Assembly: GCA_017627955.1 (NCBI GenBank)
Contig: JAGAFU010000009.1
Coordinates: forward strand, 1-61,271
DNA: 61,271 bases
From: Bacteroidales bacterium
GTDB lineage: Bacteria > Bacteroidota > Bacteroidia > Bacteroidales > UBA932
Reading direction: 5' to 3'
The translations under genes and the position numbers were made by a program. The notes under the pieces are model-generated. The model ran no database searches. It saw only the letters and a program-made list of their open reading frames with translations, and was not told where the DNA came from. Below, piece by piece: positions 1 to 61,271 of this stretch (within the stretch, counting starts at the first letter, position 1; every line of letters begins with the position of its first letter).

Positions 1-2
1 AC

Positions 3-1361
3 TCATTGATAAGACATCTGGTACTGGCAGACGAGAACAGAATCATATCGGAAAACCCGATATTCAATCCGACCGGCCAACGAACTGACTTCCAAAAGGA
101 GAAGAGCCTGATTTACTATTTGACGACGGGTAATGATGATAGTGGATTTGAAGAACAAGAGAAAGACGAGATAAGGAAGTCGAGATACAAGGGCATGATT
201 TCGCTGACAGAGGAGGAAATAGAACTCGTGAGGGGGCGTATAAAAAAGTTAGGCGATGTGAGTTATGCTGACTTTAATGACGACAGTGCAGTGAAAGCCC
301 TTGAAACGAGGCTGAAAGAAGAGGAGAAGAAGCTCAATAAACTATACGAAGAGCGTAAAGAACAGGAAGAGGCCTTGCGAAAGTTGGAGTCGAGGCGACT
401 TTTCAATGCGGAATTTGTGAAGCGTATGGAAATGCTACAGAAGCACTATGAGACAGACCTGGGGAGATACGAGTATCTGTTTGAAGGAGCCAGTCTGTTT
501 GAAGTGCTTCCAGACGACAAGGAGTGTCCTATCTGCCATTCGCGTATAGCGAATAAAAGTGCCATTGATACAAATTATCTTGCCGCCATACAAGGCGAAT
601 ATGATAAGTTGAAGGCAAAGATAGCAGATGTGCGTGAAGTGGTGGCAAAGAAGAACCAGACGATAGGCACAATGATTCAAAAGATACAGAAGACACAGGC
701 AGCTATCGGAGTTGCGGATGAAAAGATAAAGATGTTTGCCACGCAAATGGCAGGTATTAAGGAAACGTTGAGACAATATCAGAGGAATATTGAGAGGAAA
801 GCAGAATCGAATTATCTGGCATCGGAATTGAGCAGACTGCTTAAGAAGTTGGACAAACTGAATAAGGAACAGAGCCAGAAGCATGTAGCAGAGCCATACA
901 TCAGACAGACGGATATCAAGGGGGATTTCTGTAGAGATTTGAAAGAAAAGCTGGTAACCTGGAATTTGTTAAAAGAAAACGAAACCGTCGTTTTTGATGA
1001 GAACGGCTTTGACTTTATCTTAGGTGCTAAGGACAGGCTCAGTTGTGGTAAGGGGTCACGGGGTGTGACCTGTTCTGCGATATTGATGACGCTGGTGGAG
1101 GACTGTTATAAGAAGGATATACCCTTTAGCAACTTCTTGGTGATAGACTCGCCCATCACAGCCCACTATGACGGTGAGGATATGGAGGCAGATGAAACCA
1201 CCCAGGCAAAGTTCTTTAGGTATTGTAATGATACGGTATTTGACTATCAGTTGATACTGATAGACAATAAGGCGCCCGATGAAGCGATGCGTAGCCAATT
1301 GTCGAATATCCACTACATCCAGTTTACGAAGGAAAACGGATTTTATCAAGGGAGGGAGTGA
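3..1361 (+). CDS. Rad50/SMC-like coiled-coil ATPase, 5'-truncated by window edge
   Basis: The reading frame is open to the left edge, so only the C-terminal part of the gene is present; the TTG at 6 is probably not the start. About 450 residues are visible. Residues 60-130 and 190-300 (counted from base 6) are charged and heptad-like, suggesting coiled coil. Between them is CPIC at about 174-177, the arrangement of a Rad50-type zinc hook. Near the C terminus RLSCGKGSRG resembles an ABC signature loop, and FLVIDSP resembles a Walker B/D-loop. The layout fits Rad50/SMC-like or DUF3732-type ATPases found in repair and defence loci. The Walker A half lies outside the window, so the exact family is not certain. 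It is followed by other P-loop ATPases with no common promoter visible. Confidence 0.6.
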   Translation, partial: SLIRHLVLADENRIISENPIFNPTGQRTDFQKEKSLIYYLTTGNDDSGFEEQEKDEIRKSRYKGMISLTEEEIELVRGRIKKLGDVSYADFNDDSAVKALETRLKEEEKKLNKLYEERKEQEEALRKLESRRLFNAEFVKRMEMLQKHYETDLGRYEYLFEGASLFEVLPDDKECPICHSRIANKSAIDTNYLAAIQGEYDKLKAKIADVREVVAKKNQTIGTMIQKIQKTQAAIGVADEKIKMFATQMAGIKETLRQYQRNIERKAESNYLASELSRLLKKLDKLNKEQSQKHVAEPYIRQTDIKGDFCRDLKEKLVTWNLLKENETVVFDENGFDFILGAKDRLSCGKGSRGVTCSAILMTLVEDCYKKDIPFSNFLVIDSPITAHYDGEDMEADETTQAKFFRYCNDTVFDYQLILIDNKAPDEAMRSQLSNIHYIQFTKENGFYQGRE

Positions 1362-1714
1362 TAATTGTGTTATGATAGCAGAATCGGAGAATACGGGATT
1401 ATTGAAGGGCTTACTAATGGCTCATAATTGCATCACTAATGGCTCATGGTTCATGGTTCATGGTTAAAGGTTCCAAGTTCAACGCTGACGATAACCATAA
1501 CGATAACCTTGATGATGGTCGATGGTTAAAGAAGAATAAATGTTGTGAAGGAATGCAATAAATTCGGGGGAAAGGCGTTATCTTTGCAAAGAATTTGAAG
1601 CCTGTTTATATTGCAATTAATGTGATAATCTTTGATAATCAGAATGTTATTGTGATTTGAAGAGCTTTGGAAATGTGTAAAAACTGACTCTGAAAACTCT
1701 TAGGAAATGTGATT
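1362..1714. other. Intergenic, no gene seen; short simple repeats
   Basis: About 350 bases without a convincing ORF. It contains simple repeats: the 13-mer ACTAATGGCTCAT at 1412-1424 and 1434-1446, three perfect tandem CATGGTT units at 1445-1465, and two GATAACC copies near 1489-1508. TATCTTTG at 1579-1586 matches the Bacteroidota -7 consensus and could start transcription of the ATPase gene at 1715, leaving a long leader. Confidence 0.5.
1445..1465 (+). repeat. Three tandem CATGGTT units
   Basis: Three perfect 7-bp copies of CATGGTT lie head to tail in the non-coding gap after the SMC-like gene. They look like a small slippage tract; no function can be read from them. Confidence 0.7.
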
Positions 1715-3064
1715 ATGAGACGTAAGATATACGACAGTCTGCTGAAATGGAAGCAGGAGAAGGACGGCACGACGGCCTTGATGATTGAGGGAGCCCGTCG
1801 TGTGGGCAAGAGCTACATCGCTGAGGAATTTGCTCGGAATGAGTACGACTCATATATCCTCATTGACTTCAGTAAGGCTCCGGCTCGTGTGAGGGACTGG
1901 TTCGACGAATACTTGGAGGACGTGGACACGTTGCTCCAGAACATTCAACTCCATTACAAGAAACAATTGACGCCACGCAGATCGCTTATCATCTTTGACG
2001 AGGTGCAGAAGTGTCCGAGGGCTCGTGAGGCCATCAAGGCGTTGGTGGCTGACCGGCGCTTTGATTATATAGAGACGGGCTCGCTGATTTCAATCAAGAA
2101 GAACGTAGCGGATATCGTGATTCCGTCGGAAGAGGATGGAATTGACATGTATCCGATGGACTTTGAGGAGTTTCTGTGGGCTATGGGTAACGAGGTGCTG
2201 ATGCCGTATATCCGTGAGAGGTTTGCGAAGCAGCAGGTGATGGGTGAGTTTCATCGCGAGGCGTTGCACTATTTCCGCCAATACCTGATAGTGGGCGGTA
2301 TGCCGCAGGCCGTGGCAGAGTATGTTGCTTCGAGGGATTTTACGCGGGTGGATGCGGTGAAGCGCCAGATTTTGCGGCTTTACAGGAACGACATCAAGAA
2401 GTATGCGGGTAGTGCGACGGCTAGGGTGAGCGCTATCTACGACGCTATTCCGGGACAGTTGCAGAAGAAGGAGAAGAAGTTTATGCTGTCAGCCCTGAAG
2501 GACGAGGCGAGGATGCGGGAGTACGACAGTGCTTTTTTCTGGCTGGAGGATTCAAAGATGGTGAACATCTGCTACAACACGACGGCTCCGAATATCGGTT
2601 TGCAATTGAACGAGGACAGGACGGCCCTGAAGTGCTATTTCTGCGACACGGGGCTGCTGATTTCGCTGGCGTTCAGCGCCAGGGGTATCGTGACGAACGA
2701 GATTTACCAGAAACTGATGTTCGACAAACTGGAGGTGGATGAGGGGATGCTGGTAGAGAATATCGTGGCGCAGATGCTGAAAGCTTCGGGGAAAGAGCTT
2801 TTTTTCTATTCGAACTACGACAAAGAAGAGGCGGAGAACCGGATGCAGGTGGACTTCCTGATACAGAAGGAGGTGGTAACGTCGCGGCACAACATATCGC
2901 CTATCGAGGTGAAGAGCAGCACGGGTTATACGCTGACATCGATTCAGAAGTGCGTCAGGAAGTTCGGGCAGTATCTGAGTACGCCGTTTGTGCTGCACAC
3001 AAATGATGTGGAGCGAAAGGACGGTCTGGTGTACCTGCCACTTTACATGACGGGGTTGCTGTGA
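1715..3064 (+). CDS. AAA_14/DUF4143 family ATP-binding protein
   Basis: A 449-residue P-loop protein. Walker A is GARRVGKS near residues 26-33 and Walker B is LIIFDEVQ near 92-99. The C-terminal DUF4143 half contains VDFLIQ ... SPIEVKSS, a D...ExK pattern like that of PD-(D/E)XK nucleases. Such ATPases are common as isolated accessory genes in Bacteroidota and their role is not established. The ATG at 1715 is preferred over the in-frame GTG at 1709. The next ORF starts about 60 bases downstream and looks like the tail of another mobile-type gene, so the 3' flank may be a recombination junction. Confidence 0.8.
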   Translation: MRRKIYDSLLKWKQEKDGTTALMIEGARRVGKSYIAEEFARNEYDSYILIDFSKAPARVRDWFDEYLEDVDTLLQNIQLHYKKQLTPRRSLIIFDEVQKCPRAREAIKALVADRRFDYIETGSLISIKKNVADIVIPSEEDGIDMYPMDFEEFLWAMGNEVLMPYIRERFAKQQVMGEFHREALHYFRQYLIVGGMPQAVAEYVASRDFTRVDAVKRQILRLYRNDIKKYAGSATARVSAIYDAIPGQLQKKEKKFMLSALKDEARMREYDSAFFWLEDSKMVNICYNTTAPNIGLQLNEDRTALKCYFCDTGLLISLAFSARGIVTNEIYQKLMFDKLEVDEGMLVENIVAQMLKASGKELFFYSNYDKEEAENRMQVDFLIQKEVVTSRHNISPIEVKSSTGYTLTSIQKCVRKFGQYLSTPFVLHTNDVERKDGLVYLPLYMTGLL

Positions 3065-3081
3065 TTATTTTGTTTCGATGA

Positions 3082-3390
3082 CTCTCGGTTTGGCGTCGGT
3101 TTAGGCAGGATGAGGACTTTATGGTGGTGATGTGGAGACGGGAAGTGGCTGGAACAGAGAATGGGGAAGTAAATGGCACATTAAACGGCACATTAAATGG
3201 CACATTAAATAGTAAGCAGAAGGATGTGCTGGCTTTTATTACTACAACACCTGGAGTTCAAGCTCAGGAAATCATTGATAGGCTTTCGATACCACGAGAT
3301 ACGTTGAATAAAATATTGAAAGTACATATTGACAGAAAATTGATTGAGCGTCGTGGAAGCAAGAAGACGGGTGGATATTATGTGAAATAA
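3082..3390 (+). pseudogene. Winged-helix C-terminal remnant of an AlbA_2/RecG-like ATP-binding protein
   Basis: The 89-codon ORF (ATG 3121) encodes a winged helix: SKQKDVLAFI, then QEIIDRLSIPRDTLNKILK, then a basic wing with GGYYVK. The frame stays open upstream to 3082 and reads DEDFMVVMWR just before the ATG. That resembles the strand found before the C-terminal helix-turn-helix in AlbA_2-type ATP-binding proteins. No N-terminal domain exists upstream, where the DUF4143 gene ends instead. I therefore read it as a 5'-deleted remnant, though a free-standing small DNA-binding protein is possible. It contains an in-frame 12-bp tandem repeat. Confidence 0.5.
3172..3207 (+). repeat. Three 12-bp tandem repeats coding NGTL
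   Basis: Three units of AA(T/C)GGCACATTA lie head to tail and encode NGTL three times; a diverged unit (NGEV) precedes them at 3160-3171. The unit is four codons, so copy-number change keeps the frame and only alters the length of the linker before the winged helix. Confidence 0.85.
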
Positions 3391-3680
3391 CGAAAACTAG
3401 TTTCAAGTTTGACTGACGTCGAGACTGCTTCCGCTCGGAAAAGTCGAAGCAAGCTTCACTCTTCTCTCGCTAAGTAGTCACCAAGTGGCCGTTAAGTTAT
3501 CATCAAGTATTCCAAGAATACTGTATGCGCCCCTGGCGGAGGAGGATGTTATGCGATAAGCTGACTTCGCAGTTTTTTTTGATTCTTATCGCCATTTTAT
3601 GATTATCATTTTATAGTAACTATTTTATGGTAATCCGAATTCTTTTGTTTACCTTTGCGTTAGATAAATAGAAGTGCCCT
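3391..3680. other. Intergenic leader of the ATPase gene at 3681
   Basis: No ORF. Around 3423-3455 there is a TTCCG/CGGAA hairpin (in GCTTCCGCTCGGAA). A run of eight T follows GACTTCGCAG near 3570, but the stem is too weak to call a terminator. The last 80 bases are AT-rich and carry the promoter at 3650-3657. Confidence 0.5.
3650..3657 (+). promoter_or_regulatory. -7 box TACCTTTG for the ATPase at 3681
   Basis: TACCTTTG matches the Bacteroidota -7 consensus TAnnTTTG, 23 bases before the ATG. No clear TTTG -33 element is seen at the usual distance. Confidence 0.5.
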
Positions 3681-4805
3681 ATGAGAAATCCATTTGTTAC
3701 TAATGGTTACGCCGGTGCAGAATACTTCTGCGACCGTGTTCAAGAAACCGCTTCGCTTCGTGATCTCCTGCACAATGAGAACAATGTAGCTCTCATTTCC
3801 CCACGGCGTCTGGGCAAAACGGATCTCATCTGGCATGTTTTCGATGATGAAGAGATCCGCCGCACCCACTACTGCTTTGTGGTTGATATCTATGCCACAA
3901 AGAATCTTAGTGACTTTGTGAATATGCTCGGCAAAGCGGTGATGGATGAGCTTCGGCCTAAAGGAAAGCGCGCATGGGAGAAGTTTGTGAGGATAGTGTC
4001 TTCATTGCGCTCGGAGATTTCCTTTGACATGAATGGAATGCCCACTTGGAGTGTTGGGCTTGGCTCTATCAATAATCCGGCGGTTACGCTGGAAGAGATT
4101 TTCACATACCTTAACCAGGCGGACAAGCCTTGCCTGGTCGCTATTGACGAGTTTCAGCAGATTACCCGTTATGATGATACAATCGAAGCTATCATCCGCA
4201 CTTATGTCCAACGCTGCACCAATGCGCACTTCATCTTCTCTGGTTCCCAGCGCCACATGATGAACGAGATGTTCACGTCGCCTTCCCGTCCATTCTACCA
4301 GGCCGTGTCCATCATGAATCTCCAGCCGCTGGCTTTGGATGTGTATACTAAGTTCTGTATCAGTAAGTTCGAAGAAGCCGGCAAGCATCTGGCCCCAGAT
4401 GTTGTCTCCTCACTTTATCAGCGTTTCGATGCGGTGACCAGTTATATGCATCGTGTCTTGAATGTGCTATATGCCAGGACAAGGGAAGGGGAGACATGCG
4501 ACGTGGCGATGGTCGATGAGGCAATAGATTTCATCCTGAGGATGTCTTCGGATACCTATGAGGCCCTGTTCTATCAGATGCCGGAAAAGCAGCGTATGCT
4601 CTTCCTTGCGATCGCTAAAGAAAGGAAGGCCTCTTCGGTCACAGGAGGTAAGTTCATCAATAAACACAGGCTCAACTCTGCCAGCAGTGTAAGCTCCGCC
4701 TTGAAAGGTCTGCTTGAAAAGGATTTCATCACCATGGACAAGAACGCCTATAGTGTTAATGATCAGTTCTTTCCCCTATGGCTAGAATTTAAAGGAATGA
4801 TTTAG
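3681..4805 (+). CDS. Archaeal-type P-loop ATPase (ATPase_2/AAA family)
   Basis: 374 residues. Walker A is SPRRLGKTDLI near residues 40-50 and Walker B is LVAIDEFQQI near 153-162, followed by a sensor-like FIFSGSQ. The C-terminal part (about 280-374) looks like a winged helix: VTGGKFINKHRLNSASSVSSALKGLLEKDFI. This is the architecture of the archaeal ATPase/STAND-like group, often abundant and of unknown role in Bacteroidota. It has its own promoter and no operon partner, since the next gene starts 215 bases away after repeat-like DNA. Whether it cooperates with the other ATPases to its left cannot be told. Confidence 0.8.
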   Translation: MRNPFVTNGYAGAEYFCDRVQETASLRDLLHNENNVALISPRRLGKTDLIWHVFDDEEIRRTHYCFVVDIYATKNLSDFVNMLGKAVMDELRPKGKRAWEKFVRIVSSLRSEISFDMNGMPTWSVGLGSINNPAVTLEEIFTYLNQADKPCLVAIDEFQQITRYDDTIEAIIRTYVQRCTNAHFIFSGSQRHMMNEMFTSPSRPFYQAVSIMNLQPLALDVYTKFCISKFEEAGKHLAPDVVSSLYQRFDAVTSYMHRVLNVLYARTREGETCDVAMVDEAIDFILRMSSDTYEALFYQMPEKQRMLFLAIAKERKASSVTGGKFINKHRLNSASSVSSALKGLLEKDFITMDKNAYSVNDQFFPLWLEFKGMI

Positions 4806-4926
4806 GTGCGTAATAAGCTATCATCCCTCCTCCTCCTTCTGACCAGCCGGGACCTCGCATGCGGGGACCCGGAAGAGGACACTTTCGCCAATTTCTCCCG
4901 CCTGACCGAAAGCCATGGGGGGGATA

Positions 4927-4993
4927 GATCCTTCGCTTCGCTCAGGATGACAGGCCGAGGTTCAGAATGACAGGCTAAGGTTCTGAATGACAA
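4927..4993 (-). repeat. Extragenic repeat family B, three degenerate copies
   Basis: GATCCTTCGCTTCGCTCAGG followed by ATGACAGG (4927-4954), then two shorter copies ending TTCAGAATGACAGG (4961-4974) and TTCTGAATGACAA (4981-4993). The same sequence recurs at 19601-19685 and, inverted, at 46725-46755. The rest of the 4806-5020 gap holds only a GC-rich dyad around CGCATGCG at 4857-4864. Confidence 0.75.
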
Positions 4994-5020
4994 CCCTTTT
5001 GGAATAATATTTAGTGAATA

Positions 5021-6229
5021 ATGTCAAATAAAAAAGTCTTTGTTTCTGGTTGCTATGACCTTTTGCATAGCGGTCATGTGGAGTTTTTCCGGCAGGCGTC
5101 GCGGTATGGGGACTTGTATGTCGGGATCGGGAGCGACGCGACCGTCCTTCATTACAAGAACCATAAGACCTTGTACCCCGAGCAGGAGAGGCTCTTTATG
5201 GTAAAAAGTATAAAATATGTTAAGGATGCCTTCATCAATGCCGGTGACGGAGTTATGGACTTCATCCCCACAGTTGAGGCCTTGAAGCCGGACGTGTTCG
5301 TGGTCAACGCGGACGGAAGCACAGAGGAGAAGCGCCGTTTCTGCGAGGAGAGGGGGATTGAATATGTCGTGCTGCAACGTACTCCCGCTGAAGGACTTAA
5401 GGCCAGGTCGTCAACAGATCTCAAGGCGGAGACATGCCGCATACCCACGAGGTTGGATCTGGCGGGCACATGGATTGACCAGCCGTACGTCAGTTATCTG
5501 GCTCCTGGCTGGGCGATCACGATCAGCCTTGAAACGACCTTCGACATTCGGGACCGCTGCGGACTCAGCACGTCGACAAGGAATATGATCCGGAAACTGT
5601 GGCCTGTGAAGCTCCCGGACATGGAGCCGGAGATGCTCGCCAAACTCGTGTTCTGTTTCGAGAACGATCCGGAGCGCTCCGATGGCGTCATCAGCGGGGC
5701 GCAGGATGCGATAGGAATATGTATCCCCGGACTCGTCCGCCATTACTACAATAACCGTTTCTGGCCGGAAAAAATAGAGACCTGTGAGGATCCGAAGATA
5801 CTCGATTGGCTTGAGAATCATTTGGTTCTGATCCCTTTAAATCCCAGGAAAGACGGATGCTCCGTCGTGATCGGGAAAGACATCACTAAAGACAAAGTGA
5901 ATAATCTGGCCGGAGCCGCCGATGCTTGCTGGAAGGCGATACTCGCCATGGATCTGGAGCGCTTCTCAGCGGCCTACCGCGCTTCCTTCGAGGCCCAAAT
6001 CGCCATGTTCCCGGCCATGATCAATCCGGTCGTGAATGGTGAGGACGCTCCTCGGCCTGAGAATTCCATCCAGCCTTACATCGACAAATGGTCGGCCGTG
6101 CCAGGTGTGCTAGCCTTGAAGATGCCAGGGGCCGGCGGCGGAGGTTATCTGGCCCTGGTGGTTGAGGATTCGCAGGCATTCCGCGACGATCACCCGGAAG
6201 CGATTGACCTTCACATACGCCGCAAGTAG
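5021..6229 (+). CDS. Bifunctional nucleotidyltransferase / GHMP-kinase-like fusion
   Basis: 402 residues. Residues 1-135 form a cytidylyltransferase-like Rossmann domain with the HxGH motif in SGCYDLLHSGH (9-19) and a conserved VVNADGSTEEKR stretch. From about residue 140 a GHMP-kinase-like domain begins with IPTRLDLAGTWID. It continues with VISGAQDAIGIC, the counterpart of the GGKQD motif of heptose kinases, and ends with KMPGAGGGGYLAL, GHMP motif 3. The ATP-binding motif 2 (GLGSSSA in relatives) appears as GLSTST, so kinase activity is uncertain. By family it should activate a sugar phosphate or related alcohol with a nucleotide. The gene is alone; the stop codon is followed directly by tandem 21-bp repeats. 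Confidence 0.7.
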   Translation: MSNKKVFVSGCYDLLHSGHVEFFRQASRYGDLYVGIGSDATVLHYKNHKTLYPEQERLFMVKSIKYVKDAFINAGDGVMDFIPTVEALKPDVFVVNADGSTEEKRRFCEERGIEYVVLQRTPAEGLKARSSTDLKAETCRIPTRLDLAGTWIDQPYVSYLAPGWAITISLETTFDIRDRCGLSTSTRNMIRKLWPVKLPDMEPEMLAKLVFCFENDPERSDGVISGAQDAIGICIPGLVRHYYNNRFWPEKIETCEDPKILDWLENHLVLIPLNPRKDGCSVVIGKDITKDKVNNLAGAADACWKAILAMDLERFSAAYRASFEAQIAMFPAMINPVVNGEDAPRPENSIQPYIDKWSAVPGVLALKMPGAGGGGYLALVVEDSQAFRDDHPEAIDLHIRRK

Positions 6230-6292
6230 TTCCCCGGTCCCTGAGTGATGTTTCCCGGTCCGTGGGTGATGTTCCCCGGTCCCTGAGCGGAG
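6230..6292 (+). repeat. Three 21-bp tandem repeats after the fusion gene
   Basis: Units at 6230-6250, 6251-6271 and 6272-6292 share the core CCCGGTCC(C/G)TG(A/G)G and begin one base after the stop codon of the fusion gene. The third unit runs into the palindromic family-A element, suggesting the array grew from the edge of that element. Confidence 0.8.
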
Positions 6293-6304
6293 TCGAAGGG
6301 CCGG
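6274..6304 (+). repeat. Family-A palindromic element, extragenic copy
   Basis: Contains GGTCCCTGAGCGGAGTCGAA plus GGGCCGG, the same core found inside two genes at 12556-12620 and 24074-24154. Here the left arm (TTCGACTCCGCTCA) is missing. Confidence 0.8.
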
Positions 6305-6336
6305 TTCCAGCCGAGACAGGTGATATTGATAAAACT

Positions 6337-6422
6337 GCCGGTAGAGGTCCAACCTTCGGCACCTCTACCTGCGAAAACGGCCTTAAATGCCGGTAGAGGT
6401 CCAACCTTCGGCACCTCTACCC
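6337..6422 (+). repeat. REP doublet upstream of the RAYT gene
   Basis: Two palindromes, 6337-6369 and 6389-6422. Each has the stem GGTAGAGGT/ACCTCTACC closing a short loop containing CCAACCTTCGGC. They are in the same orientation with a 19-base spacer that includes AACGGCCTTAAAT. The same unit flanks the other side of the transposase gene. Confidence 0.9.
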
Positions 6423-6539
6423 ACGCAAATAAGGGAATGTTGTCCATATAATTTCCCTGGATGCTGAAAAATGATTATCTTTCAGGTGAAAATGGCGCTG
6501 GGCTTGGTGTCATTAATTGCTTAACAATAACTTCAAATT

Positions 6540-7445
6540 ATGAAAAAGTATTTCTTAATCACAACCGACCACCTGGAGGATTCGCTCTGGTTCCGTGACA
6601 ATGAGGATTTCGTCACCGGAATGAATATGGTCGCTGTACAGGCATCAATGTCCGAGGTTGTCGTACTTGCCTTTATCCTAATGTCCAATCATGTCCATTT
6701 TGTCGTTTATGGAACCAGGCGGGATGCGGAAGAGTTTATTAGCAGGTATAAGGGCCGTTACTCCCAGTATTATGGCAGGAAATGGGGCGTGAAAGAGTTC
6801 TTGAGAAGGAACAAAGCTGAAGTAGAGCCGATTTCAGAGAATCAGGAAGATTTGGAACGCACCATCGCTTATGTTATCATGAACTGTGTCGCCGCGAGAA
6901 TCTGCCTCCATCCGGGCCAGTACCCATGGGGTTGCGGAAACTGTTTTTTCCAAGTAAAGTCTGAAGGTCTCCCCGGCTGCTCAAGAATTAAGTCCGTTCC
7001 CGGGAGGAGACAAGTTAAAGACATCTCTAAAAGGGCGTTATCCAAACTCCTTCATAGCGACGTTCAAAATTTGCCGGGCGATTGGACCTTTTCAGATGAA
7101 GGGTATATTTTGCCTGAATCTTACATAGATGTCCATGCGGTAGAAACACTGTTCCGTACACCTGCACGGATGGATTATTTCCTTAGGACATCATCTAAGG
7201 CGAAGAAAAGGTTGGAAGATAAAGACGATAATTTGCCGTCTTTCAAAGATCAGGTGATCAGCGTCGCTGTTCCGGATCTTTGCCTGAGTCTTTTCCAGAA
7301 AAAGCGTTTCGAGGATCTACAGGAGCAGGAAAAGACTGAAATGCTTCGGCAACTCCGCTACCGCTTCAGCGCTGGTCCCAATCAGCTGGCCCGTGTCTGC
7401 GGGATAACCTATGCTGAAGCCGCCCGCCTTCTCGATTCCAGATAG
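6540..7445 (+). CDS. REP-associated tyrosine transposase (RAYT), Y1_Tnp family
   Basis: 301 residues. The HUH metal-binding motif is NHVHFVVYG near residues 57-65, preceded by VLAFILMS. The helix FISRYKGRYSQYYGRKWG (about 75-92) carries candidate catalytic tyrosines. The C-terminal SAGPNQLARVCGITYAEAARLL looks like a helix-turn-helix for REP recognition. The family makes single-strand nicks at REP hairpins. The gene appears intact, with no frameshift, and is bracketed by REP doublets 120 bases upstream and immediately downstream. No family-A or NAD-synthetase-type palindrome shares the REP stem, so this enzyme probably does not mobilise those. Confidence 0.88.
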   Translation: MKKYFLITTDHLEDSLWFRDNEDFVTGMNMVAVQASMSEVVVLAFILMSNHVHFVVYGTRRDAEEFISRYKGRYSQYYGRKWGVKEFLRRNKAEVEPISENQEDLERTIAYVIMNCVAARICLHPGQYPWGCGNCFFQVKSEGLPGCSRIKSVPGRRQVKDISKRALSKLLHSDVQNLPGDWTFSDEGYILPESYIDVHAVETLFRTPARMDYFLRTSSKAKKRLEDKDDNLPSFKDQVISVAVPDLCLSLFQKKRFEDLQEQEKTEMLRQLRYRFSAGPNQLARVCGITYAEAARLLDSR

Positions 7446-7452
7446 AATTAAT

Positions 7453-7570
7453 CCGGCACCTCTACGTGCAAAATCGGCCATAAACGCCGGTAGAGGTCCA
7501 AGCCCCGGCACCTCTACATGCAAAATCGGCCTTAAATGCCGGTAGAGGTCCAAGCCCCAGCACCTCTACC
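7453..7570 (+). repeat. REP cluster downstream of the RAYT gene
   Basis: A half-site CCGGCACCTCTAC (7453-7465), then two full palindromes at 7486-7517 and 7538-7570 with stem GGTAGAGGT/ACCTCTACC and loop sequence CCAAGCCCC. Spacers again contain AAATCGGCC(A/T)TAAA. Compared with the upstream pair the loop differs (AAGCCCC versus AACCTTC). Confidence 0.9.
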
Positions 7571-7645
7571 CGCATTGCCTTTCAGCGTAACAATTCTGAG
7601 CTGCCTTTCCACTCCACTGGCCTTGGATTTCAATCAAGCATTTGA

Positions 7646-7653
7646 TAAATTCG
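7646..7653 (+). promoter_or_regulatory. Possible -7 box TAAATTCG
   Basis: TAAATTCG resembles the -7 box used elsewhere in this window and lies about 65 bases before the secreted-protein gene at 7717. No good -33 element was found. Confidence 0.3.
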
Positions 7654-7716
7654 CAAAATTTAATTGGCTGAAAAACGCATATTCACTGTTCCAGAGCTTC
7701 TAGAAGAGATTCCGAA

Positions 7717-8790
7717 ATGATGAACCCATGGAGCATATTCCTGACCCTTTCGCTGATCCTCCTGCCCATCACGGCAGACGCCCAGCGGGAAGTAAGGATC
7801 CCTTTGCATCACGGATGCGGGGAACTGGTGTACACCCGTGACGGGGGCTGGACCCATCAGGACGACACCACCGGGACCCTCCATTTCCCGAGGATGTACC
7901 ACTTTGAGGGAGGCCTTGGCCATGGACTTCAGGAAGTCGTTGAATATGACTCTGATGTCACTGCCTTGAGGTCATGGAGGATCAGCCAAGTCATCGGCGG
8001 AATCGCAGTGGAGCAGGCCCCTTTCGGGCGGTGCGTCTATTCTTTCGACAGTCTCGGATTCGTGACAAATGTCCGTTGCGAGAATATGAAGGGCGAGGAA
8101 AGGCCTGCCCTTGGAACCGCTGGGGTCCAAAAGCCGCTCGAAGCCCCGAAAGCCCAGGAAACTCCCGCACCCCTCGAAGCGCTCGCAAGTCCCAAATCAC
8201 TTCAGTCAAACGAACCGGTCTATGTCTTCGATCCGGGCGGCAACCAGCTTGGAATGACAACCGGGAGCCCCGGCACCCTCGTCTGGATTCCTGGCCTAGG
8301 AGCCGACGGGAAAGAGATCCCGTTCGCTGACCCGGTCCATGATCCCGGCGACATAGACGCCAACACTTCGCTTGAAATCATCTCCGCCGGCGATGTCCGT
8401 CATTCGCTCCGGACTGTTGACGTCTATGACAAAAAGAAGCACGGTCTCATCCGAGGAATAATATTCCTGAAGCGGGAGAGCGACTACTCCCACAGGCTCG
8501 ATTTCGCCAGGACAGGGGAGCACCCGGTCAGCAAAGGGACCTACTATGTCTCCCTTACTTCCGAGGAGGGTTTTCTCGCCCATAACAACTTCAATTTCGG
8601 CAACTTCCTTTGGGGTGCGGCGGCCCGTGCTGTTGGAGTGCCGCTCTGGATCGCCAAGCTCGGCTCCCACGTCAACAACATCAAGCACACTGGCAAACGG
8701 GATTCCCCGGACGACATTCTTTCCATCAGCGCCGGCTATCATTTCTCAAAGGCGATGGGCAAGGACCGCCAAGTCTTGCCAGTACAGTAA
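7717..8790 (+). CDS. Secreted protein of unknown function
   Basis: 357 residues with a signal peptide (hydrophobic 5-20, cleavage probably after ADA near 22). Residues 25-125 contain three short segments resembling Y-x-x-D/G repeats (VYTRDGG, VVEYDSD, VYSFDS). Residues 130-165 form a Pro/Ala/Glu-rich linker with LEAP-like repeats. The rest is a globular domain with VYVFDPGGNQLG, YYVSLTSEEGFLAHNNFNFG and a terminal ISAGYHFSK that could be a beta strand. I do not recognise the family. It lies 40 bases before the capsule export gene, which has its own promoter, so co-function is only suggested. The second ATG (7720) is an equally possible start. Confidence 0.6.
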   Translation: MMNPWSIFLTLSLILLPITADAQREVRIPLHHGCGELVYTRDGGWTHQDDTTGTLHFPRMYHFEGGLGHGLQEVVEYDSDVTALRSWRISQVIGGIAVEQAPFGRCVYSFDSLGFVTNVRCENMKGEERPALGTAGVQKPLEAPKAQETPAPLEALASPKSLQSNEPVYVFDPGGNQLGMTTGSPGTLVWIPGLGADGKEIPFADPVHDPGDIDANTSLEIISAGDVRHSLRTVDVYDKKKHGLIRGIIFLKRESDYSHRLDFARTGEHPVSKGTYYVSLTSEEGFLAHNNFNFGNFLWGAAARAVGVPLWIAKLGSHVNNIKHTGKRDSPDDILSISAGYHFSKAMGKDRQVLPVQ

Positions 8791-8806
8791 AAAAATCTTA
8801 AATTTG
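8776..8806 (+). promoter_or_regulatory. Promoter of the capsule locus
   Basis: TTG at 8776-8778, a 20-base spacer, then TAAATTTG at 8799-8806: a good match to the Bacteroidota promoter. It starts inside the end of the preceding gene and leaves a 24-base gap to the ATG at 8831. Confidence 0.65.
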
Positions 8807-8830
8807 CGGAATATATAACACTACAAGTCT

Positions 8831-11236
8831 ATGAGTCTCAAAAGATGTGTCCTAGCGCTGGCGGTGGCGGCGATTTCGCTCGTCGCGGCTGCCCAGAGCA
8901 CGATGACGGATATCCAGGTCCTTGATTATGTCAAGAACGGTGTGGAGCAAGGAAAGAGCCGGCAGCAGATGCTCACTGAACTCGCCGCCAGGGGAGTGAC
9001 CAGGGAGCAGGCCGAAAGGGTCAGGGCCCTCTACGAGAGCCGCCAGACCGAGAACGCCCGGACCGCTGAAGAGGGAGCCCGCTCCCACACTGTCAGCGGG
9101 GAGGTTGATCTTGCTCCGGAGACCTTCGCGGCTGAGAATGATGACGCTCCTGTGATCTATGGCCGTGACATATTCCGGAACCGCAACCTGAATTTCGCAC
9201 CGAGCGAGAATCTCGCGACACCGAAGAATTATCGCCTTGGTCCTGGCGATGAGGTGATCATTGACATATTCGGAGCCAACCAGGCTACTTTACGCAGCAA
9301 GATTTCCCCCGAGGGGAGCATCAATGTCGATGTGCTCGGACCGCTCTACCTCAGCGGGATGACCATCGACGAGGCCAACAAGTACCTCAAGCGCAAGCTC
9401 GCGAGCATCTACGGCGGCCTTAACCGCAGCTCGACTGGGACTGACATCCGCCTTAGCCTCGGACAGATCCGCTCGATCCAGGTCAATGTCCTCGGAGACG
9501 TCGAGAACCCCGGAACCTACACCACTTCAGCTTTCGCCACGGTGTTCCATGTCTTGTACCTCGCTGGAGGTGTCTCAGGCCCCGGAACCCTTCGTGACAT
9601 CATTGTCAACAGGGATGGCGAAGTGATCGCCAAAGTCGACGTGTACGACTTCCTGATGAACGGAAGCCGCTCCAGTGACATCCGTCTTGAGGAAGGGGAT
9701 GTCGTGATGGTCCACCCTTATTCCATCCTTGTCAAGGTCGGAGGTGAGGTCAAACGCCAGATGAGCTTCGAGCTCAAGGAAGGGGAGACCCTCGCCGATG
9801 TTCTCAGATATGCCGGTGGTTTCTCAACCGGAGCTTTCTCTGACAATGTCGGAGTCGTGCGCCAGAACGGCAAATCATTTGAAGTCCGCACTGTCGATGC
9901 CGAGAACTATGGCTCGTTCCGCATGGAAGACGGTGACGAGGTGACTGTCAGCAAGCTCAACTCTTTCTATGAGAACAGGATAGCGGTGACCGGAGCTGTC
10001 TACCAGCCCGGTACCTACGAGCTTAATTCCGAGGTCAAGACCGTCAAAGGTCTTGTCCAGAAAGCCGGTGGACTGCTTCCGGAAGCCTTTACCAACAGGG
10101 CTGTCCTGCACAGGGAACATGAGGACAAGACTCTTGAGGTCATCTCCTTGAATCTCGGCAGGGTGATGAGCGGGGCTGACCCGGACATCCGTCTTCAGAA
10201 GAACGATGAGCTCTTCATAACCCGCTCCTCCGACATCCGCCAGCTTGGCACGATGAGCGTTTCAGGCATGGTCATCAATCCCGGCACCTTCCCGTTCGCA
10301 TCCAATACCACCGTCGAAGACATCATCATCATGGCGGGAGGCCTCCAGGAAGGAGCTTCTACCGCCAGGGTTGACATCTCCCGCCGCAAGAGGGATTCCA
10401 ACGGCCTTGTGGTGCTTGACGAGGTCGGTGAGTTGATCAGCGTGCCTCTGAGCTCGGATTTCACAGACGGTGACGGCCCGAAGACCTATCTCGAACCTTA
10501 CGATGAGGTGATCGTTCACCAGAGCCCATCCTACAATGTCCAGACCCATGTGACCTTGACCGGCGAAGCCAATTTCGCTGGACCGTTCACCCTGACCACC
10601 AGGAATGAGCGCATCAGCGACCTTGTCAAGAAAGCCGGCGGTGTCACCCCTTACGCTTATCTTGAGGGAGCCAGGCTTTACAGGAATATGGGTGCGGATG
10701 AGCGCCGTCAGCTTCTCGAGATCCTGAATTACCGAGGCAACGACCGCAAGGAGCGGCTCGACACATCCGGCGTATACCAGATGGCTGAGAAATACATGGT
10801 CTCCCTTAACCTCGACGATGCCCTTGCCAATCCGGGGAGCGACGATGACATCGCCCTGGTCGAAGGCGACGTGCTGGACATCCCGGTCATGATGAACACT
10901 GTCCGTGTCCTTGGGGCGGTGATGATGCCGGCGGTTCTTTCCTACAACTCACGTCTCTCGGCAAGGGATTATGTCGCCTCTTGCGGAGGCTATTCTCAGG
11001 GAGCCAAGCGTAGCAAGGCCTACGTTGTCCATGCCAACGGCAGCTCTGACAAGGTCAGGATCGGCATGAAACTCAAGCCCGGCGACGATCTGGTCGTTCC
11101 GGAGAAGAACAAGAAGGAAGTCAGCGCTGACACGGCGTTTTCCAGGGCTTCCATTGTCGCCACCACCGTTTCTTCCCTCGCGATGGCGGGATCCTACCTG
11201 TTCCTGATGCTTGACAGGGCTAAAGATAAAGAATAG
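8831..11236 (+). CDS. Polysaccharide export outer-membrane protein with multiple SLBB domains (Wza-like)
   Basis: 801 residues. A signal peptide ends near AAAQ (21). The polysaccharide-export domain starts at YRLGPGDEVIIDIFG (about 132-146). It is followed by at least five SLBB-like repeats, recognisable by recurring V.G.V..PGTY/F and L..AGG..; examples are VLGDVENPGTY, VTGAVYQPGTY and VSGMVINPGTF. A hydrophobic segment (SIVATTVSSLAMAGSYLFLML) lies close to the C terminus. This is the long Bacteroidota version of Wza, which forms the export channel for capsule or exopolysaccharide. It is followed 12 bases later by the Wzz-like gene, so the two are co-transcribed. Confidence 0.9.
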   Translation: MSLKRCVLALAVAAISLVAAAQSTMTDIQVLDYVKNGVEQGKSRQQMLTELAARGVTREQAERVRALYESRQTENARTAEEGARSHTVSGEVDLAPETFAAENDDAPVIYGRDIFRNRNLNFAPSENLATPKNYRLGPGDEVIIDIFGANQATLRSKISPEGSINVDVLGPLYLSGMTIDEANKYLKRKLASIYGGLNRSSTGTDIRLSLGQIRSIQVNVLGDVENPGTYTTSAFATVFHVLYLAGGVSGPGTLRDIIVNRDGEVIAKVDVYDFLMNGSRSSDIRLEEGDVVMVHPYSILVKVGGEVKRQMSFELKEGETLADVLRYAGGFSTGAFSDNVGVVRQNGKSFEVRTVDAENYGSFRMEDGDEVTVSKLNSFYENRIAVTGAVYQPGTYELNSEVKTVKGLVQKAGGLLPEAFTNRAVLHREHEDKTLEVISLNLGRVMSGADPDIRLQKNDELFITRSSDIRQLGTMSVSGMVINPGTFPFASNTTVEDIIIMAGGLQEGASTARVDISRRKRDSNGLVVLDEVGELISVPLSSDFTDGDGPKTYLEPYDEVIVHQSPSYNVQTHVTLTGEANFAGPFTLTTRNERISDLVKKAGGVTPYAYLEGARLYRNMGADERRQLLEILNYRGNDRKERLDTSGVYQMAEKYMVSLNLDDALANPGSDDDIALVEGDVLDIPVMMNTVRVLGAVMMPAVLSYNSRLSARDYVASCGGYSQGAKRSKAYVVHANGSSDKVRIGMKLKPGDDLVVPEKNKKEVSADTAFSRASIVATTVSSLAMAGSYLFLMLDRAKDKE

Positions 11237-11247
11237 AATCGCTGAAT

Positions 11248-12366
11248 ATGTCAGAAGAGATTATAAACCAGTATGAGGAAGAGGACGAGATCGACATCAT
11301 GGCGATGCTCGCCAAACTTCTCAAGAAGTGGAAGTTCATATTCCTTGTGACCTTCATTTTCAGTGCATTGGGCGTTTTCGCGGCATTGAAGATGAAAAGG
11401 GAATATACCGTCAACATCACCCTCGCTCCGGAGCTCCAGAACAGGAGCAACAGCACCGTCTCTGCTATCGCCAGCATGATGGGTATGGGCGGGATGAGTA
11501 TGAACTCCACTCCTGATGCCCTGAACATCCTGCTGTTCCCCCAGATCAGCTCCAGTACTCCCTTCCTGTCCTCGATTCTTCCTGTCGAGGTGACCCCTTT
11601 TGTCACGAAGAAAGATGAGATTGCCGGTGTCCGTCCTGACACTGTCTCGGTCTTTACCCACATGCTTGGCCGTGACAAGGAGTTGTCCCCGAGAAAGCAA
11701 AGGAAGATGGAAGAGGCTGACGCCAAGTACCTTTACGACGACACCAAGATTGATCCCACAAGCCTTACGCCCCGTCAGGGTGCGGCCATAAAGGCTCTCC
11801 GCTCCGCGATCACTACGACTGTGGACAACAAGACAGGAGTCACATCTATCAGCGTCGTGATGGACGACAGGATGATCGCTAAACAGGTTGCGGACACTGT
11901 CTGCCAGCGCCTTCAGGACTTCGTGATCGCTTACAGGATCAAGAAGGCCCAGGACGATTACAATTATTATGTTGATATGGCCGAGGAAGCCAGGGTGAAG
12001 CTCGTGAAAGCCCAGGCCGCTTACGCTTCACGTGTTGACTACGATCGTAGCGTCATCCTCCAGTCGGTCAACAGCGAGCGGGAGAGGCTCCAGAACGAGG
12101 CCAATCTCGCTAACCAGCTTTATTCCCAGATGGTCCAGCAGAGGGAACTTGCCAAGGCCAAGATCCAGGAGGTCAAGCCCGTCTATGCTGTCGTACAGCC
12201 TGCTACGCTGCCTCTTCGCGCGTCCAACAGCCGCGCCAAGGTTTGCATAATCTGGTTTGCTATCGGCTTCATTCTTTCTTGTGCGTGGGCCCTTTTCGGC
12301 GAAGATCTCTGGAAGAAGATGATGGTGGCTCTCAAGGAGTCCGACGAGGAAACCGCTGATGAATGA
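11248..12366 (+). CDS. Wzz-type chain-length determinant / polysaccharide co-polymerase
   Basis: 372 residues with the typical two membrane segments: FIFLVTFIFSALGVFAAL near 32-50 and VCIIWFAIGFILSCAWALF near 333-351. The periplasmic part between them contains a helical region (about 230-310, DDYNYYVDMAEEARVKLVKAQAA). It lacks a fused C-terminal tyrosine-kinase domain: the protein ends about 20 residues after the second membrane helix in an acidic tail. The family sets polymer length together with the export channel. Its 3' end overlaps the start of the Wzi-like gene by 8 bases. Confidence 0.87.
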   Translation: MSEEIINQYEEEDEIDIMAMLAKLLKKWKFIFLVTFIFSALGVFAALKMKREYTVNITLAPELQNRSNSTVSAIASMMGMGGMSMNSTPDALNILLFPQISSSTPFLSSILPVEVTPFVTKKDEIAGVRPDTVSVFTHMLGRDKELSPRKQRKMEEADAKYLYDDTKIDPTSLTPRQGAAIKALRSAITTTVDNKTGVTSISVVMDDRMIAKQVADTVCQRLQDFVIAYRIKKAQDDYNYYVDMAEEARVKLVKAQAAYASRVDYDRSVILQSVNSERERLQNEANLANQLYSQMVQQRELAKAKIQEVKPVYAVVQPATLPLRASNSRAKVCIIWFAIGFILSCAWALFGEDLWKKMMVALKESDEETADE

Positions 12367-13864
12367 TTTTATAATATCCCTGATGCTGATGGGAGCGCTC
12401 TCCTCTGGAGGGTCGCTCCCTTTTTGGATGTATTCCAACCAATATGGTCTGATGCCGGAGTCTTCCGGCGCCCTGGCGGTTGCTTCGATCCGTTCGGAGT
12501 ATGATCCTGAGAAAACTCTCCAGTGGCGCTTTGGCGCCTCCCTCGCCGCCAACTGTGGTTCGACTCCGCTCACCAACCGGTCCCTGAGCGGAGCCGAAGG
12601 GCTGAGCGGAGCCGAAGGGCCGTCCCTCATCCCCTCCGAACTCTACACTGGCCTCAAATGGAAAGCCCTCTCCCTTGACCTCGGCCTCAAGCATCACGAC
12701 CTCGACTACTACGGCGCCGACACCCCAACCCTCGGCTCCCTCTCCAGCACCGGCGGCCATATTCTATGGACCGGCAACTCCCGCGCGATTCCAGGCTACA
12801 CAGCCAACCTCGAGCCCGTCGCCGTGCCATTCACTGCCGGGCGAGTCAAGGTTTTCGGATCCTGGGGCGACTATCGCACCTTCGACAACCGCTACATGAA
12901 AGGCGCTCTCCTCCACCGCGTTAAGGCTGGGCTGGACATCAAGATAACCGAGAGACTCGATTTCCACGGCGAAATGGACCATTATGCCCTCTGGGGCGGC
13001 GAGGGTCGCGGAATATCCATGCCCGTTAACTTCTCCAATTATTTCCGGGTCGCCACCGGAAGGGGAGCATCGGCCTCCGGAACGACCAGCGACCAGCTCA
13101 ACGTGATCGGTGACCAGAGGGGGAGCGAGCTGTTCCGCCTGAACTGGCGGGGCAATGGCTGGAGGCTTTCCTTCCAGCACGACATTCCTTACGACGACGG
13201 CTCAGGAATGGGTTTCCAGAATCGTCCGGACGGAGTCAACACACTTTGGTTCGGCTTTGATCGCAAGGACCGTTGGGTGACAGATGTTCTCTATGAATAT
13301 CACTACACGATGTACCAGTCCGGCACCCGTCACGACCGCCCGACAACTGAAAAGGAGCGCGAGAAGCTGGATCCTTCCGACCAGTACCACTACTGGCATC
13401 ACATCATCGGCGGTGGGGACAATTACTTCAATAATGGTGAATATCGTTCCGGCTGGACTTATTACGGCAGGACCATCGGCAATCCGCTTTTCTTCCCGGC
13501 CGGGACTCATGAGGGCACTTGGACTGCCAGCCAGGTGGTTCTGGGAGTCGAGAACAACCGCCTGAAGGCCCATCATTTCGGCCTTGCCGGAAAGCTGTTC
13601 CGTAAGGCTCCCTACAAGTTGATGCTGACCTACAGCCTCAATTACGGAACCTACCATAACCCGTACACCGGTGAGTCTCAATGGGGTAAACCCTGGGGAA
13701 CGGTGAAGGAGACTCCTCTTCGCCAGCTGAGCGCGGCGTTTATGGGAGAGGTTCCCGACCTGCTCCGTGGCCTGGCACTGACCTACGGGTTATTCGCGGA
13801 CAGGGGAGAGCTGCTTCCGGACACCGTCGGAGCCACTATCGGGCTCCGTTACACCATTCAGTAG
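12359..13864 (+). CDS. Capsule assembly Wzi family outer-membrane protein
   Basis: 501 residues. The N terminus (MNDFIISLMLMGALSSGG) is short and lacks the basic residues of a normal signal peptide. It is followed directly by SLPFWMYSNQYGLMPES, the conserved beginning of mature Wzi-like porins. The body is rich in amphipathic beta strands and ends TIGLRYTIQ. The family anchors or assembles capsule at the outer membrane. Residues about 67-88 (GSTPLTNRSLSGAEGLSGAEG) are encoded by an in-frame palindromic element that also occurs inside the deaminase gene at 22923-24251. It lies in the segment before the strand LIPSELYTGLKWKAL, so probably in a loop. Four bases separate it from the glycosyltransferase. 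Confidence 0.85.
   Translation: MNDFIISLMLMGALSSGGSLPFWMYSNQYGLMPESSGALAVASIRSEYDPEKTLQWRFGASLAANCGSTPLTNRSLSGAEGLSGAEGPSLIPSELYTGLKWKALSLDLGLKHHDLDYYGADTPTLGSLSSTGGHILWTGNSRAIPGYTANLEPVAVPFTAGRVKVFGSWGDYRTFDNRYMKGALLHRVKAGLDIKITERLDFHGEMDHYALWGGEGRGISMPVNFSNYFRVATGRGASASGTTSDQLNVIGDQRGSELFRLNWRGNGWRLSFQHDIPYDDGSGMGFQNRPDGVNTLWFGFDRKDRWVTDVLYEYHYTMYQSGTRHDRPTTEKEREKLDPSDQYHYWHHIIGGGDNYFNNGEYRSGWTYYGRTIGNPLFFPAGTHEGTWTASQVVLGVENNRLKAHHFGLAGKLFRKAPYKLMLTYSLNYGTYHNPYTGESQWGKPWGTVKETPLRQLSAAFMGEVPDLLRGLALTYGLFADRGELLPDTVGATIGLRYTIQ
12556..12620 (+). repeat. Family-A palindromic element inside the Wzi-like gene
   Basis: Left arm TTCGACTCCGCTCA at 12559-12572; right arm TGAGCGGAGCCGAA at 12585-12598 (one mismatch), repeated at 12603-12616. 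The intervening CCAACCGGTCCC forms the loop. The element keeps the frame and encodes GSTPLTNRSLSGAEGLSGAEG. Confidence 0.9.
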
Positions 13865-13868
13865 CGCC

Positions 13869-15011
13869 ATGGCCAAGATCCTTTACGTCACTACTATTTC
13901 CATGACCCTCGATTATTTCCTGAAGGGGATCATGACCGACCTTGTCAAGGCTGGCCACGAGGTTGTGGCCGTGTCTTCTCCGGGGGAGTGGATGGCCGCG
14001 GTGAGGGCCTGCGATGGGGTTAAGGTTATCGAGGTTCCGATGGAGAGGCGGATAGCCCCTTTCTCGGATCTCCGCTCACTCTTTCGGCTGTTCCAGGTGA
14101 TACGCTCGGAGCGTCCAGACATCGTCCATAGTTTCACTCCCAAGGCCGGGCTTCTCGCGATGATCGCCTCCAGGGCCGCTGGAATCAAGGTCCGGATACA
14201 CACGTTCACGGGGCTGGTTTTCCCGACCGCGACCGGATTCAAGCGCCGGCTCCTGATGATGACGGACCGGCTCACATGCGCCTGCGCCTCTCATGTTATC
14301 GCCGAGGGGCAGGGAGTGCGTGATGATTTGCTTGGTTCCAGGATCACCGGAAAAGAGGTCCGTGTGCTGGGGCATGGGAATATCCGTGGGATTGACCTCG
14401 AGAGGTACGATCGTACTCCCGAGATTATGGAACTTGCTGAGAAGCTGCGTGTTCCGGACGTGTTCACCTTCCTTTTCGTCGGTCGCATTGTCCGTGACAA
14501 AGGCATCACCGAACTCTGTGAAGCTTTCCGCTTAGTCGCCTCGGCGGCAAGACTGGTCCTGGTTGGACCCTTTGAGGATAAGGTCGATCCAGTGCCCGAG
14601 GAAACGAGAAGGTACATTGAGCAGTGCCCAGACATCATCACAACAGGTGAGATCACCGGACAGGATCTTCTCGCATGGTACGCCGCATCCGACTGCTTCG
14701 TCCTACCCAGCTACCGCGAGGGATTCCCGAACACTGTCATCGAAGCCGGAGCCATGGGACTCCCTTCGATCGTTACCGACATCAATGGTTCCAGGGAGAT
14801 CATTTCAGACGGGAAGAATGGTCTTGTAGTCCCTCCAAAAGATGTGGAATCGCTTCGTGAAGCCATGGTCAAAATGCTTTATGACAATGATTTCCGAGAG
14901 TCGGCCGCATCGGTGAGCAGAGAAATGATCGCCTCTCGTTTCGAGCAGGGATATGTCCGCCGATGCCTTTATGATTATTACGGATATGTACTTTGGGTTA
15001 ATAATCTTTAA
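13869..15011 (+). CDS. Glycosyltransferase family 4
   Basis: 380 residues with the two-Rossmann GT-B layout. The N-terminal domain starts ILYVTTISMTLDYFLKGIM and includes DIVHSFTPKAGLLA. The C-terminal nucleotide-sugar site has FLFVGRIVRDKGITEL and YREGFPNTVIEAGAMGLP, which contains the E-x7-E motif (about residues 283-300). It resembles capsule or lipopolysaccharide GT4 enzymes acting on undecaprenyl-linked sugars. It is the only glycosyltransferase in the visible locus, and its acceptor and donor cannot be inferred. Confidence 0.88.
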   Translation: MAKILYVTTISMTLDYFLKGIMTDLVKAGHEVVAVSSPGEWMAAVRACDGVKVIEVPMERRIAPFSDLRSLFRLFQVIRSERPDIVHSFTPKAGLLAMIASRAAGIKVRIHTFTGLVFPTATGFKRRLLMMTDRLTCACASHVIAEGQGVRDDLLGSRITGKEVRVLGHGNIRGIDLERYDRTPEIMELAEKLRVPDVFTFLFVGRIVRDKGITELCEAFRLVASAARLVLVGPFEDKVDPVPEETRRYIEQCPDIITTGEITGQDLLAWYAASDCFVLPSYREGFPNTVIEAGAMGLPSIVTDINGSREIISDGKNGLVVPPKDVESLREAMVKMLYDNDFRESAASVSREMIASRFEQGYVRRCLYDYYGYVLWVNNL

Positions 15012-15041
15012 GTTTTTCTGATAACTTTCACGTTTTATTCG

Positions 15042-15049
15042 TATATTAG
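15042..15049 (+). promoter_or_regulatory. Possible -7 box TATATTAG
   Basis: TATATTAG 13 bases before the ATG at 15062, in the only sizeable gap inside the capsule locus. It deviates from TAnnTTTG at two positions, so this is tentative. Confidence 0.3.
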
Positions 15050-15061
15050 CGGGGTATAGCT

Positions 15062-16987
15062 ATGAGAAGTCGATTTAATCTTTTCGAATGGTATTTTTCC
15101 AAGCGGACACTGCCTTATTGGTGCGTCCTTCTTCTGGATTGTTTTATCATTCTTTGCTCCGGAATATTCGTATATTGGGCATTTTACAGAGGTGCCGCCC
15201 TCCAAAGGAATTTCTTCCCTCTTATCAGGGTGCTCCTCATCTACATCGCGGTCAGCTTCGTGTTTTTCCGCTTGTTCAGGACCTATGCGGGTATCCTGCG
15301 CTTCTCATCGTTCAAGGACCTGATCCACATTTCCATGGCCATGGGATTCTCTTTCTTGGTGTCCCTGGTCATCCACCTGTTCGTCTATAAAGCTCCCGAG
15401 ACCGCCCTGGCGCATCTCACAGCCCGTAGCCTGCTATTCATATTCTTGCTTTCCATCGCCCTCATGTGGCTGGAGCGGATCATGATCAAGCTTTTGTACG
15501 ATGCCAGTTTCAGTGACCGGGACGCGAAGAACACCTTCATTTACGGAACCAGGGAAGGCGGTGTCGCCTTGGGAAAATTTGTCAAGAGCGAGAAACCTGC
15601 CCGCTACAACCTCAAGGGCTTCATTTCCCACGATCCGGCATATTACCATAAAGGCACTTACCTCCTTGGAGAGCCTGTTTTCAGCCCGTCCGACGACCTC
15701 GAGTCAATCCTGGAGGAAAAGAGGATCAAGGCTGTCCTTGTCCCAGCCATTCGTCTGGATGATTTCAGGGCCGACACTGATCTTCAGGATCGCCTGATCC
15801 GGAGCGGAGTCAAGATTTATTTCGCCCAGTCGGCCCTCGAGGCAGGCGAGGAGGATAGCGTGATCCCCACGATTGCCCTTAAAGAAGTTAGTGTGGAGGA
15901 TTTGCTTCCCCGTGATGTTATCGACGTGGACCTTGAGTCTGTCGCCGCCGCCATAGCCGGGAAGCGTATTCTTGTCACCGGGTCGGCCGGCAGCATCGGT
16001 AGTGAGATCGTGCGCCAGGTGGCCTCTTTTTCTCCCGAGGAGATGATGCTGATCGATTCCGCCGAGACACCCCAGCATGACATCAGGCTGATGATGGCCA
16101 AGGATTATCCTTCCGTGAAGGCTTCCACGGTCGTGACCAGCATAGCCAACGCCGACAGGATGGAAGCTATCTTCAGCTCCTTCCGTCCCGACATCGTCTT
16201 CCACGCCGCCGCCTACAAGCACGTCCCCATGATGGAGGACAATCCTTCCGAGAGCATCCAGAACAATGTCTACGGCACGAAAGTGCTTGCCGACCTTTCG
16301 GTCAAATATGGTGTCAGCAAGTTCGTCATGATCTCGACCGACAAGGCTGTGAATCCCACGAATGTCATGGGTTGCTCGAAGCGTATTTGCGAGATCTACG
16401 TCCAGAGTCTCGACAAGGCTGAGCGCGACGGTAAGGTCGAGGGCCACACCCAGTTTGTCACCACCAGATTCGGTAATGTGCTGGGTTCCAATGGTTCAGT
16501 GATTCCGATATTCGAAAAGCAGATCAAGTCCGGCGGTCCAGTCACGGTTACTCATCCTGACGTCATCCGCTATTTCATGCTGATCCCCGAGGCTTGCAAA
16601 CTGGTACTCGAGGCTGGCACCAAGGGGAACGGGGGAGAGATATTCGTCTTCGACATGGGCAAGCCTGTCAAGATCGCCGATCTCGCGAAGAGGATGATCG
16701 AGCTGAGCGGAGCCAAAGGTGTCGAGATCAAGTTCACCGGCCTGCGGGATGGCGAGAAGCTTTACGAGGAAGTCCTTGGAGACAAGGAGGTTACGAAGCC
16801 TTCCTTCCATGAGAAGATCCGCATCGCCGTTGTTCGTGAATATGATTTCGCCCAGGTCAAGTCCAGCATTGAGGACCTGATCGCGATCTCTCATGAATAT
16901 GACGATCTGAAGACCGTCGCCGCGATGAAGCACATAGTCCCTGAGTTCATCAGCAACCATTCTGTTTACTCTGTCCTGGACAAATAA
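15062..16987 (+). CDS. Membrane nucleotide-sugar 4,6-dehydratase (CapD/PglF/WbpM type)
   Basis: 641 residues. The N-terminal 150 residues hold four hydrophobic segments. A CoA-binding-like Rossmann region follows (FIYGTREGGVALGKF). The catalytic short-chain dehydrogenase domain starts with RILVTGSAGSIGSEI (about 302-316). HAAAYKHVPMMEDNP and MISTDKAVNPTNVMGCSKR (about 421-440) follow; the latter replaces the usual YxxxK by the variant seen in WbpM/PglF. The family converts UDP-GlcNAc to the 4-keto-6-deoxy sugar, the first step toward bacillosamine, QuiNAc or FucNAc. It suggests that the polysaccharide contains a 6-deoxy-amino sugar. Confidence 0.88.
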   Translation: MRSRFNLFEWYFSKRTLPYWCVLLLDCFIILCSGIFVYWAFYRGAALQRNFFPLIRVLLIYIAVSFVFFRLFRTYAGILRFSSFKDLIHISMAMGFSFLVSLVIHLFVYKAPETALAHLTARSLLFIFLLSIALMWLERIMIKLLYDASFSDRDAKNTFIYGTREGGVALGKFVKSEKPARYNLKGFISHDPAYYHKGTYLLGEPVFSPSDDLESILEEKRIKAVLVPAIRLDDFRADTDLQDRLIRSGVKIYFAQSALEAGEEDSVIPTIALKEVSVEDLLPRDVIDVDLESVAAAIAGKRILVTGSAGSIGSEIVRQVASFSPEEMMLIDSAETPQHDIRLMMAKDYPSVKASTVVTSIANADRMEAIFSSFRPDIVFHAAAYKHVPMMEDNPSESIQNNVYGTKVLADLSVKYGVSKFVMISTDKAVNPTNVMGCSKRICEIYVQSLDKAERDGKVEGHTQFVTTRFGNVLGSNGSVIPIFEKQIKSGGPVTVTHPDVIRYFMLIPEACKLVLEAGTKGNGGEIFVFDMGKPVKIADLAKRMIELSGAKGVEIKFTGLRDGEKLYEEVLGDKEVTKPSFHEKIRIAVVREYDFAQVKSSIEDLIAISHEYDDLKTVAAMKHIVPEFISNHSVYSVLDK

Positions 16988-16989
16988 TC

Positions 16990-17691
16990 ATGTGGCCATT
17001 TTCCCCGCACAGGTCTCTTTTGTCGTCCAGAATCTTTGAAGGCTTCACTGATTGTCATTCCCACATACTTCCCGGAGTCGATGATGGGGTAAAGCGGCTG
17101 GATGAGTCTTTGGAGATTCTTGACCGCTACGAGGAATTGGGCATCAGGTCGGTCTGGCTGACACCTCACATAATGGAGGATATTCCTAACTCGACGGCTG
17201 ATCTTCGGGCCCGGTTCGAGGCTCTTTGTTCGGCCTACCACGGTTCTGTCGAGCTTCATTTAGGGGCGGAGAATATGATCGACACTCTGTTCGAGAAGCG
17301 TTTGGCTGACAATGATTTCCTCCCAATGGGCGCCAAGTTGGACCATCTTTTGGTCGAGACTTCGTATTTCACTCCGCCTTATGGTTTCCACGACACTTTG
17401 GAGAAGGTGAAGGCCCTCGGGTATTTCCCTGTTCTCGCGCATCCGGAGAGGTACGTCTACATGAACTCCCAGGACTATGACACATTGAAAGAGATGGGTA
17501 TTCTTTTCCAGCTTAACCTGTTTTCTCTCGCCGGGTATTACGGATCTTCTGTCAAGCACACGGCCGAGTCCCTTCTCAAGAAAGACTACTACGACTTCGC
17601 GGGCACCGACATCCACACCATCTCCATGCTTGGCCGCTGGCCCCTCCGCCCAATCTCTCCCAAGCATCTCCCCACATTCAACACTCTCTAG
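16990..17691 (+). CDS. PHP-family tyrosine-protein phosphatase (CpsB/YwqE type)
   Basis: 233 residues starting two bases after the dehydratase stop. PHP metal motifs are present: DCHSHILPGVDDG (about 18-30), TPHIMEDI, AENMID, AHPERY and FAGTDIHT near the end. The family dephosphorylates the tyrosine-rich tail of capsule kinases. No kinase is in the locus and the Wzz protein here has no kinase domain, so the partner must be elsewhere. It ends 8 bases before the end of the convergent DUF4252 gene. Confidence 0.85.
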   Translation: MWPFSPHRSLLSSRIFEGFTDCHSHILPGVDDGVKRLDESLEILDRYEELGIRSVWLTPHIMEDIPNSTADLRARFEALCSAYHGSVELHLGAENMIDTLFEKRLADNDFLPMGAKLDHLLVETSYFTPPYGFHDTLEKVKALGYFPVLAHPERYVYMNSQDYDTLKEMGILFQLNLFSLAGYYGSSVKHTAESLLKKDYYDFAGTDIHTISMLGRWPLRPISPKHLPTFNTL

Positions 17692-17699
17692 ACCGCTCC

Positions 17700-18191
17700 C
17701 TAAAGCAGGTCTTTGCCCACCGTCGCGACGGCGTTCTCAACATCCTCCCTATTCATAAGTCCATCAATTCCGATGAACACCGATTCTCCGGAATCGAAAA
17801 CCGTAAGAAGGAGGCTCTTGAGAAACCGCTCGTCTCCCAGTGACAAGATGTTGACTTTCTGACCCTTACTCTTAACCTCCATTAAGGTCTCGAATTTTCC
17901 GCCGCCAACAATTTTTGTGACATCCTTGGATATTTTTTCCGCCAAGGAGGCATCCTCTGTCTGTAGCATGTAAAAGCCAGTCATCGACTTGATTAGCGGA
18001 GCGAGGTCCAAGCCGTTATCTTCAATCCTTACTTCCGGGAGCTTCCCGATCATCTTGAACATCGCCGGTGAGATATAGACGGCAGACACGAGGTCGTTGT
18101 CGGAATATTTCTGGTAGATGGTCTTGTAGTCCTGGGCAGAGGCGCTTAAAGCGGCCAGGGCAATTATTATTGAGAATATTATGCGTTTCAT
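17700..18191 (-). CDS. DUF4252 secreted protein, distal gene of the sigma operon
   Basis: 163 residues with a signal peptide (MKRIIFSIIIALAALSASAQ). The rest has the DUF4252 pattern: FKMIGKLPEVRIEDNGLDLAPLIKSMTGFYML, a KISKDV helix, then FETLMEVKSKGQKVNIL. The role of DUF4252 is not known. The start overlaps the end of the anti-sigma gene by four bases, so they are translationally coupled. A second, diverged DUF4252 gene heads the operon. Confidence 0.8.
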   Translation of the reverse strand: MKRIIFSIIIALAALSASAQDYKTIYQKYSDNDLVSAVYISPAMFKMIGKLPEVRIEDNGLDLAPLIKSMTGFYMLQTEDASLAEKISKDVTKIVGGGKFETLMEVKSKGQKVNILSLGDERFLKSLLLTVFDSGESVFIGIDGLMNREDVENAVATVGKDLL

Positions 18192-18511
18192 TTTGATATA
18201 TTATTCATTTGGTTATTAACTATTTCCGTAAAAGAGATCAAGGCTTTTTCGACTTCCGCATAGGCCAGGGCAGGGTCATCGAAAGTGTCTTTCAGGGTGT
18301 TCGGCCTGTAATTGACCGCGATGGCTACGACAAGGATAATTGAAGCAGCGGCTCCGGCAAGCCAGAGGAGCCGGCCGTGAAGGACCTTTTTCTCATGGAT
18401 GGAAGATCTGATCCTGTCTTCAAGTCCTTCCGGCACCGCGACCGATTCGTCGAGCGAGATCCGCTCGAGATCTTCTGTTGTCAGTTTCTCAATTTCATCT
18501 ATTGTCTTCAT
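18188..18511 (-). CDS. Probable membrane anti-sigma factor
   Basis: 107 residues. A cytosolic N terminus rich in charged residues (DEIEKLTTEDLERISLDESVAVPEGLEDRI) is followed by one membrane helix (LLWLAGAAASIILVVAIAV, about 48-66) and a short periplasmic tail. The position directly after an ECF sigma gene, with a 17-base overlap, and the topology support an anti-sigma role. No zinc-binding HxxxCxxC motif is present. The inference is from context; sequence similarity alone is weak. Confidence 0.6.
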   Translation of the reverse strand: MKTIDEIEKLTTEDLERISLDESVAVPEGLEDRIRSSIHEKKVLHGRLLWLAGAAASIILVVAIAVNYRPNTLKDTFDDPALAYAEVEKALISFTEIVNNQMNNISK

Positions 18512-19007
18512 CGCTTGTCATTCTTTTGAGTTTCTTTCTGGCCTCACTTAATTTTACTCTCACATTGATTTCTGAAAGTCCTGTAAGCTGCGCTATCTGG
18601 GGATAGGACATATTCTCGAAAACCCTCATTTCCAACACTTTCCGCTGTTTTTCAGGGAGCCTGGCCATACATTCCCGTATCATCTTGAGATTCTCCCGGT
18701 TTATCAGCCCTTCATCCAATGTCTCGTCCGGGGCTGTCACCGAAGCCAATATCTCCGTATCGGGGTGGACAGTCCGGGATCGTGAGGCGCTGCGGACCCT
18801 GTCAAGGCAGATGTTCTTTATCATGGTCAGCCCAAGAGCCAGCGGATTATTTATCGTTCCGAAGGAGTCCTTTCTTTTCCAGAGTTTCACGAAAAGGTCC
18901 TGGACCGCGTCCTGCGCCTCGGCTTCAGACTCCAGGATGTAGTAAGCTACCCTGAAGAACCTCCCTGCCAGAGGTAACCAGACCTTATTGAACTCTTCGG
19001 GACCCAT
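18495..19007 (-). CDS. ECF-family RNA polymerase sigma factor
   Basis: 170 residues. Sigma region 2 is FFRVAYYILESEAEAQDAVQDLFVKLWKRKDSF (about 17-49). Region 4 is LPEKQRKVLEMRVFENMSYPQIAQLTGLSEINVRVKLSEARKKLK, with a clear helix-turn-helix (about 117-161). It lies between a DUF4252 gene (4 bases upstream) and the anti-sigma gene. An ECF factor coupled to its anti-sigma usually regulates its own operon; no conserved target promoter could be read here. Confidence 0.9.
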   Translation of the reverse strand: MGPEEFNKVWLPLAGRFFRVAYYILESEAEAQDAVQDLFVKLWKRKDSFGTINNPLALGLTMIKNICLDRVRSASRSRTVHPDTEILASVTAPDETLDEGLINRENLKMIRECMARLPEKQRKVLEMRVFENMSYPQIAQLTGLSEINVRVKLSEARKKLKRMTSDEDNR

Positions 19008-19011
19008 GGGC

Positions 19012-19524
19012 TTATTTGCTGTGTGTCTCTAAGAAACCAGCCACGTCCCCAGTCTTGATAAGGCCGCTTACGCAGATCAGGGCTCCGCTTCCTGGAGCAT
19101 TGATTATCAAGTTCTTGATGTCTCCGCCGTCATCGGTAGGGACCGCGAAGATCTGGACTTTATCGTTTCCGTCTTTTGCCTCGACGAGAAGGAACTCCTT
19201 TTTCAGAACTTTGGAGAGTCTCGACTCGAAGTCCCGTTTGACACTGGCTTCACAGTCTTCGTAGCTGGCGATGGAGACTTGCTTGACGTCCCGCATCAGA
19301 TCCAGAAGCTCTCGGGTATCCTTGTCGGCGCTCTGCCTCATCGCGGCTTTCACGATGGAAAGGCCGATTCTTCCGAGGTTAATCAGTTGAAAATCAGTGT
19401 TGCTGGAATATTCTTTCATCAGCATGGTGACCCGCCTGCCGTGGTCGATGGCGGAGGCTTGGGTCGGGGCGATCAGGCCAACTATAGTGAGCAGCCCAAT
19501 AATGGTTATGAATATCTTTCTCAT
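19012..19524 (-). CDS. DUF4252 secreted protein, first gene of the sigma operon
   Basis: 170 residues from the ATG at 19524. The upstream in-frame TTG at 19551 would lie upstream of and read through the promoter, so it is rejected. The N terminus MRKIFITIIGLLTIVGLIAPTQASA is a signal peptide. The remainder shows the DUF4252 pattern (STNTDFQLINLGRIGLSIVKAAM-like helix, KEFLLVEAKDGNDKVQIFAV, then KNLIINAPGSGALICVSG). The -7 box is only six bases before the ATG, which implies a leaderless message. Confidence 0.78.
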   Translation of the reverse strand: MRKIFITIIGLLTIVGLIAPTQASAIDHGRRVTMLMKEYSSNTDFQLINLGRIGLSIVKAAMRQSADKDTRELLDLMRDVKQVSIASYEDCEASVKRDFESRLSKVLKKEFLLVEAKDGNDKVQIFAVPTDDGGDIKNLIINAPGSGALICVSGLIKTGDVAGFLETHSK

Positions 19525-19530
19525 TTTCCG

Positions 19531-19538
19531 CGAATATA
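19531..19538 (-). promoter_or_regulatory. -7 box TATATTCG of the sigma operon, next to the start codon
   Basis: On the minus strand TATATTCG is followed by six bases and then ATG. With the usual few bases between -7 box and transcription start, the mRNA would begin at or just before the start codon. Confidence 0.5.
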
Positions 19539-19600
19539 CTTTTTTCCGCAATTCGATAATATAGACGGAAAACTAAAAGAATTGTTATGCCCAAGCAACA

Positions 19601-19685
19601 AGATTCTTCGCTCCCGCTCAGAATGACAGGCCCCGATGGTTTTCTTGGCGGGGCGGAGATCCTTCGTTGACGCTCAGAATGACAG
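19601..19685 (-). repeat. Extragenic repeat family B, two copies
   Basis: Copies at 19601-19630 and 19658-19685, each ending GCTCAGAATGACAG, separated by a GC-rich spacer. They lie after the NAD-synthetase stop and before the divergently placed sigma operon. The same repeat is found at 4927-4993 and 46725-46755. Confidence 0.75.
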
Positions 19686-19696
19686 TGGCGCTGGGG

Positions 19697-21832
19697 CTAT
19701 AGCTTTTCGAGTTCGGAGATCCAGAGCTGGACTTTGGCGTCGGAGGGCATCCGGAAATCGCCTCTGGGTGAGAAGCTTACCGGGCTGATCTTCGGGCCGT
19801 CGGGCATGCAGGAGCGTTTGAACTGTTGTGAGAAGAATCTCCAATAGAACTTCTTCAGCCACTTGAGGATGGTCTCTTTGTCGTAAGTGTTATGCGCCTG
19901 CGGCAAGACCGCCCCTGACGAGCATTTTCCCGGGTAGGGCGCGGAGCGTAGCGAGGCAGGAGCGGTGCTTGCCGCAGCTGAATCGGCACCGAACGCCCTG
20001 CAGGCGAGGAAGTAGATCTTGGAAGGGGAGTAGCCGTGGAGCATCAGGTTGTAGATGAAGAAGTCGTGAAGCTCGTACGGACCAATCAGATCCTCAGTCT
20101 TCTGCTGAATCTCACCTTTAGAATCAGCCGGCATAAGTTCCGGACTGATAGGCGTTTCCACGATGTCAATCAAGATTTCGGCCGCGGAACGCCCACCGGA
20201 AGGCGAAGGAGCCGTGAAAACATTCTGAGCCGCCCAGCGGACCAGATGCTTGATCAGAGTCTTTGGCACAGAGGCGTTTACACCGTACATCGACATGTGG
20301 TCCCCATTGTAAGTGCACCAGCCTAGAGCCAGCTCGGAAAGATCTCCCGTCCCAACGACCAGGCCGTTTTCCTGGTTCGAGATGTCCATCAGAATCTGGG
20401 TCCTCTCACGCGCCTGGGCGTTTTCGTAAGTGGAATCCATGACTTTGGGATCATGCCCGATGTCCTTGAAATGCTGTTCCACCGCAGGCACGACAGAAAT
20501 CTCCCTGGAAGTCACCCCAAGGGCCTCCATCAGATCCGTGGCGTTAGATTTCGTCCTGACCGTGGTCCCAAGTCCTGGCATAGTGATCCCGATAATCCCG
20601 GAACGATCCAGCCCAAGCTTGTCGAAAGCCATGGCTGTCACGATCAAAGCCAGAGTGCTGTCAAGGCCACCTGATATTCCCAGAACAGCCTTCTTGCAGC
20701 CGATGTGCTCCATCCTCGCCGCGAGCCCAGTGGATTGGATCGCGAGAATCTCCTTGCAAGCCTCAGCCTCCTCGATCGGATCGTCCTCGGGCAGGAATGG
20801 ATGCGGCTCCACTTTGCGGAAGAGCGCTGCCGAGAAATCGGTCGGAGCGGGCTCCCCGAGCTCAAAGCGGCAGTAAAGGTTGGAATATTCACAGGCGGAA
20901 GTGCCGTCCGGCGCCATGCCCCGGAATGAGTTCTTCTTCTGGCGGTGAACCCCGATTTTCTCGATGTCGATGTCGGCGAAGGTGATTGAGTCCTGCATCT
21001 GGAACCGTTCGTTCTCGGCCAGCAGCTCCCCGTCCTCGCAGACGATGGCTGAACCGCCGTAGACAGTGTCCATCGTGGACTCACCGTAACCGGCTGAGCA
21101 ATAGACATATCCGGAGACGGTACGCCCGGACTGGTTGATCACGAACTCGCGGCGCTTGCGGTTCTTGCCGGCGACTTCGTTGGAAGCCGAGATGTTGACG
21201 ATCACCTGCGCCCCTGAAGGAGCGAGGAAGGAGGATGGCGGAACGGGAGTCCAGAAATCCTCGCATATCTCAATGCCGAAAGTGGTTCGTCCGATCGAGA
21301 ACAACAGGTTGGGGGAGAGGTTGCAGCGCTGTCCGCAATATTTCGTCACAGAGTCGAAACCATCTCTGTAGTAATCCTTTCCGTCATCGACGAAACGCCC
21401 GACCCTGGTGTTGGAAGGAGACAGGAAATCGGATCCAGAGGCGAACCAGCGTCCCTCGTCAAACTCCGCGTAGGTGGGAAGATAGATCTTCGGGACTATT
21501 CCTTTGATCCCTCCGTTCCGGATCACGATAGCGCAGTTGTAGAGCCGCCCCCTGTAACGGACGGGAGCGCCCACGACAACGGTGACGTGTTTGCCCCGTG
21601 TGTGGACCGCTATCTTCTTGACTGCTTCCTCCGAAGCTGTCAGCAGGAGGCTTTGCCCGAACAAGTCCAGGCAGGTGTAGCCTGTCACGGAGAGCTCCGG
21701 AAAGACCACCAGCGAGGCTTCCCGCTCCTCGGCCTTGTCTATGAGCCCGATGATGGCGTCGCTGTTGTAATCGACATCAGCTATTTTTACCCGCGGCACG
21801 GCAGCCGCGACCCTGAAAAATCCGTAATCCAT
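19697..21832 (-). CDS. nadE: Glutamine-dependent NAD+ synthetase
   Basis: 711 residues. The N-terminal nitrilase-type glutaminase has its Glu in VVFPELSVTGYTC, Lys in GIVPKIYLPTY and Cys in GIEICEDFW. The C-terminal ammonia-dependent synthetase has the P-loop GISGGLDSTLAL (about 386-397) and GTGDLSELALGWCTYNGD. It makes NAD+ from nicotinate adenine dinucleotide with glutamine. Oddly, about 32 residues rich in Ala/Ser/Pro (roughly 614-645) separate RAFG from NTYDKETILKWLKKFYWRFF. In relatives these parts adjoin. The extra segment coincides with a palindrome in the DNA. The frame is kept and the downstream motif SPRGDFRMPSDA is intact. Confidence 0.92.
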   Translation of the reverse strand: MDYGFFRVAAAVPRVKIADVDYNSDAIIGLIDKAEEREASLVVFPELSVTGYTCLDLFGQSLLLTASEEAVKKIAVHTRGKHVTVVVGAPVRYRGRLYNCAIVIRNGGIKGIVPKIYLPTYAEFDEGRWFASGSDFLSPSNTRVGRFVDDGKDYYRDGFDSVTKYCGQRCNLSPNLLFSIGRTTFGIEICEDFWTPVPPSSFLAPSGAQVIVNISASNEVAGKNRKRREFVINQSGRTVSGYVYCSAGYGESTMDTVYGGSAIVCEDGELLAENERFQMQDSITFADIDIEKIGVHRQKKNSFRGMAPDGTSACEYSNLYCRFELGEPAPTDFSAALFRKVEPHPFLPEDDPIEEAEACKEILAIQSTGLAARMEHIGCKKAVLGISGGLDSTLALIVTAMAFDKLGLDRSGIIGITMPGLGTTVRTKSNATDLMEALGVTSREISVVPAVEQHFKDIGHDPKVMDSTYENAQARERTQILMDISNQENGLVVGTGDLSELALGWCTYNGDHMSMYGVNASVPKTLIKHLVRWAAQNVFTAPSPSGGRSAAEILIDIVETPISPELMPADSKGEIQQKTEDLIGPYELHDFFIYNLMLHGYSPSKIYFLACRAFGADSAAASTAPASLRSAPYPGKCSSGAVLPQAHNTYDKETILKWLKKFYWRFFSQQFKRSCMPDGPKISPVSFSPRGDFRMPSDAKVQLWISELEKL
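19896..19993 (-). repeat. Palindromic element inserted in frame in nadE
   Basis: On the plus strand CTGCGGCAAG at 19898-19907 is the perfect inverse of CTTGCCGCAG at 19968-19977, extended by CCGC/GCGG with a small bulge. The 60 bases between contain CCCGGG and GCG-rich sequence. It encodes the extra segment of NAD synthetase. It is not related in sequence to the family-A or REP palindromes. Confidence 0.8.
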
Positions 21833-21847
21833 TATGCCTTAATATGA

Positions 21848-22078
21848 TTAAGCGTTGGCGGGATCGTTATCCCTGTCTCTTTCCGAAAGCCGTTCACGTT
21901 CCTTGCGGCGGGCATTGTTGACAGTAACCGCTATGCCCCTGTAGAGGAAATACAATCCGATCAGAAGAATGCAGATGTTGGCCCAGAGCTTTCCGGAACC
22001 GCCGATGAGCATCGCCGCGGCGAATCCTATGATGAACACGGCGAAGACGAAATAGATGAGATTCATGAACTTGACCAT
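21848..22078 (-). CDS. Small membrane protein with two transmembrane segments
   Basis: About 76 residues from the ATG at 22078 (or 72 from 22066). Two hydrophobic helices, NLIYFVFAVFIIGFAAAMLIGG and LWANICILLIGLYFLYRGIAV, are followed by a highly charged tail (RRKERERLSERDRDND). It is not recognised as a named family. It starts four bases after the purine nucleoside phosphorylase stop and ends 15 bases before nadE, so it is part of that operon. Confidence 0.65.
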   Translation of the reverse strand: MVKFMNLIYFVFAVFIIGFAAAMLIGGSGKLWANICILLIGLYFLYRGIAVTVNNARRKERERLSERDRDNDPANA

Positions 22079-22082
22079 GGCG

Positions 22083-22910
22083 CTACAAGCTTTCGATGAG
22101 TTTTGTGAATATGGCGCACATCCTGTCGGCCGCGGCGTCAGCGGCCTTGACGACAGCCTCGCCGTCGTTGACATAATCCGCGGCGTAGTCGTCATGCGCC
22201 TCGTTGGTAACAACCGACATCCCGAACACCCGGACGTTTGAGTGACGGGCGGTGATAACCTCCGGGATGGTGGACATTCCGGTCACATCGCCACCGATGA
22301 TCCGGATGTATTTATATTCCGAAGGAGTCTCGTAGGTGGGACCAGTGCCTCCGTAATATACTCCTTTGTGGACCTTGATTCCCAATTCGGCGGCGATCTT
22401 CTCGGCCCGGGCGATGAGCTCCAGGTCGTAGGGCCTCGTCATGTCGGGGAATCTGGGGCCGAACTCGTCCATGTTGGGGCCTATCAGCGGGTTGGGCTGC
22501 TGGCAGATGTGGTCCTTGATGATCATCAGGTCTCCTACTTTGTAGTCGTAGTTGACTCCGCCGGCGGCGTTGGAGACGAACAGGCACTGGATGCCGAGTA
22601 CGACCATAACCCTTGTTGGCAAGGTCACGAGCTCCATCGGGTAGCCCTCGTAGTAGTGGATGCGTCCCTGCATCATAATGACTTCTTTCCCGGCGATCTC
22701 GCCCACGAGGAAGTTGCCCTTGTGACCGATCGCTGTGGATACGGGGAATCCCGGAATATTCTTGTAGGGGATCACAATCGGATCCTTGACGACGTTCGCG
22801 AGCTTGCCAAGTCCGCTGCCCAAAACGATGCCGACGAGTGGCTTGCGGTCACCGATCTGCTTCTTGACATAATCGGCCGCCTGGTGAATCCTCTCTATCC
22901 TGATGTCCAT
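22083..22910 (-). CDS. Purine nucleoside phosphorylase, trimeric PNP-I type
   Basis: 275 residues. Diagnostic motifs: VLGSGLGKLA near 29-38 for phosphate binding, GRIHYYEGY, SNAAGGVN, GVYYGGTGPTYETPSEY and the base-binding VTNEAHDDYA. The enzyme splits inosine and guanosine to base and ribose-1-phosphate. It lies 12 bases after the MTA/SAH-type deaminase. The deaminase would turn adenosine-type nucleosides into inosine-type products that PNP can take, so the pair fits purine salvage. The length is normal for the family. Confidence 0.92.
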   Translation of the reverse strand: MDIRIERIHQAADYVKKQIGDRKPLVGIVLGSGLGKLANVVKDPIVIPYKNIPGFPVSTAIGHKGNFLVGEIAGKEVIMMQGRIHYYEGYPMELVTLPTRVMVVLGIQCLFVSNAAGGVNYDYKVGDLMIIKDHICQQPNPLIGPNMDEFGPRFPDMTRPYDLELIARAEKIAAELGIKVHKGVYYGGTGPTYETPSEYKYIRIIGGDVTGMSTIPEVITARHSNVRVFGMSVVTNEAHDDYAADYVNDGEAVVKAADAAADRMCAIFTKLIESL

Positions 22911-22922
22911 GATTATTGATAT

Positions 22923-24251
22923 TTAAAGTTGATTTACAATTGTTTCCAATGATTGACGACCGCCTTCGAGGATGTCCTCCTCGCCTTGCACCTTCCTGTC
23001 ACGCATCACAAGACGTCCTCCCGCTATGAGCGAGGAGATGCAGTCGCTGTGGGCTGAATAGATGAAGTTGGCCAGGAATGGGGCGGGGGAAAGGAAGAAG
23101 GTGCTGTCGGTGTCGATGATCTGGATGTCGGCGTCCCAGCCTTCCTCTATCTTCCCGGTCTTGAGCCCGAGGGCTTTCCCTCCGTTGATGGTCACCATGT
23201 TCAGCAACTCGTTCAGTGGCAGGACCGTAGGATCGTCCCGCCAGGCTTTCTCCACGATCGCGGCGGTTTTCATCGCCTCGAGCATGTCCAGGTTGTTGGA
23301 TGAGGCGCAGCCGTCCGTGCCGAGGCAGACATTCGCTCCGGCGTCCTTGAGCTCTTTGTAAAGAAACCTGTACCCGGAAGCGAGCTTTAGGTTGGAGTTT
23401 ATGTTATGGACGCAGTTGACACCTCGCCTGCCGAGGATCTCCACGTCTTTTTCCGAGAGCCAGAGGGAGTGGGCCGCGATCACATCCGGCCCCAGGATCC
23501 CTAGGGAGTCGAAATATTCGACGGGGGAGAGGCCTCCGTGCGCGGCTTTGCAATCTTTCACTTCACGGCGGGTCTCGCAGAGATGAATATGGATCCGAAG
23601 TCCTCGCTTCCGGGCAAATTCAGTGGCCCAAAGGATCATCGGCTCGCTCACGGTGTACACGGCGTGGATGCTCACGGCGAATTGTTGCCGTCCGAGATTA
23701 TCCTTGACCATCTCGTACATGGTCGCGCACTCATCTTTCTGCCTCGCGGTAATCTCCGGGTCGAAGTTGTCCAGGCAAGTGTAGGAGAACAAGCCCCTGA
23801 GACCGGTTTCCTCAGTGGCCTTCATGGCCATGCGGGAATGCCAGTACATGTCGTTGAATGAGGTGGTTCCGGTTTTTATCATCTCAAGGTTCGCGACCTT
23901 GGTGGCGCTGTAGACGAAAGGTCTGTCCAGATGGGACTCGATTCTCCAGATGTGGTCCAGCCAGTCGTGGAGGACCATGTCTTCGCCGATTCCCCTCATC
24001 AGGCTCATGGCGGCATGGGTGTGGGCGTTGACGAAGCCCGGCATGGCGGTTTTGCCGGTGCAATCTATGATTAGCCCTTCGACTCCGCTCAGCCCTTCGA
24101 CTCCGCTCAGGGACCGGGAAGGAGTCGAACCATGGTTGGTGAGCGGAGTCGAACCACCCGCCCGGGTTATCTTCGCGATCTTCCCATCCTTGACAAGGAT
24201 GTCAACCTGCTTACCGTCCAGCGTGATGTTTTTGAGAAATATGCTATCCAT
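22923..24251 (-). CDS. mtaD: 5-methylthioadenosine/S-adenosylhomocysteine deaminase-type amidohydrolase
   Basis: 442 residues. The metal site HxH is H77-T-H79 in PGFVNAHTHAAMSLMRG. Further motifs are SIHAVYTVSE, HIHLCETRREV, IAAHSLWLSEKD and LGTDGCASSNNLDM, all typical of the MtaD/SsnA/TrzN group; the exact substrate is inferred. Residues 33-60 (GSTPLTNHGSTPSRSLSGVEGLSGVEGL) are a palindromic element read in frame. It lies in the small beta-sandwich domain between KIAKITRAG and LIIDCTGKTAMPGFVNAH, where relatives have only a short turn. The same peptide is in the Wzi-like protein. It heads the operon with PNP, the small membrane protein and nadE. Confidence 0.87.
   Translation of the reverse strand: MDSIFLKNITLDGKQVDILVKDGKIAKITRAGGSTPLTNHGSTPSRSLSGVEGLSGVEGLIIDCTGKTAMPGFVNAHTHAAMSLMRGIGEDMVLHDWLDHIWRIESHLDRPFVYSATKVANLEMIKTGTTSFNDMYWHSRMAMKATEETGLRGLFSYTCLDNFDPEITARQKDECATMYEMVKDNLGRQQFAVSIHAVYTVSEPMILWATEFARKRGLRIHIHLCETRREVKDCKAAHGGLSPVEYFDSLGILGPDVIAAHSLWLSEKDVEILGRRGVNCVHNINSNLKLASGYRFLYKELKDAGANVCLGTDGCASSNNLDMLEAMKTAAIVEKAWRDDPTVLPLNELLNMVTINGGKALGLKTGKIEEGWDADIQIIDTDSTFFLSPAPFLANFIYSAHSDCISSLIAGGRLVMRDRKVQGEEDILEGGRQSLETIVNQL
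24074..24154 (-). repeat. Family-A palindromic element inside the deaminase gene
   Basis: Read on the minus strand: left arm TTCGACTCCGCTCA, a partial second copy (GGTTCGACTCC), then two right arms TGAGCGGAGTCGAAGGG. It is a slightly longer version of the element in the Wzi-like gene and again leaves the reading frame open. Confidence 0.9.
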
Positions 24252-24268
24252 GGCCTATACCTATTTTC

Positions 24269-24276
24269 CAAATATA
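24269..24276 (-). promoter_or_regulatory. -7 box TATATTTG of the mtaD-PNP-nadE operon
   Basis: TATATTTG on the minus strand, 17 bases before the deaminase ATG, is a perfect match to TAnnTTTG. Confidence 0.6.
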
Positions 24277-24288
24277 AGAAAAAATCGC

Positions 24289-24296
24289 TAATATTG
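24289..24296 (+). promoter_or_regulatory. Possible -7 box TAATATTG for the GH106 gene
   Basis: TAATATTG, one mismatch to TAnnTTTG, 23 bases before the ATG at 24320 and divergent from the mtaD promoter. Confidence 0.4.
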
Positions 24297-24319
24297 TCTA
24301 AAATCAACGACAGAGCTAC

Positions 24320-27300
24320 ATGAAGATTATTACCAGGGCGCTTTCAGCGCTTGCCATCATTCTTTCGACTTCTGCCGCCGCGCAGGACAGTATCGACAGT
24401 ATCGAAAAGAATTTCAAGAATATACCTTGGAGCCAGCCTACTGGAGTCTACTGGTATTGGGTGTCCGGGAATATGTCTGCGGACGGGGTCGTAAAGGATC
24501 TCCAGGCGATGAAGAAGGCCGGTATCACGCGGGTACAGATCGGCATGATCGGTGGTGACCAGGGCGCCCCACAAGGACCGGTCAGAATGTTCACGGAGGA
24601 GTGGTGGAATATTCTTCACACCATGTTCAAGACAGCCGGCGATCTCGGGATCGAGGTCGGCCTTTTCAACTGCCCCGGCTGGAGCCAGAGCGGTGGTCCT
24701 TGGGTAAAACCTTCCCAGTCAATGCGCTATCTTGGCTCTGTCAAGGATACTCTGACGGGTCCGTCAATATTTAAAGGAAAGCTTTCACCAGTCGGTGATG
24801 ATGCGCAGGATGTCAAGGTGTTAGCATATCCATTAATCGTTTCCAATTCTGTCTTTTCCGTCAAGGGCGATCCCGCGAAAGACGCTTCAATTACATTCAC
24901 CTCGGAGAAGCCAAGCCTCGTCAGGACCATTATCGTGGAGCCTTCGTCCGACTATGGAGTGACTGATTTGGAACTCTTCGTCAGTAAGGGAGGCGCGCTC
25001 AAGAGCGTTGAGAAGTTCAATGTCGACCGGAGCAACGCCGCGATCAATGTCGGATTTGACCCAGTGGCGCCTGTGGTGATTTCTATTCCCGAGACTGTTG
25101 GGGAGACCTTTGTCCTGAATGTCGGGAAAGCCGGAGTGATCAAGAATGTGACGCTTTCCGATGTGCCTTCTGTTGAGCGGTTCGCCGAGAAGTCTTTCGC
25201 GAAAATGTGGCAGACCCCGCACCCGATGTGGGATGCCTACATGTGGAGGGAGCAGCCGACCGATGAGGACGGCCTGGCCGTCAAACCTTCGGAAGTGATT
25301 GATATTTCGGAATATATGTCCGCTGATGGGACTCTGTCATGGAAAGTTCCGGATGGGAAGTGGGTGGTTGAGAGGACTGCCATGCTTCCTACCGGCTCAA
25401 TGGATTCCCCGGCTCCGGAGGAGGGAACTGGCCTGGAGACTGACAAAATGAGCAAGAAGCACATCCGGACGCATTTCGACAATTACCTTGGAAAGATCCT
25501 GGAGAGGATTCCAGCTGAGGACCGCAAGACTTTCAAGATCGTTGTCGAGGACAGCTACGAGACCGGAGGCCAGAACTGGACGGACGACATGATCCCTGAT
25601 TTCAAAAAAGCATACGGCTATGATCCTACTCCATATATTCCAGTATTGAGCGGCGTGGTTGTGGGCAGCAGGGAGATCTCCGACCGTTTCCTTTGGGACC
25701 TCCGCAGGCTCATTGCCGACGAGGTTTCCTATAATTATGTCGGTGGGCTCCGTGAGGTCAGCAATGAGCATGGCCTGACGACCTGGCTCGAGAATTATGG
25801 CCACTGGGGCTTCCCCGGTGAGTTCCTCCAGTACGGCGGCCAGTCAGACGAGATCGCCGGCGAGTTCTGGAGTTTCGGCGACCTTGGGGACATCGAGAAC
25901 CGGGTGGCTTCCTCCTGCGGGCATATCTACGGCAAGAAAATGGTCTGGGCTGAGAGTTTCACATGCGGTGGGCCTGATTTCACCCAGTATCCCGGACAGA
26001 TGAAGCAGAGGGGAGACCGTTTCTTCACCGAGGGTATAAATGCCTCACTGATGCATCTTTATATCCAGCAGCCTGACGACCGTTTCCCGGGAATCAACGC
26101 CTGGTTCGGCAACGAGTTCAACCGCCACAACACCTGGTTCTCCCAGATGGATGTTTTCAGCGACTACCTCAAGCGTTGCAACTACCTTCTTCAGCAAGGC
26201 CGTTATGTCGCTGATGTGGCATATTTCCTTGGTGAGGACGCTCCGAAGATGACCGGTGTCCGGGATCCTGAGATTCCGGATGGATATTCCTACGACTTCG
26301 TCAACGCCGAGGTCCTGATGGATGCCTCCGTCAAGGACGGGAAACTGCTCTTGAAGAGCGGTATGGAATATTCCGTACTTGTCCTTCCCAAGATCAAGAC
26401 CATGCGCCCGGAACTTCTTGCGAAGTTGGAAACGCTTGTGAAAGAAGGACTTACTATTCTTGGCCCGGCTCCGGAAAAGTCTCCGAGCCTCGCCGGGTAT
26501 CCTGAATCGGACGCGAAGGTCAAGTCGATCTCCGATCGGATGTGGCAGACTTCCGAGGAGCCTTTCGCCACTTCTGTTGAATATGGCGAGGGCATGATAT
26601 ACCGCTCCGGCTCGCTTGAGCAGATATTCGCCGACAAAGGGATCGTGGCTGATTTCCGCGCTGATGATGAGGAGCTTCCGCTTCAGTTTATCCACCTTAC
26701 TTTGAAGGACGCTGATGTGTATTTCGTATCGAACCAGGGCGACAGCCCGGTGGAGTTCGACGGGATGTTCCGGATTACTGGCAAGGCTCCCGAGCTTTGG
26801 AATCCTCTTACTTCCGATACCCGTTCTCTTCCTGAATACAAGGCCCTTACGAAGGCCACGAAGATTCCGCTCCGCCTGGACGCTTTCGAGAGCTCTTTCA
26901 TCGTGTTCCGGCATGACGCTCCGGCCGTGGCTCCCAAGGGACGCAATTATCCCGATGAGACTCTTGTGGCTGAGCTTTCTGGCCCATGGACTGTCGCTTT
27001 CCAGGAAGGCAGGGGAGGCCCTGAGGCTCCTGTGGTCTTCGATTCACTTATTGACTGGACAGAGTCTTCGGACTATCATGTCAAATATTTCTCCGGTACG
27101 GCCAACTACACCAGTTCTTTCAAGCTGAAGAAACTTCCTGCCGGACCAGTCTATATCGATCTTGGCAAGGTGATGGTGATGGCGAAGGTGAAGGTCAACG
27201 GGGAATATGCCGGGGGAGTGTGGACTGCTCCTTATCGCTTGAATATCACTGATTTCCTTAAGAAAGGAGAGAATACTGTCGAGGTGGAGGTGGTGAATTG

Positions 27301-27445
27301 CTGGCGCAACCGGCTTATCGGTGAGAAGGAGGTTGTCCCGGAGGCTGAGCGCTTCACATTCCAGACTTCCACGTCCCTTGACAAAGACTCCGACCTCCAA
27401 CCCTCCGGCCTCCTCGGGCCCGTCCGGATCATTTCAGCCATCTAA
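24320..27445 (+). CDS. Secreted GH106-type glycoside hydrolase (alpha-L-rhamnosidase family)
   Basis: 1041 residues with a signal peptide (about 1-21, ending SAAAQ). The N-terminal TIM-barrel part has the GH106 hallmark PTGVYWYWVSGNMSADGVVKDLQAMKKAGITRVQIG. VGLFNCPGWSQSGGPWV and an acidic VVEDSYETGG follow. The C-terminal 120 residues (VYIDLGKVMVMAKVKVNGEYAGG, GENTVEVEVVN) form a galactose-binding-like beta-sandwich. GH106 enzymes release L-rhamnose from plant pectins and glycosides. No SusC/SusD pair is nearby, and it faces the 3-keto-glycoside operon. The exact substrate cannot be read. Confidence 0.82.
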   Translation: MKIITRALSALAIILSTSAAAQDSIDSIEKNFKNIPWSQPTGVYWYWVSGNMSADGVVKDLQAMKKAGITRVQIGMIGGDQGAPQGPVRMFTEEWWNILHTMFKTAGDLGIEVGLFNCPGWSQSGGPWVKPSQSMRYLGSVKDTLTGPSIFKGKLSPVGDDAQDVKVLAYPLIVSNSVFSVKGDPAKDASITFTSEKPSLVRTIIVEPSSDYGVTDLELFVSKGGALKSVEKFNVDRSNAAINVGFDPVAPVVISIPETVGETFVLNVGKAGVIKNVTLSDVPSVERFAEKSFAKMWQTPHPMWDAYMWREQPTDEDGLAVKPSEVIDISEYMSADGTLSWKVPDGKWVVERTAMLPTGSMDSPAPEEGTGLETDKMSKKHIRTHFDNYLGKILERIPAEDRKTFKIVVEDSYETGGQNWTDDMIPDFKKAYGYDPTPYIPVLSGVVVGSREISDRFLWDLRRLIADEVSYNYVGGLREVSNEHGLTTWLENYGHWGFPGEFLQYGGQSDEIAGEFWSFGDLGDIENRVASSCGHIYGKKMVWAESFTCGGPDFTQYPGQMKQRGDRFFTEGINASLMHLYIQQPDDRFPGINAWFGNEFNRHNTWFSQMDVFSDYLKRCNYLLQQGRYVADVAYFLGEDAPKMTGVRDPEIPDGYSYDFVNAEVLMDASVKDGKLLLKSGMEYSVLVLPKIKTMRPELLAKLETLVKEGLTILGPAPEKSPSLAGYPESDAKVKSISDRMWQTSEEPFATSVEYGEGMIYRSGSLEQIFADKGIVADFRADDEELPLQFIHLTLKDADVYFVSNQGDSPVEFDGMFRITGKAPELWNPLTSDTRSLPEYKALTKATKIPLRLDAFESSFIVFRHDAPAVAPKGRNYPDETLVAELSGPWTVAFQEGRGGPEAPVVFDSLIDWTESSDYHVKYFSGTANYTSSFKLKKLPAGPVYIDLGKVMVMAKVKVNGEYAGGVWTAPYRLNITDFLKKGENTVEVEVVNCWRNRLIGEKEVVPEAERFTFQTSTSLDKDSDLQPSGLLGPVRIISAI

Positions 27446-27491
27446 ACAAACCATATAGAACAGTGCGAAAGAAGACTCACACTGTCAGGAC

Positions 27492-27664
27492 TTCAGCGAG
27501 GAATGAGACACCTCCGGAGGGCTTCGCTCACTGCGTTCGCTCCGTACCCTCCCACTGTCTCCTTCGTCATCGCCTTCGGCGATAACTTGTATCCAGCGGG
27601 CCCCGTCCCTCTTCCCGTGGCCGAGGGGGGCCACGCCTCCGGAGGTGTCTCATTCCTCGCTGAA
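27492..27664. repeat. 173-bp element with perfect 29-bp terminal inverted repeats
   Basis: The left arm 27492-27520 and the right arm 27636-27664 are exact reverse complements (core CAGCGAGGAATGAGACACCT and its inverse). The 115 bases between hold further hairpins: ATCGCC TTC GGCGAT and CGTGGCC GAGG GGGGCCACG. It fills most of the 27446-27782 gap between two convergent units. It could be a MITE-like element or a structured RNA or terminator. Short ORFs through it in both directions are not credible genes. Confidence 0.85.
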
Positions 27665-27727
27665 AAGATAGAGAATAATCCCCTTGGCGATCCTGTCTCG
27701 CGATAGGTCATATAGGAAAGAAAAAAA

Positions 27728-27752
27728 GGACCGCCATCTCGGCGGTCCTTTT
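27728..27752. terminator. Bidirectional intrinsic terminator
   Basis: Stem GGACCGCC (27728-27735) and GGCGGTCC (27741-27748), loop ATCTC. Four T follow on the plus strand and seven A precede it, giving a T7 tract on the minus strand. It most likely ends the minus-strand sugar operon and stops read-through from the GH106 side. Confidence 0.85.
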
Positions 27753-27782
27753 CATAAAATGTGGTTAGAGCTTACAGCTGAA

Positions 27783-28685
27783 TTACTTGGCGTATGACTC
27801 CTTGACGAAGTCGGAGCCGAGAAGGTAATCGGCGCAAGCCTTGATGCTGGCGTTCCAATCACCCTTGGTGAAGCCCTCGAGCTCCACGATGAAGTTCTCC
27901 AATCCACCAGTCTCGGCATTCTTGAAGATGGCGTCAAAGCCCACCATTCCGCTCTCTCCGAGCTCATAGTGATCCTTGATGTGCAGCATCTTGAAGCGGC
28001 CAGGATACTTACGGAAGTACTCGACAGGATAGGCGCGGCCCATGCAAGCCCAGTACACATCCATCTGGAAGAACACATAGTTCGGATCGGTGTTCTCGAG
28101 CATGAAGTCGTAGACCACCTTATCCTCAACCTTGTTGAACTCATGGGCGTGGTTGTGGTAGCCGTACTTGATGCCAGCCTCAGCGCACTTCTTGCCAACG
28201 GCGTTGAAGTAGTCGCAATAGGTCTTGAGATCCTTCAGGTTATCGGGGACAGGGAAGCTCGGAGTCACGATGTAGGAGCAGCCGGCCGCCTTGTGGACGG
28301 CGATGGCTTTGTCCCACCATTTCATTGACTCGTCGAAATTCCCGGTCTTCAGCTCCTCAGCGGAGAGGGAATGACCGATGTGGCTGGAAAGGGACTTCAG
28401 ACCAGCGGCCTCGAGGTCAGCCTTGTACTGCTCGGGCTTCACTCCGTAAAGAAGTCCTTCGTCACCATTGTAGTTCGCGGCCTCGACAGCGGTGTAGCCC
28501 ATCTCGGCGAGAGCCTTGAAGACAGACTCGTGGTTGGCGGCATACTTCTCGGCATCACCGATGACGTTCCTTATACTATAAAGCTGAAGAGCGATATCCT
28601 TCTTGACAGGCTCCTGCGCCTTAGGCTGCTGACCGCAAGCGGCCACCAACATAGCGCTCATTAACACGATTCCGATACCCTTCAT
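27783..28685 (-). CDS. Sugar phosphate isomerase/epimerase-like TIM-barrel lipoprotein
   Basis: 300 residues. The signal MKGIGIVLMSAMLVAACGQQ has a lipobox (VAAC), so it is membrane-anchored outside the cytosol. The xylose-isomerase-like barrel shows IALQLYSIRN, KYGYHNHAHEF, FFQMDVYWACMG and MLHIKDH with the metal-binding Glu/His/Asp set. In Bacteroidota, such barrels lie with DUF1080 and Gfo/Idh genes, as here, in the pathway where glycosides are oxidised at C3 and then cleaved. Two bases separate it from the DUF1080 gene. The exact reaction (isomerase, epimerase or lyase/hydratase) is not determined by sequence. Confidence 0.8.
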   Translation of the reverse strand: MKGIGIVLMSAMLVAACGQQPKAQEPVKKDIALQLYSIRNVIGDAEKYAANHESVFKALAEMGYTAVEAANYNGDEGLLYGVKPEQYKADLEAAGLKSLSSHIGHSLSAEELKTGNFDESMKWWDKAIAVHKAAGCSYIVTPSFPVPDNLKDLKTYCDYFNAVGKKCAEAGIKYGYHNHAHEFNKVEDKVVYDFMLENTDPNYVFFQMDVYWACMGRAYPVEYFRKYPGRFKMLHIKDHYELGESGMVGFDAIFKNAETGGLENFIVELEGFTKGDWNASIKACADYLLGSDFVKESYAK

Positions 28686-28687
28686 AT

Positions 28688-29548
28688 CTAGTCAAGTATT
28701 TTGATTTTGATATTGCGGTACCAGACATCATTGCCATGATCCTGGAAGCCGATATAACCCTCGTGGGCGTCGCCACCGAGGTTGTTCAGGAGCTCGAAAG
28801 CGAGCGGCCATGCCTCCTGGGAGAATTTGCTGGCCTGGAGCATCTCGGTCCACTTCGGGGTCCAGAGATGATACTCGAGGACGTTCTCGCCGTTCTGGGC
28901 GTGAACCACGGTGCCCTGGTAAACCATGATGCTACCAGTGTTCCACTCACCGAAAGGATTCTGGTTCTGCGGCTTGGCAGGGATCATGTCGTAGAGCGAG
29001 GCGCTCTGGCGGTTGCCATCCTTACCGAGCTTGGCATCCGGGTGGTTGGCGTTGTCAAGGATCTGATACTCAGGAGATGAGATGTAGATAGGCTCGTACT
29101 GAGTCTCACCGGTCTCCTTGTTCTTGGTCGTGACCTCGCGAGCGAGATAGAAGACTCCGGAGTTTCCTCCCTTGGAGATCTTCCAGTCGAACTTCATCTC
29201 GAAGTTCTTGAACTTCTTGGCGAAGATGATGTCACCGCCGTCACCGGCCTGGGACTCTCCGGCGCCGGTGCCAGTGAACTTCAGGCAACCATCCTCGATG
29301 GTCCAGCGGGCGGGAACCTTATCCTTTCCGTAACCTCTCCAACCATTGAGAGATGTGCCGTCAAATATCACGATGTAACCCTCGTCATCAACGGGGAATC
29401 CTGCCAGGTCGACCTGGGCATTTTCCACGACCTCATAGGCCGGGACACCACCTTCAGCAGTCTCGCCGGAAGCGGCCTTCTTGTTCTTGCATGCGCTGAC
29501 CGAAAGGACGGTAGCGGCGCAAGCGGCGATAAGTAAGATCTTTTTCAT
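28688..29548 (-). CDS. DUF1080 / 3-keto-disaccharide hydrolase lipoprotein
   Basis: 286 residues. Lipobox VSAC follows MKKILLIAACAATVL. The DUF1080 (PF06439) concanavalin-like domain starts with EGYIVIFDGTSLNGWRGYG and includes FKNFEMKFDWKISKGGNSGVFYLAR, typical of the family. Members hydrolyse 3-keto-glycosides after oxidation by a Gfo/Idh enzyme; the assignment here rests on family and operon. It is the middle gene of the three-gene operon, 23 bases after the Gfo/Idh gene. Location is probably periplasmic face or cell surface. Confidence 0.83.
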   Translation of the reverse strand: MKKILLIAACAATVLSVSACKNKKAASGETAEGGVPAYEVVENAQVDLAGFPVDDEGYIVIFDGTSLNGWRGYGKDKVPARWTIEDGCLKFTGTGAGESQAGDGGDIIFAKKFKNFEMKFDWKISKGGNSGVFYLAREVTTKNKETGETQYEPIYISSPEYQILDNANHPDAKLGKDGNRQSASLYDMIPAKPQNQNPFGEWNTGSIMVYQGTVVHAQNGENVLEYHLWTPKWTEMLQASKFSQEAWPLAFELLNNLGGDAHEGYIGFQDHGNDVWYRNIKIKILD

Positions 29549-29571
29549 GTGTGTGTATTTTAAAAGAACTA

Positions 29572-31074
29572 TTATTCAGGCATATCGGGGAGTGTGTAAC
29601 CCGCGCGGTAGTCGCGCTTGATAAGCTGGGCGGCTAGCTCGCGAGCGCTGACGGGATCCGAATAAGTCTTGTTGAATGTCGGATGGCCATCCTTGATGGT
29701 GAAGCCGTCGTGGATCTGGAATTGGATCTTGGCGTCAGCGGGGATGTTGGTGAACTTCATGTTCTGGCCATCCCAGTCGAGAATCTGGTTGAGTCCCTGG
29801 AGCCTGACGGCAGCGACACCGAGGTCGACCATCTCCACGAACGGACCAGCCTGGCTGAAATCGGAATTTGAGCGGGTGAAATTGTCGGGATCGACCATGC
29901 ACTCCTTGCAAGCGCGGATCCAGTCCTGCTGATGGGACAGAGTGACTTCACGATAGCAGCTGGGAACCTCGGGTTTGCGGCCGGAGACAAGGTAAGGCTT
30001 GTTGCCGTAGCAGCCCACGACCATGATGTCCTTGGTGCCGTAGAAGATGCTGCAGCCACCGTCGATATTGAGGTCGACACCCTCGGGAATACCCTCGGGA
30101 CGCTCAGGCTTGAAGCCACCGTCGTACCAGCGGACCTCGACCTCGGGAAGGGCGAGTTTAGGAAGGTTCTCGCGGGCGGGGAAGGTCAACTTGATCATCT
30201 CGGCGCTAGGGCAGCAGTCGGTGAGAACAGGAGTTGAGCTGGCCTGGACCTTGATCGGATAACCGAGCTTGAGGCCTACGAACGGGACGTGCATAATGTG
30301 GCAGGCCATATCGCCCATGGCACCGGTACCGAAGTCCCACCAGCCGCGGAAGTTCCAAGGGTGGTAGATCTCGTTGTAGTCGCGCATCGGGGCGGGGCCA
30401 ATGAAAGCATCCCAGTTAAGAGTCGAGGGAACCTGCTGAACCTCAGTGGGTTTCTCAAGACCCTGGGGCCAGATCGGACGGTCGGTGAAGCAGTCGACGC
30501 GGGTGACCTCGCCAATAACTCCATTCCAGAGCCAGTCGATGGCCTGCTTGGTGCCGGCACCGGAAGCGCCCTGGTTACCCATCTGTGTGGCGACTTTATG
30601 CTTGGCGGCAAGTTTGGTCAGGAGCCTGGCCTCGTAGACGGTGAGAGTCAACGGCTTCTCGCAATACACATGCTTTCCGGCGGCGATGGCCTGGGCGGCG
30701 ATGATGGCATGGGTGTGGTCGGCGGTAGCGATCATCACGGCATCAGCCTGATCGAGCAACTCGTCGAACATCACGCGGTAGTCATTGTACTTCTTGGCGT
30801 TGGGATATCTCTGGAACACATGGTCGGCATACTTCCAGTCGACGTCGCAAAGACCGATGAACTCCTCAGTCTCCATCTCGCGAAGGTCGGCGGCGCCACG
30901 GCCTCCGATGCCCACACCGAGAATCTTCAGCTTCTCAGGAGGTACGACCTTCTTCTTTTTCTTGTCATTTTTAGGTGCTTCACCGGCCATCATGATACCG
31001 GGAGCGACTGCCAGACCGGCAGCCATCGCTGTTCCCTTCTTAAGGAAAGAGCGTCTTGACATGTCGTTGCTCAT
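29572..31074 (-). CDS. Tat-exported Gfo/Idh/MocA family oxidoreductase
   Basis: 500 residues. The N terminus MSRRSFLKKGTAMAAGLAVAPGIMMAG carries a twin-arginine signal (RRSFLKK). The NAD(P)-binding domain begins LKILGVGIGGRGAADLREM. EKPLTLTVYEA contains the conserved EKP, and GDMACHIMHVPF gives the conserved His. Bacteroidota homologues with Tat signals oxidise glycosides at C3 with a tightly bound cofactor. The tatA and tatC genes are at 53349-54391. No strong -7 box is seen in the 43 bases upstream. The start at 31074 could alternatively be the next ATG (residue 5). Confidence 0.85.
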   Translation of the reverse strand: MSNDMSRRSFLKKGTAMAAGLAVAPGIMMAGEAPKNDKKKKKVVPPEKLKILGVGIGGRGAADLREMETEEFIGLCDVDWKYADHVFQRYPNAKKYNDYRVMFDELLDQADAVMIATADHTHAIIAAQAIAAGKHVYCEKPLTLTVYEARLLTKLAAKHKVATQMGNQGASGAGTKQAIDWLWNGVIGEVTRVDCFTDRPIWPQGLEKPTEVQQVPSTLNWDAFIGPAPMRDYNEIYHPWNFRGWWDFGTGAMGDMACHIMHVPFVGLKLGYPIKVQASSTPVLTDCCPSAEMIKLTFPARENLPKLALPEVEVRWYDGGFKPERPEGIPEGVDLNIDGGCSIFYGTKDIMVVGCYGNKPYLVSGRKPEVPSCYREVTLSHQQDWIRACKECMVDPDNFTRSNSDFSQAGPFVEMVDLGVAAVRLQGLNQILDWDGQNMKFTNIPADAKIQFQIHDGFTIKDGHPTFNKTYSDPVSARELAAQLIKRDYRAGYTLPDMPE

Positions 31075-31117
31075 TGTGGTTAATTAAAATATGTAATGTT
31101 AAAAAGATCACGCTTCT

Positions 31118-31504
31118 TTAAAGTTGCTCGAAATCCACATCGGTGAAAGCGGAGCCTTCATTACTCTTGGCCGCGTCCTGGGATGAACGCCAGGTCTCGT
31201 AAGTGTGTTCGGGAACATCTTTCAGAAGATTTTCCTTCATGTAGGCGATCACCTCCTCAAGTCCTTCGAGGAACTTGTCAAAATCTTCCTTGTAGAGGAA
31301 GATCTTGTGCTTGTCGAAGGAGAAGCTGCCGTCAGCCTCCTGCCTTCGCTTGCTTTCGGTGATGGTGAGATAGTAGTCATTGTTACCTTTGGTAGTCTTG
31401 ACATCGAAAAAATACGTTCGTTTTCCAGCCCTTACAGGCTTTGACCATACGTCTTCTGAGTTGCGGTCAGGATAGAATGACCGCTCGTTTTCGTCTTTAT
31501 ACAT
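31118..31504 (-). CDS. DUF3276 PUR-alpha-like nucleic-acid-binding protein
   Basis: 128 residues from the ATG at 31504. The core is FYPDRNSEDVWSKPVRAGKRTYFFDVKTTKGNNDYYLTITESKRR then KHKIFLYKEDFDKFLEGLEEV, the Bacteroidota PUR-domain family (DUF3276). It is a small DNA/RNA-binding protein, related to Borrelia PurA-like regulators. The in-frame TTG at 31531 belongs to the -7 box TACATTTG, so translation cannot begin there. The gene is divergent from nusB and ends 43 bases before the Gfo/Idh start. Confidence 0.85.
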   Translation of the reverse strand: MYKDENERSFYPDRNSEDVWSKPVRAGKRTYFFDVKTTKGNNDYYLTITESKRRQEADGSFSFDKHKIFLYKEDFDKFLEGLEEVIAYMKENLLKDVPEHTYETWRSSQDAAKSNEGSAFTDVDFEQL

Positions 31505-31528
31505 CGGCGATATAAGTTTGTAATCATA

Positions 31529-31536
31529 CAAATGTA
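31529..31536 (-). promoter_or_regulatory. -7 box TACATTTG of the DUF3276 gene
   Basis: Perfect TAnnTTTG on the minus strand, 24 bases before the ATG at 31504. It settles the start codon of that gene. Confidence 0.65.
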
Positions 31537-31558
31537 AGAAAAATCTGAAATTGTGTGT

Positions 31559-31566
31559 TATATTTG
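31559..31566 (+). promoter_or_regulatory. -7 box TATATTTG of the nusB operon
   Basis: Perfect TAnnTTTG, 21 bases before the nusB ATG at 31588, and divergent from the DUF3276 promoter 22 bases away. Confidence 0.65.
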
Positions 31567-31587
31567 CATAAAAATATCGCGTTAATC

Positions 31588-32544
31588 ATGCTTAATAGAA
31601 GAATCTTGCGGATAAAAGCGTTTAAAGTGTTATTCAGCTACGCCGAGAATCCGTCGATGACACTCGCGGAGGCACAATCCCAGTTGGAAACCTCTTGCGA
31701 GGCCACCCGTTCGCTTTACCTTCTGATGCTTTCCATCATCCCTTACATCACCAGGGAAGCCGCGGAACGGATAGAAAACGCGCGGGGTAAATTCAATCCG
31801 ACCGAAGAGGAACTGAATCCCAATATGAAGTTTGTCCAGAATGCCATCTCTCCTCTCCTTGAGGGGGACCCGGATCTTACCAAACTGCTCACCAAGAGAA
31901 AGCTCTCCTGGGAGCCATTCGACGCCTTCATCAGGGAGACTTATGACTCGATGAGCAAGAAGGATTATTTTAAAAAGTATATGGAAGACCCGGTCCGTTC
32001 GCTGGCGAAGGACGCGGCATTGTTCACGAAGATGTTCGAGGAGGAATTTGTTGATTCAGAGACCCTTTCGGAGATCCTTGAGGATCTTTCCATCTGGTGG
32101 AATGATGATTTGGCATATTCCCTGACCGTGTGCTGCTCCACCATGAAGTCTCTTGCGAAAGGCCTTCGTTGGGAGCTTCCTCCGCTTTACAGGAGCGAGA
32201 TGCTTACCCCGCGTCCGGCGGAGAGTGACAAGACCTTTGTCACCAGGCTGCTGACCACTTCCTACGCTTGCTACGACAAATATTTCCCGCTTGTGGCCTC
32301 CAGCACCGACCAGTGGAAAGAGGACAGGCTTTTCACCACGGACACTGTCCTGATTGTCATGGGACTGGCAGAGGCGAAAGCCTTCCCCGATCTTCCTTTG
32401 AGAGTCACGATCAACGAGTACGTCGAGATATCAAAATATTACAGCACCCCGAAGAGCCGCCAGTTCGTGAACGGTCTCCTGGACACCCTGGCCAAGAAGC
32501 TGATCGAGGAGGGAGAAATTGTCAAGACCGGGGATTTTGCTTAA
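31588..32544 (+). CDS. nusB: Transcription antitermination protein NusB, long Bacteroidota form
   Basis: 318 residues from the ATG at 31588. A start at 31555 would overlap the promoter. The protein begins MLNRRILRIKAFKVLFSY, the NusB N-terminal helix. The canonical NusB fold is in the C-terminal half (WKEDRLFTTDTVLIVMGLAEAKAFPDLPLRVTINEYVEISKYYSTPKSRQFVNGLLDTL). The middle about 150 residues are an insertion typical of this phylum. NusB works with NusE in rRNA antitermination. It leads the run yajC, ybbR, coaE. Confidence 0.9.
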   Translation: MLNRRILRIKAFKVLFSYAENPSMTLAEAQSQLETSCEATRSLYLLMLSIIPYITREAAERIENARGKFNPTEEELNPNMKFVQNAISPLLEGDPDLTKLLTKRKLSWEPFDAFIRETYDSMSKKDYFKKYMEDPVRSLAKDAALFTKMFEEEFVDSETLSEILEDLSIWWNDDLAYSLTVCCSTMKSLAKGLRWELPPLYRSEMLTPRPAESDKTFVTRLLTTSYACYDKYFPLVASSTDQWKEDRLFTTDTVLIVMGLAEAKAFPDLPLRVTINEYVEISKYYSTPKSRQFVNGLLDTLAKKLIEEGEIVKTGDFA

Positions 32545-32572
32545 ATTAGCAGACTTTTAACTTTTTATTGAA

Positions 32573-32908
32573 ATGAATATACTGACAATCACATTGCTTC
32601 AGGCTTCCGCTCCCGCCGGGCAGGCTCCCGCGGGAGGTGGCGCGTCCTTTATCATCATGATGGTTCTGCTGTTCGCCATCATGTGGCTTTTCATGATCAG
32701 GCCGCAGCGCAAGCAGCAGAAAGAGCTTGAGAAATTCCGTTCCGAGCTCAAGAAGGGTGACAAGGTCGTCACCGCCGGCGGCATCTATGGTACCGTCGAT
32801 GAGATAAAGGATCGTTCAGTCCTCATCAAGGTCGATGGTGACGTGAAGCTCCGCGTGGATAAGAACTCCATCGTCAGGGACTTCACCGACGACGCTCCCA
32901 AGGCATAG
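32573..32908 (+). CDS. yajC: Preprotein translocase subunit YajC
   Basis: 111 residues. A short Ala/Pro/Gly-rich N terminus precedes one membrane helix (FIIMMVLLFAIMWLFMI). The conserved RPQRKQQKELEKFRSELKKGDKVVTAGGIYGTVDEIKD follows. It is an accessory of SecDF in the inner membrane. The gene follows nusB by 28 bases and precedes ybbR by 18, an order seen in many Bacteroidales. Confidence 0.93.
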   Translation: MNILTITLLQASAPAGQAPAGGGASFIIMMVLLFAIMWLFMIRPQRKQQKELEKFRSELKKGDKVVTAGGIYGTVDEIKDRSVLIKVDGDVKLRVDKNSIVRDFTDDAPKA

Positions 32909-32926
32909 CGGGGGAGGAATCTCGAA

Positions 32927-33889
32927 ATGCTGAAAGCCAGACTGAGAAAGTTGCCCATGAGGGACATCATGGTTCTCCTGATGTCCCTTATGCTGGCTTT
33001 CGGAATCTGGCTCCTGCACAACCTCTCGTTGAATTATTCAGAAACCTTGTCGGTCCCGGTTGTCGCCGAGTGTGACATCGAGGGCCATTCGAACATTTCC
33101 GCCAATTCCAGCGCCATAGCGGCCCGATGCCGTACTTCCGGATTCTCGATCCTCAGAGGGCGCCACAAAGCGAAAAAAGATGCCGTACATGTCCGGTTCA
33201 ACTCTTCCGACATGCACTTGGCGGATGGCGAGATGTTTTACATATCTTCCTCTGAATTGGCGAATTACGTCTCCGACATCTTCGGTGAGGGAGTCCAGTT
33301 GGAATCATTCCTTTCGGAGACGGTGCAGTTCCGATTCCCTTATGAGAACCACAAAAGGGTCCCGGTCCAGCCCGCGGCCGTGATTACCTATAAACCGCAG
33401 TACATGGCCCTCACGCCGATCAAGCTGAAGCCTGACTCGGTCACTGTCTATGGGGAACCGTATCGCCTTTCGAATATCAACAGGGTGTTTACGAAGACAA
33501 TCGAGCTGTCCAATCTCCGGTCCAGCGCTCATGGGTCTGTCAAGATCGAACCGGTCCAGGGCCTCAGGATTTCTGACGCGGAGGTCGGGTATTCTCTCGA
33601 AGTGACCCGTTATGTGGAGATCGCCACTGAAGTCACCGTCACTCCGAGGAATGTTCCTTCCGGAGTGAAGCTCTCAGTCTATCCATCGACAGCCAAAGTT
33701 GTCTACAAGTGCGTCTTCCCTCTGGCCAATGATCCTTCCGACGTGGTCAGTTTCTATATCGATTATGCTGATTTCCAACACTCTATCGGCGGGAAATGCA
33801 TGGCCTGGCCATCCTCTATTCCCGACGGGGTGATCCAGTACATCGTCGAGCCGGAGGTGTTCAATTGTGTCGAGGAGAGTTCCAAATGA
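32927..33889 (+). CDS. YbbR-domain membrane protein
   Basis: 320 residues. One N-terminal membrane segment (IMVLLMSLMLAFGIWLLHNL, about 14-33) is followed by extracytoplasmic YbbR-like beta repeats, for example PVQPAAVITYKPQYMALTPIKLKPDSVTVYGEP and VTPRNVPSGVKLSVYPSTAKVVYK. In Firmicutes, YbbR proteins (CdaR) modulate diadenylate cyclase. No cyclase gene is in the window and the role here is unknown. The stop overlaps the coaE ATG (ATGA). Confidence 0.82.
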   Translation: MLKARLRKLPMRDIMVLLMSLMLAFGIWLLHNLSLNYSETLSVPVVAECDIEGHSNISANSSAIAARCRTSGFSILRGRHKAKKDAVHVRFNSSDMHLADGEMFYISSSELANYVSDIFGEGVQLESFLSETVQFRFPYENHKRVPVQPAAVITYKPQYMALTPIKLKPDSVTVYGEPYRLSNINRVFTKTIELSNLRSSAHGSVKIEPVQGLRISDAEVGYSLEVTRYVEIATEVTVTPRNVPSGVKLSVYPSTAKVVYKCVFPLANDPSDVVSFYIDYADFQHSIGGKCMAWPSSIPDGVIQYIVEPEVFNCVEESSK

Positions 33890-34482
33890 AAACAGTTGCT
33901 CTGACCGGGGGAATAGGCAGCGGGAAGTCCACCGCTCGTTCGGTTTTGACCGGGATGGGGATTCCGGTCTATGACTCGGATTCGGCCGCGAAGCGGCTGT
34001 ACCGGGAGGATGATTCCCTTCTGGACTCGATCGAGAGCGCTTTCGGCCGTTCGGTCCGCGCTTCTGACGGATCTCCGGACTTTCGCAAGATCGCCTCGAT
34101 CGTATTCTCGTCACAGGATCGCCTGGCGACTCTGGAGTCGATCGTCCATCCGGCCGTACTTTCTGATTTCCGCCGTTGGAAGGCCTCGATGGAGGCTCGG
34201 GATGAGGTCGCCCCATTCTGCGTCCTGGAATCTGCTATCATCCTGGAAAAGCCTGATTTCCTTAAATATATCGATAAGGTGGTGCTGGTTGACGCGTCTC
34301 TTCAGACAAGGTTGAAAAGAGCCTCTGAGAGAGACGGAGTCGACCCTTCTGAAATCTTGAAGAGGATGGCGGTTCAGCGTTTCGACCTTTCAAAAGTCGA
34401 CGCCATTATCCATAATGACGGCACCAAGGAAGAGCTTGAGGCGGAGGTCCGGAAGGTCTTCCGTAGCCTCGGGCTGCTTTGA
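33886..34482 (+). CDS. coaE: Dephospho-CoA kinase
   Basis: 198 residues from the ATG at 33886, which overlaps the ybbR stop by four bases. The ORF can be extended 30 codons upstream, but that stretch is out-of-frame YbbR sequence. The P-loop is TGGIGSGKST (about 6-15). SGMGIPVYDSDSAAKRLY-like sequence, HPAVLSDF and DKVVLVDASLQTRLKRASERDG complete the family pattern. It catalyses the last step of coenzyme A synthesis. Confidence 0.93.
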   Translation: MKTVALTGGIGSGKSTARSVLTGMGIPVYDSDSAAKRLYREDDSLLDSIESAFGRSVRASDGSPDFRKIASIVFSSQDRLATLESIVHPAVLSDFRRWKASMEARDEVAPFCVLESAIILEKPDFLKYIDKVVLVDASLQTRLKRASERDGVDPSEILKRMAVQRFDLSKVDAIIHNDGTKEELEAEVRKVFRSLGLL

Positions 34483-34514
34483 TATTTCAAGAATAATTAT
34501 TAAATTTAACGAAT

Positions 34515-34952
34515 ATGAAGACAGATCTTACTAAAATTCTTTCCATTTCGGGCCAGCACGGATTGTACCTCTATCTGGCTCAGGCCCGTGGCGGAGCGAT
34601 CGTCGAGTCTCTCGCTGACAAGAAAAGGACAGTGGCCGGGGCCAATAACAGGATCACGACCTTGGCCGACATCTCCATCTATACAACTGAAGGGGAGACC
34701 AAACTCCAGGAAGTGTTCCTCAAGATGAAGGATGTGCTCGGCGACGCCAGCGCTCCCACTTCAAAAGCCTCCTCAGGTGAGCTCAAAGCCCTTTTCGAGA
34801 AGGCCCTTCCGAACTATGACGGCGAGCGCTTCTACGTTTCCCACATGAAGAAGGTCGTTGACTGGTATAATGAGATAAAGGAATATGCTTCCTTCGACTT
34901 CGTCGATCCTGATGAAGAAGTGGAAGAGGGTTCCGAAACTGCCGGAGAGTAA
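34515..34952 (+). CDS. DUF5606 family protein
   Basis: 145 residues. It starts MKTDLTKILSISGQHGLYLYLAQARGGAIVESL, with a later FYVSHMKKVVDWYNEIKEYASFDF and an acidic tail. This conserved Bacteroidota family has no assigned function. The N-terminal half may be a small beta-barrel. It is soluble, with no signal peptide, and lies 32 bases after coaE and two bases before rimO. Confidence 0.78.
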   Translation: MKTDLTKILSISGQHGLYLYLAQARGGAIVESLADKKRTVAGANNRITTLADISIYTTEGETKLQEVFLKMKDVLGDASAPTSKASSGELKALFEKALPNYDGERFYVSHMKKVVDWYNEIKEYASFDFVDPDEEVEEGSETAGE

Positions 34953-34954
34953 TC

Positions 34955-36274
34955 GTGAAGTCATTGCAGGTCATAACATTAGGGTGCTCCAAAAACACCG
35001 TTGACTCCGAGCGTCTTCTCGCCCGGCTCTCTTCCCGGTATGAGATCCTCCCGGAAAGCCATAAGGGGGGAGCGGACATCCTTCTTGTCAACACCTGCGG
35101 TTTCATTGGAGACGCGAAGGAGGAATCCATCCAGGCTGTCCTTGCCGCCGCCGAGCGTAGAAAATCGGGCGAGGTTGGCAAGCTTATGGTGTTCGGATGT
35201 CTTTCCCAGCGTTACATGGCCCAGCTTCCGGAGCTTATCCCGGAGGTGGACGCCTGGTTCGGCGCCAGGGATCTTGAGCCCCTGGTCAAGGCTTTGGGAG
35301 GGACTGACGGCGATTGGACCGACAGGTTCAGGATGGATTCTCGGCCATACGCCTACTTGAAGATATCCGAGGGATGCGACCGGCGCTGCTCGTATTGCGC
35401 GATCCCGATGATTCGTGGGCCGCATAAGTCAGTTCCCATGGAAAACCTCGTCAAAGAGGCGGAAGCTCTTGCCAGAAGCGGAGTCAAGGAACTGATACTC
35501 ATCGCCCAGGACACAACTTTCTACGGTCTTGACCTCTACCGGAAGCGGGCTCTGGCTGATCTAATCCGCCGCCTTTCCGATGTGGAGGGGATCGAGTGGA
35601 TCAGGATCCATTATTCTTACCCCGCTGATTTTCCGGAGGACCTTCTCGATGAGATGGCCACGAATCCCAAGGTGTGCAAATACCTTGACATCCCTCTCCA
35701 GCATATTTCCGACAAAGTGCTTGGCATGATGCGTCGCAACGTCGACGGCGAGTGGACAAGGAATCTTGTGCGCCGCTTCAGGGAGAGAATCCCGGGCGTT
35801 GTCCTTCGTACCACGATGATTGTCGGGCATCCGGGCGAGGGGAAAAGGGATTTCACCGAGCTGCTGGATTTTATCCGCGAGGCTCGTTTCGAGAGGCTCG
35901 GGGCTTTCATGTATTCCGAAGAGGAAGGGACATTCGGCGCCGCCAACTTCAAGGACCGGATTTCCAAGAAAGAGAAGAGCGCGAGGCTTTCGGTCCTGAT
36001 GGATGTCCAGAGGGACATCTCGCTCTCTTTCAACCAGTCCCGTGTCGGAAAGGTGGAAAGGGTTCTTGTCGATGATTATGCCGACGGTGTTTTTGTCTGC
36101 CGGAGCCAGTACGAGAGTCCGGAGGTCGACGGGGAGATTATCGTTCGCTATGATCCTGGGAATTGGGAAGGGAAAGATCCTTCCTCAATTCTCGGCAAGT
36201 TTATTGATATAAAGGTCACCGGTGCCGATGAATATGATCTCATCGGCGAGCCAATTAAAACGACAGACAGATGA
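34955..36274 (+). CDS. rimO: Ribosomal protein S12 methylthiotransferase RimO
   Basis: 439 residues, GTG start at 34955 directly before KSLQVITLGCSKNTVDSERLLARL, the conserved beginning. The N-terminal UPF0004 domain provides cysteines in LGCSKN, NTCGF and FGCLSQRY. The radical-SAM cluster is CDRRCSYCAIP (about 147-157). The C-terminal TRAM domain is VERVLVDDYADGVFVCRSQYESPEVDGEI. It methylthiolates an Asp of S12. Its stop overlaps the next gene (ATGA). Confidence 0.95.
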   Translation: MKSLQVITLGCSKNTVDSERLLARLSSRYEILPESHKGGADILLVNTCGFIGDAKEESIQAVLAAAERRKSGEVGKLMVFGCLSQRYMAQLPELIPEVDAWFGARDLEPLVKALGGTDGDWTDRFRMDSRPYAYLKISEGCDRRCSYCAIPMIRGPHKSVPMENLVKEAEALARSGVKELILIAQDTTFYGLDLYRKRALADLIRRLSDVEGIEWIRIHYSYPADFPEDLLDEMATNPKVCKYLDIPLQHISDKVLGMMRRNVDGEWTRNLVRRFRERIPGVVLRTTMIVGHPGEGKRDFTELLDFIREARFERLGAFMYSEEEGTFGAANFKDRISKKEKSARLSVLMDVQRDISLSFNQSRVGKVERVLVDDYADGVFVCRSQYESPEVDGEIIVRYDPGNWEGKDPSSILGKFIDIKVTGADEYDLIGEPIKTTDR

Positions 36275-37218
36275 AAAAGACTTCATTATCAAGGGGATTA
36301 GCGCTGGCCTCGATAGTGCTGGCGCTCGCTTCATGCGCTCCTCAGGCTTTCGTTATCAGGCCCGAGATGCGCACCGCTTCCAAGTCTGGCCTCAATCTGG
36401 CCGGGAAGTCCATGGCCGTGGTGTACCTCACGGAAGGTAAAGAGGTTTCTGACGCTTTCAACGCTTCAATAGCTGAAGGTTTCGCCACCAAGCTTGAGCA
36501 GGACTATTTCGGCGGGCACGAGGCGATCGGCCTTTTCAAGATGCCATCCATTTCCGGGTCCGATTATTCAGCCAAGGATTCTCTCATTAGGCTTGTCATG
36601 GATTCCGGGCAAGACGTGGTCTTTCTTTTCGACGTTCCCCAGATCGGCGAGCCGTCACTCGGCAAGACCCTCAAGGTGGCCGGACGGAAGGTGAATCCCG
36701 ATTCCGCTTATGTCTCAAGCGTTTCCACGCATTTCCAGACCAAGGTCTATGTCTACGACTCGATGAGTAAAGAGGACAAAGTCCTTGCTTTCAGCGGCGA
36801 CAAGACCCTTTCCACTGATGTGTACACTTCCGGGGATCCCAAGCGTTCCGAGGTGGAAGCCTCCTTGCCGGACATCGGTTACAAGGCCGGTACACTCGCG
36901 GCCAATTCTTTCCTCTCAACCTGGAAGCAGGATTATTTCCAAGTGATCTACTACGATGGCGCTGAGGCGGCTTGGAACAAAGCGGCCCAGCAGGCGTACA
37001 GTTTCCAATGGGACAAGGCGATTCAGGAATGGCTGCCTCTGACCTCATCGAAAAACGCTGAGAAAAGAGCTTGCGCGGCCTATAACATCGGCCTTGGGTG
37101 TTTCATGTCCGGTCTCCCGGATCTCGCCCTCGAATGGCTTGACCGTTCAGACAAAGACATGCCTGTGAGCCTGTCGAAAGATCTTCGGAGAAAAATCAAG
37201 GAATATACCGGACGTTGA
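36271..37218 (+). CDS. Lipoprotein of the DUF6340 kind, unknown function
   Basis: 315 residues. The signal MKKTSLSRGLALASIVLALASCAP has a lipobox (LASC). The middle contains VVFLFDVPQIGEP and FQTKVYVYDSMSKEDKVLAFSGDKTLSTDVYTSG. The C-terminal about 80 residues are helical and TPR-like (WNKAAQQAYSFQWDKAIQEWLPL, KRACAAYNIGLGCFMSGLPDLALEWLDRS). The family name is from general resemblance and is not certain. It overlaps the rimO stop by 4 bases and shares one base with the glpA start, so it is transcribed with both. Confidence 0.65.
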   Translation: MKKTSLSRGLALASIVLALASCAPQAFVIRPEMRTASKSGLNLAGKSMAVVYLTEGKEVSDAFNASIAEGFATKLEQDYFGGHEAIGLFKMPSISGSDYSAKDSLIRLVMDSGQDVVFLFDVPQIGEPSLGKTLKVAGRKVNPDSAYVSSVSTHFQTKVYVYDSMSKEDKVLAFSGDKTLSTDVYTSGDPKRSEVEASLPDIGYKAGTLAANSFLSTWKQDYFQVIYYDGAEAAWNKAAQQAYSFQWDKAIQEWLPLTSSKNAEKRACAAYNIGLGCFMSGLPDLALEWLDRSDKDMPVSLSKDLRRKIKEYTGR

Positions 37219-38816
37219 TGGAAGAATTTGATGTCATCATCATCGGCGGTGGTATCACTGGTGCCGGTACAGCCAGAGACTGTGCCTTGAGGGGCTTGAG
37301 TGTCCTTCTGATTGAGCGCGATGACATCGCCACCGGAGCAAGTGGCCGTAACCATGGTCTTCTCCACAGCGGAGCGAGATATGCCGTGACCGATCAGGAG
37401 TCGGCCACCGAGTGCATCAAGGAGAACATGATCCTGAAAAAGGTTGCCCGTCACTGTGTTGATGACACTTCCGGTTTATTCATAACCTTGCCCGAGGATG
37501 ACTTGGGCTACCAGGAGACTTTCGTAAAAGCTTGTCAGAAGGCCGGTATAAAGGCGGAAATCATCGATCCGAAAGAGGCCCTGAGGCTTGAGCCTTCAGT
37601 CAATCCAGGGATCATCGGCGCCGTAAGGGTTCCTGACGGATGCGTCGACCCTTTCAGGCTCTGTGCCGCCAACATGGTGGATGCCAAAATCCACGGCGCC
37701 AGGATTCTCGTTCATTCCGAAGTGACCGGGCTTGTCATCAATGGCGACACTGTGCAAGGGGTAAAAGTCCTTGACAGGACCACCGGAGAGGAGAAAGAGT
37801 ATCGTGGTTCCGTAGTGGTCAATGCCGGGGGCATCTGGGGACACAATATCGCCGGAATGGCTGGCGTGAATATCTCCATGTTCCCAGCCAAAGGCGCTCT
37901 GCTGATATTCGCCCACAGAGTAAACGGAATGGTCATAAACCGTTGCCGCAAGCCTGCCAACGCGGACATCCTTGTTCCCGGAGACACTGTGTGCATTATC
38001 GGAACCACTTCAACCAGAGTACCATACGAGGAGTGTGACACGGTTCGTGTCACTCCCGAGGAAGTTGACCTTCTGCTGACAGAGGGCGCTAAACTGGCCC
38101 CCATACTCGGCCACACCAGGATTCTTCGGGGATATGCCGGGGTCCGTCCGTTGGTCTCTGCCGACAATGATCCGACCGGCAGGAACATTAGCCGCGGGAT
38201 CGTGTGCCTGGACCATGAGAGCAGGGACGGAGTCAAGGGTTTCATCACCATTACCGGCGGGAAACTCATGACTTACAGGTTGATGGCCCAGATGGCTACC
38301 GATTTGGTTTGCGAGAAGTTGAATGTCAAGGCTTCTTGCTCGACTGCCCGCGATCCGCTTCCCGGATCTGAGGGTGGCGGTATTGAGAAGATAGCCAAGA
38401 AAATATGGTCCGTGCCGACAATGGCCCAGAAAGCCTCCGTCGGTAGATTCGGCTCCAGGGCCGCCGGACTTGACTTTGAGGAAGACAAGGGGGGAGTGGT
38501 CTGTGAGTGCGAGGAAGTCACTGTCTCCGAGGTTGATGCGGCGATAGAGAATCTCGAGGTCCACGACATGCTCGACCTTCGTCGCAGGACACGTGTCGGC
38601 ATGGGAACATGCCAGGGAGAGCTTTGCGCGTGCAGAGCCGCCGGTCGTCTCGCCAAGTCGTACGGCTGCGCGTCAAAGGCCAGAGAAGACTTGAAAGCTT
38701 TCATGCGGGAGAGATGGAAGGGAATGTATCCCGTGGCGTGGGGGGAGACTCTTCGTGAAAGCGTTTACACTCAATGGATTTATTCAGAGGTCCTTGGATT
38801 AAATGAGCGGCCATGA
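37218..38816 (+). CDS. glpA: Anaerobic glycerol-3-phosphate dehydrogenase subunit A
   Basis: 532 residues from the ATG at 37218. The FAD-binding motif is FDVIIIGGGITGAGTARDCALRGLSVLLIERDD. GASGRNHGLLHSGARYAVTD and GYAGVRPLVSADNDPTGRNISRG are typical of GlpA/GlpD. The C-terminal BFD-like [2Fe-2S] domain has CECEEVTVSEV and GMGTCQGELCACR. It oxidises glycerol-3-phosphate to dihydroxyacetone phosphate. The three subunit genes are overlapping or closely spaced. Confidence 0.94.
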   Translation: MEEFDVIIIGGGITGAGTARDCALRGLSVLLIERDDIATGASGRNHGLLHSGARYAVTDQESATECIKENMILKKVARHCVDDTSGLFITLPEDDLGYQETFVKACQKAGIKAEIIDPKEALRLEPSVNPGIIGAVRVPDGCVDPFRLCAANMVDAKIHGARILVHSEVTGLVINGDTVQGVKVLDRTTGEEKEYRGSVVVNAGGIWGHNIAGMAGVNISMFPAKGALLIFAHRVNGMVINRCRKPANADILVPGDTVCIIGTTSTRVPYEECDTVRVTPEEVDLLLTEGAKLAPILGHTRILRGYAGVRPLVSADNDPTGRNISRGIVCLDHESRDGVKGFITITGGKLMTYRLMAQMATDLVCEKLNVKASCSTARDPLPGSEGGGIEKIAKKIWSVPTMAQKASVGRFGSRAAGLDFEEDKGGVVCECEEVTVSEVDAAIENLEVHDMLDLRRRTRVGMGTCQGELCACRAAGRLAKSYGCASKAREDLKAFMRERWKGMYPVAWGETLRESVYTQWIYSEVLGLNERP

Positions 38817-40084
38817 GATTTGACACCATATTGATAGGAGGAGGACTGGCGTCCCTCGTCTGCGGGATAAAACTCCAGCGGGCCGGCCAGAAGTGCCTGA
38901 TCGTGTCCGCCGGACAGAATGCCCTGCACTTTTCTTCGGGAACATTCGGTTTGCTTGGCCGGCTGCCCGATGGCACCGCCGTAAGCAACCCGTTGGAGGA
39001 GCTTGGGAAACTTCCTGGCACTCATCCATATTCCAAGATAGGACCAGTGAAGGTTTCTGAATATGCCGCCGAGGTGAAGGATTTCTTCAACTCATGCGGA
39101 GTACGGCTTCATGGAGTAGCGGCCCAGGAGGGGAGCGAAGTCTCTCCCAATGGCTACAGGCTAACTCCGATGGGAGTTCTGCAACCTTCATGGCTTGCTA
39201 TGGAGGATGTTACCTTGCTTCCATCAAAGGATGAGCTAAAGTGGCGTAAAGCCCTGATAGTTAATTTCTATGGCTTCTTGGATTTCAACGCCAGCTTCAT
39301 CGCTGAAGGGCTTTGGAAAATAGGTGTTGAGAGTAGGGTGGAGACGGTCAAGATCGAAGATGTCGAGACTCTCAGGAAGAATCCCGCGGACATGAGATCT
39401 GTCGGTGTGGCGAGGCTCATGGCCAAGGAGAAAAACTGGAAGGATTTCGGCGGGATGGTCAGGGGACTGCTTTCCGGAGAGGATCTGGTGATCGTGCCGG
39501 CTGTCTTCGGATTCGGAGATCAGGTCATAGTCGAGTGGCTCAGGGAGATGATCCCGGCTGATGTCATGTTCATCGGGACGATGCCTCCTTCAGTGCCCGG
39601 AATCAGGACCCAGATACTCCTTAAGAAAGCGTTCGAGTCTGCCGGAGGAACTTTCCTCCCTGGCGACACGGCTTTGGATCCATTGTTCTCGGGGACTTCT
39701 GTGGCTGGTATCCACACCGCCAACCTTGGGTCGATCGTGTTGTCCGCCGACAGGTATGTTCTGGCTAGCGGAAATCTATTCGGAAAAGGCCTTGAGGCCA
39801 CTCCGAACCGTGTTTACGAGCCTGTTTTCGGACTCGACACGGATTTCCCGGCGGATCGTTCAAAATGGTGCGATCCTGATTTCTTCGCTCTTCAGGAATT
39901 CGCCGGTTTCGGAGTCCTGTGCGATGACTCGTTCAAGGCTTTCAAGGATGGCCGGACAGTGGATAACCTCTATGTCGCCGGGGCCGAGGTAGGCGGATGC
40001 AATCCGCTCTACGAGGGGAGTGGCGCCGGGGTGTCGATCATGACGGCCATGAGTGTGGCTGACAGTATTTTACACGGGAATTAG
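38813..40084 (+). CDS. glpB: Anaerobic glycerol-3-phosphate dehydrogenase subunit B
   Basis: 423 residues, ATG overlapping the glpA stop (ATGA). The N terminus FDTILIGGGLASLVCGIKLQRAGQKCLIVS is a dinucleotide-binding fold. GTFGLLGRLPDG and the C-terminal VAGAEVGGCNPLYEGSGAGVSIMTAMSVADSIL match the GlpB family. It is the flavin subunit linking GlpA to GlpC. Confidence 0.93.
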   Translation: MRFDTILIGGGLASLVCGIKLQRAGQKCLIVSAGQNALHFSSGTFGLLGRLPDGTAVSNPLEELGKLPGTHPYSKIGPVKVSEYAAEVKDFFNSCGVRLHGVAAQEGSEVSPNGYRLTPMGVLQPSWLAMEDVTLLPSKDELKWRKALIVNFYGFLDFNASFIAEGLWKIGVESRVETVKIEDVETLRKNPADMRSVGVARLMAKEKNWKDFGGMVRGLLSGEDLVIVPAVFGFGDQVIVEWLREMIPADVMFIGTMPPSVPGIRTQILLKKAFESAGGTFLPGDTALDPLFSGTSVAGIHTANLGSIVLSADRYVLASGNLFGKGLEATPNRVYEPVFGLDTDFPADRSKWCDPDFFALQEFAGFGVLCDDSFKAFKDGRTVDNLYVAGAEVGGCNPLYEGSGAGVSIMTAMSVADSILHGN

Positions 40085-40086
40085 CC

Positions 40087-41328
40087 ATGCAGGAAAAGAA
40101 CGTAAGTTTCAACAATTTTGAGCAGTGCATCAAGTGCACGGTCTGCACGGCCTATTGTCCGGTCATGGCTGTCAATCCTCTTTATCCTGGTCCCAAACAG
40201 GCCGGGCCGGACGGGGAGAGATTGAGGTTGAAGAACAAGTTCTTTTTCGACGAGAGCCTTAAATATTGCATGAATTGCAAGCGCTGCGAGGTGGCTTGTC
40301 CATCCGGCGTTAAGATCGCCGATCTCATACAGTCCGCGCGTAGGAGATACGGCCGTGATATTCCAGATTTGCGGGACAGGATCCTTGCGAATACCGATTT
40401 TATGGGCAAGATTGCCCGTCCTGTCGCCCCCATGGTCAACGCGGTCATGGCGGCAAAGCCGGTCAAAGGTTTCCTTGATGTGATGATGGACATTGAGAAG
40501 GAAAGATCGTTCCCGAAGTATCAGCGTCATGGATTTGTCCGTTGGTTCAAAAAGGAAGCGATGGCTTCGCAGGAGGCTTTCGGCAAAAAAGTCGCTTTTT
40601 TCCATGGATGCTCGACTGAGTACCAGCATCCTGAGGTGGGGCAGGCCTTTGTCAAGGTTATGAACGCTTTGGGGTATGGCGTGGAGCTGATGGACGAGAA
40701 GTGCTGCGGTGTCGCGATGATCGCCAATGGACTCTGGCATTCGGCCAGGCGCCATGCGGAGCATAATGTCAAGGTCTTCGGAAAGGTTGTTAATCAGGGA
40801 CTTCCGATAGTCGCGGTCTCGTCGACTTGCGCTTTCACCATGCGGGATGAATATCCGGATGTTCTGGATGTTGACAACGCCGCTGTGCGGGACAGCATCA
40901 CTCTGGCTGAGAAATTCATTTTCGAGCTTGTCGACACCGGGGCGGTGAAGTTGGTGTTCAAGGAAGATTACCGGGCGAGAATCGCCTATCATGTGCCTTG
41001 CCACAATGAGAAACTGGGTTGGGGAATATTCACGAAAGCCCTGGTGGGGATGATTCCCGGGGTGTCTTTCACCGTGTTGGACAGCGCTTGCTGTGGCATG
41101 GCGGGGACATACGGGTTCAAAAAAGAGAATTACGCCTATTCCCAGGAGATAGGTAGCCGGCTTTTTGAGCAGATCAAGTCGCTGGCTCCTGATTTTGTCT
41201 GCTGCGAGTGTGAGACTTGCAAGTGGCAGATCGAGATGAGTACCGGCTACACAGTTCTCAATCCTATCGTTATCCTCGCCGAGGCCCTTGACCTCGAGGC
41301 CACCGCGGCCGCAAATTCCGCTGACTAG
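40087..41328 (+). CDS. glpC: Anaerobic glycerol-3-phosphate dehydrogenase subunit C
   Basis: 413 residues, two bases after glpB. Two ferredoxin-type [4Fe-4S] motifs are CIKCTVCTAYCPV (about 14-26) and CMNCKRCEVACPS (about 61-73). Two CCG domains follow: MDEKCCGVAMIANG and LDSACCGMAGTYG, each with an upstream FHGC or HVPCHN element. It anchors GlpAB to the membrane and passes electrons to menaquinone. The menA and ubiE genes follow just after the RNase P RNA. Confidence 0.94.
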   Translation: MQEKNVSFNNFEQCIKCTVCTAYCPVMAVNPLYPGPKQAGPDGERLRLKNKFFFDESLKYCMNCKRCEVACPSGVKIADLIQSARRRYGRDIPDLRDRILANTDFMGKIARPVAPMVNAVMAAKPVKGFLDVMMDIEKERSFPKYQRHGFVRWFKKEAMASQEAFGKKVAFFHGCSTEYQHPEVGQAFVKVMNALGYGVELMDEKCCGVAMIANGLWHSARRHAEHNVKVFGKVVNQGLPIVAVSSTCAFTMRDEYPDVLDVDNAAVRDSITLAEKFIFELVDTGAVKLVFKEDYRARIAYHVPCHNEKLGWGIFTKALVGMIPGVSFTVLDSACCGMAGTYGFKKENYAYSQEIGSRLFEQIKSLAPDFVCCECETCKWQIEMSTGYTVLNPIVILAEALDLEATAAANSAD

Positions 41329-41369
41329 AAGCTGCCCGTGCCCAAACCAAGCCCTTTTTCGGCACAGGA

Positions 41370-41400
41370 TTGCGGCCGTAAATTCTTTTTAGTAAATTCG
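41370..41400 (+). promoter_or_regulatory. Promoter of the RNase P RNA gene
   Basis: TTG at 41370-41372, 20-base spacer, then TAAATTCG at 41393-41400. The RNA begins about 15 bases further. The -7 sequence with C instead of T supports TAnnTTCG as a working variant in this genome. Confidence 0.6.
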
Positions 41401-41414
41401 CGGCACTTTAAAAC

Positions 41415-41737
41415 AGGTGGGGCGATCCGCCGCGCTTCGGGGCTTCGGCTTCGGGGTGAGGAAAGTCCGGACAGGTCAGGGCACCCTGCTGGGGAAAGCC
41501 CAGGCGGGAGAGATCTCGGGCGGCCGTGACAGAAAACAACCGCCGCTTCGGTGGCAAGGGTGAAAACGTGGGGTAAGAGCCCACGACGTGTGTCTGGCGA
41601 CAGGCCGCGGGCACGGCACCAGGGCCTGCAAAACCAAATATACTGGCAGATGAGGGCTGCCCGCCCGATGCCAGGGGGTAGGTCGCGTAGATAAATGGCG
41701 GATTTAAAAACAGAAACCGGCTTACGGCCCCACCTTT
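41415..41737 (+). ncRNA. rnpB: RNase P RNA, bacterial class A
   Basis: The conserved core elements are in order: GAGGAAAGTCCGGAC near 41458, ACAGAAAACAACCGCC near 41530, GGTAAGAGCCCAC near 41574, AGATAAATGG near 41690 and ACAGAAACCGGCTTA near 41710. The ends AGGTGGGGC and GGCCCCACCT pair as helix P1. A run of about ten T after P1 makes the transcript end resemble an intrinsic terminator. The exact ends are within a few bases. It is the catalytic RNA that trims tRNA 5' ends. Confidence 0.95.
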
Positions 41738-41753
41738 TTTTTTATGCAAGACC

Positions 41754-42659
41754 ATGAATCCTAAGTTTCGTTCAGCTATACGGTCTTTCAGGCTCAGGAC
41801 ACTGCCGCTGTCCTTGGCAGGGGTTATCCTCGGAGCAATGCTGGCCGCCAGTGAGTTCAAGGTCAGTTCCTGGACCGTTGTTTTCCTTTTGCTGACAACC
41901 ATATTCCTGCAAATTCTTTCCAACCTGTCAAACGAGCTTGGAGACGTGTTAAATGGCACTGACACGCCTGACCGCCAGGGCCCTGAGTACGGGATCGCGG
42001 AAGGCGGACTCTCTGTCAATGACATGAAACGTCTGATCAGCGTGATAGCGACTCTCTGCGCGATCTCCGGCTGCGCTATGATCTGGACTTCTTTCGGAAC
42101 GCTTTTCAGCTTGAGGTCAGCGGCTTTGCTGGTGCTCGGCGCCCTTGCGATAATAGCTGCCATGCGATATACTCTGGGACCTTCACCGTACGGTTACAGG
42201 GGACTGGGGGACATAGCCGTGTTCATATTCTTCGGTCTTGTGTCGGTACTGGGCGGGTACTATGTCTGCGCCCACACTATCTCATCTCCGATGCTGATTC
42301 TCCCGGCCGCGGCCATTGGCTGTTTCAGTGTCGGAGTGCTGAATGTCAATAATATACGCGACATGAAGACGGACTCCGCCAACAGGGTGACAGTCGCCAT
42401 CAAGCTCGGTCTCAGAGGCTCGAGAATATACCAGACCATTCTTGTCGCTGCCGGATGGATCCTTCTGGCTGTCTTTACCGCGATGTATAAACCTTCGCCT
42501 TGGCACTGGTTATTCCTACTCGCGTTGCCACTTCATCTTATTCATCTCAAGGGAATATGGACACGAACCGAAAGGGCGCTGGACCCGATGCTCCCGCTAC
42601 TAGTGATGTCCACTTTCATACTCTCGTTAATCCTCGGAATCACATTTATAGTAGCCTGA
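41754..42659 (+). CDS. menA: 1,4-dihydroxy-2-naphthoate prenyltransferase
   Basis: 301 residues with about eight hydrophobic segments. The UbiA-family Asp-rich site reads NLSNELGDVLNGTDTPDRQGP (about 61-81) and the second NVNNIRDMKTDSANRV (about 199-214). The N terminus SFRLRTLPLSLAGVILGAML is typical of MenA. It attaches the polyprenyl chain in menaquinone synthesis. It begins only about 15 bases after rnpB, four bases before ubiE. Confidence 0.93.
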   Translation: MNPKFRSAIRSFRLRTLPLSLAGVILGAMLAASEFKVSSWTVVFLLLTTIFLQILSNLSNELGDVLNGTDTPDRQGPEYGIAEGGLSVNDMKRLISVIATLCAISGCAMIWTSFGTLFSLRSAALLVLGALAIIAAMRYTLGPSPYGYRGLGDIAVFIFFGLVSVLGGYYVCAHTISSPMLILPAAAIGCFSVGVLNVNNIRDMKTDSANRVTVAIKLGLRGSRIYQTILVAAGWILLAVFTAMYKPSPWHWLFLLALPLHLIHLKGIWTRTERALDPMLPLLVMSTFILSLILGITFIVA

Positions 42660-42663
42660 CACC

Positions 42664-43365
42664 ATGCCCTCAAAAGAGAAAATAGAAGGGATGTTCGACA
42701 GCATAGCCAAGGACTATGACTCCCTGAACCATATCATGTCGCTCTCTATCGACAAGATCTGGAGGCGTAAAGCCATTAAAAAGATCAAAGACGCAGACGA
42801 AGCGCCCCGCGTACTTGACGTGGCCTGTGGCACCGGAGACTTCTCGATAGCGATCGCGAAGGCCCTGGGCAAAGGGAACGTCATTGGAGTCGATATTTCC
42901 AAAGAAATGCTTGAAGTGATGCGTGGGAAGGTGCTTAAAAACAAGCTGGAAGATATTGTAAAACAGGAAGTCGGGGACGGAGAGGACCTGCGGTTCGAGG
43001 ACTCTTCTTTTGACCGTGTCGTCAATGCCTTCGGAATAAGGAATTTCGAGAACCGGGAAAAGGGGCTCAAAGAAGCTTTGCGGGTGCTGAAGCCCGGAGG
43101 ACGACTGGTCATACTGGAACTGTCCAGGCCAGAGAACAAGATCATCCGCTGGTTCTACGACCTGTATTTCCTTCGTATCTTGCCGATTATCGGAGGCAAA
43201 GTCTCGGGTGACAAGGCCGCCTACAACTATCTGCCGGCATCGGTCAAGGCTTTCCCGGGGAAGAAGGAATTCATGGACGAGTTGCGCCGGGCCGGTTTTG
43301 TCAATGTCGCCCACAAGGCCTTTACGCTTGGCATCTGCAGGATGTACTGCGGCGAGAAAAGATAA
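42664..43365 (+). CDS. ubiE: Demethylmenaquinone methyltransferase
   Basis: 233 residues. The N terminus KIEGMFDSIAKDYDSLNHIMSLSIDKIWRRK is the UbiE/MenG signature. The SAM site is VLDVACGTGDFSIAIAKAL, and NAFGIRNFENREKGLKEALRVLKPGG follows. It performs the final C-methylation of menaquinone. The window thus contains the last two menaquinone steps but no other men genes. Confidence 0.94.
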   Translation: MPSKEKIEGMFDSIAKDYDSLNHIMSLSIDKIWRRKAIKKIKDADEAPRVLDVACGTGDFSIAIAKALGKGNVIGVDISKEMLEVMRGKVLKNKLEDIVKQEVGDGEDLRFEDSSFDRVVNAFGIRNFENREKGLKEALRVLKPGGRLVILELSRPENKIIRWFYDLYFLRILPIIGGKVSGDKAAYNYLPASVKAFPGKKEFMDELRRAGFVNVAHKAFTLGICRMYCGEKR

Positions 43366-43383
43366 CTTGGAGTGATTTTTGAT

Positions 43384-43391
43384 TATATTTG
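43384..43391 (+). promoter_or_regulatory. -7 box TATATTTG of the glutaminyl cyclase gene
   Basis: Perfect TAnnTTTG, 21 bases before the ATG at 43413. Confidence 0.6.
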
Positions 43392-43412
43392 TGAGCTGGA
43401 TAATTGATAGTT

Positions 43413-44186
43413 ATGACTATGAATAGGAAATCGTTGATAATCTTGATATTAGCGGCAACTGTCCTTTCGGTGTCAGCCTGTGACGCCAAGGTCAGGCAGT
43501 ACAAGGTCAAGGTCGTGAAGGAATATTCTCACGACGAGATGTCCTATACCCAGGGCCTGTTTTTCCAGGGAGACAAGATGATCGAGACCACCGGCCAATA
43601 TGGAGAATCAACCCTCAAGCTTGTCGAGCCTTCAACGGGCAAGGCCTTGAAGAAGTTTAACTTCGACAAGAAATACTTCATTGAAGGTTCCGTGGAGCTG
43701 AATGGCAATATCTACATTCTCACTTGGCGCAACAAGGTGGCCTTCGTCTATGATGCCAAGACCCTTGAGTACAAGCAGACCTACAGCTATCCGAGGGAGG
43801 GTTGGGGACTGACCACCGACGGGAAGAACCTGATCGCGAGTGACGGGTCGTCCCGCCTCTACTGGTTGGACGGCCAGTTCCGCCAGCAAAAGGCGCTGCA
43901 AGTCAAGATGAACGGGCGGCCGATCAACCAGCTGAATGAGTTGGAATGGATCGACGGAAAGATCTGGGCGAATGTCTATCTGACTGACATGATAGTCATA
44001 ATCAATCCGAACTCCGGAGAAGTCGAGGCGACCGTTGATTGCACCGGCCTCCTGCCGAGGCATCTTCGGGATGAATACACCGACGTCTTGAATGGTATAG
44101 CTTACAATCCTGAGACAAAGAAGATCTATCTGACAGGAAAGTATTGGAAACGTCTCTACGAAGTGAAGCTTGTTGAGAAAAAATAG
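43413..44186 (+). CDS. Glutaminyl-peptide cyclotransferase, lipoprotein
   Basis: 257 residues from the ATG at 43413 (the ATG two codons on is also possible; the TTG at 43404 is unlikely). Lipobox VSAC ends the signal NRKSLIILILAATVLSVSAC. The five-bladed propeller pattern of plant/bacterial glutamine cyclotransferases is present: SYTQGLFFQGDKMIETTGQYGESTL, NQLNELEWIDGKIWANVYLTD and LNGIAYNPETKKIYLTGKYW. It forms N-terminal pyroglutamate, and many Bacteroidota lipoproteins have Gln after signal cleavage. The gene ends right at the promoter of the thiamine receptor. Confidence 0.88.
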   Translation: MTMNRKSLIILILAATVLSVSACDAKVRQYKVKVVKEYSHDEMSYTQGLFFQGDKMIETTGQYGESTLKLVEPSTGKALKKFNFDKKYFIEGSVELNGNIYILTWRNKVAFVYDAKTLEYKQTYSYPREGWGLTTDGKNLIASDGSSRLYWLDGQFRQQKALQVKMNGRPINQLNELEWIDGKIWANVYLTDMIVIINPNSGEVEATVDCTGLLPRHLRDEYTDVLNGIAYNPETKKIYLTGKYWKRLYEVKLVEKK

Positions 44187-44187
44187 C

Positions 44188-44195
44188 TATATTCG
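44188..44195 (+). promoter_or_regulatory. -7 box TATATTCG of the TPP-riboswitch transcript
   Basis: TATATTCG begins one base after the preceding stop codon and is about 10 bases before the riboswitch aptamer starts. The -33 region is inside the upstream gene. Confidence 0.55.
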
Positions 44196-44204
44196 CGGAC
44201 GAAA

Positions 44205-44294
44205 TAAGCGGGGGTACCGGACTTGACAACCCGTCCGGTTGAGATCATACCCATTGAACCTGACGCGGGTAATGCCGCCGTAGGGAAGCATAAT
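44205..44294 (+). promoter_or_regulatory. TPP riboswitch aptamer (THI element)
   Basis: Conserved THI-box blocks are in order: GCGGGGGTACC, TTGAGATCATACCC, TTGAACCTGACGCGGGTAATGCC and GTAGGGAAGC. A variable P3 stem (GGACTTGACAACCCGTCC) lies near the 5' end. It binds thiamine pyrophosphate. The 3' edge (GCATAAT, 44288-44294) is complementary to the 3' arm of the downstream terminator-like hairpin. Confidence 0.93.
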
Positions 44295-44322
44295 CTCAAT
44301 AGCGCCTAATGTAAGGCGGCCC

Positions 44323-44359
44323 CTCGCATGAATATTAATATTATGCGAGTTTTTCTTTT
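44323..44359 (+). terminator. Terminator-like hairpin enclosing the start codon of the TonB receptor
   Basis: CTCGCAT (44323-44329) pairs with ATGCGAG (44343-44349), and the AT-rich interior AATATTAATATT is itself self-complementary. TTTTTCTTTT follows at 44350-44359. The first ATG (44328) is in the 5' arm and the second (44343) in the 3' arm, so the structure could stop transcription, block initiation, or both. Confidence 0.7.
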
Positions 44360-46736
44360 ATCGGCGGCAATGTCCGTCATCTCTATGGTTCCGGCTTTGG
44401 GGCAGGGACAGGACACAACAAAGGTCGAGGCTTTGGAAGCCTCTGTGGTTCAAGGAGTAAGGGCTTCAAAGAATGCCCCCTTCGCGGTCTCTAATGTCAA
44501 CCGCGAATCCCTTGATGATTTCTCAAAAAGCGGGAAGGAACTCCCTTTCCTTCTGTCCGGAACTCCTGGCGTACTGTCGTGGAGCGAGAACGGAGTCGGG
44601 ACCGGCACGACTTTTCTCCGGATCCGCGGAGCGGGGGACTCCAGAATCAATGTGACAATCGACGGTGTGCCCCTAAATTCCCCTGAGGACCAGGCGGTTT
44701 TCTGGGCCAACATGAACAGTTACAGCCACTTCCTTGAGAGCGTACAGATCCAGAGGGGAGTGGGAACCTCCACTAACGGCGACGGCGCTTTCGGCGGCAG
44801 CGTTGCCCTCCGGACCAAGGCAATATCCTACGATCCGTCAGTCAGGCTAGACGCCTCGTACGGTAGTTTCAACACCTACAACACAGGAATATCCATCTCG
44901 ACCGGCCTCCTGGGCAATCACTTGAGCGCCGACGCGTCTTTCCACACCACCGGGACCGACGGCTACATCCACGGCACGGCAGGAAAATCCGGTTCATGGT
45001 ATGGCGGCCTGACCTGGCTCGGCAGGGGATTCATCTTGAGATACAGGAATATAGGCAATTATGAGCAGACCGGGCAGGCATGGAACGGAGTGACAGCCGG
45101 TAATGGCGATTACAGCCTCATGGACGGCAGCTATGACGACGGCTCATGGAGCTATACACAGACCACAGGCATCAAGACCTACAGGGACTTGTGGGAGGTC
45201 GGCCTGGGGCAGTTCAACAGCCTCTACGAGCGGATAGTCACCGGGGCCGACGGCCTTTTCGTCACCCATTCAGGTGGTTACACGACCGAGCGTTACACAA
45301 TGCGGGACGGCTCATTCTGGCCCAAGACCACGGACAATTTCTGGCAGGATCATAACATCCTCTCAGCCTCCTTCGGACTCGGGGACCGCTGGAACGCTTC
45401 TGTCTCAGCCCATTATACCCATGGCCACGGCTATTACGAAGAGTTCCGTCCGGACAATAAGCCCAAGAAGTTCGGTCTCACGTATCCAAGTGTCAAGACG
45501 ACCGACTTTGTCCGCAGAAAGGGCCTGGGACAGGACACTTACGGCGCTGTGGGAAGTATCAAGTATTCCGGAGAGTCCCTGGATGTCGTGGGCGGTTTCT
45601 CTATCCAGAACTTCGACGGCAACCACTACGGCTATCTGACTTACATCAAGGATCAGGGGATGGCTGACCAGTTCCTTTCCGGCGGTGATTACAAGTATTA
45701 TGATTCCGACGCCTCAAAGCTTGACGGAAGCGCTTATCTCAAAGCGACTTATTCCTTCGCGAAATATTTCAAGGCCTTCGCTGACCTGCAATACCGCCAT
45801 GTCAAGTACAAGACTTCCGGCATCAACGACAAGTTCTACTCTGAAGGGAATCGCTGGTACAACCAGAACCTCGACATCGACGAGACTTATGACTTCCTGA
45901 ACCCTAAGTTTGGTCTGAGCTGGATAAAGGGCGCGAGCCATGTCTATGCCTCCGCGGCTATGAGCCACAGGGAGCCCTCCAGGGATAATTTCACCGATAA
46001 TTACAAGTATCCTTTCCCGAAAGCGGAGAGCGTGCTTGACTATGAGGCTGGATACAACTACACATCGGAAAAGTTCCAGGCCGGAGCGAACCTCTATTAC
46101 ATGGACTACACCGACCAGCTCGTCCAGACCGGTGAGCTGAGCGAGATAGGGGAGCCGTTGACCACTAACATCGCCAAGTCTTACAGGGCGGGTGTGGAGC
46201 TTTCGGCTGCCTGCAGGGTGCTGCCATTCCTCACATTGGAAGGCAACGCCGCCTTGAGCGACAATAAGCTGAAGGATTTCACCGAGATGGCCAGCGAGAA
46301 CTGGGACGATTCTTTCCGAGCGATCCATTACGACAACGCTCCGCTCGCCTTTTCCCCTTCGGCAATCCTGAACGGCTTTGTCCGGTTCATTCCCGCTGGA
46401 GGAGCTCTGAAGGGACTTGAGGCTGTCTGGCACACGAATTATGTCTCCAGGCAATATCTTGACAACACCGGCAACGCCGACCGCTCCCTTCCCGCCTACA
46501 CCTTCTCGGATTTCAACATCTCATACACGATGAGTCTTCCGAAATTGATGGTTAAGGAGTTGAAAATCAATCTCTCAGTCGTGAATATATTCAACGGTCA
46601 CTACGCTACGAGCGGATGGGTATATTCGTCTATTCTCGATGATTACAACCATCCCGACAACAACCGCTACTACCAGATTGGCTTCGTGCCCATGGCCGGC
46701 CGTTCCCTCATGGGAGGAATCTCCCTGTCATTCTGA
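44328..46736 (+). CDS. TonB-dependent receptor, probable thiamine importer
   Basis: 802 residues. A signal peptide (…MVPALGQG) is followed by a plug domain: SGKELPFLLSGTPGVLSWSENGVGTGTTFLRIRGAGDSRINVTIDGVPLNSPED and VQIQRGVGTSTNGDGAFGGSVAL. The beta-barrel ends in MGGISLSF with the expected terminal Phe. The upstream TPP riboswitch identifies the likely cargo as thiamine or a thiamine precursor; this parallels the TPP-controlled outer-membrane thiamine receptor of Bacteroides. The start may be ATG 44328 or ATG 44343. The stop codon lies within a family-B repeat. No SusD-like partner follows. Confidence 0.85.
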   Translation: MNINIMRVFLLSAAMSVISMVPALGQGQDTTKVEALEASVVQGVRASKNAPFAVSNVNRESLDDFSKSGKELPFLLSGTPGVLSWSENGVGTGTTFLRIRGAGDSRINVTIDGVPLNSPEDQAVFWANMNSYSHFLESVQIQRGVGTSTNGDGAFGGSVALRTKAISYDPSVRLDASYGSFNTYNTGISISTGLLGNHLSADASFHTTGTDGYIHGTAGKSGSWYGGLTWLGRGFILRYRNIGNYEQTGQAWNGVTAGNGDYSLMDGSYDDGSWSYTQTTGIKTYRDLWEVGLGQFNSLYERIVTGADGLFVTHSGGYTTERYTMRDGSFWPKTTDNFWQDHNILSASFGLGDRWNASVSAHYTHGHGYYEEFRPDNKPKKFGLTYPSVKTTDFVRRKGLGQDTYGAVGSIKYSGESLDVVGGFSIQNFDGNHYGYLTYIKDQGMADQFLSGGDYKYYDSDASKLDGSAYLKATYSFAKYFKAFADLQYRHVKYKTSGINDKFYSEGNRWYNQNLDIDETYDFLNPKFGLSWIKGASHVYASAAMSHREPSRDNFTDNYKYPFPKAESVLDYEAGYNYTSEKFQAGANLYYMDYTDQLVQTGELSEIGEPLTTNIAKSYRAGVELSAACRVLPFLTLEGNAALSDNKLKDFTEMASENWDDSFRAIHYDNAPLAFSPSAILNGFVRFIPAGGALKGLEAVWHTNYVSRQYLDNTGNADRSLPAYTFSDFNISYTMSLPKLMVKELKINLSVVNIFNGHYATSGWVYSSILDDYNHPDNNRYYQIGFVPMAGRSLMGGISLSF

Positions 46737-46755
46737 GCGAAGCGAAGAATCTTTT
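46725..46755 (+). repeat. Extragenic repeat family B overlapping the receptor stop codon
   Basis: CTGTCATTCTGAGCGAAGCG followed by AAGAATCTTTT, inverted relative to the copies at 4927-4993 and 19601-19685. Its TGA at 46734-46736 is the stop of the TonB receptor, and the bases before it encode the terminal LSF. Confidence 0.8.
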
Positions 46756-46774
46756 GAAATACGATATTATTCGC

Positions 46775-46782
46775 TAAATTCG
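46775..46782 (+). promoter_or_regulatory. -7 box TAAATTCG of the CNNM/CBS gene
   Basis: TAAATTCG lies 18 bases before the ATG at 46801. It is inside a dyad (ATTCGCT at 46769-46775 and AGCGAAT at 46792-46798). Confidence 0.5.
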
Positions 46783-46800
46783 CGTAGCTAAAGCGAATTT

Positions 46801-47868
46801 ATGGCCTTATTGCTGACATTCCTTCTCGGAACCCTTTTCGTCTCGTTCCTATGCTCCATCCTTGAGGCGACACTGATGTCGACTCCTCTCTCTTTCATAA
46901 CCATGAGAAAGGAGCAGGGTTACAAGCCGGCTGACAAGTTCCTCAGGTACAAGACAGACACGGAGAAGCCCCTCGCGGCGATCCTGTCTCTCAACACTAT
47001 CGCAAACACTATTGGCGCCGCCGGAGTCGGCCGCCAGGCTACCATTCTCTTCGGAAGCACTTGGTTCGGAATCATTTCCGCCATAACGACCCTCCTGATC
47101 CTCATCTTCGCCGAGATCGTCCCCAAGACAATAGGAACCTCATACTGGAAGCATCTCATGGGATTCGCTACCAGGTGCATCTCGCTTCTGATTGTCCTGA
47201 TGTACCCGCTGGTGCTCCTTGTCAGTGTGGTAGCGCGGGCTCTCTCGAAAGATGAGGATGAGGCATCTGTCAGCCGCGAGGAAGTGACGGCGATGGCGAA
47301 TATCGGCGTGGAGGAAGGAGTGATCGATTCCGACGAGAACAAGGTGATCCAGAACATCATGAAGCTGGACAATGTCCCCGCGTACGAGGCCATGACCCCG
47401 AGAATCGTGGCGATGACAGCCCAGGAGAACATGACGCTCAAGAACTTCTACAAGAACGAGCAGTACCTCCATTATTCGAGGATTCCCGTTTATGGCGATT
47501 CCCCGGAGTATATAACAGGCTATATCCTTCTGTCCGACGCCCTTGAGGGACTTGCTGATGACGAGTTCGACAAGCGTCTCAAGGAGATCAAGCGCCCGAT
47601 CTCGTTCTTCAACGAGGATGATTCCCTCAGCAAGGTCTGGGAGGAGCTTCTCAAGAAGCACGAACAGATGGCGCTGATCATAGATGAATATGGTTGCTTC
47701 CAGGGGATTGTCACCCTTGAGGATATTATCGAGACCATTCTGGGGCTTGAGATTATCGACGAGAATGACCAGGCGATTGACATGCAGCAATTCGCCCGCG
47801 AGAGATGGGAGCGTCGTCAGAAGCGCTTCCGCGCCATCAATCTTCCCAAAGACGAGCCCGCAGACTAA
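46801..47868 (+). CDS. CNNM/hemolysin-C family protein (DUF21 plus CBS pair)
   Basis: 355 residues. The DUF21 (CNNM) membrane domain covers about 1-150 with four hydrophobic segments and the conserved IFAEIVPKTIG. A CBS pair follows: VPAYEAMTPRIVAMTA and KHEQMALIIDEYGCFQGIVTLEDIIETILG. The usual C-terminal CorC/HlyC domain is absent, and the protein ends soon after the second CBS. Members are linked to magnesium or cobalt efflux. Confidence 0.85.
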   Translation: MALLLTFLLGTLFVSFLCSILEATLMSTPLSFITMRKEQGYKPADKFLRYKTDTEKPLAAILSLNTIANTIGAAGVGRQATILFGSTWFGIISAITTLLILIFAEIVPKTIGTSYWKHLMGFATRCISLLIVLMYPLVLLVSVVARALSKDEDEASVSREEVTAMANIGVEEGVIDSDENKVIQNIMKLDNVPAYEAMTPRIVAMTAQENMTLKNFYKNEQYLHYSRIPVYGDSPEYITGYILLSDALEGLADDEFDKRLKEIKRPISFFNEDDSLSKVWEELLKKHEQMALIIDEYGCFQGIVTLEDIIETILGLEIIDENDQAIDMQQFARERWERRQKRFRAINLPKDEPAD

Positions 47869-48681
47869 CTACTTCCCCTTGTATTCCTTGACCTTCAAAG
47901 TCATACGCCCAGGCATTGACTTGTAGGCGTCGGCCATTCCTTTCTTGGTGATCTCCACCGTCTTGTCCACGGTCCTGACGGAATCCTTCAAGGAATGCTT
48001 CAGGAGCCACTCATAGGGTTCGCTCATGTAGAACACCCTTCCCAGGTACGAGTGGCTGACTTCCGGGTGGAGGTCGTAACGGAGAAGGGAAGTGTCACCG
48101 GCAGCTTTCATGGCGTCAACGACGGCCTGCGACTGCTTCCAGGAGACGGCCCTGTCCGCCGTGCCGTGGATGATCCAGAAGGGGACTTTGTTAAGGCCGG
48201 AGACATCTTTGATGTCCGCGCCTCCGCACATCGCGATGGCGGCTGCCACCTTATCAGGGTAAGTGCCCACGAAATCAATGGTCCCGTAACCTCCCATGCT
48301 CATCCCGAAGACATAGACCCGGTTTGTGTCCACCGGGTAGTGGGCCTCGGTCCAATCGAGGACTTTCTTCACCCTTGACGGGCTCCAGCCTCCCTGGGAC
48401 TGCGGGGCGAGAATAATCGCTTCTATATTCCTGCCGAACTTGAGAGCCTCCAATGGACCATATTCACGGACCTTTTCCAGATTGGTCCCAGAAAGGCTCT
48501 TGCCGTGGAGAAACAGTACCAGCGGGAGCTTCGTGGTGTCCTTGGCGGCGCGCTCCTGGGGGAGATAGACCCAGAAATCGTAACCTCCCTTCACCACGCT
48601 GTGGTGGGAGATAAGCTGCGCTTTCGATGCGGTCGGCAGAGCCAGCAGAAGCGTCAATATAGCCAGAATCCTGAATCTCAT
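47869..48681 (-). CDS. Secreted alpha/beta-hydrolase (esterase)
   Basis: 270 residues with a signal peptide ending TASKAQ. Hydrolase features are LVLFLHGKSLSG (oxyanion loop), the nucleophile Ser in VFGMSMGGYGTID (about 145-157), Asp in IIHGTADRAVSW and His in HPEVSHSY. It resembles the phospholipase/PHB-depolymerase-like and feruloyl-esterase-like group, but the substrate is unknown. Its start overlaps the end of the Maf gene by four bases, and it shares one base with the end of the convergent CNNM gene. Confidence 0.78.
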   Translation of the reverse strand: MRFRILAILTLLLALPTASKAQLISHHSVVKGGYDFWVYLPQERAAKDTTKLPLVLFLHGKSLSGTNLEKVREYGPLEALKFGRNIEAIILAPQSQGGWSPSRVKKVLDWTEAHYPVDTNRVYVFGMSMGGYGTIDFVGTYPDKVAAAIAMCGGADIKDVSGLNKVPFWIIHGTADRAVSWKQSQAVVDAMKAAGDTSLLRYDLHPEVSHSYLGRVFYMSEPYEWLLKHSLKDSVRTVDKTVEITKKGMADAYKSMPGRMTLKVKEYKGK

Positions 48682-49259
48682 CCCAAGAAGCTTTTAAGCT
48701 CCTCATAGAAGCGCTGGGCCGGGAAGCCCATGACGTTGTAGAAGGAGCCTTCAATGCCGGTGATGCCGATATAGCCTATCCATTCCTGGATGCCGTAAGC
48801 GCCGGCTTTGTCGAAAGGTTTGTATTTGTCGATGTAGTAGTCTATCTCGCTATCGGACAGTTCTTTAAAGAAAACATTTGAAGTGACGGAGAAAGTGTTT
48901 TCCTTCTGCCTGTCCCTAATGGTCACGGCCGTGATCACCTGGTGGGAACGTCCGGAGAGGAGCTTGAGCATCCTGACCGCGTCGGCCCTGTCGGATGGCT
49001 TTCCGAGAATCTCCTTGTCACACAGGACCATTGTGTCGGATGTCACGAGGATCTCGTCCTGCTCCAGTGGGCGGTGGAAGCCATGGGACTTGCCTTGAGC
49101 CATGAGGGCTGGGACTTCAACATGTGGCGTGTCGGGAGAATAACTCTCGACAAAGGAGGTCCCGGTGTCGACGGTGAAGTCGATGTCCATAGCGGAGAGA
49201 AGCTCCTTCCTTCTGGGGGAGTTGGAGGCCAGTATTATCTTTTTACCTCGGAGGTCCAT
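48678..49259 (-). CDS. Maf-family nucleoside triphosphate pyrophosphatase
   Basis: 193 residues. IILASNSPRRKELLSAM at the N terminus, VTSDTMV, KPSDRADAVRMLKLLSGRSHQVITAV and FDKAGAYGIQEWIGYIGITGIEGSFYNVMGFP are diagnostic. Maf enzymes hydrolyse dTTP/UTP or modified pyrimidine nucleotides. It is four bases after the KdsC-like gene. The order DUF3467, KdsC, Maf, esterase suggests one transcript. Confidence 0.92.
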   Translation of the reverse strand: MDLRGKKIILASNSPRRKELLSAMDIDFTVDTGTSFVESYSPDTPHVEVPALMAQGKSHGFHRPLEQDEILVTSDTMVLCDKEILGKPSDRADAVRMLKLLSGRSHQVITAVTIRDRQKENTFSVTSNVFFKELSDSEIDYYIDKYKPFDKAGAYGIQEWIGYIGITGIEGSFYNVMGFPAQRFYEELKSFLG

Positions 49260-49263
49260 ATTC

Positions 49264-49788
49264 CTAAAATCTTTTCTTGTAGACCTGCACGTCGAAATTC
49301 CACCTTCCCTGTGCCTTCATTGCCTGTTCGATGTGCTTCCGGACGCAGCATTTTCCGCCCGGGCGGTCCGAGACGATGTCGGCGGCATCCTTGGCCTCCT
49401 GTACGGCATCGGAAGGAACTACTCCTATCCCGGCGGCCATTATCACGGGAATATCCGGGATGTCATCTCCGAAATACATCACTTGGGAGTATTCCAGTGA
49501 GTGCCGGCGGCAGAAGTCGTCGAAATCGGTGATTTTGTCCCGGGAGCCGAGGTAGATGTCCTCCGGGGGAATGCCGTTGCCGTTGAAGCGGGCCCGGACG
49601 CTTTGGGACCGAGCTCCGGTGATTACCGCCACGGGAAAGCCGTTCATTGCGGCCATCCTGACGGCGAAACCGTCCTTGGCGTCATACGTACGGTAAAGCT
49701 GGCCTTCGAGGTCAGCCAATATCCCGCCGTTCGTCATCACTCCGTCGATGTCGAAAGCGAAAGCTTTAATATCCTTTAAATCAGTCAT
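49264..49788 (-). CDS. kdsC: KDO-8-phosphate phosphatase, KdsC family (HAD)
   Basis: 174 residues. HAD motif I is FAFDIDGVMTNGGI (nucleophile Asp near 13). VAVITGARS is motif II, and MYFGDDIPDIPVIMAAGIGVVPSDA contains motif IV. The C-terminal SDRPGGKCCVRKHIEQ is the family's GG-x-G-xxRE-like tail. The small capless form is typical of KdsC, which removes phosphate from KDO-8-P for lipopolysaccharide synthesis. Confidence 0.88.
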   Translation of the reverse strand: MTDLKDIKAFAFDIDGVMTNGGILADLEGQLYRTYDAKDGFAVRMAAMNGFPVAVITGARSQSVRARFNGNGIPPEDIYLGSRDKITDFDDFCRRHSLEYSQVMYFGDDIPDIPVIMAAGIGVVPSDAVQEAKDAADIVSDRPGGKCCVRKHIEQAMKAQGRWNFDVQVYKKRF

Positions 49789-49790
49789 TT

Positions 49791-50120
49791 CTATGATTTG
49801 GCTCCGCCGGGGCCGAACTGGGGAAGGTCACCGAGATTGAAGGTCCCGCCTTGCTGCTGCGGCTGTCCGCCGAGTGAGATCAGGCCGAACTGGCTCTCAT
49901 ATTTGGTAACATTGTCCATCAGGGCGTTCAGGAGCCTTTTGGCATGCTCGGGGGTCATGATGATCCTGTTGCCGATGTCAGGCTTGGGAAGGCCGGGAAG
50001 CATTGTGGCGAAATCGATGATGAACTCGCTGTGGGAGTGGGTGATAATAGCAAGGTTGGAATAGGTGCCCTTCGCGATCTCGGGCTTGATCTCCAAGCTT
50101 ATTTCCTTTTTCTCTTCCAT
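49791..50120 (-). CDS. DUF3467 domain protein
   Basis: 109 residues. The core is GTYSNLAIITHSHSEFIIDFATMLPGLPKPDIGNRIIMTPEHAKRLLNALMDNVTKYESQFG, a conserved DUF3467 pattern. The tail is Gly/Gln/Pro-rich (GGQPQQQGG). Function unknown, no signal peptide. It is the first gene of the minus-strand operon and starts 20 bases after its -7 box. Confidence 0.82.
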   Translation of the reverse strand: MEEKKEISLEIKPEIAKGTYSNLAIITHSHSEFIIDFATMLPGLPKPDIGNRIIMTPEHAKRLLNALMDNVTKYESQFGLISLGGQPQQQGGTFNLGDLPQFGPGGAKS

Positions 50121-50140
50121 GATAGTCTACGTTTATGGGG

Positions 50141-50148
50141 CAAAATTA
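50141..50148 (-). promoter_or_regulatory. -7 box TAATTTTG of the DUF3467-kdsC-maf operon
   Basis: Perfect TAnnTTTG on the minus strand, 20 bases before the ATG at 50120 and back-to-back with the valS promoter. Confidence 0.6.
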
Positions 50149-50161
50149 GTGAAAATTGTGT

Positions 50162-50169
50162 TATATTTG
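50162..50169 (+). promoter_or_regulatory. -7 box TATATTTG of the valS gene
   Basis: Perfect TAnnTTTG with a 40-base interval to the ATG at 50210. No T-box or other leader structure was seen. Confidence 0.6.
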
Positions 50170-50209
50170 TAATTCTGGAATGAAAGTATATAAAGAAGAA
50201 TAGAAAGAC

Positions 50210-52870
50210 ATGAGCGAGAAGAAAGAGCTCTCCGCCAAGTACAATCCGGCGGAAGTGGAGGACAAGTGGTATGCGTGGTGGCTGGAACACAAGTGTTTCC
50301 GGTCCGAACCCAATGACAAGGAGCCCTATACCATAGTGATCCCGCCGCCGAATGTGACGGGTATTCTCCACATGGGCCATGTGCTTAACAACACTCTGAA
50401 CGACGTTCTAATCCGCAAGGCCCGCATGGATGGCAAGAACGCCTGCTGGGTCCCCGGAACCGACCACGCCTCGATCGCCACTGAGAGCAAGGTCGTGGCC
50501 AGGCTCAAGGATAGGGGAATCTCCAAGGAGGACCTGACTCGCGAGGAGTTCCTCAAATACGCCTGGGAGTGGAAAGAGGAGCACGGCGGCATCATTCTCC
50601 AGCAGCTCCGTAAGCTCGGCGCTTCCTGCGACTGGGACCGTACGAGGTTCACGATGGAGCCTGAGCTCTCCGACGCCGTGATCGCCACGTTCTGCTATTT
50701 CTATAAGAAAGGAATGATCTACAGGGGAGTGAGAATGGTCAACTGGGATCCGGTGGCCCTTACCGCCATAAGCGATGACGAGGTCATCCATAAGGACACC
50801 AAGAGCCATTTCTATCACCTGAGGTATTATATTTCCGACGGCAATGGCAATCCTACCGACAAGTATCTGGTTATCGCCACGACCCGTCCGGAGACCATTA
50901 TGGCTGATGCGGCCATCTGTGTCAATCCCGCGGACGAGCGCTACCATTGGCTCAAGGGCAAGAAAGTCATTATCCCGCTGATCGGCAGGGAGATACCTGT
51001 CATCGAGGACAGCTATGTGGAGATGGACTTCGGTACTGGCTGCTTGAAAGTCACTCCGGCCCACGACGCCCATGACTACGAGATCGGCCTTAGGCATAAT
51101 CTTCCTATTATCAATATTATAGACGACCATGGCCGTCTTACTGAGGATGCCGTCATCCTGGTTGGCGAGGACCGTTTCGTCGCCAGGAAGAAGATAGTCG
51201 GGATGCTCGAGGAAGCCGGCAACCTTGAGAAGGTAGAGGAATATATCTCGCCGGTTGGATATTCAGAGAGGACCGATGCCGTCATCGAGCCGAAGCTCTC
51301 CGCGCAGTGGTTCCTCAAGATGGGTGATCTGGCCGCGATGGCTCTTGACAGCGTGGAGTCCGGCAAGATCAAGTTCATCCCGGACAAGTACCGCAACACT
51401 TACCGGCACTGGATGGAGAATGTCCGTGACTGGTGCATTTCGCGCCAGCTCTGGTGGGGCCAGAGAATTCCCGCTTATTATCTTCCCGATGGTCAGATAG
51501 TTGTCGAGGAGACTCCGGAGAAAGCCCTTGAGGCGGCGAGGAAAATCAACCCGTCATTGAAGGCCGAGGATCTCCACCAGGACGAGGATGTGCTCGACAC
51601 CTGGTTCTCAAGCTGGCTCTGGCCAATCTCCGTGTTCGATCCCAAGCGTCCCGGACATCCGGAGCATGAGCCGAACAAGGATCTCGCGTATTACTATCCG
51701 ACCAGCGATCTTGTGACGGGCCCGGACATCATCTTCTTCTGGGTGGCCAGGATGATCATGGCCGGCGGGGAATTCATGAAAGACATCCCGTTCAGCAACG
51801 TCTATTTCACCGGAATAGTCCGTGACAAGCTCGGAAGGAAGATGAGCAAGACACTGGGCAACTCTCCTGATCCCCTCGAGCTGATCAAGAAATATGGGGC
51901 CGATGCTGTCAGGATCGGAATGCTGCTCTGCTCCTCTGCCGGAAACGACATCTTCTACGATGAGTCCCAGGTCGAGCAAGGCCGCAATTTCTGCAACAAG
52001 ATTTGGAACTCCTTCCGTCTCGTTCAGGGATGGGCAGTTGATGAATCGCTTCAGCAGAGCGCTGTTAACGCATTGTCCGTAAAGTGGTTCGAGAATAAGC
52101 TCAATCAGACAGTCGCCCAGGTCGAGGACTATTATTCCAAGTTCAGGATCTCCGATGCCCTGATGGCTATCTACAAGCTTTTCTGGGATGACTACTGCTC
52201 GTGGTATCTTGAGGCGATCAAGCCTGCTTTCGGGCAGCCTCTTGACAAGGCCACGATGGAGGCCACCAATGTGTTCCTTGAGAAACTCCTCAAGATGATA
52301 CATCCTGTGATGCCGTTCATCAGCGAGGAGCTTTGGCAGTCGATGGCCGACAGGAAGGAAGGGGAGACTATAATGTATCAGCCTTCTCCTGTGGCTGGCC
52401 CTGTCGATGAGGCCGTCATCTCGGCGTTCGAGATCGCCAAAGAGGTCGCCGGAGGAGTCCGCTCGACAAGGCAGCAGAAGAACATCTCGCCCAAGGAGGC
52501 TCTCGAGATCAAGGTCAAGGGTTCTTTCCCGATGGAGATGGTTCCGGTTGTCGCCAAACTGGCGAATGTTTCCTCCGCGGAGAAAGTCGAGGAGTTCAGC
52601 GGTAATGGCATTACCTTCATGGTCGGGACTGTCGAGATATTCGTTCCGCTCGGAGGTCTTGTCAATGCCGACGAGGAGATCGCCAAGATCGAGTCGGAGC
52701 TTTCAAGGCTTCGCGGATTCCTTGAGGGAGTGCGCAAAAAGCTCTCCAACGAGGCCTTCACGGCTCATGCGCCCGAGAAAGTAGTGGCCATTGAACGCAA
52801 AAAGGAGGCTGATGCCCTTTTGAAGATCGAAAATCTTGAGAAGAATCTTAATGCGTTGAAAACCAACTAA
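50210..52870 (+). CDS. valS: Valyl-tRNA synthetase
   Basis: 886 residues, normal length. The class I HIGH motif is PPPNVTGILHMGHVLNNTL (about 45-63), and KMSKTLGNSPDPLELI is the KMSKS motif. The editing-domain motifs TTRPETIMADAAICVNP and the anticodon-binding WCISRQLWWGQRIPAYY region are intact. The C-terminal coiled coil (DEEIAKIESELSRLRGFLEGVRKKL) is present. It charges tRNA-Val and heads a plus-strand run to the thioesterase and tatAC genes. Confidence 0.97.
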   Translation: MSEKKELSAKYNPAEVEDKWYAWWLEHKCFRSEPNDKEPYTIVIPPPNVTGILHMGHVLNNTLNDVLIRKARMDGKNACWVPGTDHASIATESKVVARLKDRGISKEDLTREEFLKYAWEWKEEHGGIILQQLRKLGASCDWDRTRFTMEPELSDAVIATFCYFYKKGMIYRGVRMVNWDPVALTAISDDEVIHKDTKSHFYHLRYYISDGNGNPTDKYLVIATTRPETIMADAAICVNPADERYHWLKGKKVIIPLIGREIPVIEDSYVEMDFGTGCLKVTPAHDAHDYEIGLRHNLPIINIIDDHGRLTEDAVILVGEDRFVARKKIVGMLEEAGNLEKVEEYISPVGYSERTDAVIEPKLSAQWFLKMGDLAAMALDSVESGKIKFIPDKYRNTYRHWMENVRDWCISRQLWWGQRIPAYYLPDGQIVVEETPEKALEAARKINPSLKAEDLHQDEDVLDTWFSSWLWPISVFDPKRPGHPEHEPNKDLAYYYPTSDLVTGPDIIFFWVARMIMAGGEFMKDIPFSNVYFTGIVRDKLGRKMSKTLGNSPDPLELIKKYGADAVRIGMLLCSSAGNDIFYDESQVEQGRNFCNKIWNSFRLVQGWAVDESLQQSAVNALSVKWFENKLNQTVAQVEDYYSKFRISDALMAIYKLFWDDYCSWYLEAIKPAFGQPLDKATMEATNVFLEKLLKMIHPVMPFISEELWQSMADRKEGETIMYQPSPVAGPVDEAVISAFEIAKEVAGGVRSTRQQKNISPKEALEIKVKGSFPMEMVPVVAKLANVSSAEKVEEFSGNGITFMVGTVEIFVPLGGLVNADEEIAKIESELSRLRGFLEGVRKKLSNEAFTAHAPEKVVAIERKKEADALLKIENLEKNLNALKTN

Positions 52871-52906
52871 CGTAACAAGTTTGTTTAGATAAGTAACATT
52901 TTTGTT

Positions 52907-53320
52907 ATGGTATATTCGGAGACAAATTTCCCTGTCAGGTACTACGAGACTGACCAGATGGGCATCGTCCATCACTCGAATTACATCCGTTATTTCGAGT
53001 GTGCCAGAAACAACATGATGAGGGAGTTCGGTTATCCGATCGAGCAGTGTGAGGAAGACGGGGTGACCATCCCTATCGTCTCTGTCGAGTGCCATTACAA
53101 GCATCCCGCCAAGATGGGAGACGACCTGAAGGTTATCGCCACAATCGATGCTCTCCCGATGGCGAAGCTCCGGATAGGGCAGGCGGTCTACAATCAGGAA
53201 GGCACTTTGTGTGTCGAAGGAGAGGTCACGCTCGGGTTTCTCAACAAGGCGACCGGCCGCCCGACCCGCTGCCCCGAGAAACTTTTGGCGGCTATTGAAA
53301 AGCATATTGACGACAAGTAA
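52907..53320 (+). CDS. YbgC-like acyl-CoA thioesterase (4HBT hotdog fold)
   Basis: 137 residues. VRYYETDQMGIVHHSNYIRYFECARNNMMREFG has the Asp that defines the 4-hydroxybenzoyl-CoA thioesterase family. The later CHYKHPAKMGDDLKVIATI forms the second strand pair. It hydrolyses acyl-CoA, but the natural substrate is not known. It follows valS by 36 bases. Confidence 0.9.
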   Translation: MVYSETNFPVRYYETDQMGIVHHSNYIRYFECARNNMMREFGYPIEQCEEDGVTIPIVSVECHYKHPAKMGDDLKVIATIDALPMAKLRIGQAVYNQEGTLCVEGEVTLGFLNKATGRPTRCPEKLLAAIEKHIDDK

Positions 53321-53348
53321 ATAATTATAGATTAAACCATTAATATTC

Positions 53349-53600
53349 ATGAATATGTTAGCGTTTTTCCCTCTGGGCGTAGTCGGCCCCTGGCAGGTGG
53401 TCATAATTGCCCTTGTTATCCTCCTTCTCTTCGGTGGCAAGAAGATTCCTGAGCTCATGCATGGTCTCGGAAAAGGCATGAAGAGTTTCAAGCAGGGCAT
53501 GAACGAGGTCGAGAAGCAGATTGAGGACATTGACAAAGACATCAATGCCCCCGCTAAGACTCCCGACAAGATCGAGAAGAAAGAGGAATACCAGCAATAA
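53349..53600 (+). CDS. tatA: Sec-independent translocase TatA/E
   Basis: 83 residues. A membrane helix (WQVVIIALVILLLF) is followed by the hinge FGGKKIPELMHGLGKGMKSFKQGMNEVE and a charged, helical tail (DIDKDINAPAKTPDKIEKKEE). It forms the pore part of the twin-arginine pathway. It starts 28 bases after the thioesterase and ends two bases before tatC. A Tat substrate, the Gfo/Idh oxidoreductase, is in the same window. Confidence 0.92.
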   Translation: MNMLAFFPLGVVGPWQVVIIALVILLLFGGKKIPELMHGLGKGMKSFKQGMNEVEKQIEDIDKDINAPAKTPDKIEKKEEYQQ

Positions 53601-53602
53601 GA

Positions 53603-54391
53603 GTGGCTGAGGAAGAGAAAATGACGCAGGAAGCCGGCGAGATGTCCTTCTGGGACCATCTCGAGGTTTTGAGGGGAACTTTGTTCCGCTCATTGCTCGC
53701 CATTACCATATTCAGTGTTTTTGTCTTCTGTTTCAAGAAGTTTGTCTTTGACGATGTGGTCCTGGCTCCCACGCGGAGTGACTTTTGGGTCTACAAGCTG
53801 CTGAATATGGATGTGAAGATGAGTCTGGTGAACCTGGACATCTCGGCACAGTTCTTTGTCCACCTCAAGGTGGCCTTCCAGCTGGGCTTCATCCTCTCGT
53901 TTCCTTTTGTCATCTGGGAGATCTGGAAATTCATCGCCCCGGCTCTCTATCAAAATGAGAAGAAAACGATCAGGGGCGTTTTCCTGGCCGCTTCCTTCCT
54001 GTTTTATTTGGGCCTCTATGTCGGTTATGTCCTGATAGTTCCGATCTCGCTAAATTTCTTCCTTGGCTACAAGATCAGCGAGGCTGTCGTCAACACCATC
54101 TCCCTGAATTCCTACATTTCCTTGTTCACCTCGACTATCCTCGCTTTCGGAATCGTGTTCGAGTTCCCGGCTGTCGTGGTTATCTTGAACAAGTTGGGAT
54201 TGGTGTACAAGGACACGATGAACAAATATCGCAGGCATGCGATCGTGGCGATCCTATGCATCGCGGCCATCATCACGCCGGCCGATCCTTTCTCCATGAT
54301 TATCGCCGCTGCCCCGCTTCTGTTGTTATACGAGGCCAGCGTGCTGTTCTGCAAGCCCCGGCCTGCTGAAGCGGAGGAGGACGCGGAATGA
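53603..54391 (+). CDS. tatC: Sec-independent translocase TatC
   Basis: 262 residues, GTG start two bases after tatA. The N terminus MSFWDHLEVLRGTLFRSLLAI contains the conserved HLEVLR. Six membrane segments follow, with FPFVIWEIWKFIAPALYQNEKK and AFGIVFEFPAVVVILNKLGL. The protein recognises twin-arginine signals. The 3' end overlaps the ABC-F start by four bases. Confidence 0.94.
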   Translation: MAEEEKMTQEAGEMSFWDHLEVLRGTLFRSLLAITIFSVFVFCFKKFVFDDVVLAPTRSDFWVYKLLNMDVKMSLVNLDISAQFFVHLKVAFQLGFILSFPFVIWEIWKFIAPALYQNEKKTIRGVFLAASFLFYLGLYVGYVLIVPISLNFFLGYKISEAVVNTISLNSYISLFTSTILAFGIVFEFPAVVVILNKLGLVYKDTMNKYRRHAIVAILCIAAIITPADPFSMIIAAAPLLLLYEASVLFCKPRPAEAEEDAE

Positions 54392-56352
54392 TCTCCATCA
54401 ATTCTCTGACCGTGGCGTTCGGCGGTTTTACACTGCTGGACAGCATTGATTTCCACATAAGTGAGAATGATAAGATAGGCTTGGTCGGAAAGAACGGAGC
54501 CGGCAAATCGACTGTCATGAAGTTGATCTGCGGGCTTCAGAGCCCGACATCCGGTTCAGTGGACATGCCGAACGACTTGAGGATCGGTTACCTTCCCCAG
54601 ATCATGGAGCACCACAAGGGACGTACTGTGATGGAAGAGACTCTGACAGCCTTTGACCGGGTCTCGGCAATCCAGGAGGAACTGGATGGGATCTCCGAGC
54701 AGCTGGCTTCCAGAACCGATTATGAGTCAGAGGCTTATCTGTCCCTTATCACCCGCTTTAACGACCTTAACGATTCTCTCGCCATCATCCATTCGGAACC
54801 TCCTGAGGTCCTTGCCGAGAAGACTCTCCTTGGATTGGGATTCAAGGACTCGGATTTCGGCAGGAAGACCGAGACGTTCAGCCAGGGATGGAACATGAGG
54901 ATCGAATTGGCGAAAATCCTTCTCTCTGAGCCCGATGTCCTTCTTCTCGATGAGCCGACCAACCATCTTGACATCGAATCGATCGAATGGCTTGAGGATT
55001 ATCTCAAAGCCCGCAAGGGATCGCTTCTTCTCGTCTCGCACGACCGGAAGTTCCTGGATAATGTGACCAACCGGACAGTGGAGATCATGCTCGGGCATAT
55101 TCACGACTATAAAGTGCCCTATAGCAAATACTTGGAGCTTAGGAAGGAACGTCTCGCACAGCAGACCGCCGCTTATGAGAACCAGCAGCGGATGATAGAG
55201 AAAACCGAAGATTTCATCAACCGGTTCCGCTACAAGCCGACCAAGTCTAACCAGGTCCAGTCCAGAATCAAGCAGCTTGAGAAATTGGAGCGGATCGAGA
55301 TTGACGAGACTGACAGGGTCACTCTCACGGTGAAATTTCCTCCGGCGCCTCGCGCTGGGGATGTGGTCTTCAAGGCCTCCGGCATCACGGTCGGCTATCC
55401 TGGCAAGGTTGTGTTCTCCGACGCTGACATTGAAGTCAAGCGAGGGGAGAAGGTAGCCCTGGTCGGACGCAACGGTGAGGGAAAGACTACCCTTATGAGG
55501 GTGATCACCGGTGAACTTGTCCCATTCAAGGGAGAAGCCAAGGTAGGTTACAATGTCTCAATGGGTTACTATGCCCAGAACCAGGAGGATATCCTGGACA
55601 GGAACCTTACCGTGTGGGAGACGTTGGATAATATTGCCGTCGGTGACATCAGGACAAAGCTCCGGGACATATTGGCGCAGTTCCTTTTCCGGGGAGAGGA
55701 TATCGACAAGAAAGTCAGCGTGCTTTCCGGAGGGGAGAGGGCTCGCCTCGGGATGGCTAAATTCATGCTCCAGCCGTACAACCTCCTGGCTTTGGACGAG
55801 CCCACCAATCACATGGACATCAAGTCCAAAGAGATTCTTAAACAGGCCTTGAAAGCTTACGATGGCACATTGATTGTTGTGTCACATGATCGTGACTTCC
55901 TTGATGGCCTTGTGGATAAGATTTATGAGTTCAGGGACGGGAGAGTCAAGGAGCACCTGGGAGGTGTCGGCGAGTTCCTGGCAAAGCGTAAGTTGGAGAG
56001 TCTGAAGGAGTTGGAGAGGCGGTTCGGGCAGGAGGGAAAGACCGATCAGGTCGTCCCTGACAGTGGTGACTCGGGTATTGAGCCTAAGGGGGGCAAGGAG
56101 GAAGCGAAGGAGGCTTTTGAAAGGAGAAGAAGCGAGTCGAAAGAGATCCGGAAGATAAAGCATAGGATCGATTTCCTCGAGTCCGAGATCGGAAAAATTG
56201 AGGCGAAGATGCGTGAGATCGAGAAAGTCTTGTCCGATCCGTCACCTGCGGACGACATCATGGAGCTTACCCGGAACTACCTTGAGCACAAGCGCGACCT
56301 TGACGCCAAGACAGCTGAATGGGAGTCGTTGATGGAGAAAATTGAAGAATAA
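54388..56352 (+). CDS. ABC-F family ATPase
   Basis: 654 residues with two ABC cassettes in one chain. The first has Walker A VGKNGAGKST (about 32-41) and LLLDEPTNHLDIES; its signature reads FSQGWNMR, where LSGG or FSGGW would be usual. The second has VGRNGEGKTT, LSGGERARLGMAKF and LALDEPTNHMDIKS. The linker between them holds the conserved YKPTKSNQVQSRIKQLEKLERI. The last 80 residues are a coiled coil (KIKHRIDFLESEIGKIEAKMREIEKVL). ABC-F proteins act on the ribosome E site; the subfamily is not clear. Confidence 0.9.
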   Translation: MISINSLTVAFGGFTLLDSIDFHISENDKIGLVGKNGAGKSTVMKLICGLQSPTSGSVDMPNDLRIGYLPQIMEHHKGRTVMEETLTAFDRVSAIQEELDGISEQLASRTDYESEAYLSLITRFNDLNDSLAIIHSEPPEVLAEKTLLGLGFKDSDFGRKTETFSQGWNMRIELAKILLSEPDVLLLDEPTNHLDIESIEWLEDYLKARKGSLLLVSHDRKFLDNVTNRTVEIMLGHIHDYKVPYSKYLELRKERLAQQTAAYENQQRMIEKTEDFINRFRYKPTKSNQVQSRIKQLEKLERIEIDETDRVTLTVKFPPAPRAGDVVFKASGITVGYPGKVVFSDADIEVKRGEKVALVGRNGEGKTTLMRVITGELVPFKGEAKVGYNVSMGYYAQNQEDILDRNLTVWETLDNIAVGDIRTKLRDILAQFLFRGEDIDKKVSVLSGGERARLGMAKFMLQPYNLLALDEPTNHMDIKSKEILKQALKAYDGTLIVVSHDRDFLDGLVDKIYEFRDGRVKEHLGGVGEFLAKRKLESLKELERRFGQEGKTDQVVPDSGDSGIEPKGGKEEAKEAFERRRSESKEIRKIKHRIDFLESEIGKIEAKMREIEKVLSDPSPADDIMELTRNYLEHKRDLDAKTAEWESLMEKIEE

Positions 56353-56372
56353 TAGATAACTGCTTATACATC

Positions 56373-57287
56373 ATGAAATCTTTATTGAACAAGTTGTTAC
56401 TTACGGCGATTTTATTTATCGCTTTAGATATTTGCGCTTTCGCTCAGACTCGTTCGAGAGAGCATGATCTTTCTCCTTTTGAAGGAATAGAAGCCTCAAG
56501 CGGCTTCAAGGTCTCGATAGTGACTGGTGACAGGTACAGCGCCAAGCTCACCATGGATGATATCCTGGAAAGCTATGTCTTGTGCTATGTGAAATCCGGT
56601 GTCCTTTACCTTGGCCTTGATGAGAAGAATATTCCCAAGGACATCAAAAAGCAGTACAAGACCCGCAATTCATCCGATCCCACACTTGTGGCCGTGGTGA
56701 CAATGCCGCTCTTGAAGTCCTTGTCTCTTAATGATGACTCTGAATTCTTCGCTGCCGGTCAAATCGCCGCTGAGCATCTTCAGATCAATCTGAACGGCTC
56801 GTCTGTAGCGAATAATCTGAAGATCGCGGGCAAGTCTCTATCCGTGACTGCCGCCAGAAACGCCAAGTTCACGAACGCTACCATAACCGCCGAGGAGGAT
56901 GTGAATATCACCGCTGACGCGAAGTCTGCCGTAGCCATCCAATGCAAAGCCAAGAACGTCGTGATTAATGGCGCGGGAATGGCTGACATCGATGTCAACG
57001 CTGAAGCGGAGGAGGCTATGAAGGTCATGGCGAACACCAATGTCAAGATGGCGCTTTCCGGAAAGTCTTCCCAGATGGAGGTTACCGGAAAGGGAACGAT
57101 GTCCAAAGTTGACGCGTCCGCTCTCGAGACTGAAAAAGCGACTGTGAGCGTTACCGGGATTACGGTCTATGTGGGTCCCACGAAGTCCCTGGAGCTCGAT
57201 CTCGGAAGGGGCTCCGAAGTGGGTTTCGCTGGGGAGCCTGCCGTGAACATCATTAAGATTCAAAGCTCTACAGTCACCCGTAGATAA
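56373..57287 (+). CDS. DUF2807 (GIN domain) secreted protein
   Basis: 304 residues with a signal peptide (about 1-24, ending CAFAQ). The beta-helix-like GIN domain has FEGIEASSGFKVSIVTGDRYSAKLTMDD, then MPLLKSLSLNDDSEFFAAG and repeating NVVINGAGMADIDVNA-type strands. The family is found as putative adhesins or anti-sigma-linked surface proteins; the role is unknown. It overlaps the dipeptidase gene by one base. Confidence 0.8.
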   Translation: MKSLLNKLLLTAILFIALDICAFAQTRSREHDLSPFEGIEASSGFKVSIVTGDRYSAKLTMDDILESYVLCYVKSGVLYLGLDEKNIPKDIKKQYKTRNSSDPTLVAVVTMPLLKSLSLNDDSEFFAAGQIAAEHLQINLNGSSVANNLKIAGKSLSVTAARNAKFTNATITAEEDVNITADAKSAVAIQCKAKNVVINGAGMADIDVNAEAEEAMKVMANTNVKMALSGKSSQMEVTGKGTMSKVDASALETEKATVSVTGITVYVGPTKSLELDLGRGSEVGFAGEPAVNIIKIQSSTVTRR

Positions 57288-58270
57288 TGCTTGTCCTTGA
57301 CACTCATTGTGATACTCCATCCCTGATGATCGAGGGACTGGATATCGGACAGGACACATCCGGCCACGTGGACTTGCCCAAACTCCGTTCCGGCGGGGTT
57401 GATGCCGCTTTCTTCGCTGTCTGTACTCTCGCTGACTTGTCGCCTGACGCCGCCACGGCCCGGGCGCTTGATATGCTGGCCGCGATTCATGACGCCGCTG
57501 ACAAGTACAGCGGCCAACTGGCCTTGGCATTGACGCCTGAAGATGTGGAGTCCAACAAGGACAAGGGGCTGTTCTCGATGCTGATAGGAATGGAGAACGG
57601 TGCCCCGATCCAAAAGTCACTATCGCTTTTAAGGTTATTCCACAAGCTTGGAATCCGGTACATTACCTTGACCCATAATGGCGACAACGAGATCGCCGAC
57701 TCTTCGATGGAGGGTAAGCGCTGGGGTGGCTTGAGCCCCTTCGGCCGCGAGGTTGTAGCGGAGATGAACAGACTTGGAATTATTGTTGACATAGCGCATG
57801 TTTCTGACTTGACATTCAATGATGTACTTGATTGCTCAAGTGCTCCGATAGTGTCCACCCACTCATGCTGCAGAGCTCTTGCCGACCACCCTCGGAACAT
57901 GACCGACGACATGATCAGACGTATGGCGGATAAAGGGGGCGTCATCCAGATTAATTTCTATCCGGTCTTCCTATCTTCTGAATACGCGATGGCCAGGGAA
58001 GCTGGTAGCGATGGCCTTGATGCCCTGCTTCCGGATGCGGAGGATGTCGTGCGACACATCACTCACGCGGTCAACATCGGTGGCATCGAGCATGTCGGCA
58101 TCGGGAGCGATTTCGATGGTATTGAAGTGACTCCCAGGGGATTGGAGAATATTTCCAAGCTCCCTGTAATATTCGACCTGCTAGCCAAAAAAGGATACTC
58201 CGACGACCAGATTGAAATGATCGCCGGAGGTAATTTCATGCGAGTGTTCAAAGAGGTTACTCGGAAGTAG
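57287..58270 (+). CDS. Membrane dipeptidase, M19 family
   Basis: 327 residues. Zinc-site motifs: DTHCDTPSLMIEGL (His and Asp, residues 6-8), Glu in MENGAP, VSTHSCCRALADHPRNMTDDMIRRMADKGG, and GIGSDFDGIE. The M19 family cleaves dipeptides, including dehydro- and cystinyl types. No signal peptide is present, so it is probably cytosolic. The 3' end overlaps the convergent cinA gene by 14 bases. Confidence 0.9.
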   Translation: MLVLDTHCDTPSLMIEGLDIGQDTSGHVDLPKLRSGGVDAAFFAVCTLADLSPDAATARALDMLAAIHDAADKYSGQLALALTPEDVESNKDKGLFSMLIGMENGAPIQKSLSLLRLFHKLGIRYITLTHNGDNEIADSSMEGKRWGGLSPFGREVVAEMNRLGIIVDIAHVSDLTFNDVLDCSSAPIVSTHSCCRALADHPRNMTDDMIRRMADKGGVIQINFYPVFLSSEYAMAREAGSDGLDALLPDAEDVVRHITHAVNIGGIEHVGIGSDFDGIEVTPRGLENISKLPVIFDLLAKKGYSDDQIEMIAGGNFMRVFKEVTRK

Positions 58271-59534
58271 CCATGTCCTTCAGGACGAACAGCCTCAATT
58301 CGTCGAGAGCCGCCGAGGCGAATCTTTCGATATTCCTTTTGCGGTCATTTCCGTAGACTCTCTTGCTGGTGATAGTACCTCGCGGTCCGGAGACTCCGAT
58401 CCAGACCGTGCCGACCGGGTTGGTCTCATCACCACCGGGACCGGCGAGACCTGTCGTCGCGACTGAATATGTGCTCCCGGTCAGTTTCCTGACGCCCTCG
58501 GCCATCGCGGCAGCGACTTCAGAGCTGACGACTCCATGTGAGGAGACAGTCTCTGGATCAACGCCAAGCACGGACTCTTTCACCGCCACCGCATAGGAAG
58601 TCACGGAACCGAGATAATATTCAGAAGCTCCCGGGACAGATGTTATGAGCGATGATATCATGCCACCGGTGCAAGATTCGGCTGCGCTGACAGTCTTTCC
58701 AGTGCCTCGGAGGAGGGCTCCGATCGCGTTCTGGAGCGTGTCATCTGAATAGGAGTATATCCGGTCTCCCAGAATGGGTTTCAGCATCTCGAAGCGCTGG
58801 TCGATCCTCCGCTCCTCATCTTCCCGGTCTCCTCCGTAGATGGAAAGGCGCAGCCTCACACCGGTGATCTGGTTGGGAAGATACGCGAGATGCATGTCCT
58901 CGGGAAGACTGTCCTCCCAAGGCTCGATCAGTTTGGAAAGGGCGGACTCCGCAAGTCCGGAGACCATTACGCATTTGTGGAATATGCTGGTCAACGAAAA
59001 ATGATCCTTTATGTCCTCCATGATATCCGGGAGGGCACCTTCAGCCTCGAAGGGGACCCCTGGCAGGGAATATAGCGTCGCCTTGTGACCGAACCTGTCT
59101 TCAGGGAATCTGAACACCATGATAGGGGCTGTTCCCAAGCGGTTGGGGATTACTTCGCATGTCTCCGGCACAAGAGCCTGGGCCTTATTTATGTCCAGAA
59201 GATCCAAGCCCCTGGCTTTAAGGATCTTGCGTATTATCCCGGCTTGTGTCTCATTCTCAACGAACGCTTTTGCCCCGGACAATTCCGCCAGAGCCGGCTT
59301 CGTGATGTCATCCTTGGTCGGCCCAAGCCCGCCAGTGACGACCACGACATCGCTGAGTCTCAACTCATTCTCGAGATTCCCGATGATCTCGTCCCTGTTG
59401 TCACCAATAGAAAGCATCCTGGTGACTTGGATGCCAATTTCCTCCATAGCCCTTGAAATCCTGGAGGAGTTCGTGTCCACAATCTGACCGATCAGAATCT
59501 CGTCGCCGATTGTGCAGATGGAAGCTTTTATCAT
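58257..59534 (-). CDS. cinA: CinA family protein (MoaB-like plus PncC amidase)
   Basis: 425 residues. The N-terminal MoaB-like domain starts ASICTIGDEILIGQIVDTNSSRISRAM and has VVVTGGLGPTKDDITKPALAEL. The C-terminal PncC/CinA domain has AAESCTGGMISSLITSVPGASEYYLGSVTSYA and TTGLAGPGGDETNPVGTVWIGV. It hydrolyses NMN (amidase) and may act as an ADP-ribose pyrophosphatase in NAD turnover. It overlaps pyrD by four bases. Confidence 0.93.
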   Translation of the reverse strand: MIKASICTIGDEILIGQIVDTNSSRISRAMEEIGIQVTRMLSIGDNRDEIIGNLENELRLSDVVVVTGGLGPTKDDITKPALAELSGAKAFVENETQAGIIRKILKARGLDLLDINKAQALVPETCEVIPNRLGTAPIMVFRFPEDRFGHKATLYSLPGVPFEAEGALPDIMEDIKDHFSLTSIFHKCVMVSGLAESALSKLIEPWEDSLPEDMHLAYLPNQITGVRLRLSIYGGDREDEERRIDQRFEMLKPILGDRIYSYSDDTLQNAIGALLRGTGKTVSAAESCTGGMISSLITSVPGASEYYLGSVTSYAVAVKESVLGVDPETVSSHGVVSSEVAAAMAEGVRKLTGSTYSVATTGLAGPGGDETNPVGTVWIGVSGPRGTITSKRVYGNDRKRNIERFASAALDELRLFVLKDMATSE

Positions 59535-60559
59535 TTCAATCCTCTGATTATCCTTTTGACTGCCGATGGCCCTTCATAAATGAAGCCAGTGCAGATCTCT
59601 ATGAGCGAGGCGCCGGCGTCCAGCATTTTCCTGGCCTCTTCCGGACCCATGATACCACCCACGCCAATTATGGGAAGACGGCCATGAGTGTGCTCGTGTA
59701 TATTCTTGACAAGCTGCAGATTACGCTCGAAGACAGGCGCTCCTGAAAGACCACCCTTGCCGATTTTCTCGACTCTGGACTGGCTGGTTTTGAGCCCTTC
59801 GCGTGAAGTGGTCGTGTTGCCGGCGACAATCCCGTCCACACCTGACATCATACAGTAATCCAGGATTCCGTACAGTTCCTCGGTTGGGATGTCGGGGGAG
59901 ACCTTGATAAGGATCGGCTTGTATTTGTCATAGCAGATCCTCAGATCCAGGATAGGATCAACGACGTCGGAGAGATAAGACACATCCTGAAGCCCCTGAA
60001 GCCCCTCGACATTGGGGCATGAGACATTGATCGTGAACATGTCCACGAAGTCGTACAATCTGGAGAATGCCGTCTTGTAGTCGTTGATTATGTCCTCGTC
60101 TGAAGCTGAGAGCGTGTTTTTGGCTATACTCGCGCAAATAATCCGCTTCGGCGGGTCTTTCTTGATGTGGTCGATCGCGTAATCAACACCATTGTTGTTT
60201 ATTCCCATCCTGTTGATGAGAGCTCGGTCCTGCGGCAGCCTGAAAAGGCGCGGTTTGGGATTCCCTTGCTGTGGAAGCTTTGTCAAGGAGCCGATCTCAA
60301 TGAAAGAGAAACCGAACCAGGAAAACTCGTTGTAGAACTCGCCGTTCTTGTCGATTCCCGCGGCGAGACCGACAGGATTTGGAAAGTCCAGGCCCCAGAG
60401 CTGGCGGCGCAACGAAGGTGCCTTGCAACGGAATATGAATCTGGCGACAGCGGGGACGCCTGGGATGTGCCTCAACGCTCGAAGCGCCTTCAGAGTGAGC
60501 CTATGGGCCGTCTCGGGCGGAAACCTGAACAGGATCGGTCGTATGAAATGTTTGTACAT
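59531..60559 (-). CDS. pyrD: Dihydroorotate dehydrogenase, class 2 (quinone)
   Basis: 342 residues. The N-terminal MYKHFIRPILFRFPPETAHRLTLKALRAL helix is the membrane-associating extension of class 2. FPNPVGLAAGIDKNGEF and FIEIGSLTKLPQQGNPKPRLFRL follow. The FMN and substrate site is MFTINVSCPNVEGLQGLQ, and PIIGVGGIMGPEEARKMLDAGASLIEICTGF completes it. It links pyrimidine synthesis to menaquinone. The -7 box is five bases before the ATG, so the message may be leaderless. Confidence 0.94.
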   Translation of the reverse strand: MYKHFIRPILFRFPPETAHRLTLKALRALRHIPGVPAVARFIFRCKAPSLRRQLWGLDFPNPVGLAAGIDKNGEFYNEFSWFGFSFIEIGSLTKLPQQGNPKPRLFRLPQDRALINRMGINNNGVDYAIDHIKKDPPKRIICASIAKNTLSASDEDIINDYKTAFSRLYDFVDMFTINVSCPNVEGLQGLQDVSYLSDVVDPILDLRICYDKYKPILIKVSPDIPTEELYGILDYCMMSGVDGIVAGNTTTSREGLKTSQSRVEKIGKGGLSGAPVFERNLQLVKNIHEHTHGRLPIIGVGGIMGPEEARKMLDAGASLIEICTGFIYEGPSAVKRIIRGLK

Positions 60560-60564
60560 ATACG

Positions 60565-60572
60565 CGAATATA
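60565..60572 (-). promoter_or_regulatory. -7 box TATATTCG of pyrD-cinA, next to the start codon
   Basis: TATATTCG, five bases (CGTAT) and then the ATG at 60559. The transcription start would be expected at or very near the start codon. Confidence 0.5.
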
Positions 60573-60598
60573 ACAATAAAATGTCTATTCGCGGACTA

Positions 60599-60958
60599 CT
60601 ACATGATCTCTTGGAAGGTGCCGTTGTCGTAGAAGATGACCACTTTCACGATTTTGGGCTGATCTATCAGAGTCTCAACTGATTCCGGTGTGTCGGCAAA
60701 GATGTTGTCGGCCTCGGGAGCCGGCGAGGGGATTTCCTCGGGGCCCGTCACCTTATACATTTTGCCCTTGCCGCTCACCAGCCATTCGAGATTAAGGTTG
60801 GGGAACTGGCGGGCGAGACTCTCGATAAAATCGTAGCCCGGTTTGTTGCGGCCGGCGAGAATATGGGAGACACTGGCCTTCGCGACTCCCAGTCGCTCGG
60901 CGAACTGGGATTGGGTGAGATTCTCGGCATTGAGGAACTGTTGAAGACGCTGGTTCAT
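60599..60958 (-). CDS. XRE-family helix-turn-helix regulator
   Basis: 119 residues from the ATG at 60958; the ORF can be extended to a TTG at 60964, but that lies where transcription is expected to begin. MNQRLQQFLNAENLTQSQFAERLGVAKASVSHILAGRNKPGYDFIESLARQFPNLNLEWL is an XRE/Cro HTH (about 5-60). The C-terminal 55 residues (KIVKVVIFYDNGTFQEIM end) are a possible sensing or dimerisation part. It is separated from pyrD by 39 bases. An inverted repeat overlaps its promoter. Confidence 0.85.
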   Translation of the reverse strand: MNQRLQQFLNAENLTQSQFAERLGVAKASVSHILAGRNKPGYDFIESLARQFPNLNLEWLVSGKGKMYKVTGPEEIPSPAPEADNIFADTPESVETLIDQPKIVKVVIFYDNGTFQEIM

Positions 60959-60975
60959 GGGCAAATTCTTTGTTC

Positions 60976-60998
60976 ACAAATTTAATGATATAATTTGT
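60976..60998 (-). promoter_or_regulatory. -7 box and dyad before the XRE regulator (possible operator)
   Basis: TAAATTTG (minus strand, 60984-60977) is 18 bases before the ATG at 60958. The dyad ACAAATT (60976-60982) / AATTTGT (60992-60998) with a 9-base spacer covers it, the form expected of an autoregulatory operator. Confidence 0.45.
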
Positions 60999-61271
60999 AA
61001 ATCCAAAGCGAGGATGACCAATAAAAGGGGAGAGGTGGTTCAAATAATAGCTTATAAAGCAGTTGAATTTAATTTTAATTAGTAATATATAAATGCCTAA
61101 TAATTAAGTAATAAGTATGCTTATTAAGCCTATAATTCATACTTTGGCCCCTAGGGGAGTCTTATTTTTACAAATCCTTTTGAATAAAAGATTTCATTTA
61201 CTATTTATATCTATCTGATATTCAGTAAATTGATAAAAATATCTTTAGTTATTAAAATTCCTTATTTTCAC
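60999..61271. other. AT-rich tail, no gene seen
   Basis: No convincing ORF in about 270 bases; strongly AT-rich compared with the rest of the window. It holds a perfect 10-bp palindrome CCCCTAGGGG at 61148-61157 and several TTAATTA/TAATAA runs. It may be the upstream region of a gene past the window edge. Confidence 0.5.

Follow-up and report, generated by a model that had tools for sequence, protein, structure and literature searches.

Palindromic repeats inside coding DNA are known mainly from Rickettsia, and intragenic REPs have been found in several other species, according to excerpts of two published accounts (PMC3733652, PMC10969869). Rickettsia palindromic elements (RPEs) are portrayed, in the parts of the literature cited, as dispersed palindromes found outside genes and also, in frame, within unrelated genes, where they typically fall in unstructured segments (PMC10969869, PMC2996958). 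Members of the CGTC REP superfamily, which includes RPE-4 and RPE-6, are short hairpins and dimers, some of them intragenic, and the cited portion of the source knows no dedicated transposase for them (PMC3733652). Intragenic REPs and RPEs are already on record in these excerpts (PMC3733652, PMC10969869, PMC2996958). What is new, as far as the open-licence literature shows, is a repeat family in Bacteroidales that is mostly intragenic and that can be contrasted with close relatives and with other families; the motif strings of the element do not occur in the open-licence literature searched.

The repeat described here resembles the RPEs, a likeness that an earlier sequence-only reading of this locus had proposed and that holds: it is palindromic, repeated genome-wide and placed, with the frame kept, in unrelated and still functional genes (43 open reading frames [ORFs]; dN/dS of 0.04 to 0.15 in three hosts), and it is absent from relatives’ orthologues (Wzi, PurL, Pgi, XylB, and the deaminase). 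It differs from RPEs in belonging to another phylum, in size (a single or paired hairpin, each of about 29 bp, against about 150 bp for RPEs in the part of a review available), and, compared by description and not by sequence, in being read in five frames, whereas each RPE family has one conserved peptide in the excerpted account (PMC10969869). Short hairpins, dimers, and some copies in genes are shared with the CGTC REPs, and at the second HemW site of a close relative, G066, the core is retained with a TGTC-AT stem. However, the tag of the main types is CCGGT and not CGTC, TGTC, or CCTC, their stems are CCC/GGG or TGG/CCA and do not start with AT, and most clusters lie in genes, whereas most REPs are intergenic in the cited part of PMC3733652. 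With GTAG REPs, BIMEs, and REPINs the repeat has in common its palindromes, its dimers, and a genome with RAYT-like genes (REP-associated tyrosine transposase), but it lacks the GTAG tag, and no RAYT gene is bracketed by the core on both sides in 30 loci. We consider it probable, at roughly 0.82 for the explanation as a whole, that this is a non-autonomous, REP-like palindromic repeat, forming hairpins of two main stem types, some of them paired head to head, which multiplied within genes of one clade and of which the frame-keeping copies in loops survived.

The palindromic core and its copies

The window, meaning the whole 61,271-nucleotide stretch of Bacteroidales DNA that was analysed, contains the repeat in two genes and outside genes. 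The first host (12359..13864, plus strand, 501 aa) encodes a Wzi-like outer-membrane beta-barrel, as indicated by a Pfam Caps_assemb_Wzi match (E, 1.7e-6; 27.8 bits, below the cut-off of 30.1) and by Foldseek, which among solved structures ranks E. coli Wzi (2ynk) first. Translation and homologue alignment place an in-frame insert, GSTPLTNRSLSGAEGLSGAEG, at residues 67-87 (12557..12619, plus strand). The arms and peptide seen here by the sequence-only reading are present: TTCGACTCCGCTCA (12559-12572) and TGAGCGGAGCCGAA (12585-12598) are complementary at 13 of 14 positions and are exact matches, on the minus and plus strand respectively, to the repeat core TGAGCGGAGYCGAA, the former flanked by TGG/CCA (B type) and the latter by CCC/GGG (A type). 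A third unit follows on the plus strand at 12603..12616, 18 bp downstream and in the same orientation as the A unit. The second host (22923..24251, minus strand, 442 aa) is an amidohydrolase/deaminase (Pfam Amidohydro_1, 1.7e-66) for which no NCBIfam match was displayed above its own cut-off; the copy claimed inside it is real and consists of the in-frame insert GSTPLTNHGSTPSRSLSGVEGLSGVEG (24075..24155, minus strand), with cores at 24078, 24096, and 24140. So is the extragenic copy, a single A-type unit, CCGGTCCCTGAGCGGAGTCGAAGGGCCGG, spanning 6276..6304 from CCGG to CCGG on the plus strand (core, 6284-6297). With up to two mismatches to the core allowed, the window holds nine matches, where shuffles average 1.19 and reach 4 at most. 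A one-mismatch core at 16704, inside a polysaccharide-synthesis gene, was excluded from the counts.

Across the 2.575-Mb genome the exact core occurs in 91 copies (reversed control, 0), all of which were examined with their flanks and grouped at 130 bp into 59 clusters. Two stem types dominate: the A type, CCGGT-CCC-core-GGG-CCGG, with inner triplets CCC/GGG (45 of 91 copies), and the B type, CCGGT-TGG-core-CCA, with inner triplets TGG/CCA and a looser 3' end (30 of 91). Stem pairs 1 to 3 beside the core are Watson-Crick in 90, 87, and 83 of the 91 copies, where independent columns would give 47, 46, and 44, and all three are kept in 65 of 73 in-gene copies and in 16 of 18 others. In genomes of other families the core is kept with matching stems that differ, e.g., GCC/GGC. 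Since the stem letters vary while pairing and core persist, core and fold are conserved. When folded as DNA, the window's B-A pair beats 200 of 200 shuffles, and single units are unremarkable, with 33 and 36 of 200 shuffles doing as well. Units are commonly spaced 18 or 24 bp apart, same-orientation spacings within genes are multiples of three in 16 of 17 cases, and neighbouring pairs within clusters lie in opposite orientation 13 times and in the same orientation 19 times. The genome-wide scale, the unit spacing, and the two stem types go beyond the earlier reading.

Part of the Wzi insert (12575-12619) also gives a weak match to the Rfam gut-2 RNA (RF02990), which at 32.2 bits falls below the gathering threshold of 39.8, and membership in that family was rejected. 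Among 10 further loci of the element nothing reached the threshold, and four loci (one of them also in the former set) gave nothing at E 0.1; neither gut-2 RNA nor gut-2 motif occurs in the open-licence literature searched. The gut-2 RNA might itself be a REP-type repeat.

Host genes, reading frames, and protein loops

Entirely within genes and in frame lie 47 of the 59 clusters and 73 of the 91 copies, distributed over 43 genes called by a purpose-built ORF picker trained on codon use, by which in-gene frames are open by construction; the coding share of the examined DNA is 0.906. By a simple frame test, 52 of 59 clusters fall within frames of 150 aa or longer; of the clusters that the picker left outside genes, four sit in open frames longer than 300 aa. 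An NCBIfam family match at 1e-5 was obtained for 39 of the 43 host ORFs, the others being L036:3977-4846, those at L049 and L051, and the Wzi-like protein, identified as above. By our count, 15 hosts score above the curated NCBIfam whole-protein cut-off: MtaB, MnmA, an ABC-F protein, a sulfatase maturase, PurL, YggS, YidC, KsgA (RsmA), MurF, Pgi, RsmE, FtsA, HemW, PrmC, and SSB. A link to capsule genes is rejected: the hosts, which include purL, pgi, murF, ftsA, ksgA, mnmA, hemW, prmC, yidC, and ssb, span purine synthesis, glycolysis, cell wall, cell division, and tRNA/rRNA modification. We also observe apparent gene fusions, namely AroD-AroA (L045:3525-5786), LacZ-phosphatase (L048:2063-6928), and sulfatase maturase-TIGR02757 (L038:5535-7523).

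Five of the six core frames are stop-free, and the absence of the stop-bearing frame from genes is built in, the hosts having been called as open frames. Copies in genes are read as LSGVEG (28), GSTPLTN (20), ERSR (10), LRLRSG (8), or FDSAQ (7), and uniform frame use is rejected at p 1.5e-4 with copies treated as independent. The element is not one peptide, nor does the family have one conserved peptide; the five frames yield unrelated ones. The bias toward small, uncharged or weakly charged peptides would fit selection for tolerance.

In an AlphaFold model of the Wzi-like protein (alignment of 22 sequences), residues 70-85 have pLDDT below 50 and lie between strands 54-67 and 89-101, in line with the tolerated beta-barrel loop that the sequence-only reading had predicted. 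The deaminase model (alignment of 32 sequences) likewise has residues 36-57 below 50, between strands 24-30 and 59-63. Judging from these models, the inserts apparently add short floppy loops to ordinary proteins. The insert sites of PurL and Pgi were placed on PDB matches by sequence alignment, and ITRAGGSTPLTN is an example of a predicted junction peptide across a loop. Comparison with G066 gives dN/dS of 0.045 for Pgi, 0.044 for MnmA, and 0.145 for HemW, ratios that indicate strong purifying selection on these three tested hosts.

Relatives and the contrast across the order

Comparison with relatives supports insertion into the Wzi-like gene, as had been inferred. Of 61 genomes, 22 gave a Wzi match, and in an alignment of 23 sequences that excludes two fragments (L093 and L094) the block is present in our genome and G066 only; all 21 other homologues are without it, and none of those aligned conserves the block without the palindrome. 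The G066 gene lacks the second A unit and is a net 15 nt shorter in the alignment. Of 30 aligned PurL sequences, ours has the element, those of G114 and G033 show another insert at that turn, and 27 have neither, although in seven of these the turn is about 5 residues longer. By eye, the in-frame insert of G114 and G033 (L128 and L131), SERSDAGSLRGTPLNPPGGCRG, is palindrome-like. The element in Pgi is found in our genome and G066 and is missing in 9 of 10 kin, and in XylB the site is occupied in our genome and empty in G066. At the insertion borders, where a MITE would leave a target-site duplication, XylB fits a duplication of CCGG, but Pgi and PurL do not and show some host bases replaced.

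Several loops are occupied by other material. None of 80 homologues of the deaminase has GSTPLTN or RSLSGVEG in the loop; one of them, L206 (RUG645), shows GGSGGVEG, which from its sequence is perhaps a relative of the element peptide, and L205 (RUG12619) and G066 carry another palindrome-type peptide there. In MnmA, PVPERSRR is common to our genome, G066, and G212, while G017 has VVLNEAKD, G096 has VILSAAKD, G114 has another long insert, and five kin are short. Occupation of the same loops by what appear from sequence to be different repeat families is, in our view, the most telling pattern. In one loop of HemW, long in-frame inserts of tens of residues occur in G066, G212, G017, and G068 (L318, L320, L321, and L324).

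Searches with Wzi and PurL found their closest match in G066. Judged by Pgi, HemW, and MnmA, G212 is similarly close to our genome, and it has only 11 copies. Comparison with G066 covered 760,701 bases and five loci from the searches, in which 14 of the 43 hosts were found at 65% identity or more: nine share the element, two are empty (XylB and PurL), and the remaining three (the deaminase, HemW, and an MsbA-like protein) each hold other material in at least one site. Unit number differs between the two genomes in SSB, Wzi, MFS, and ArgE. In the nine shared genes, differences amount to 22 of 163 positions in element flanks, 1,560 of 4,011 host third positions, and 10 of 188 in the core, the last figure being biased low since our own copies were picked for intact cores, with seven of the ten in Wzi, where units misalign. 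Such low divergence of the element could reflect homogenisation, hairpin constraint, or repeated arrival.

A homologue search with the deaminase named uncultured Bacteroidales of rumen and gut, with Candidatus Cryptobacteroides at 63% identity or less, and the genus is probably Cryptobacteroides. Within the genus the core occurs in 18 of 200 genomes (91 copies in ours, 68 in G066, 11 in G212, 5 in G076, and at most 3 in others), and within the order in 64 of 247. Because the reversed control also matches once in each of two of the 200 genus genomes and once in the 247 order genomes, a lone core match in any one genome could be accidental. The core has a wide distribution across the order, and intragenic lodging is established for our genome and G066. 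A frame test applied to all genomes, taking the longest frame that spans the cluster and has a start or is open at the sequence edge, places clusters in frames of at least 150 aa in 52 of 59 cases in our genome and 14 of 15 in G066, against 3 of 48 in five other families (G042, 0/8; G055, 0/12; G289, 2/14; G236, 0/8; G272, 1/6). For random windows of the same DNA the shares are 0.92 and 0.93 in our genome and G066, and 0.73, 0.80, 0.81, 0.67, and 0.80 in the five in that order, which allows for their G+C content of 0.36 to 0.46 against 0.53 in ours. The control samples comprise 8 of 9 (G042), 13 of 36 (G055, many copies of which are at contig ends), 14 of 73 (G289), 8 of 12 (G236), and 7 of 17 (G272) copies. 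The same core is thus mostly extragenic in samples of five families and mostly intragenic in one clade with many sequenced relatives, and this contrast opens to testing the questions of how mobile repeats come to lie in proteins and which loops tolerate them. There is a caution here too: where housekeeping proteins of such bacteria differ in loop length, mobile DNA and not adaptation may be the cause. CGTC-like palindromes lie in genes in 15 of 35 clusters in our genome, where the stretches counted had been selected for the core, and in 19 of 40 in G066, compared with 61 of 74 for the core family in both genomes (Fisher, 3e-6).

Spread of the repeat and rival explanations

We propose that the repeat multiplied and settled within genes in one clade of the genus. 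The surviving copies would be those that keep the frame in flexible surface loops, where they would be translated as loops, and gene-breaking, out-of-frame copies would have been purged. After landing, unit number would rise and fall, commonly by steps of 18 or 24 bp. The repeat may spread as a single-stranded hairpin that some enzyme, of Y1/RAYT type or other, mobilises in trans. An ordinary REP/RAYT system, in which one of the genome’s RAYTs moves the repeats and landing in genes is incidental, would agree with the hairpins and with some head-to-head pairs, as in the REP dimers described in the excerpt of PMC3733652, and with seven RAYT-like matches in the genome, one of them 242 bp from the extragenic copy. 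Yet among 30 RAYT loci (L175 to L204), which represent 30 of 55 matches in 12 genomes, the core is near just two, on one side only, and 17 hold other palindromes; RAYT number is not linked to copy number, G068 having 13 RAYT matches and no core and G076 no RAYT match and five cores; and the tag is CCGGT, not GTAG. We regard this account as unlikely; the locus flanks leave a RAYT unsupported as the cognate mover, and we retain it as a rival. That the peptide itself is selected, as a useful linker copied among proteins for its function, might explain why 48 of 73 in-gene copies are read in just two frames, LSGVEG and GSTPLTN, and why, even with the core figure biased low, elements differ less than host third positions in the nine genes. 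It seems very improbable in view of the unrelated peptides from five frames, the different palindromes that related species carry in some of these loops, the low confidence of the modelled loops, and stem pairing maintained within genes and elsewhere alike.

Local slippage, which would have built the repeats in place without dispersal, accords with the unit numbers that vary against G066 in four proteins, but the presence of one and the same core in 43 unrelated ORFs, and outside genes as well, contradicts it as sole cause; it explains growth after arrival only, and as a full account we give it almost no credence. Just as implausible is that ribosomes skip the hairpin or that it is cut from the RNA, leaving the insert out of the protein: the paired window form does fold well as DNA where single units do not, but the frame-keeping spacings in 16 of 17 cases would be needless if the insert were skipped. 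A variant of the preferred reading, insertion of a repeat that kept the frame and survived, is that the element or its mover is adapted to coding DNA, by units of 3n length (18 and 24 bp) or by gene-rich sites such as CCGG, because frame loss alone should purge most gene insertions. Our clusters are distributed as though gene boundaries did not matter: 52 of 59 fall in frames of 150 aa or longer, and random windows do so at 0.92. If only frame-keeping, stop-free insertions survive (at most 1/3 x 5/6) and all are harmless, about 73% would be in genes, and with one permissive site in five about 35%, compared with an observed 80 to 88%; CCGG occurs 7.25 times per kb within genes, against 4.00 in the remaining DNA. 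This in-gene share could arise from high tolerance, gene-rich targets, intergenic loss, or units of 3n length, and we hold the adaptation itself to be a tentative, rather doubtful option. Were it true, this would be a mobile repeat specialised for life inside proteins, with permissive loops as landing sites shared by several repeat families.

RAYT-like matches were found in 12 of 13 genomes searched, none above the family cut-off, which is also the case for the seven in our genome. The RAYT-like gene of the window (6540..7445, plus strand) matches NCBIfam NF047646 with E 3.7e-9 but at 36.6 bits against a cut-off of 80. The palindromes in the 17 RAYT loci mentioned above are perfect, with arms of at least 9 bp, and in six loci (L175, L181, L182, L187, L188, and L191) an identical palindrome stands on both sides of the RAYT. 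Upstream of the RAYT gene in the window, another palindrome recognised by eye, GCCGGTAGAGGTCC...CACCTCTACC, is present in two copies (6337-6369 and 6389-6421); containing GTAG, these may be the REP of the adjoining RAYT.
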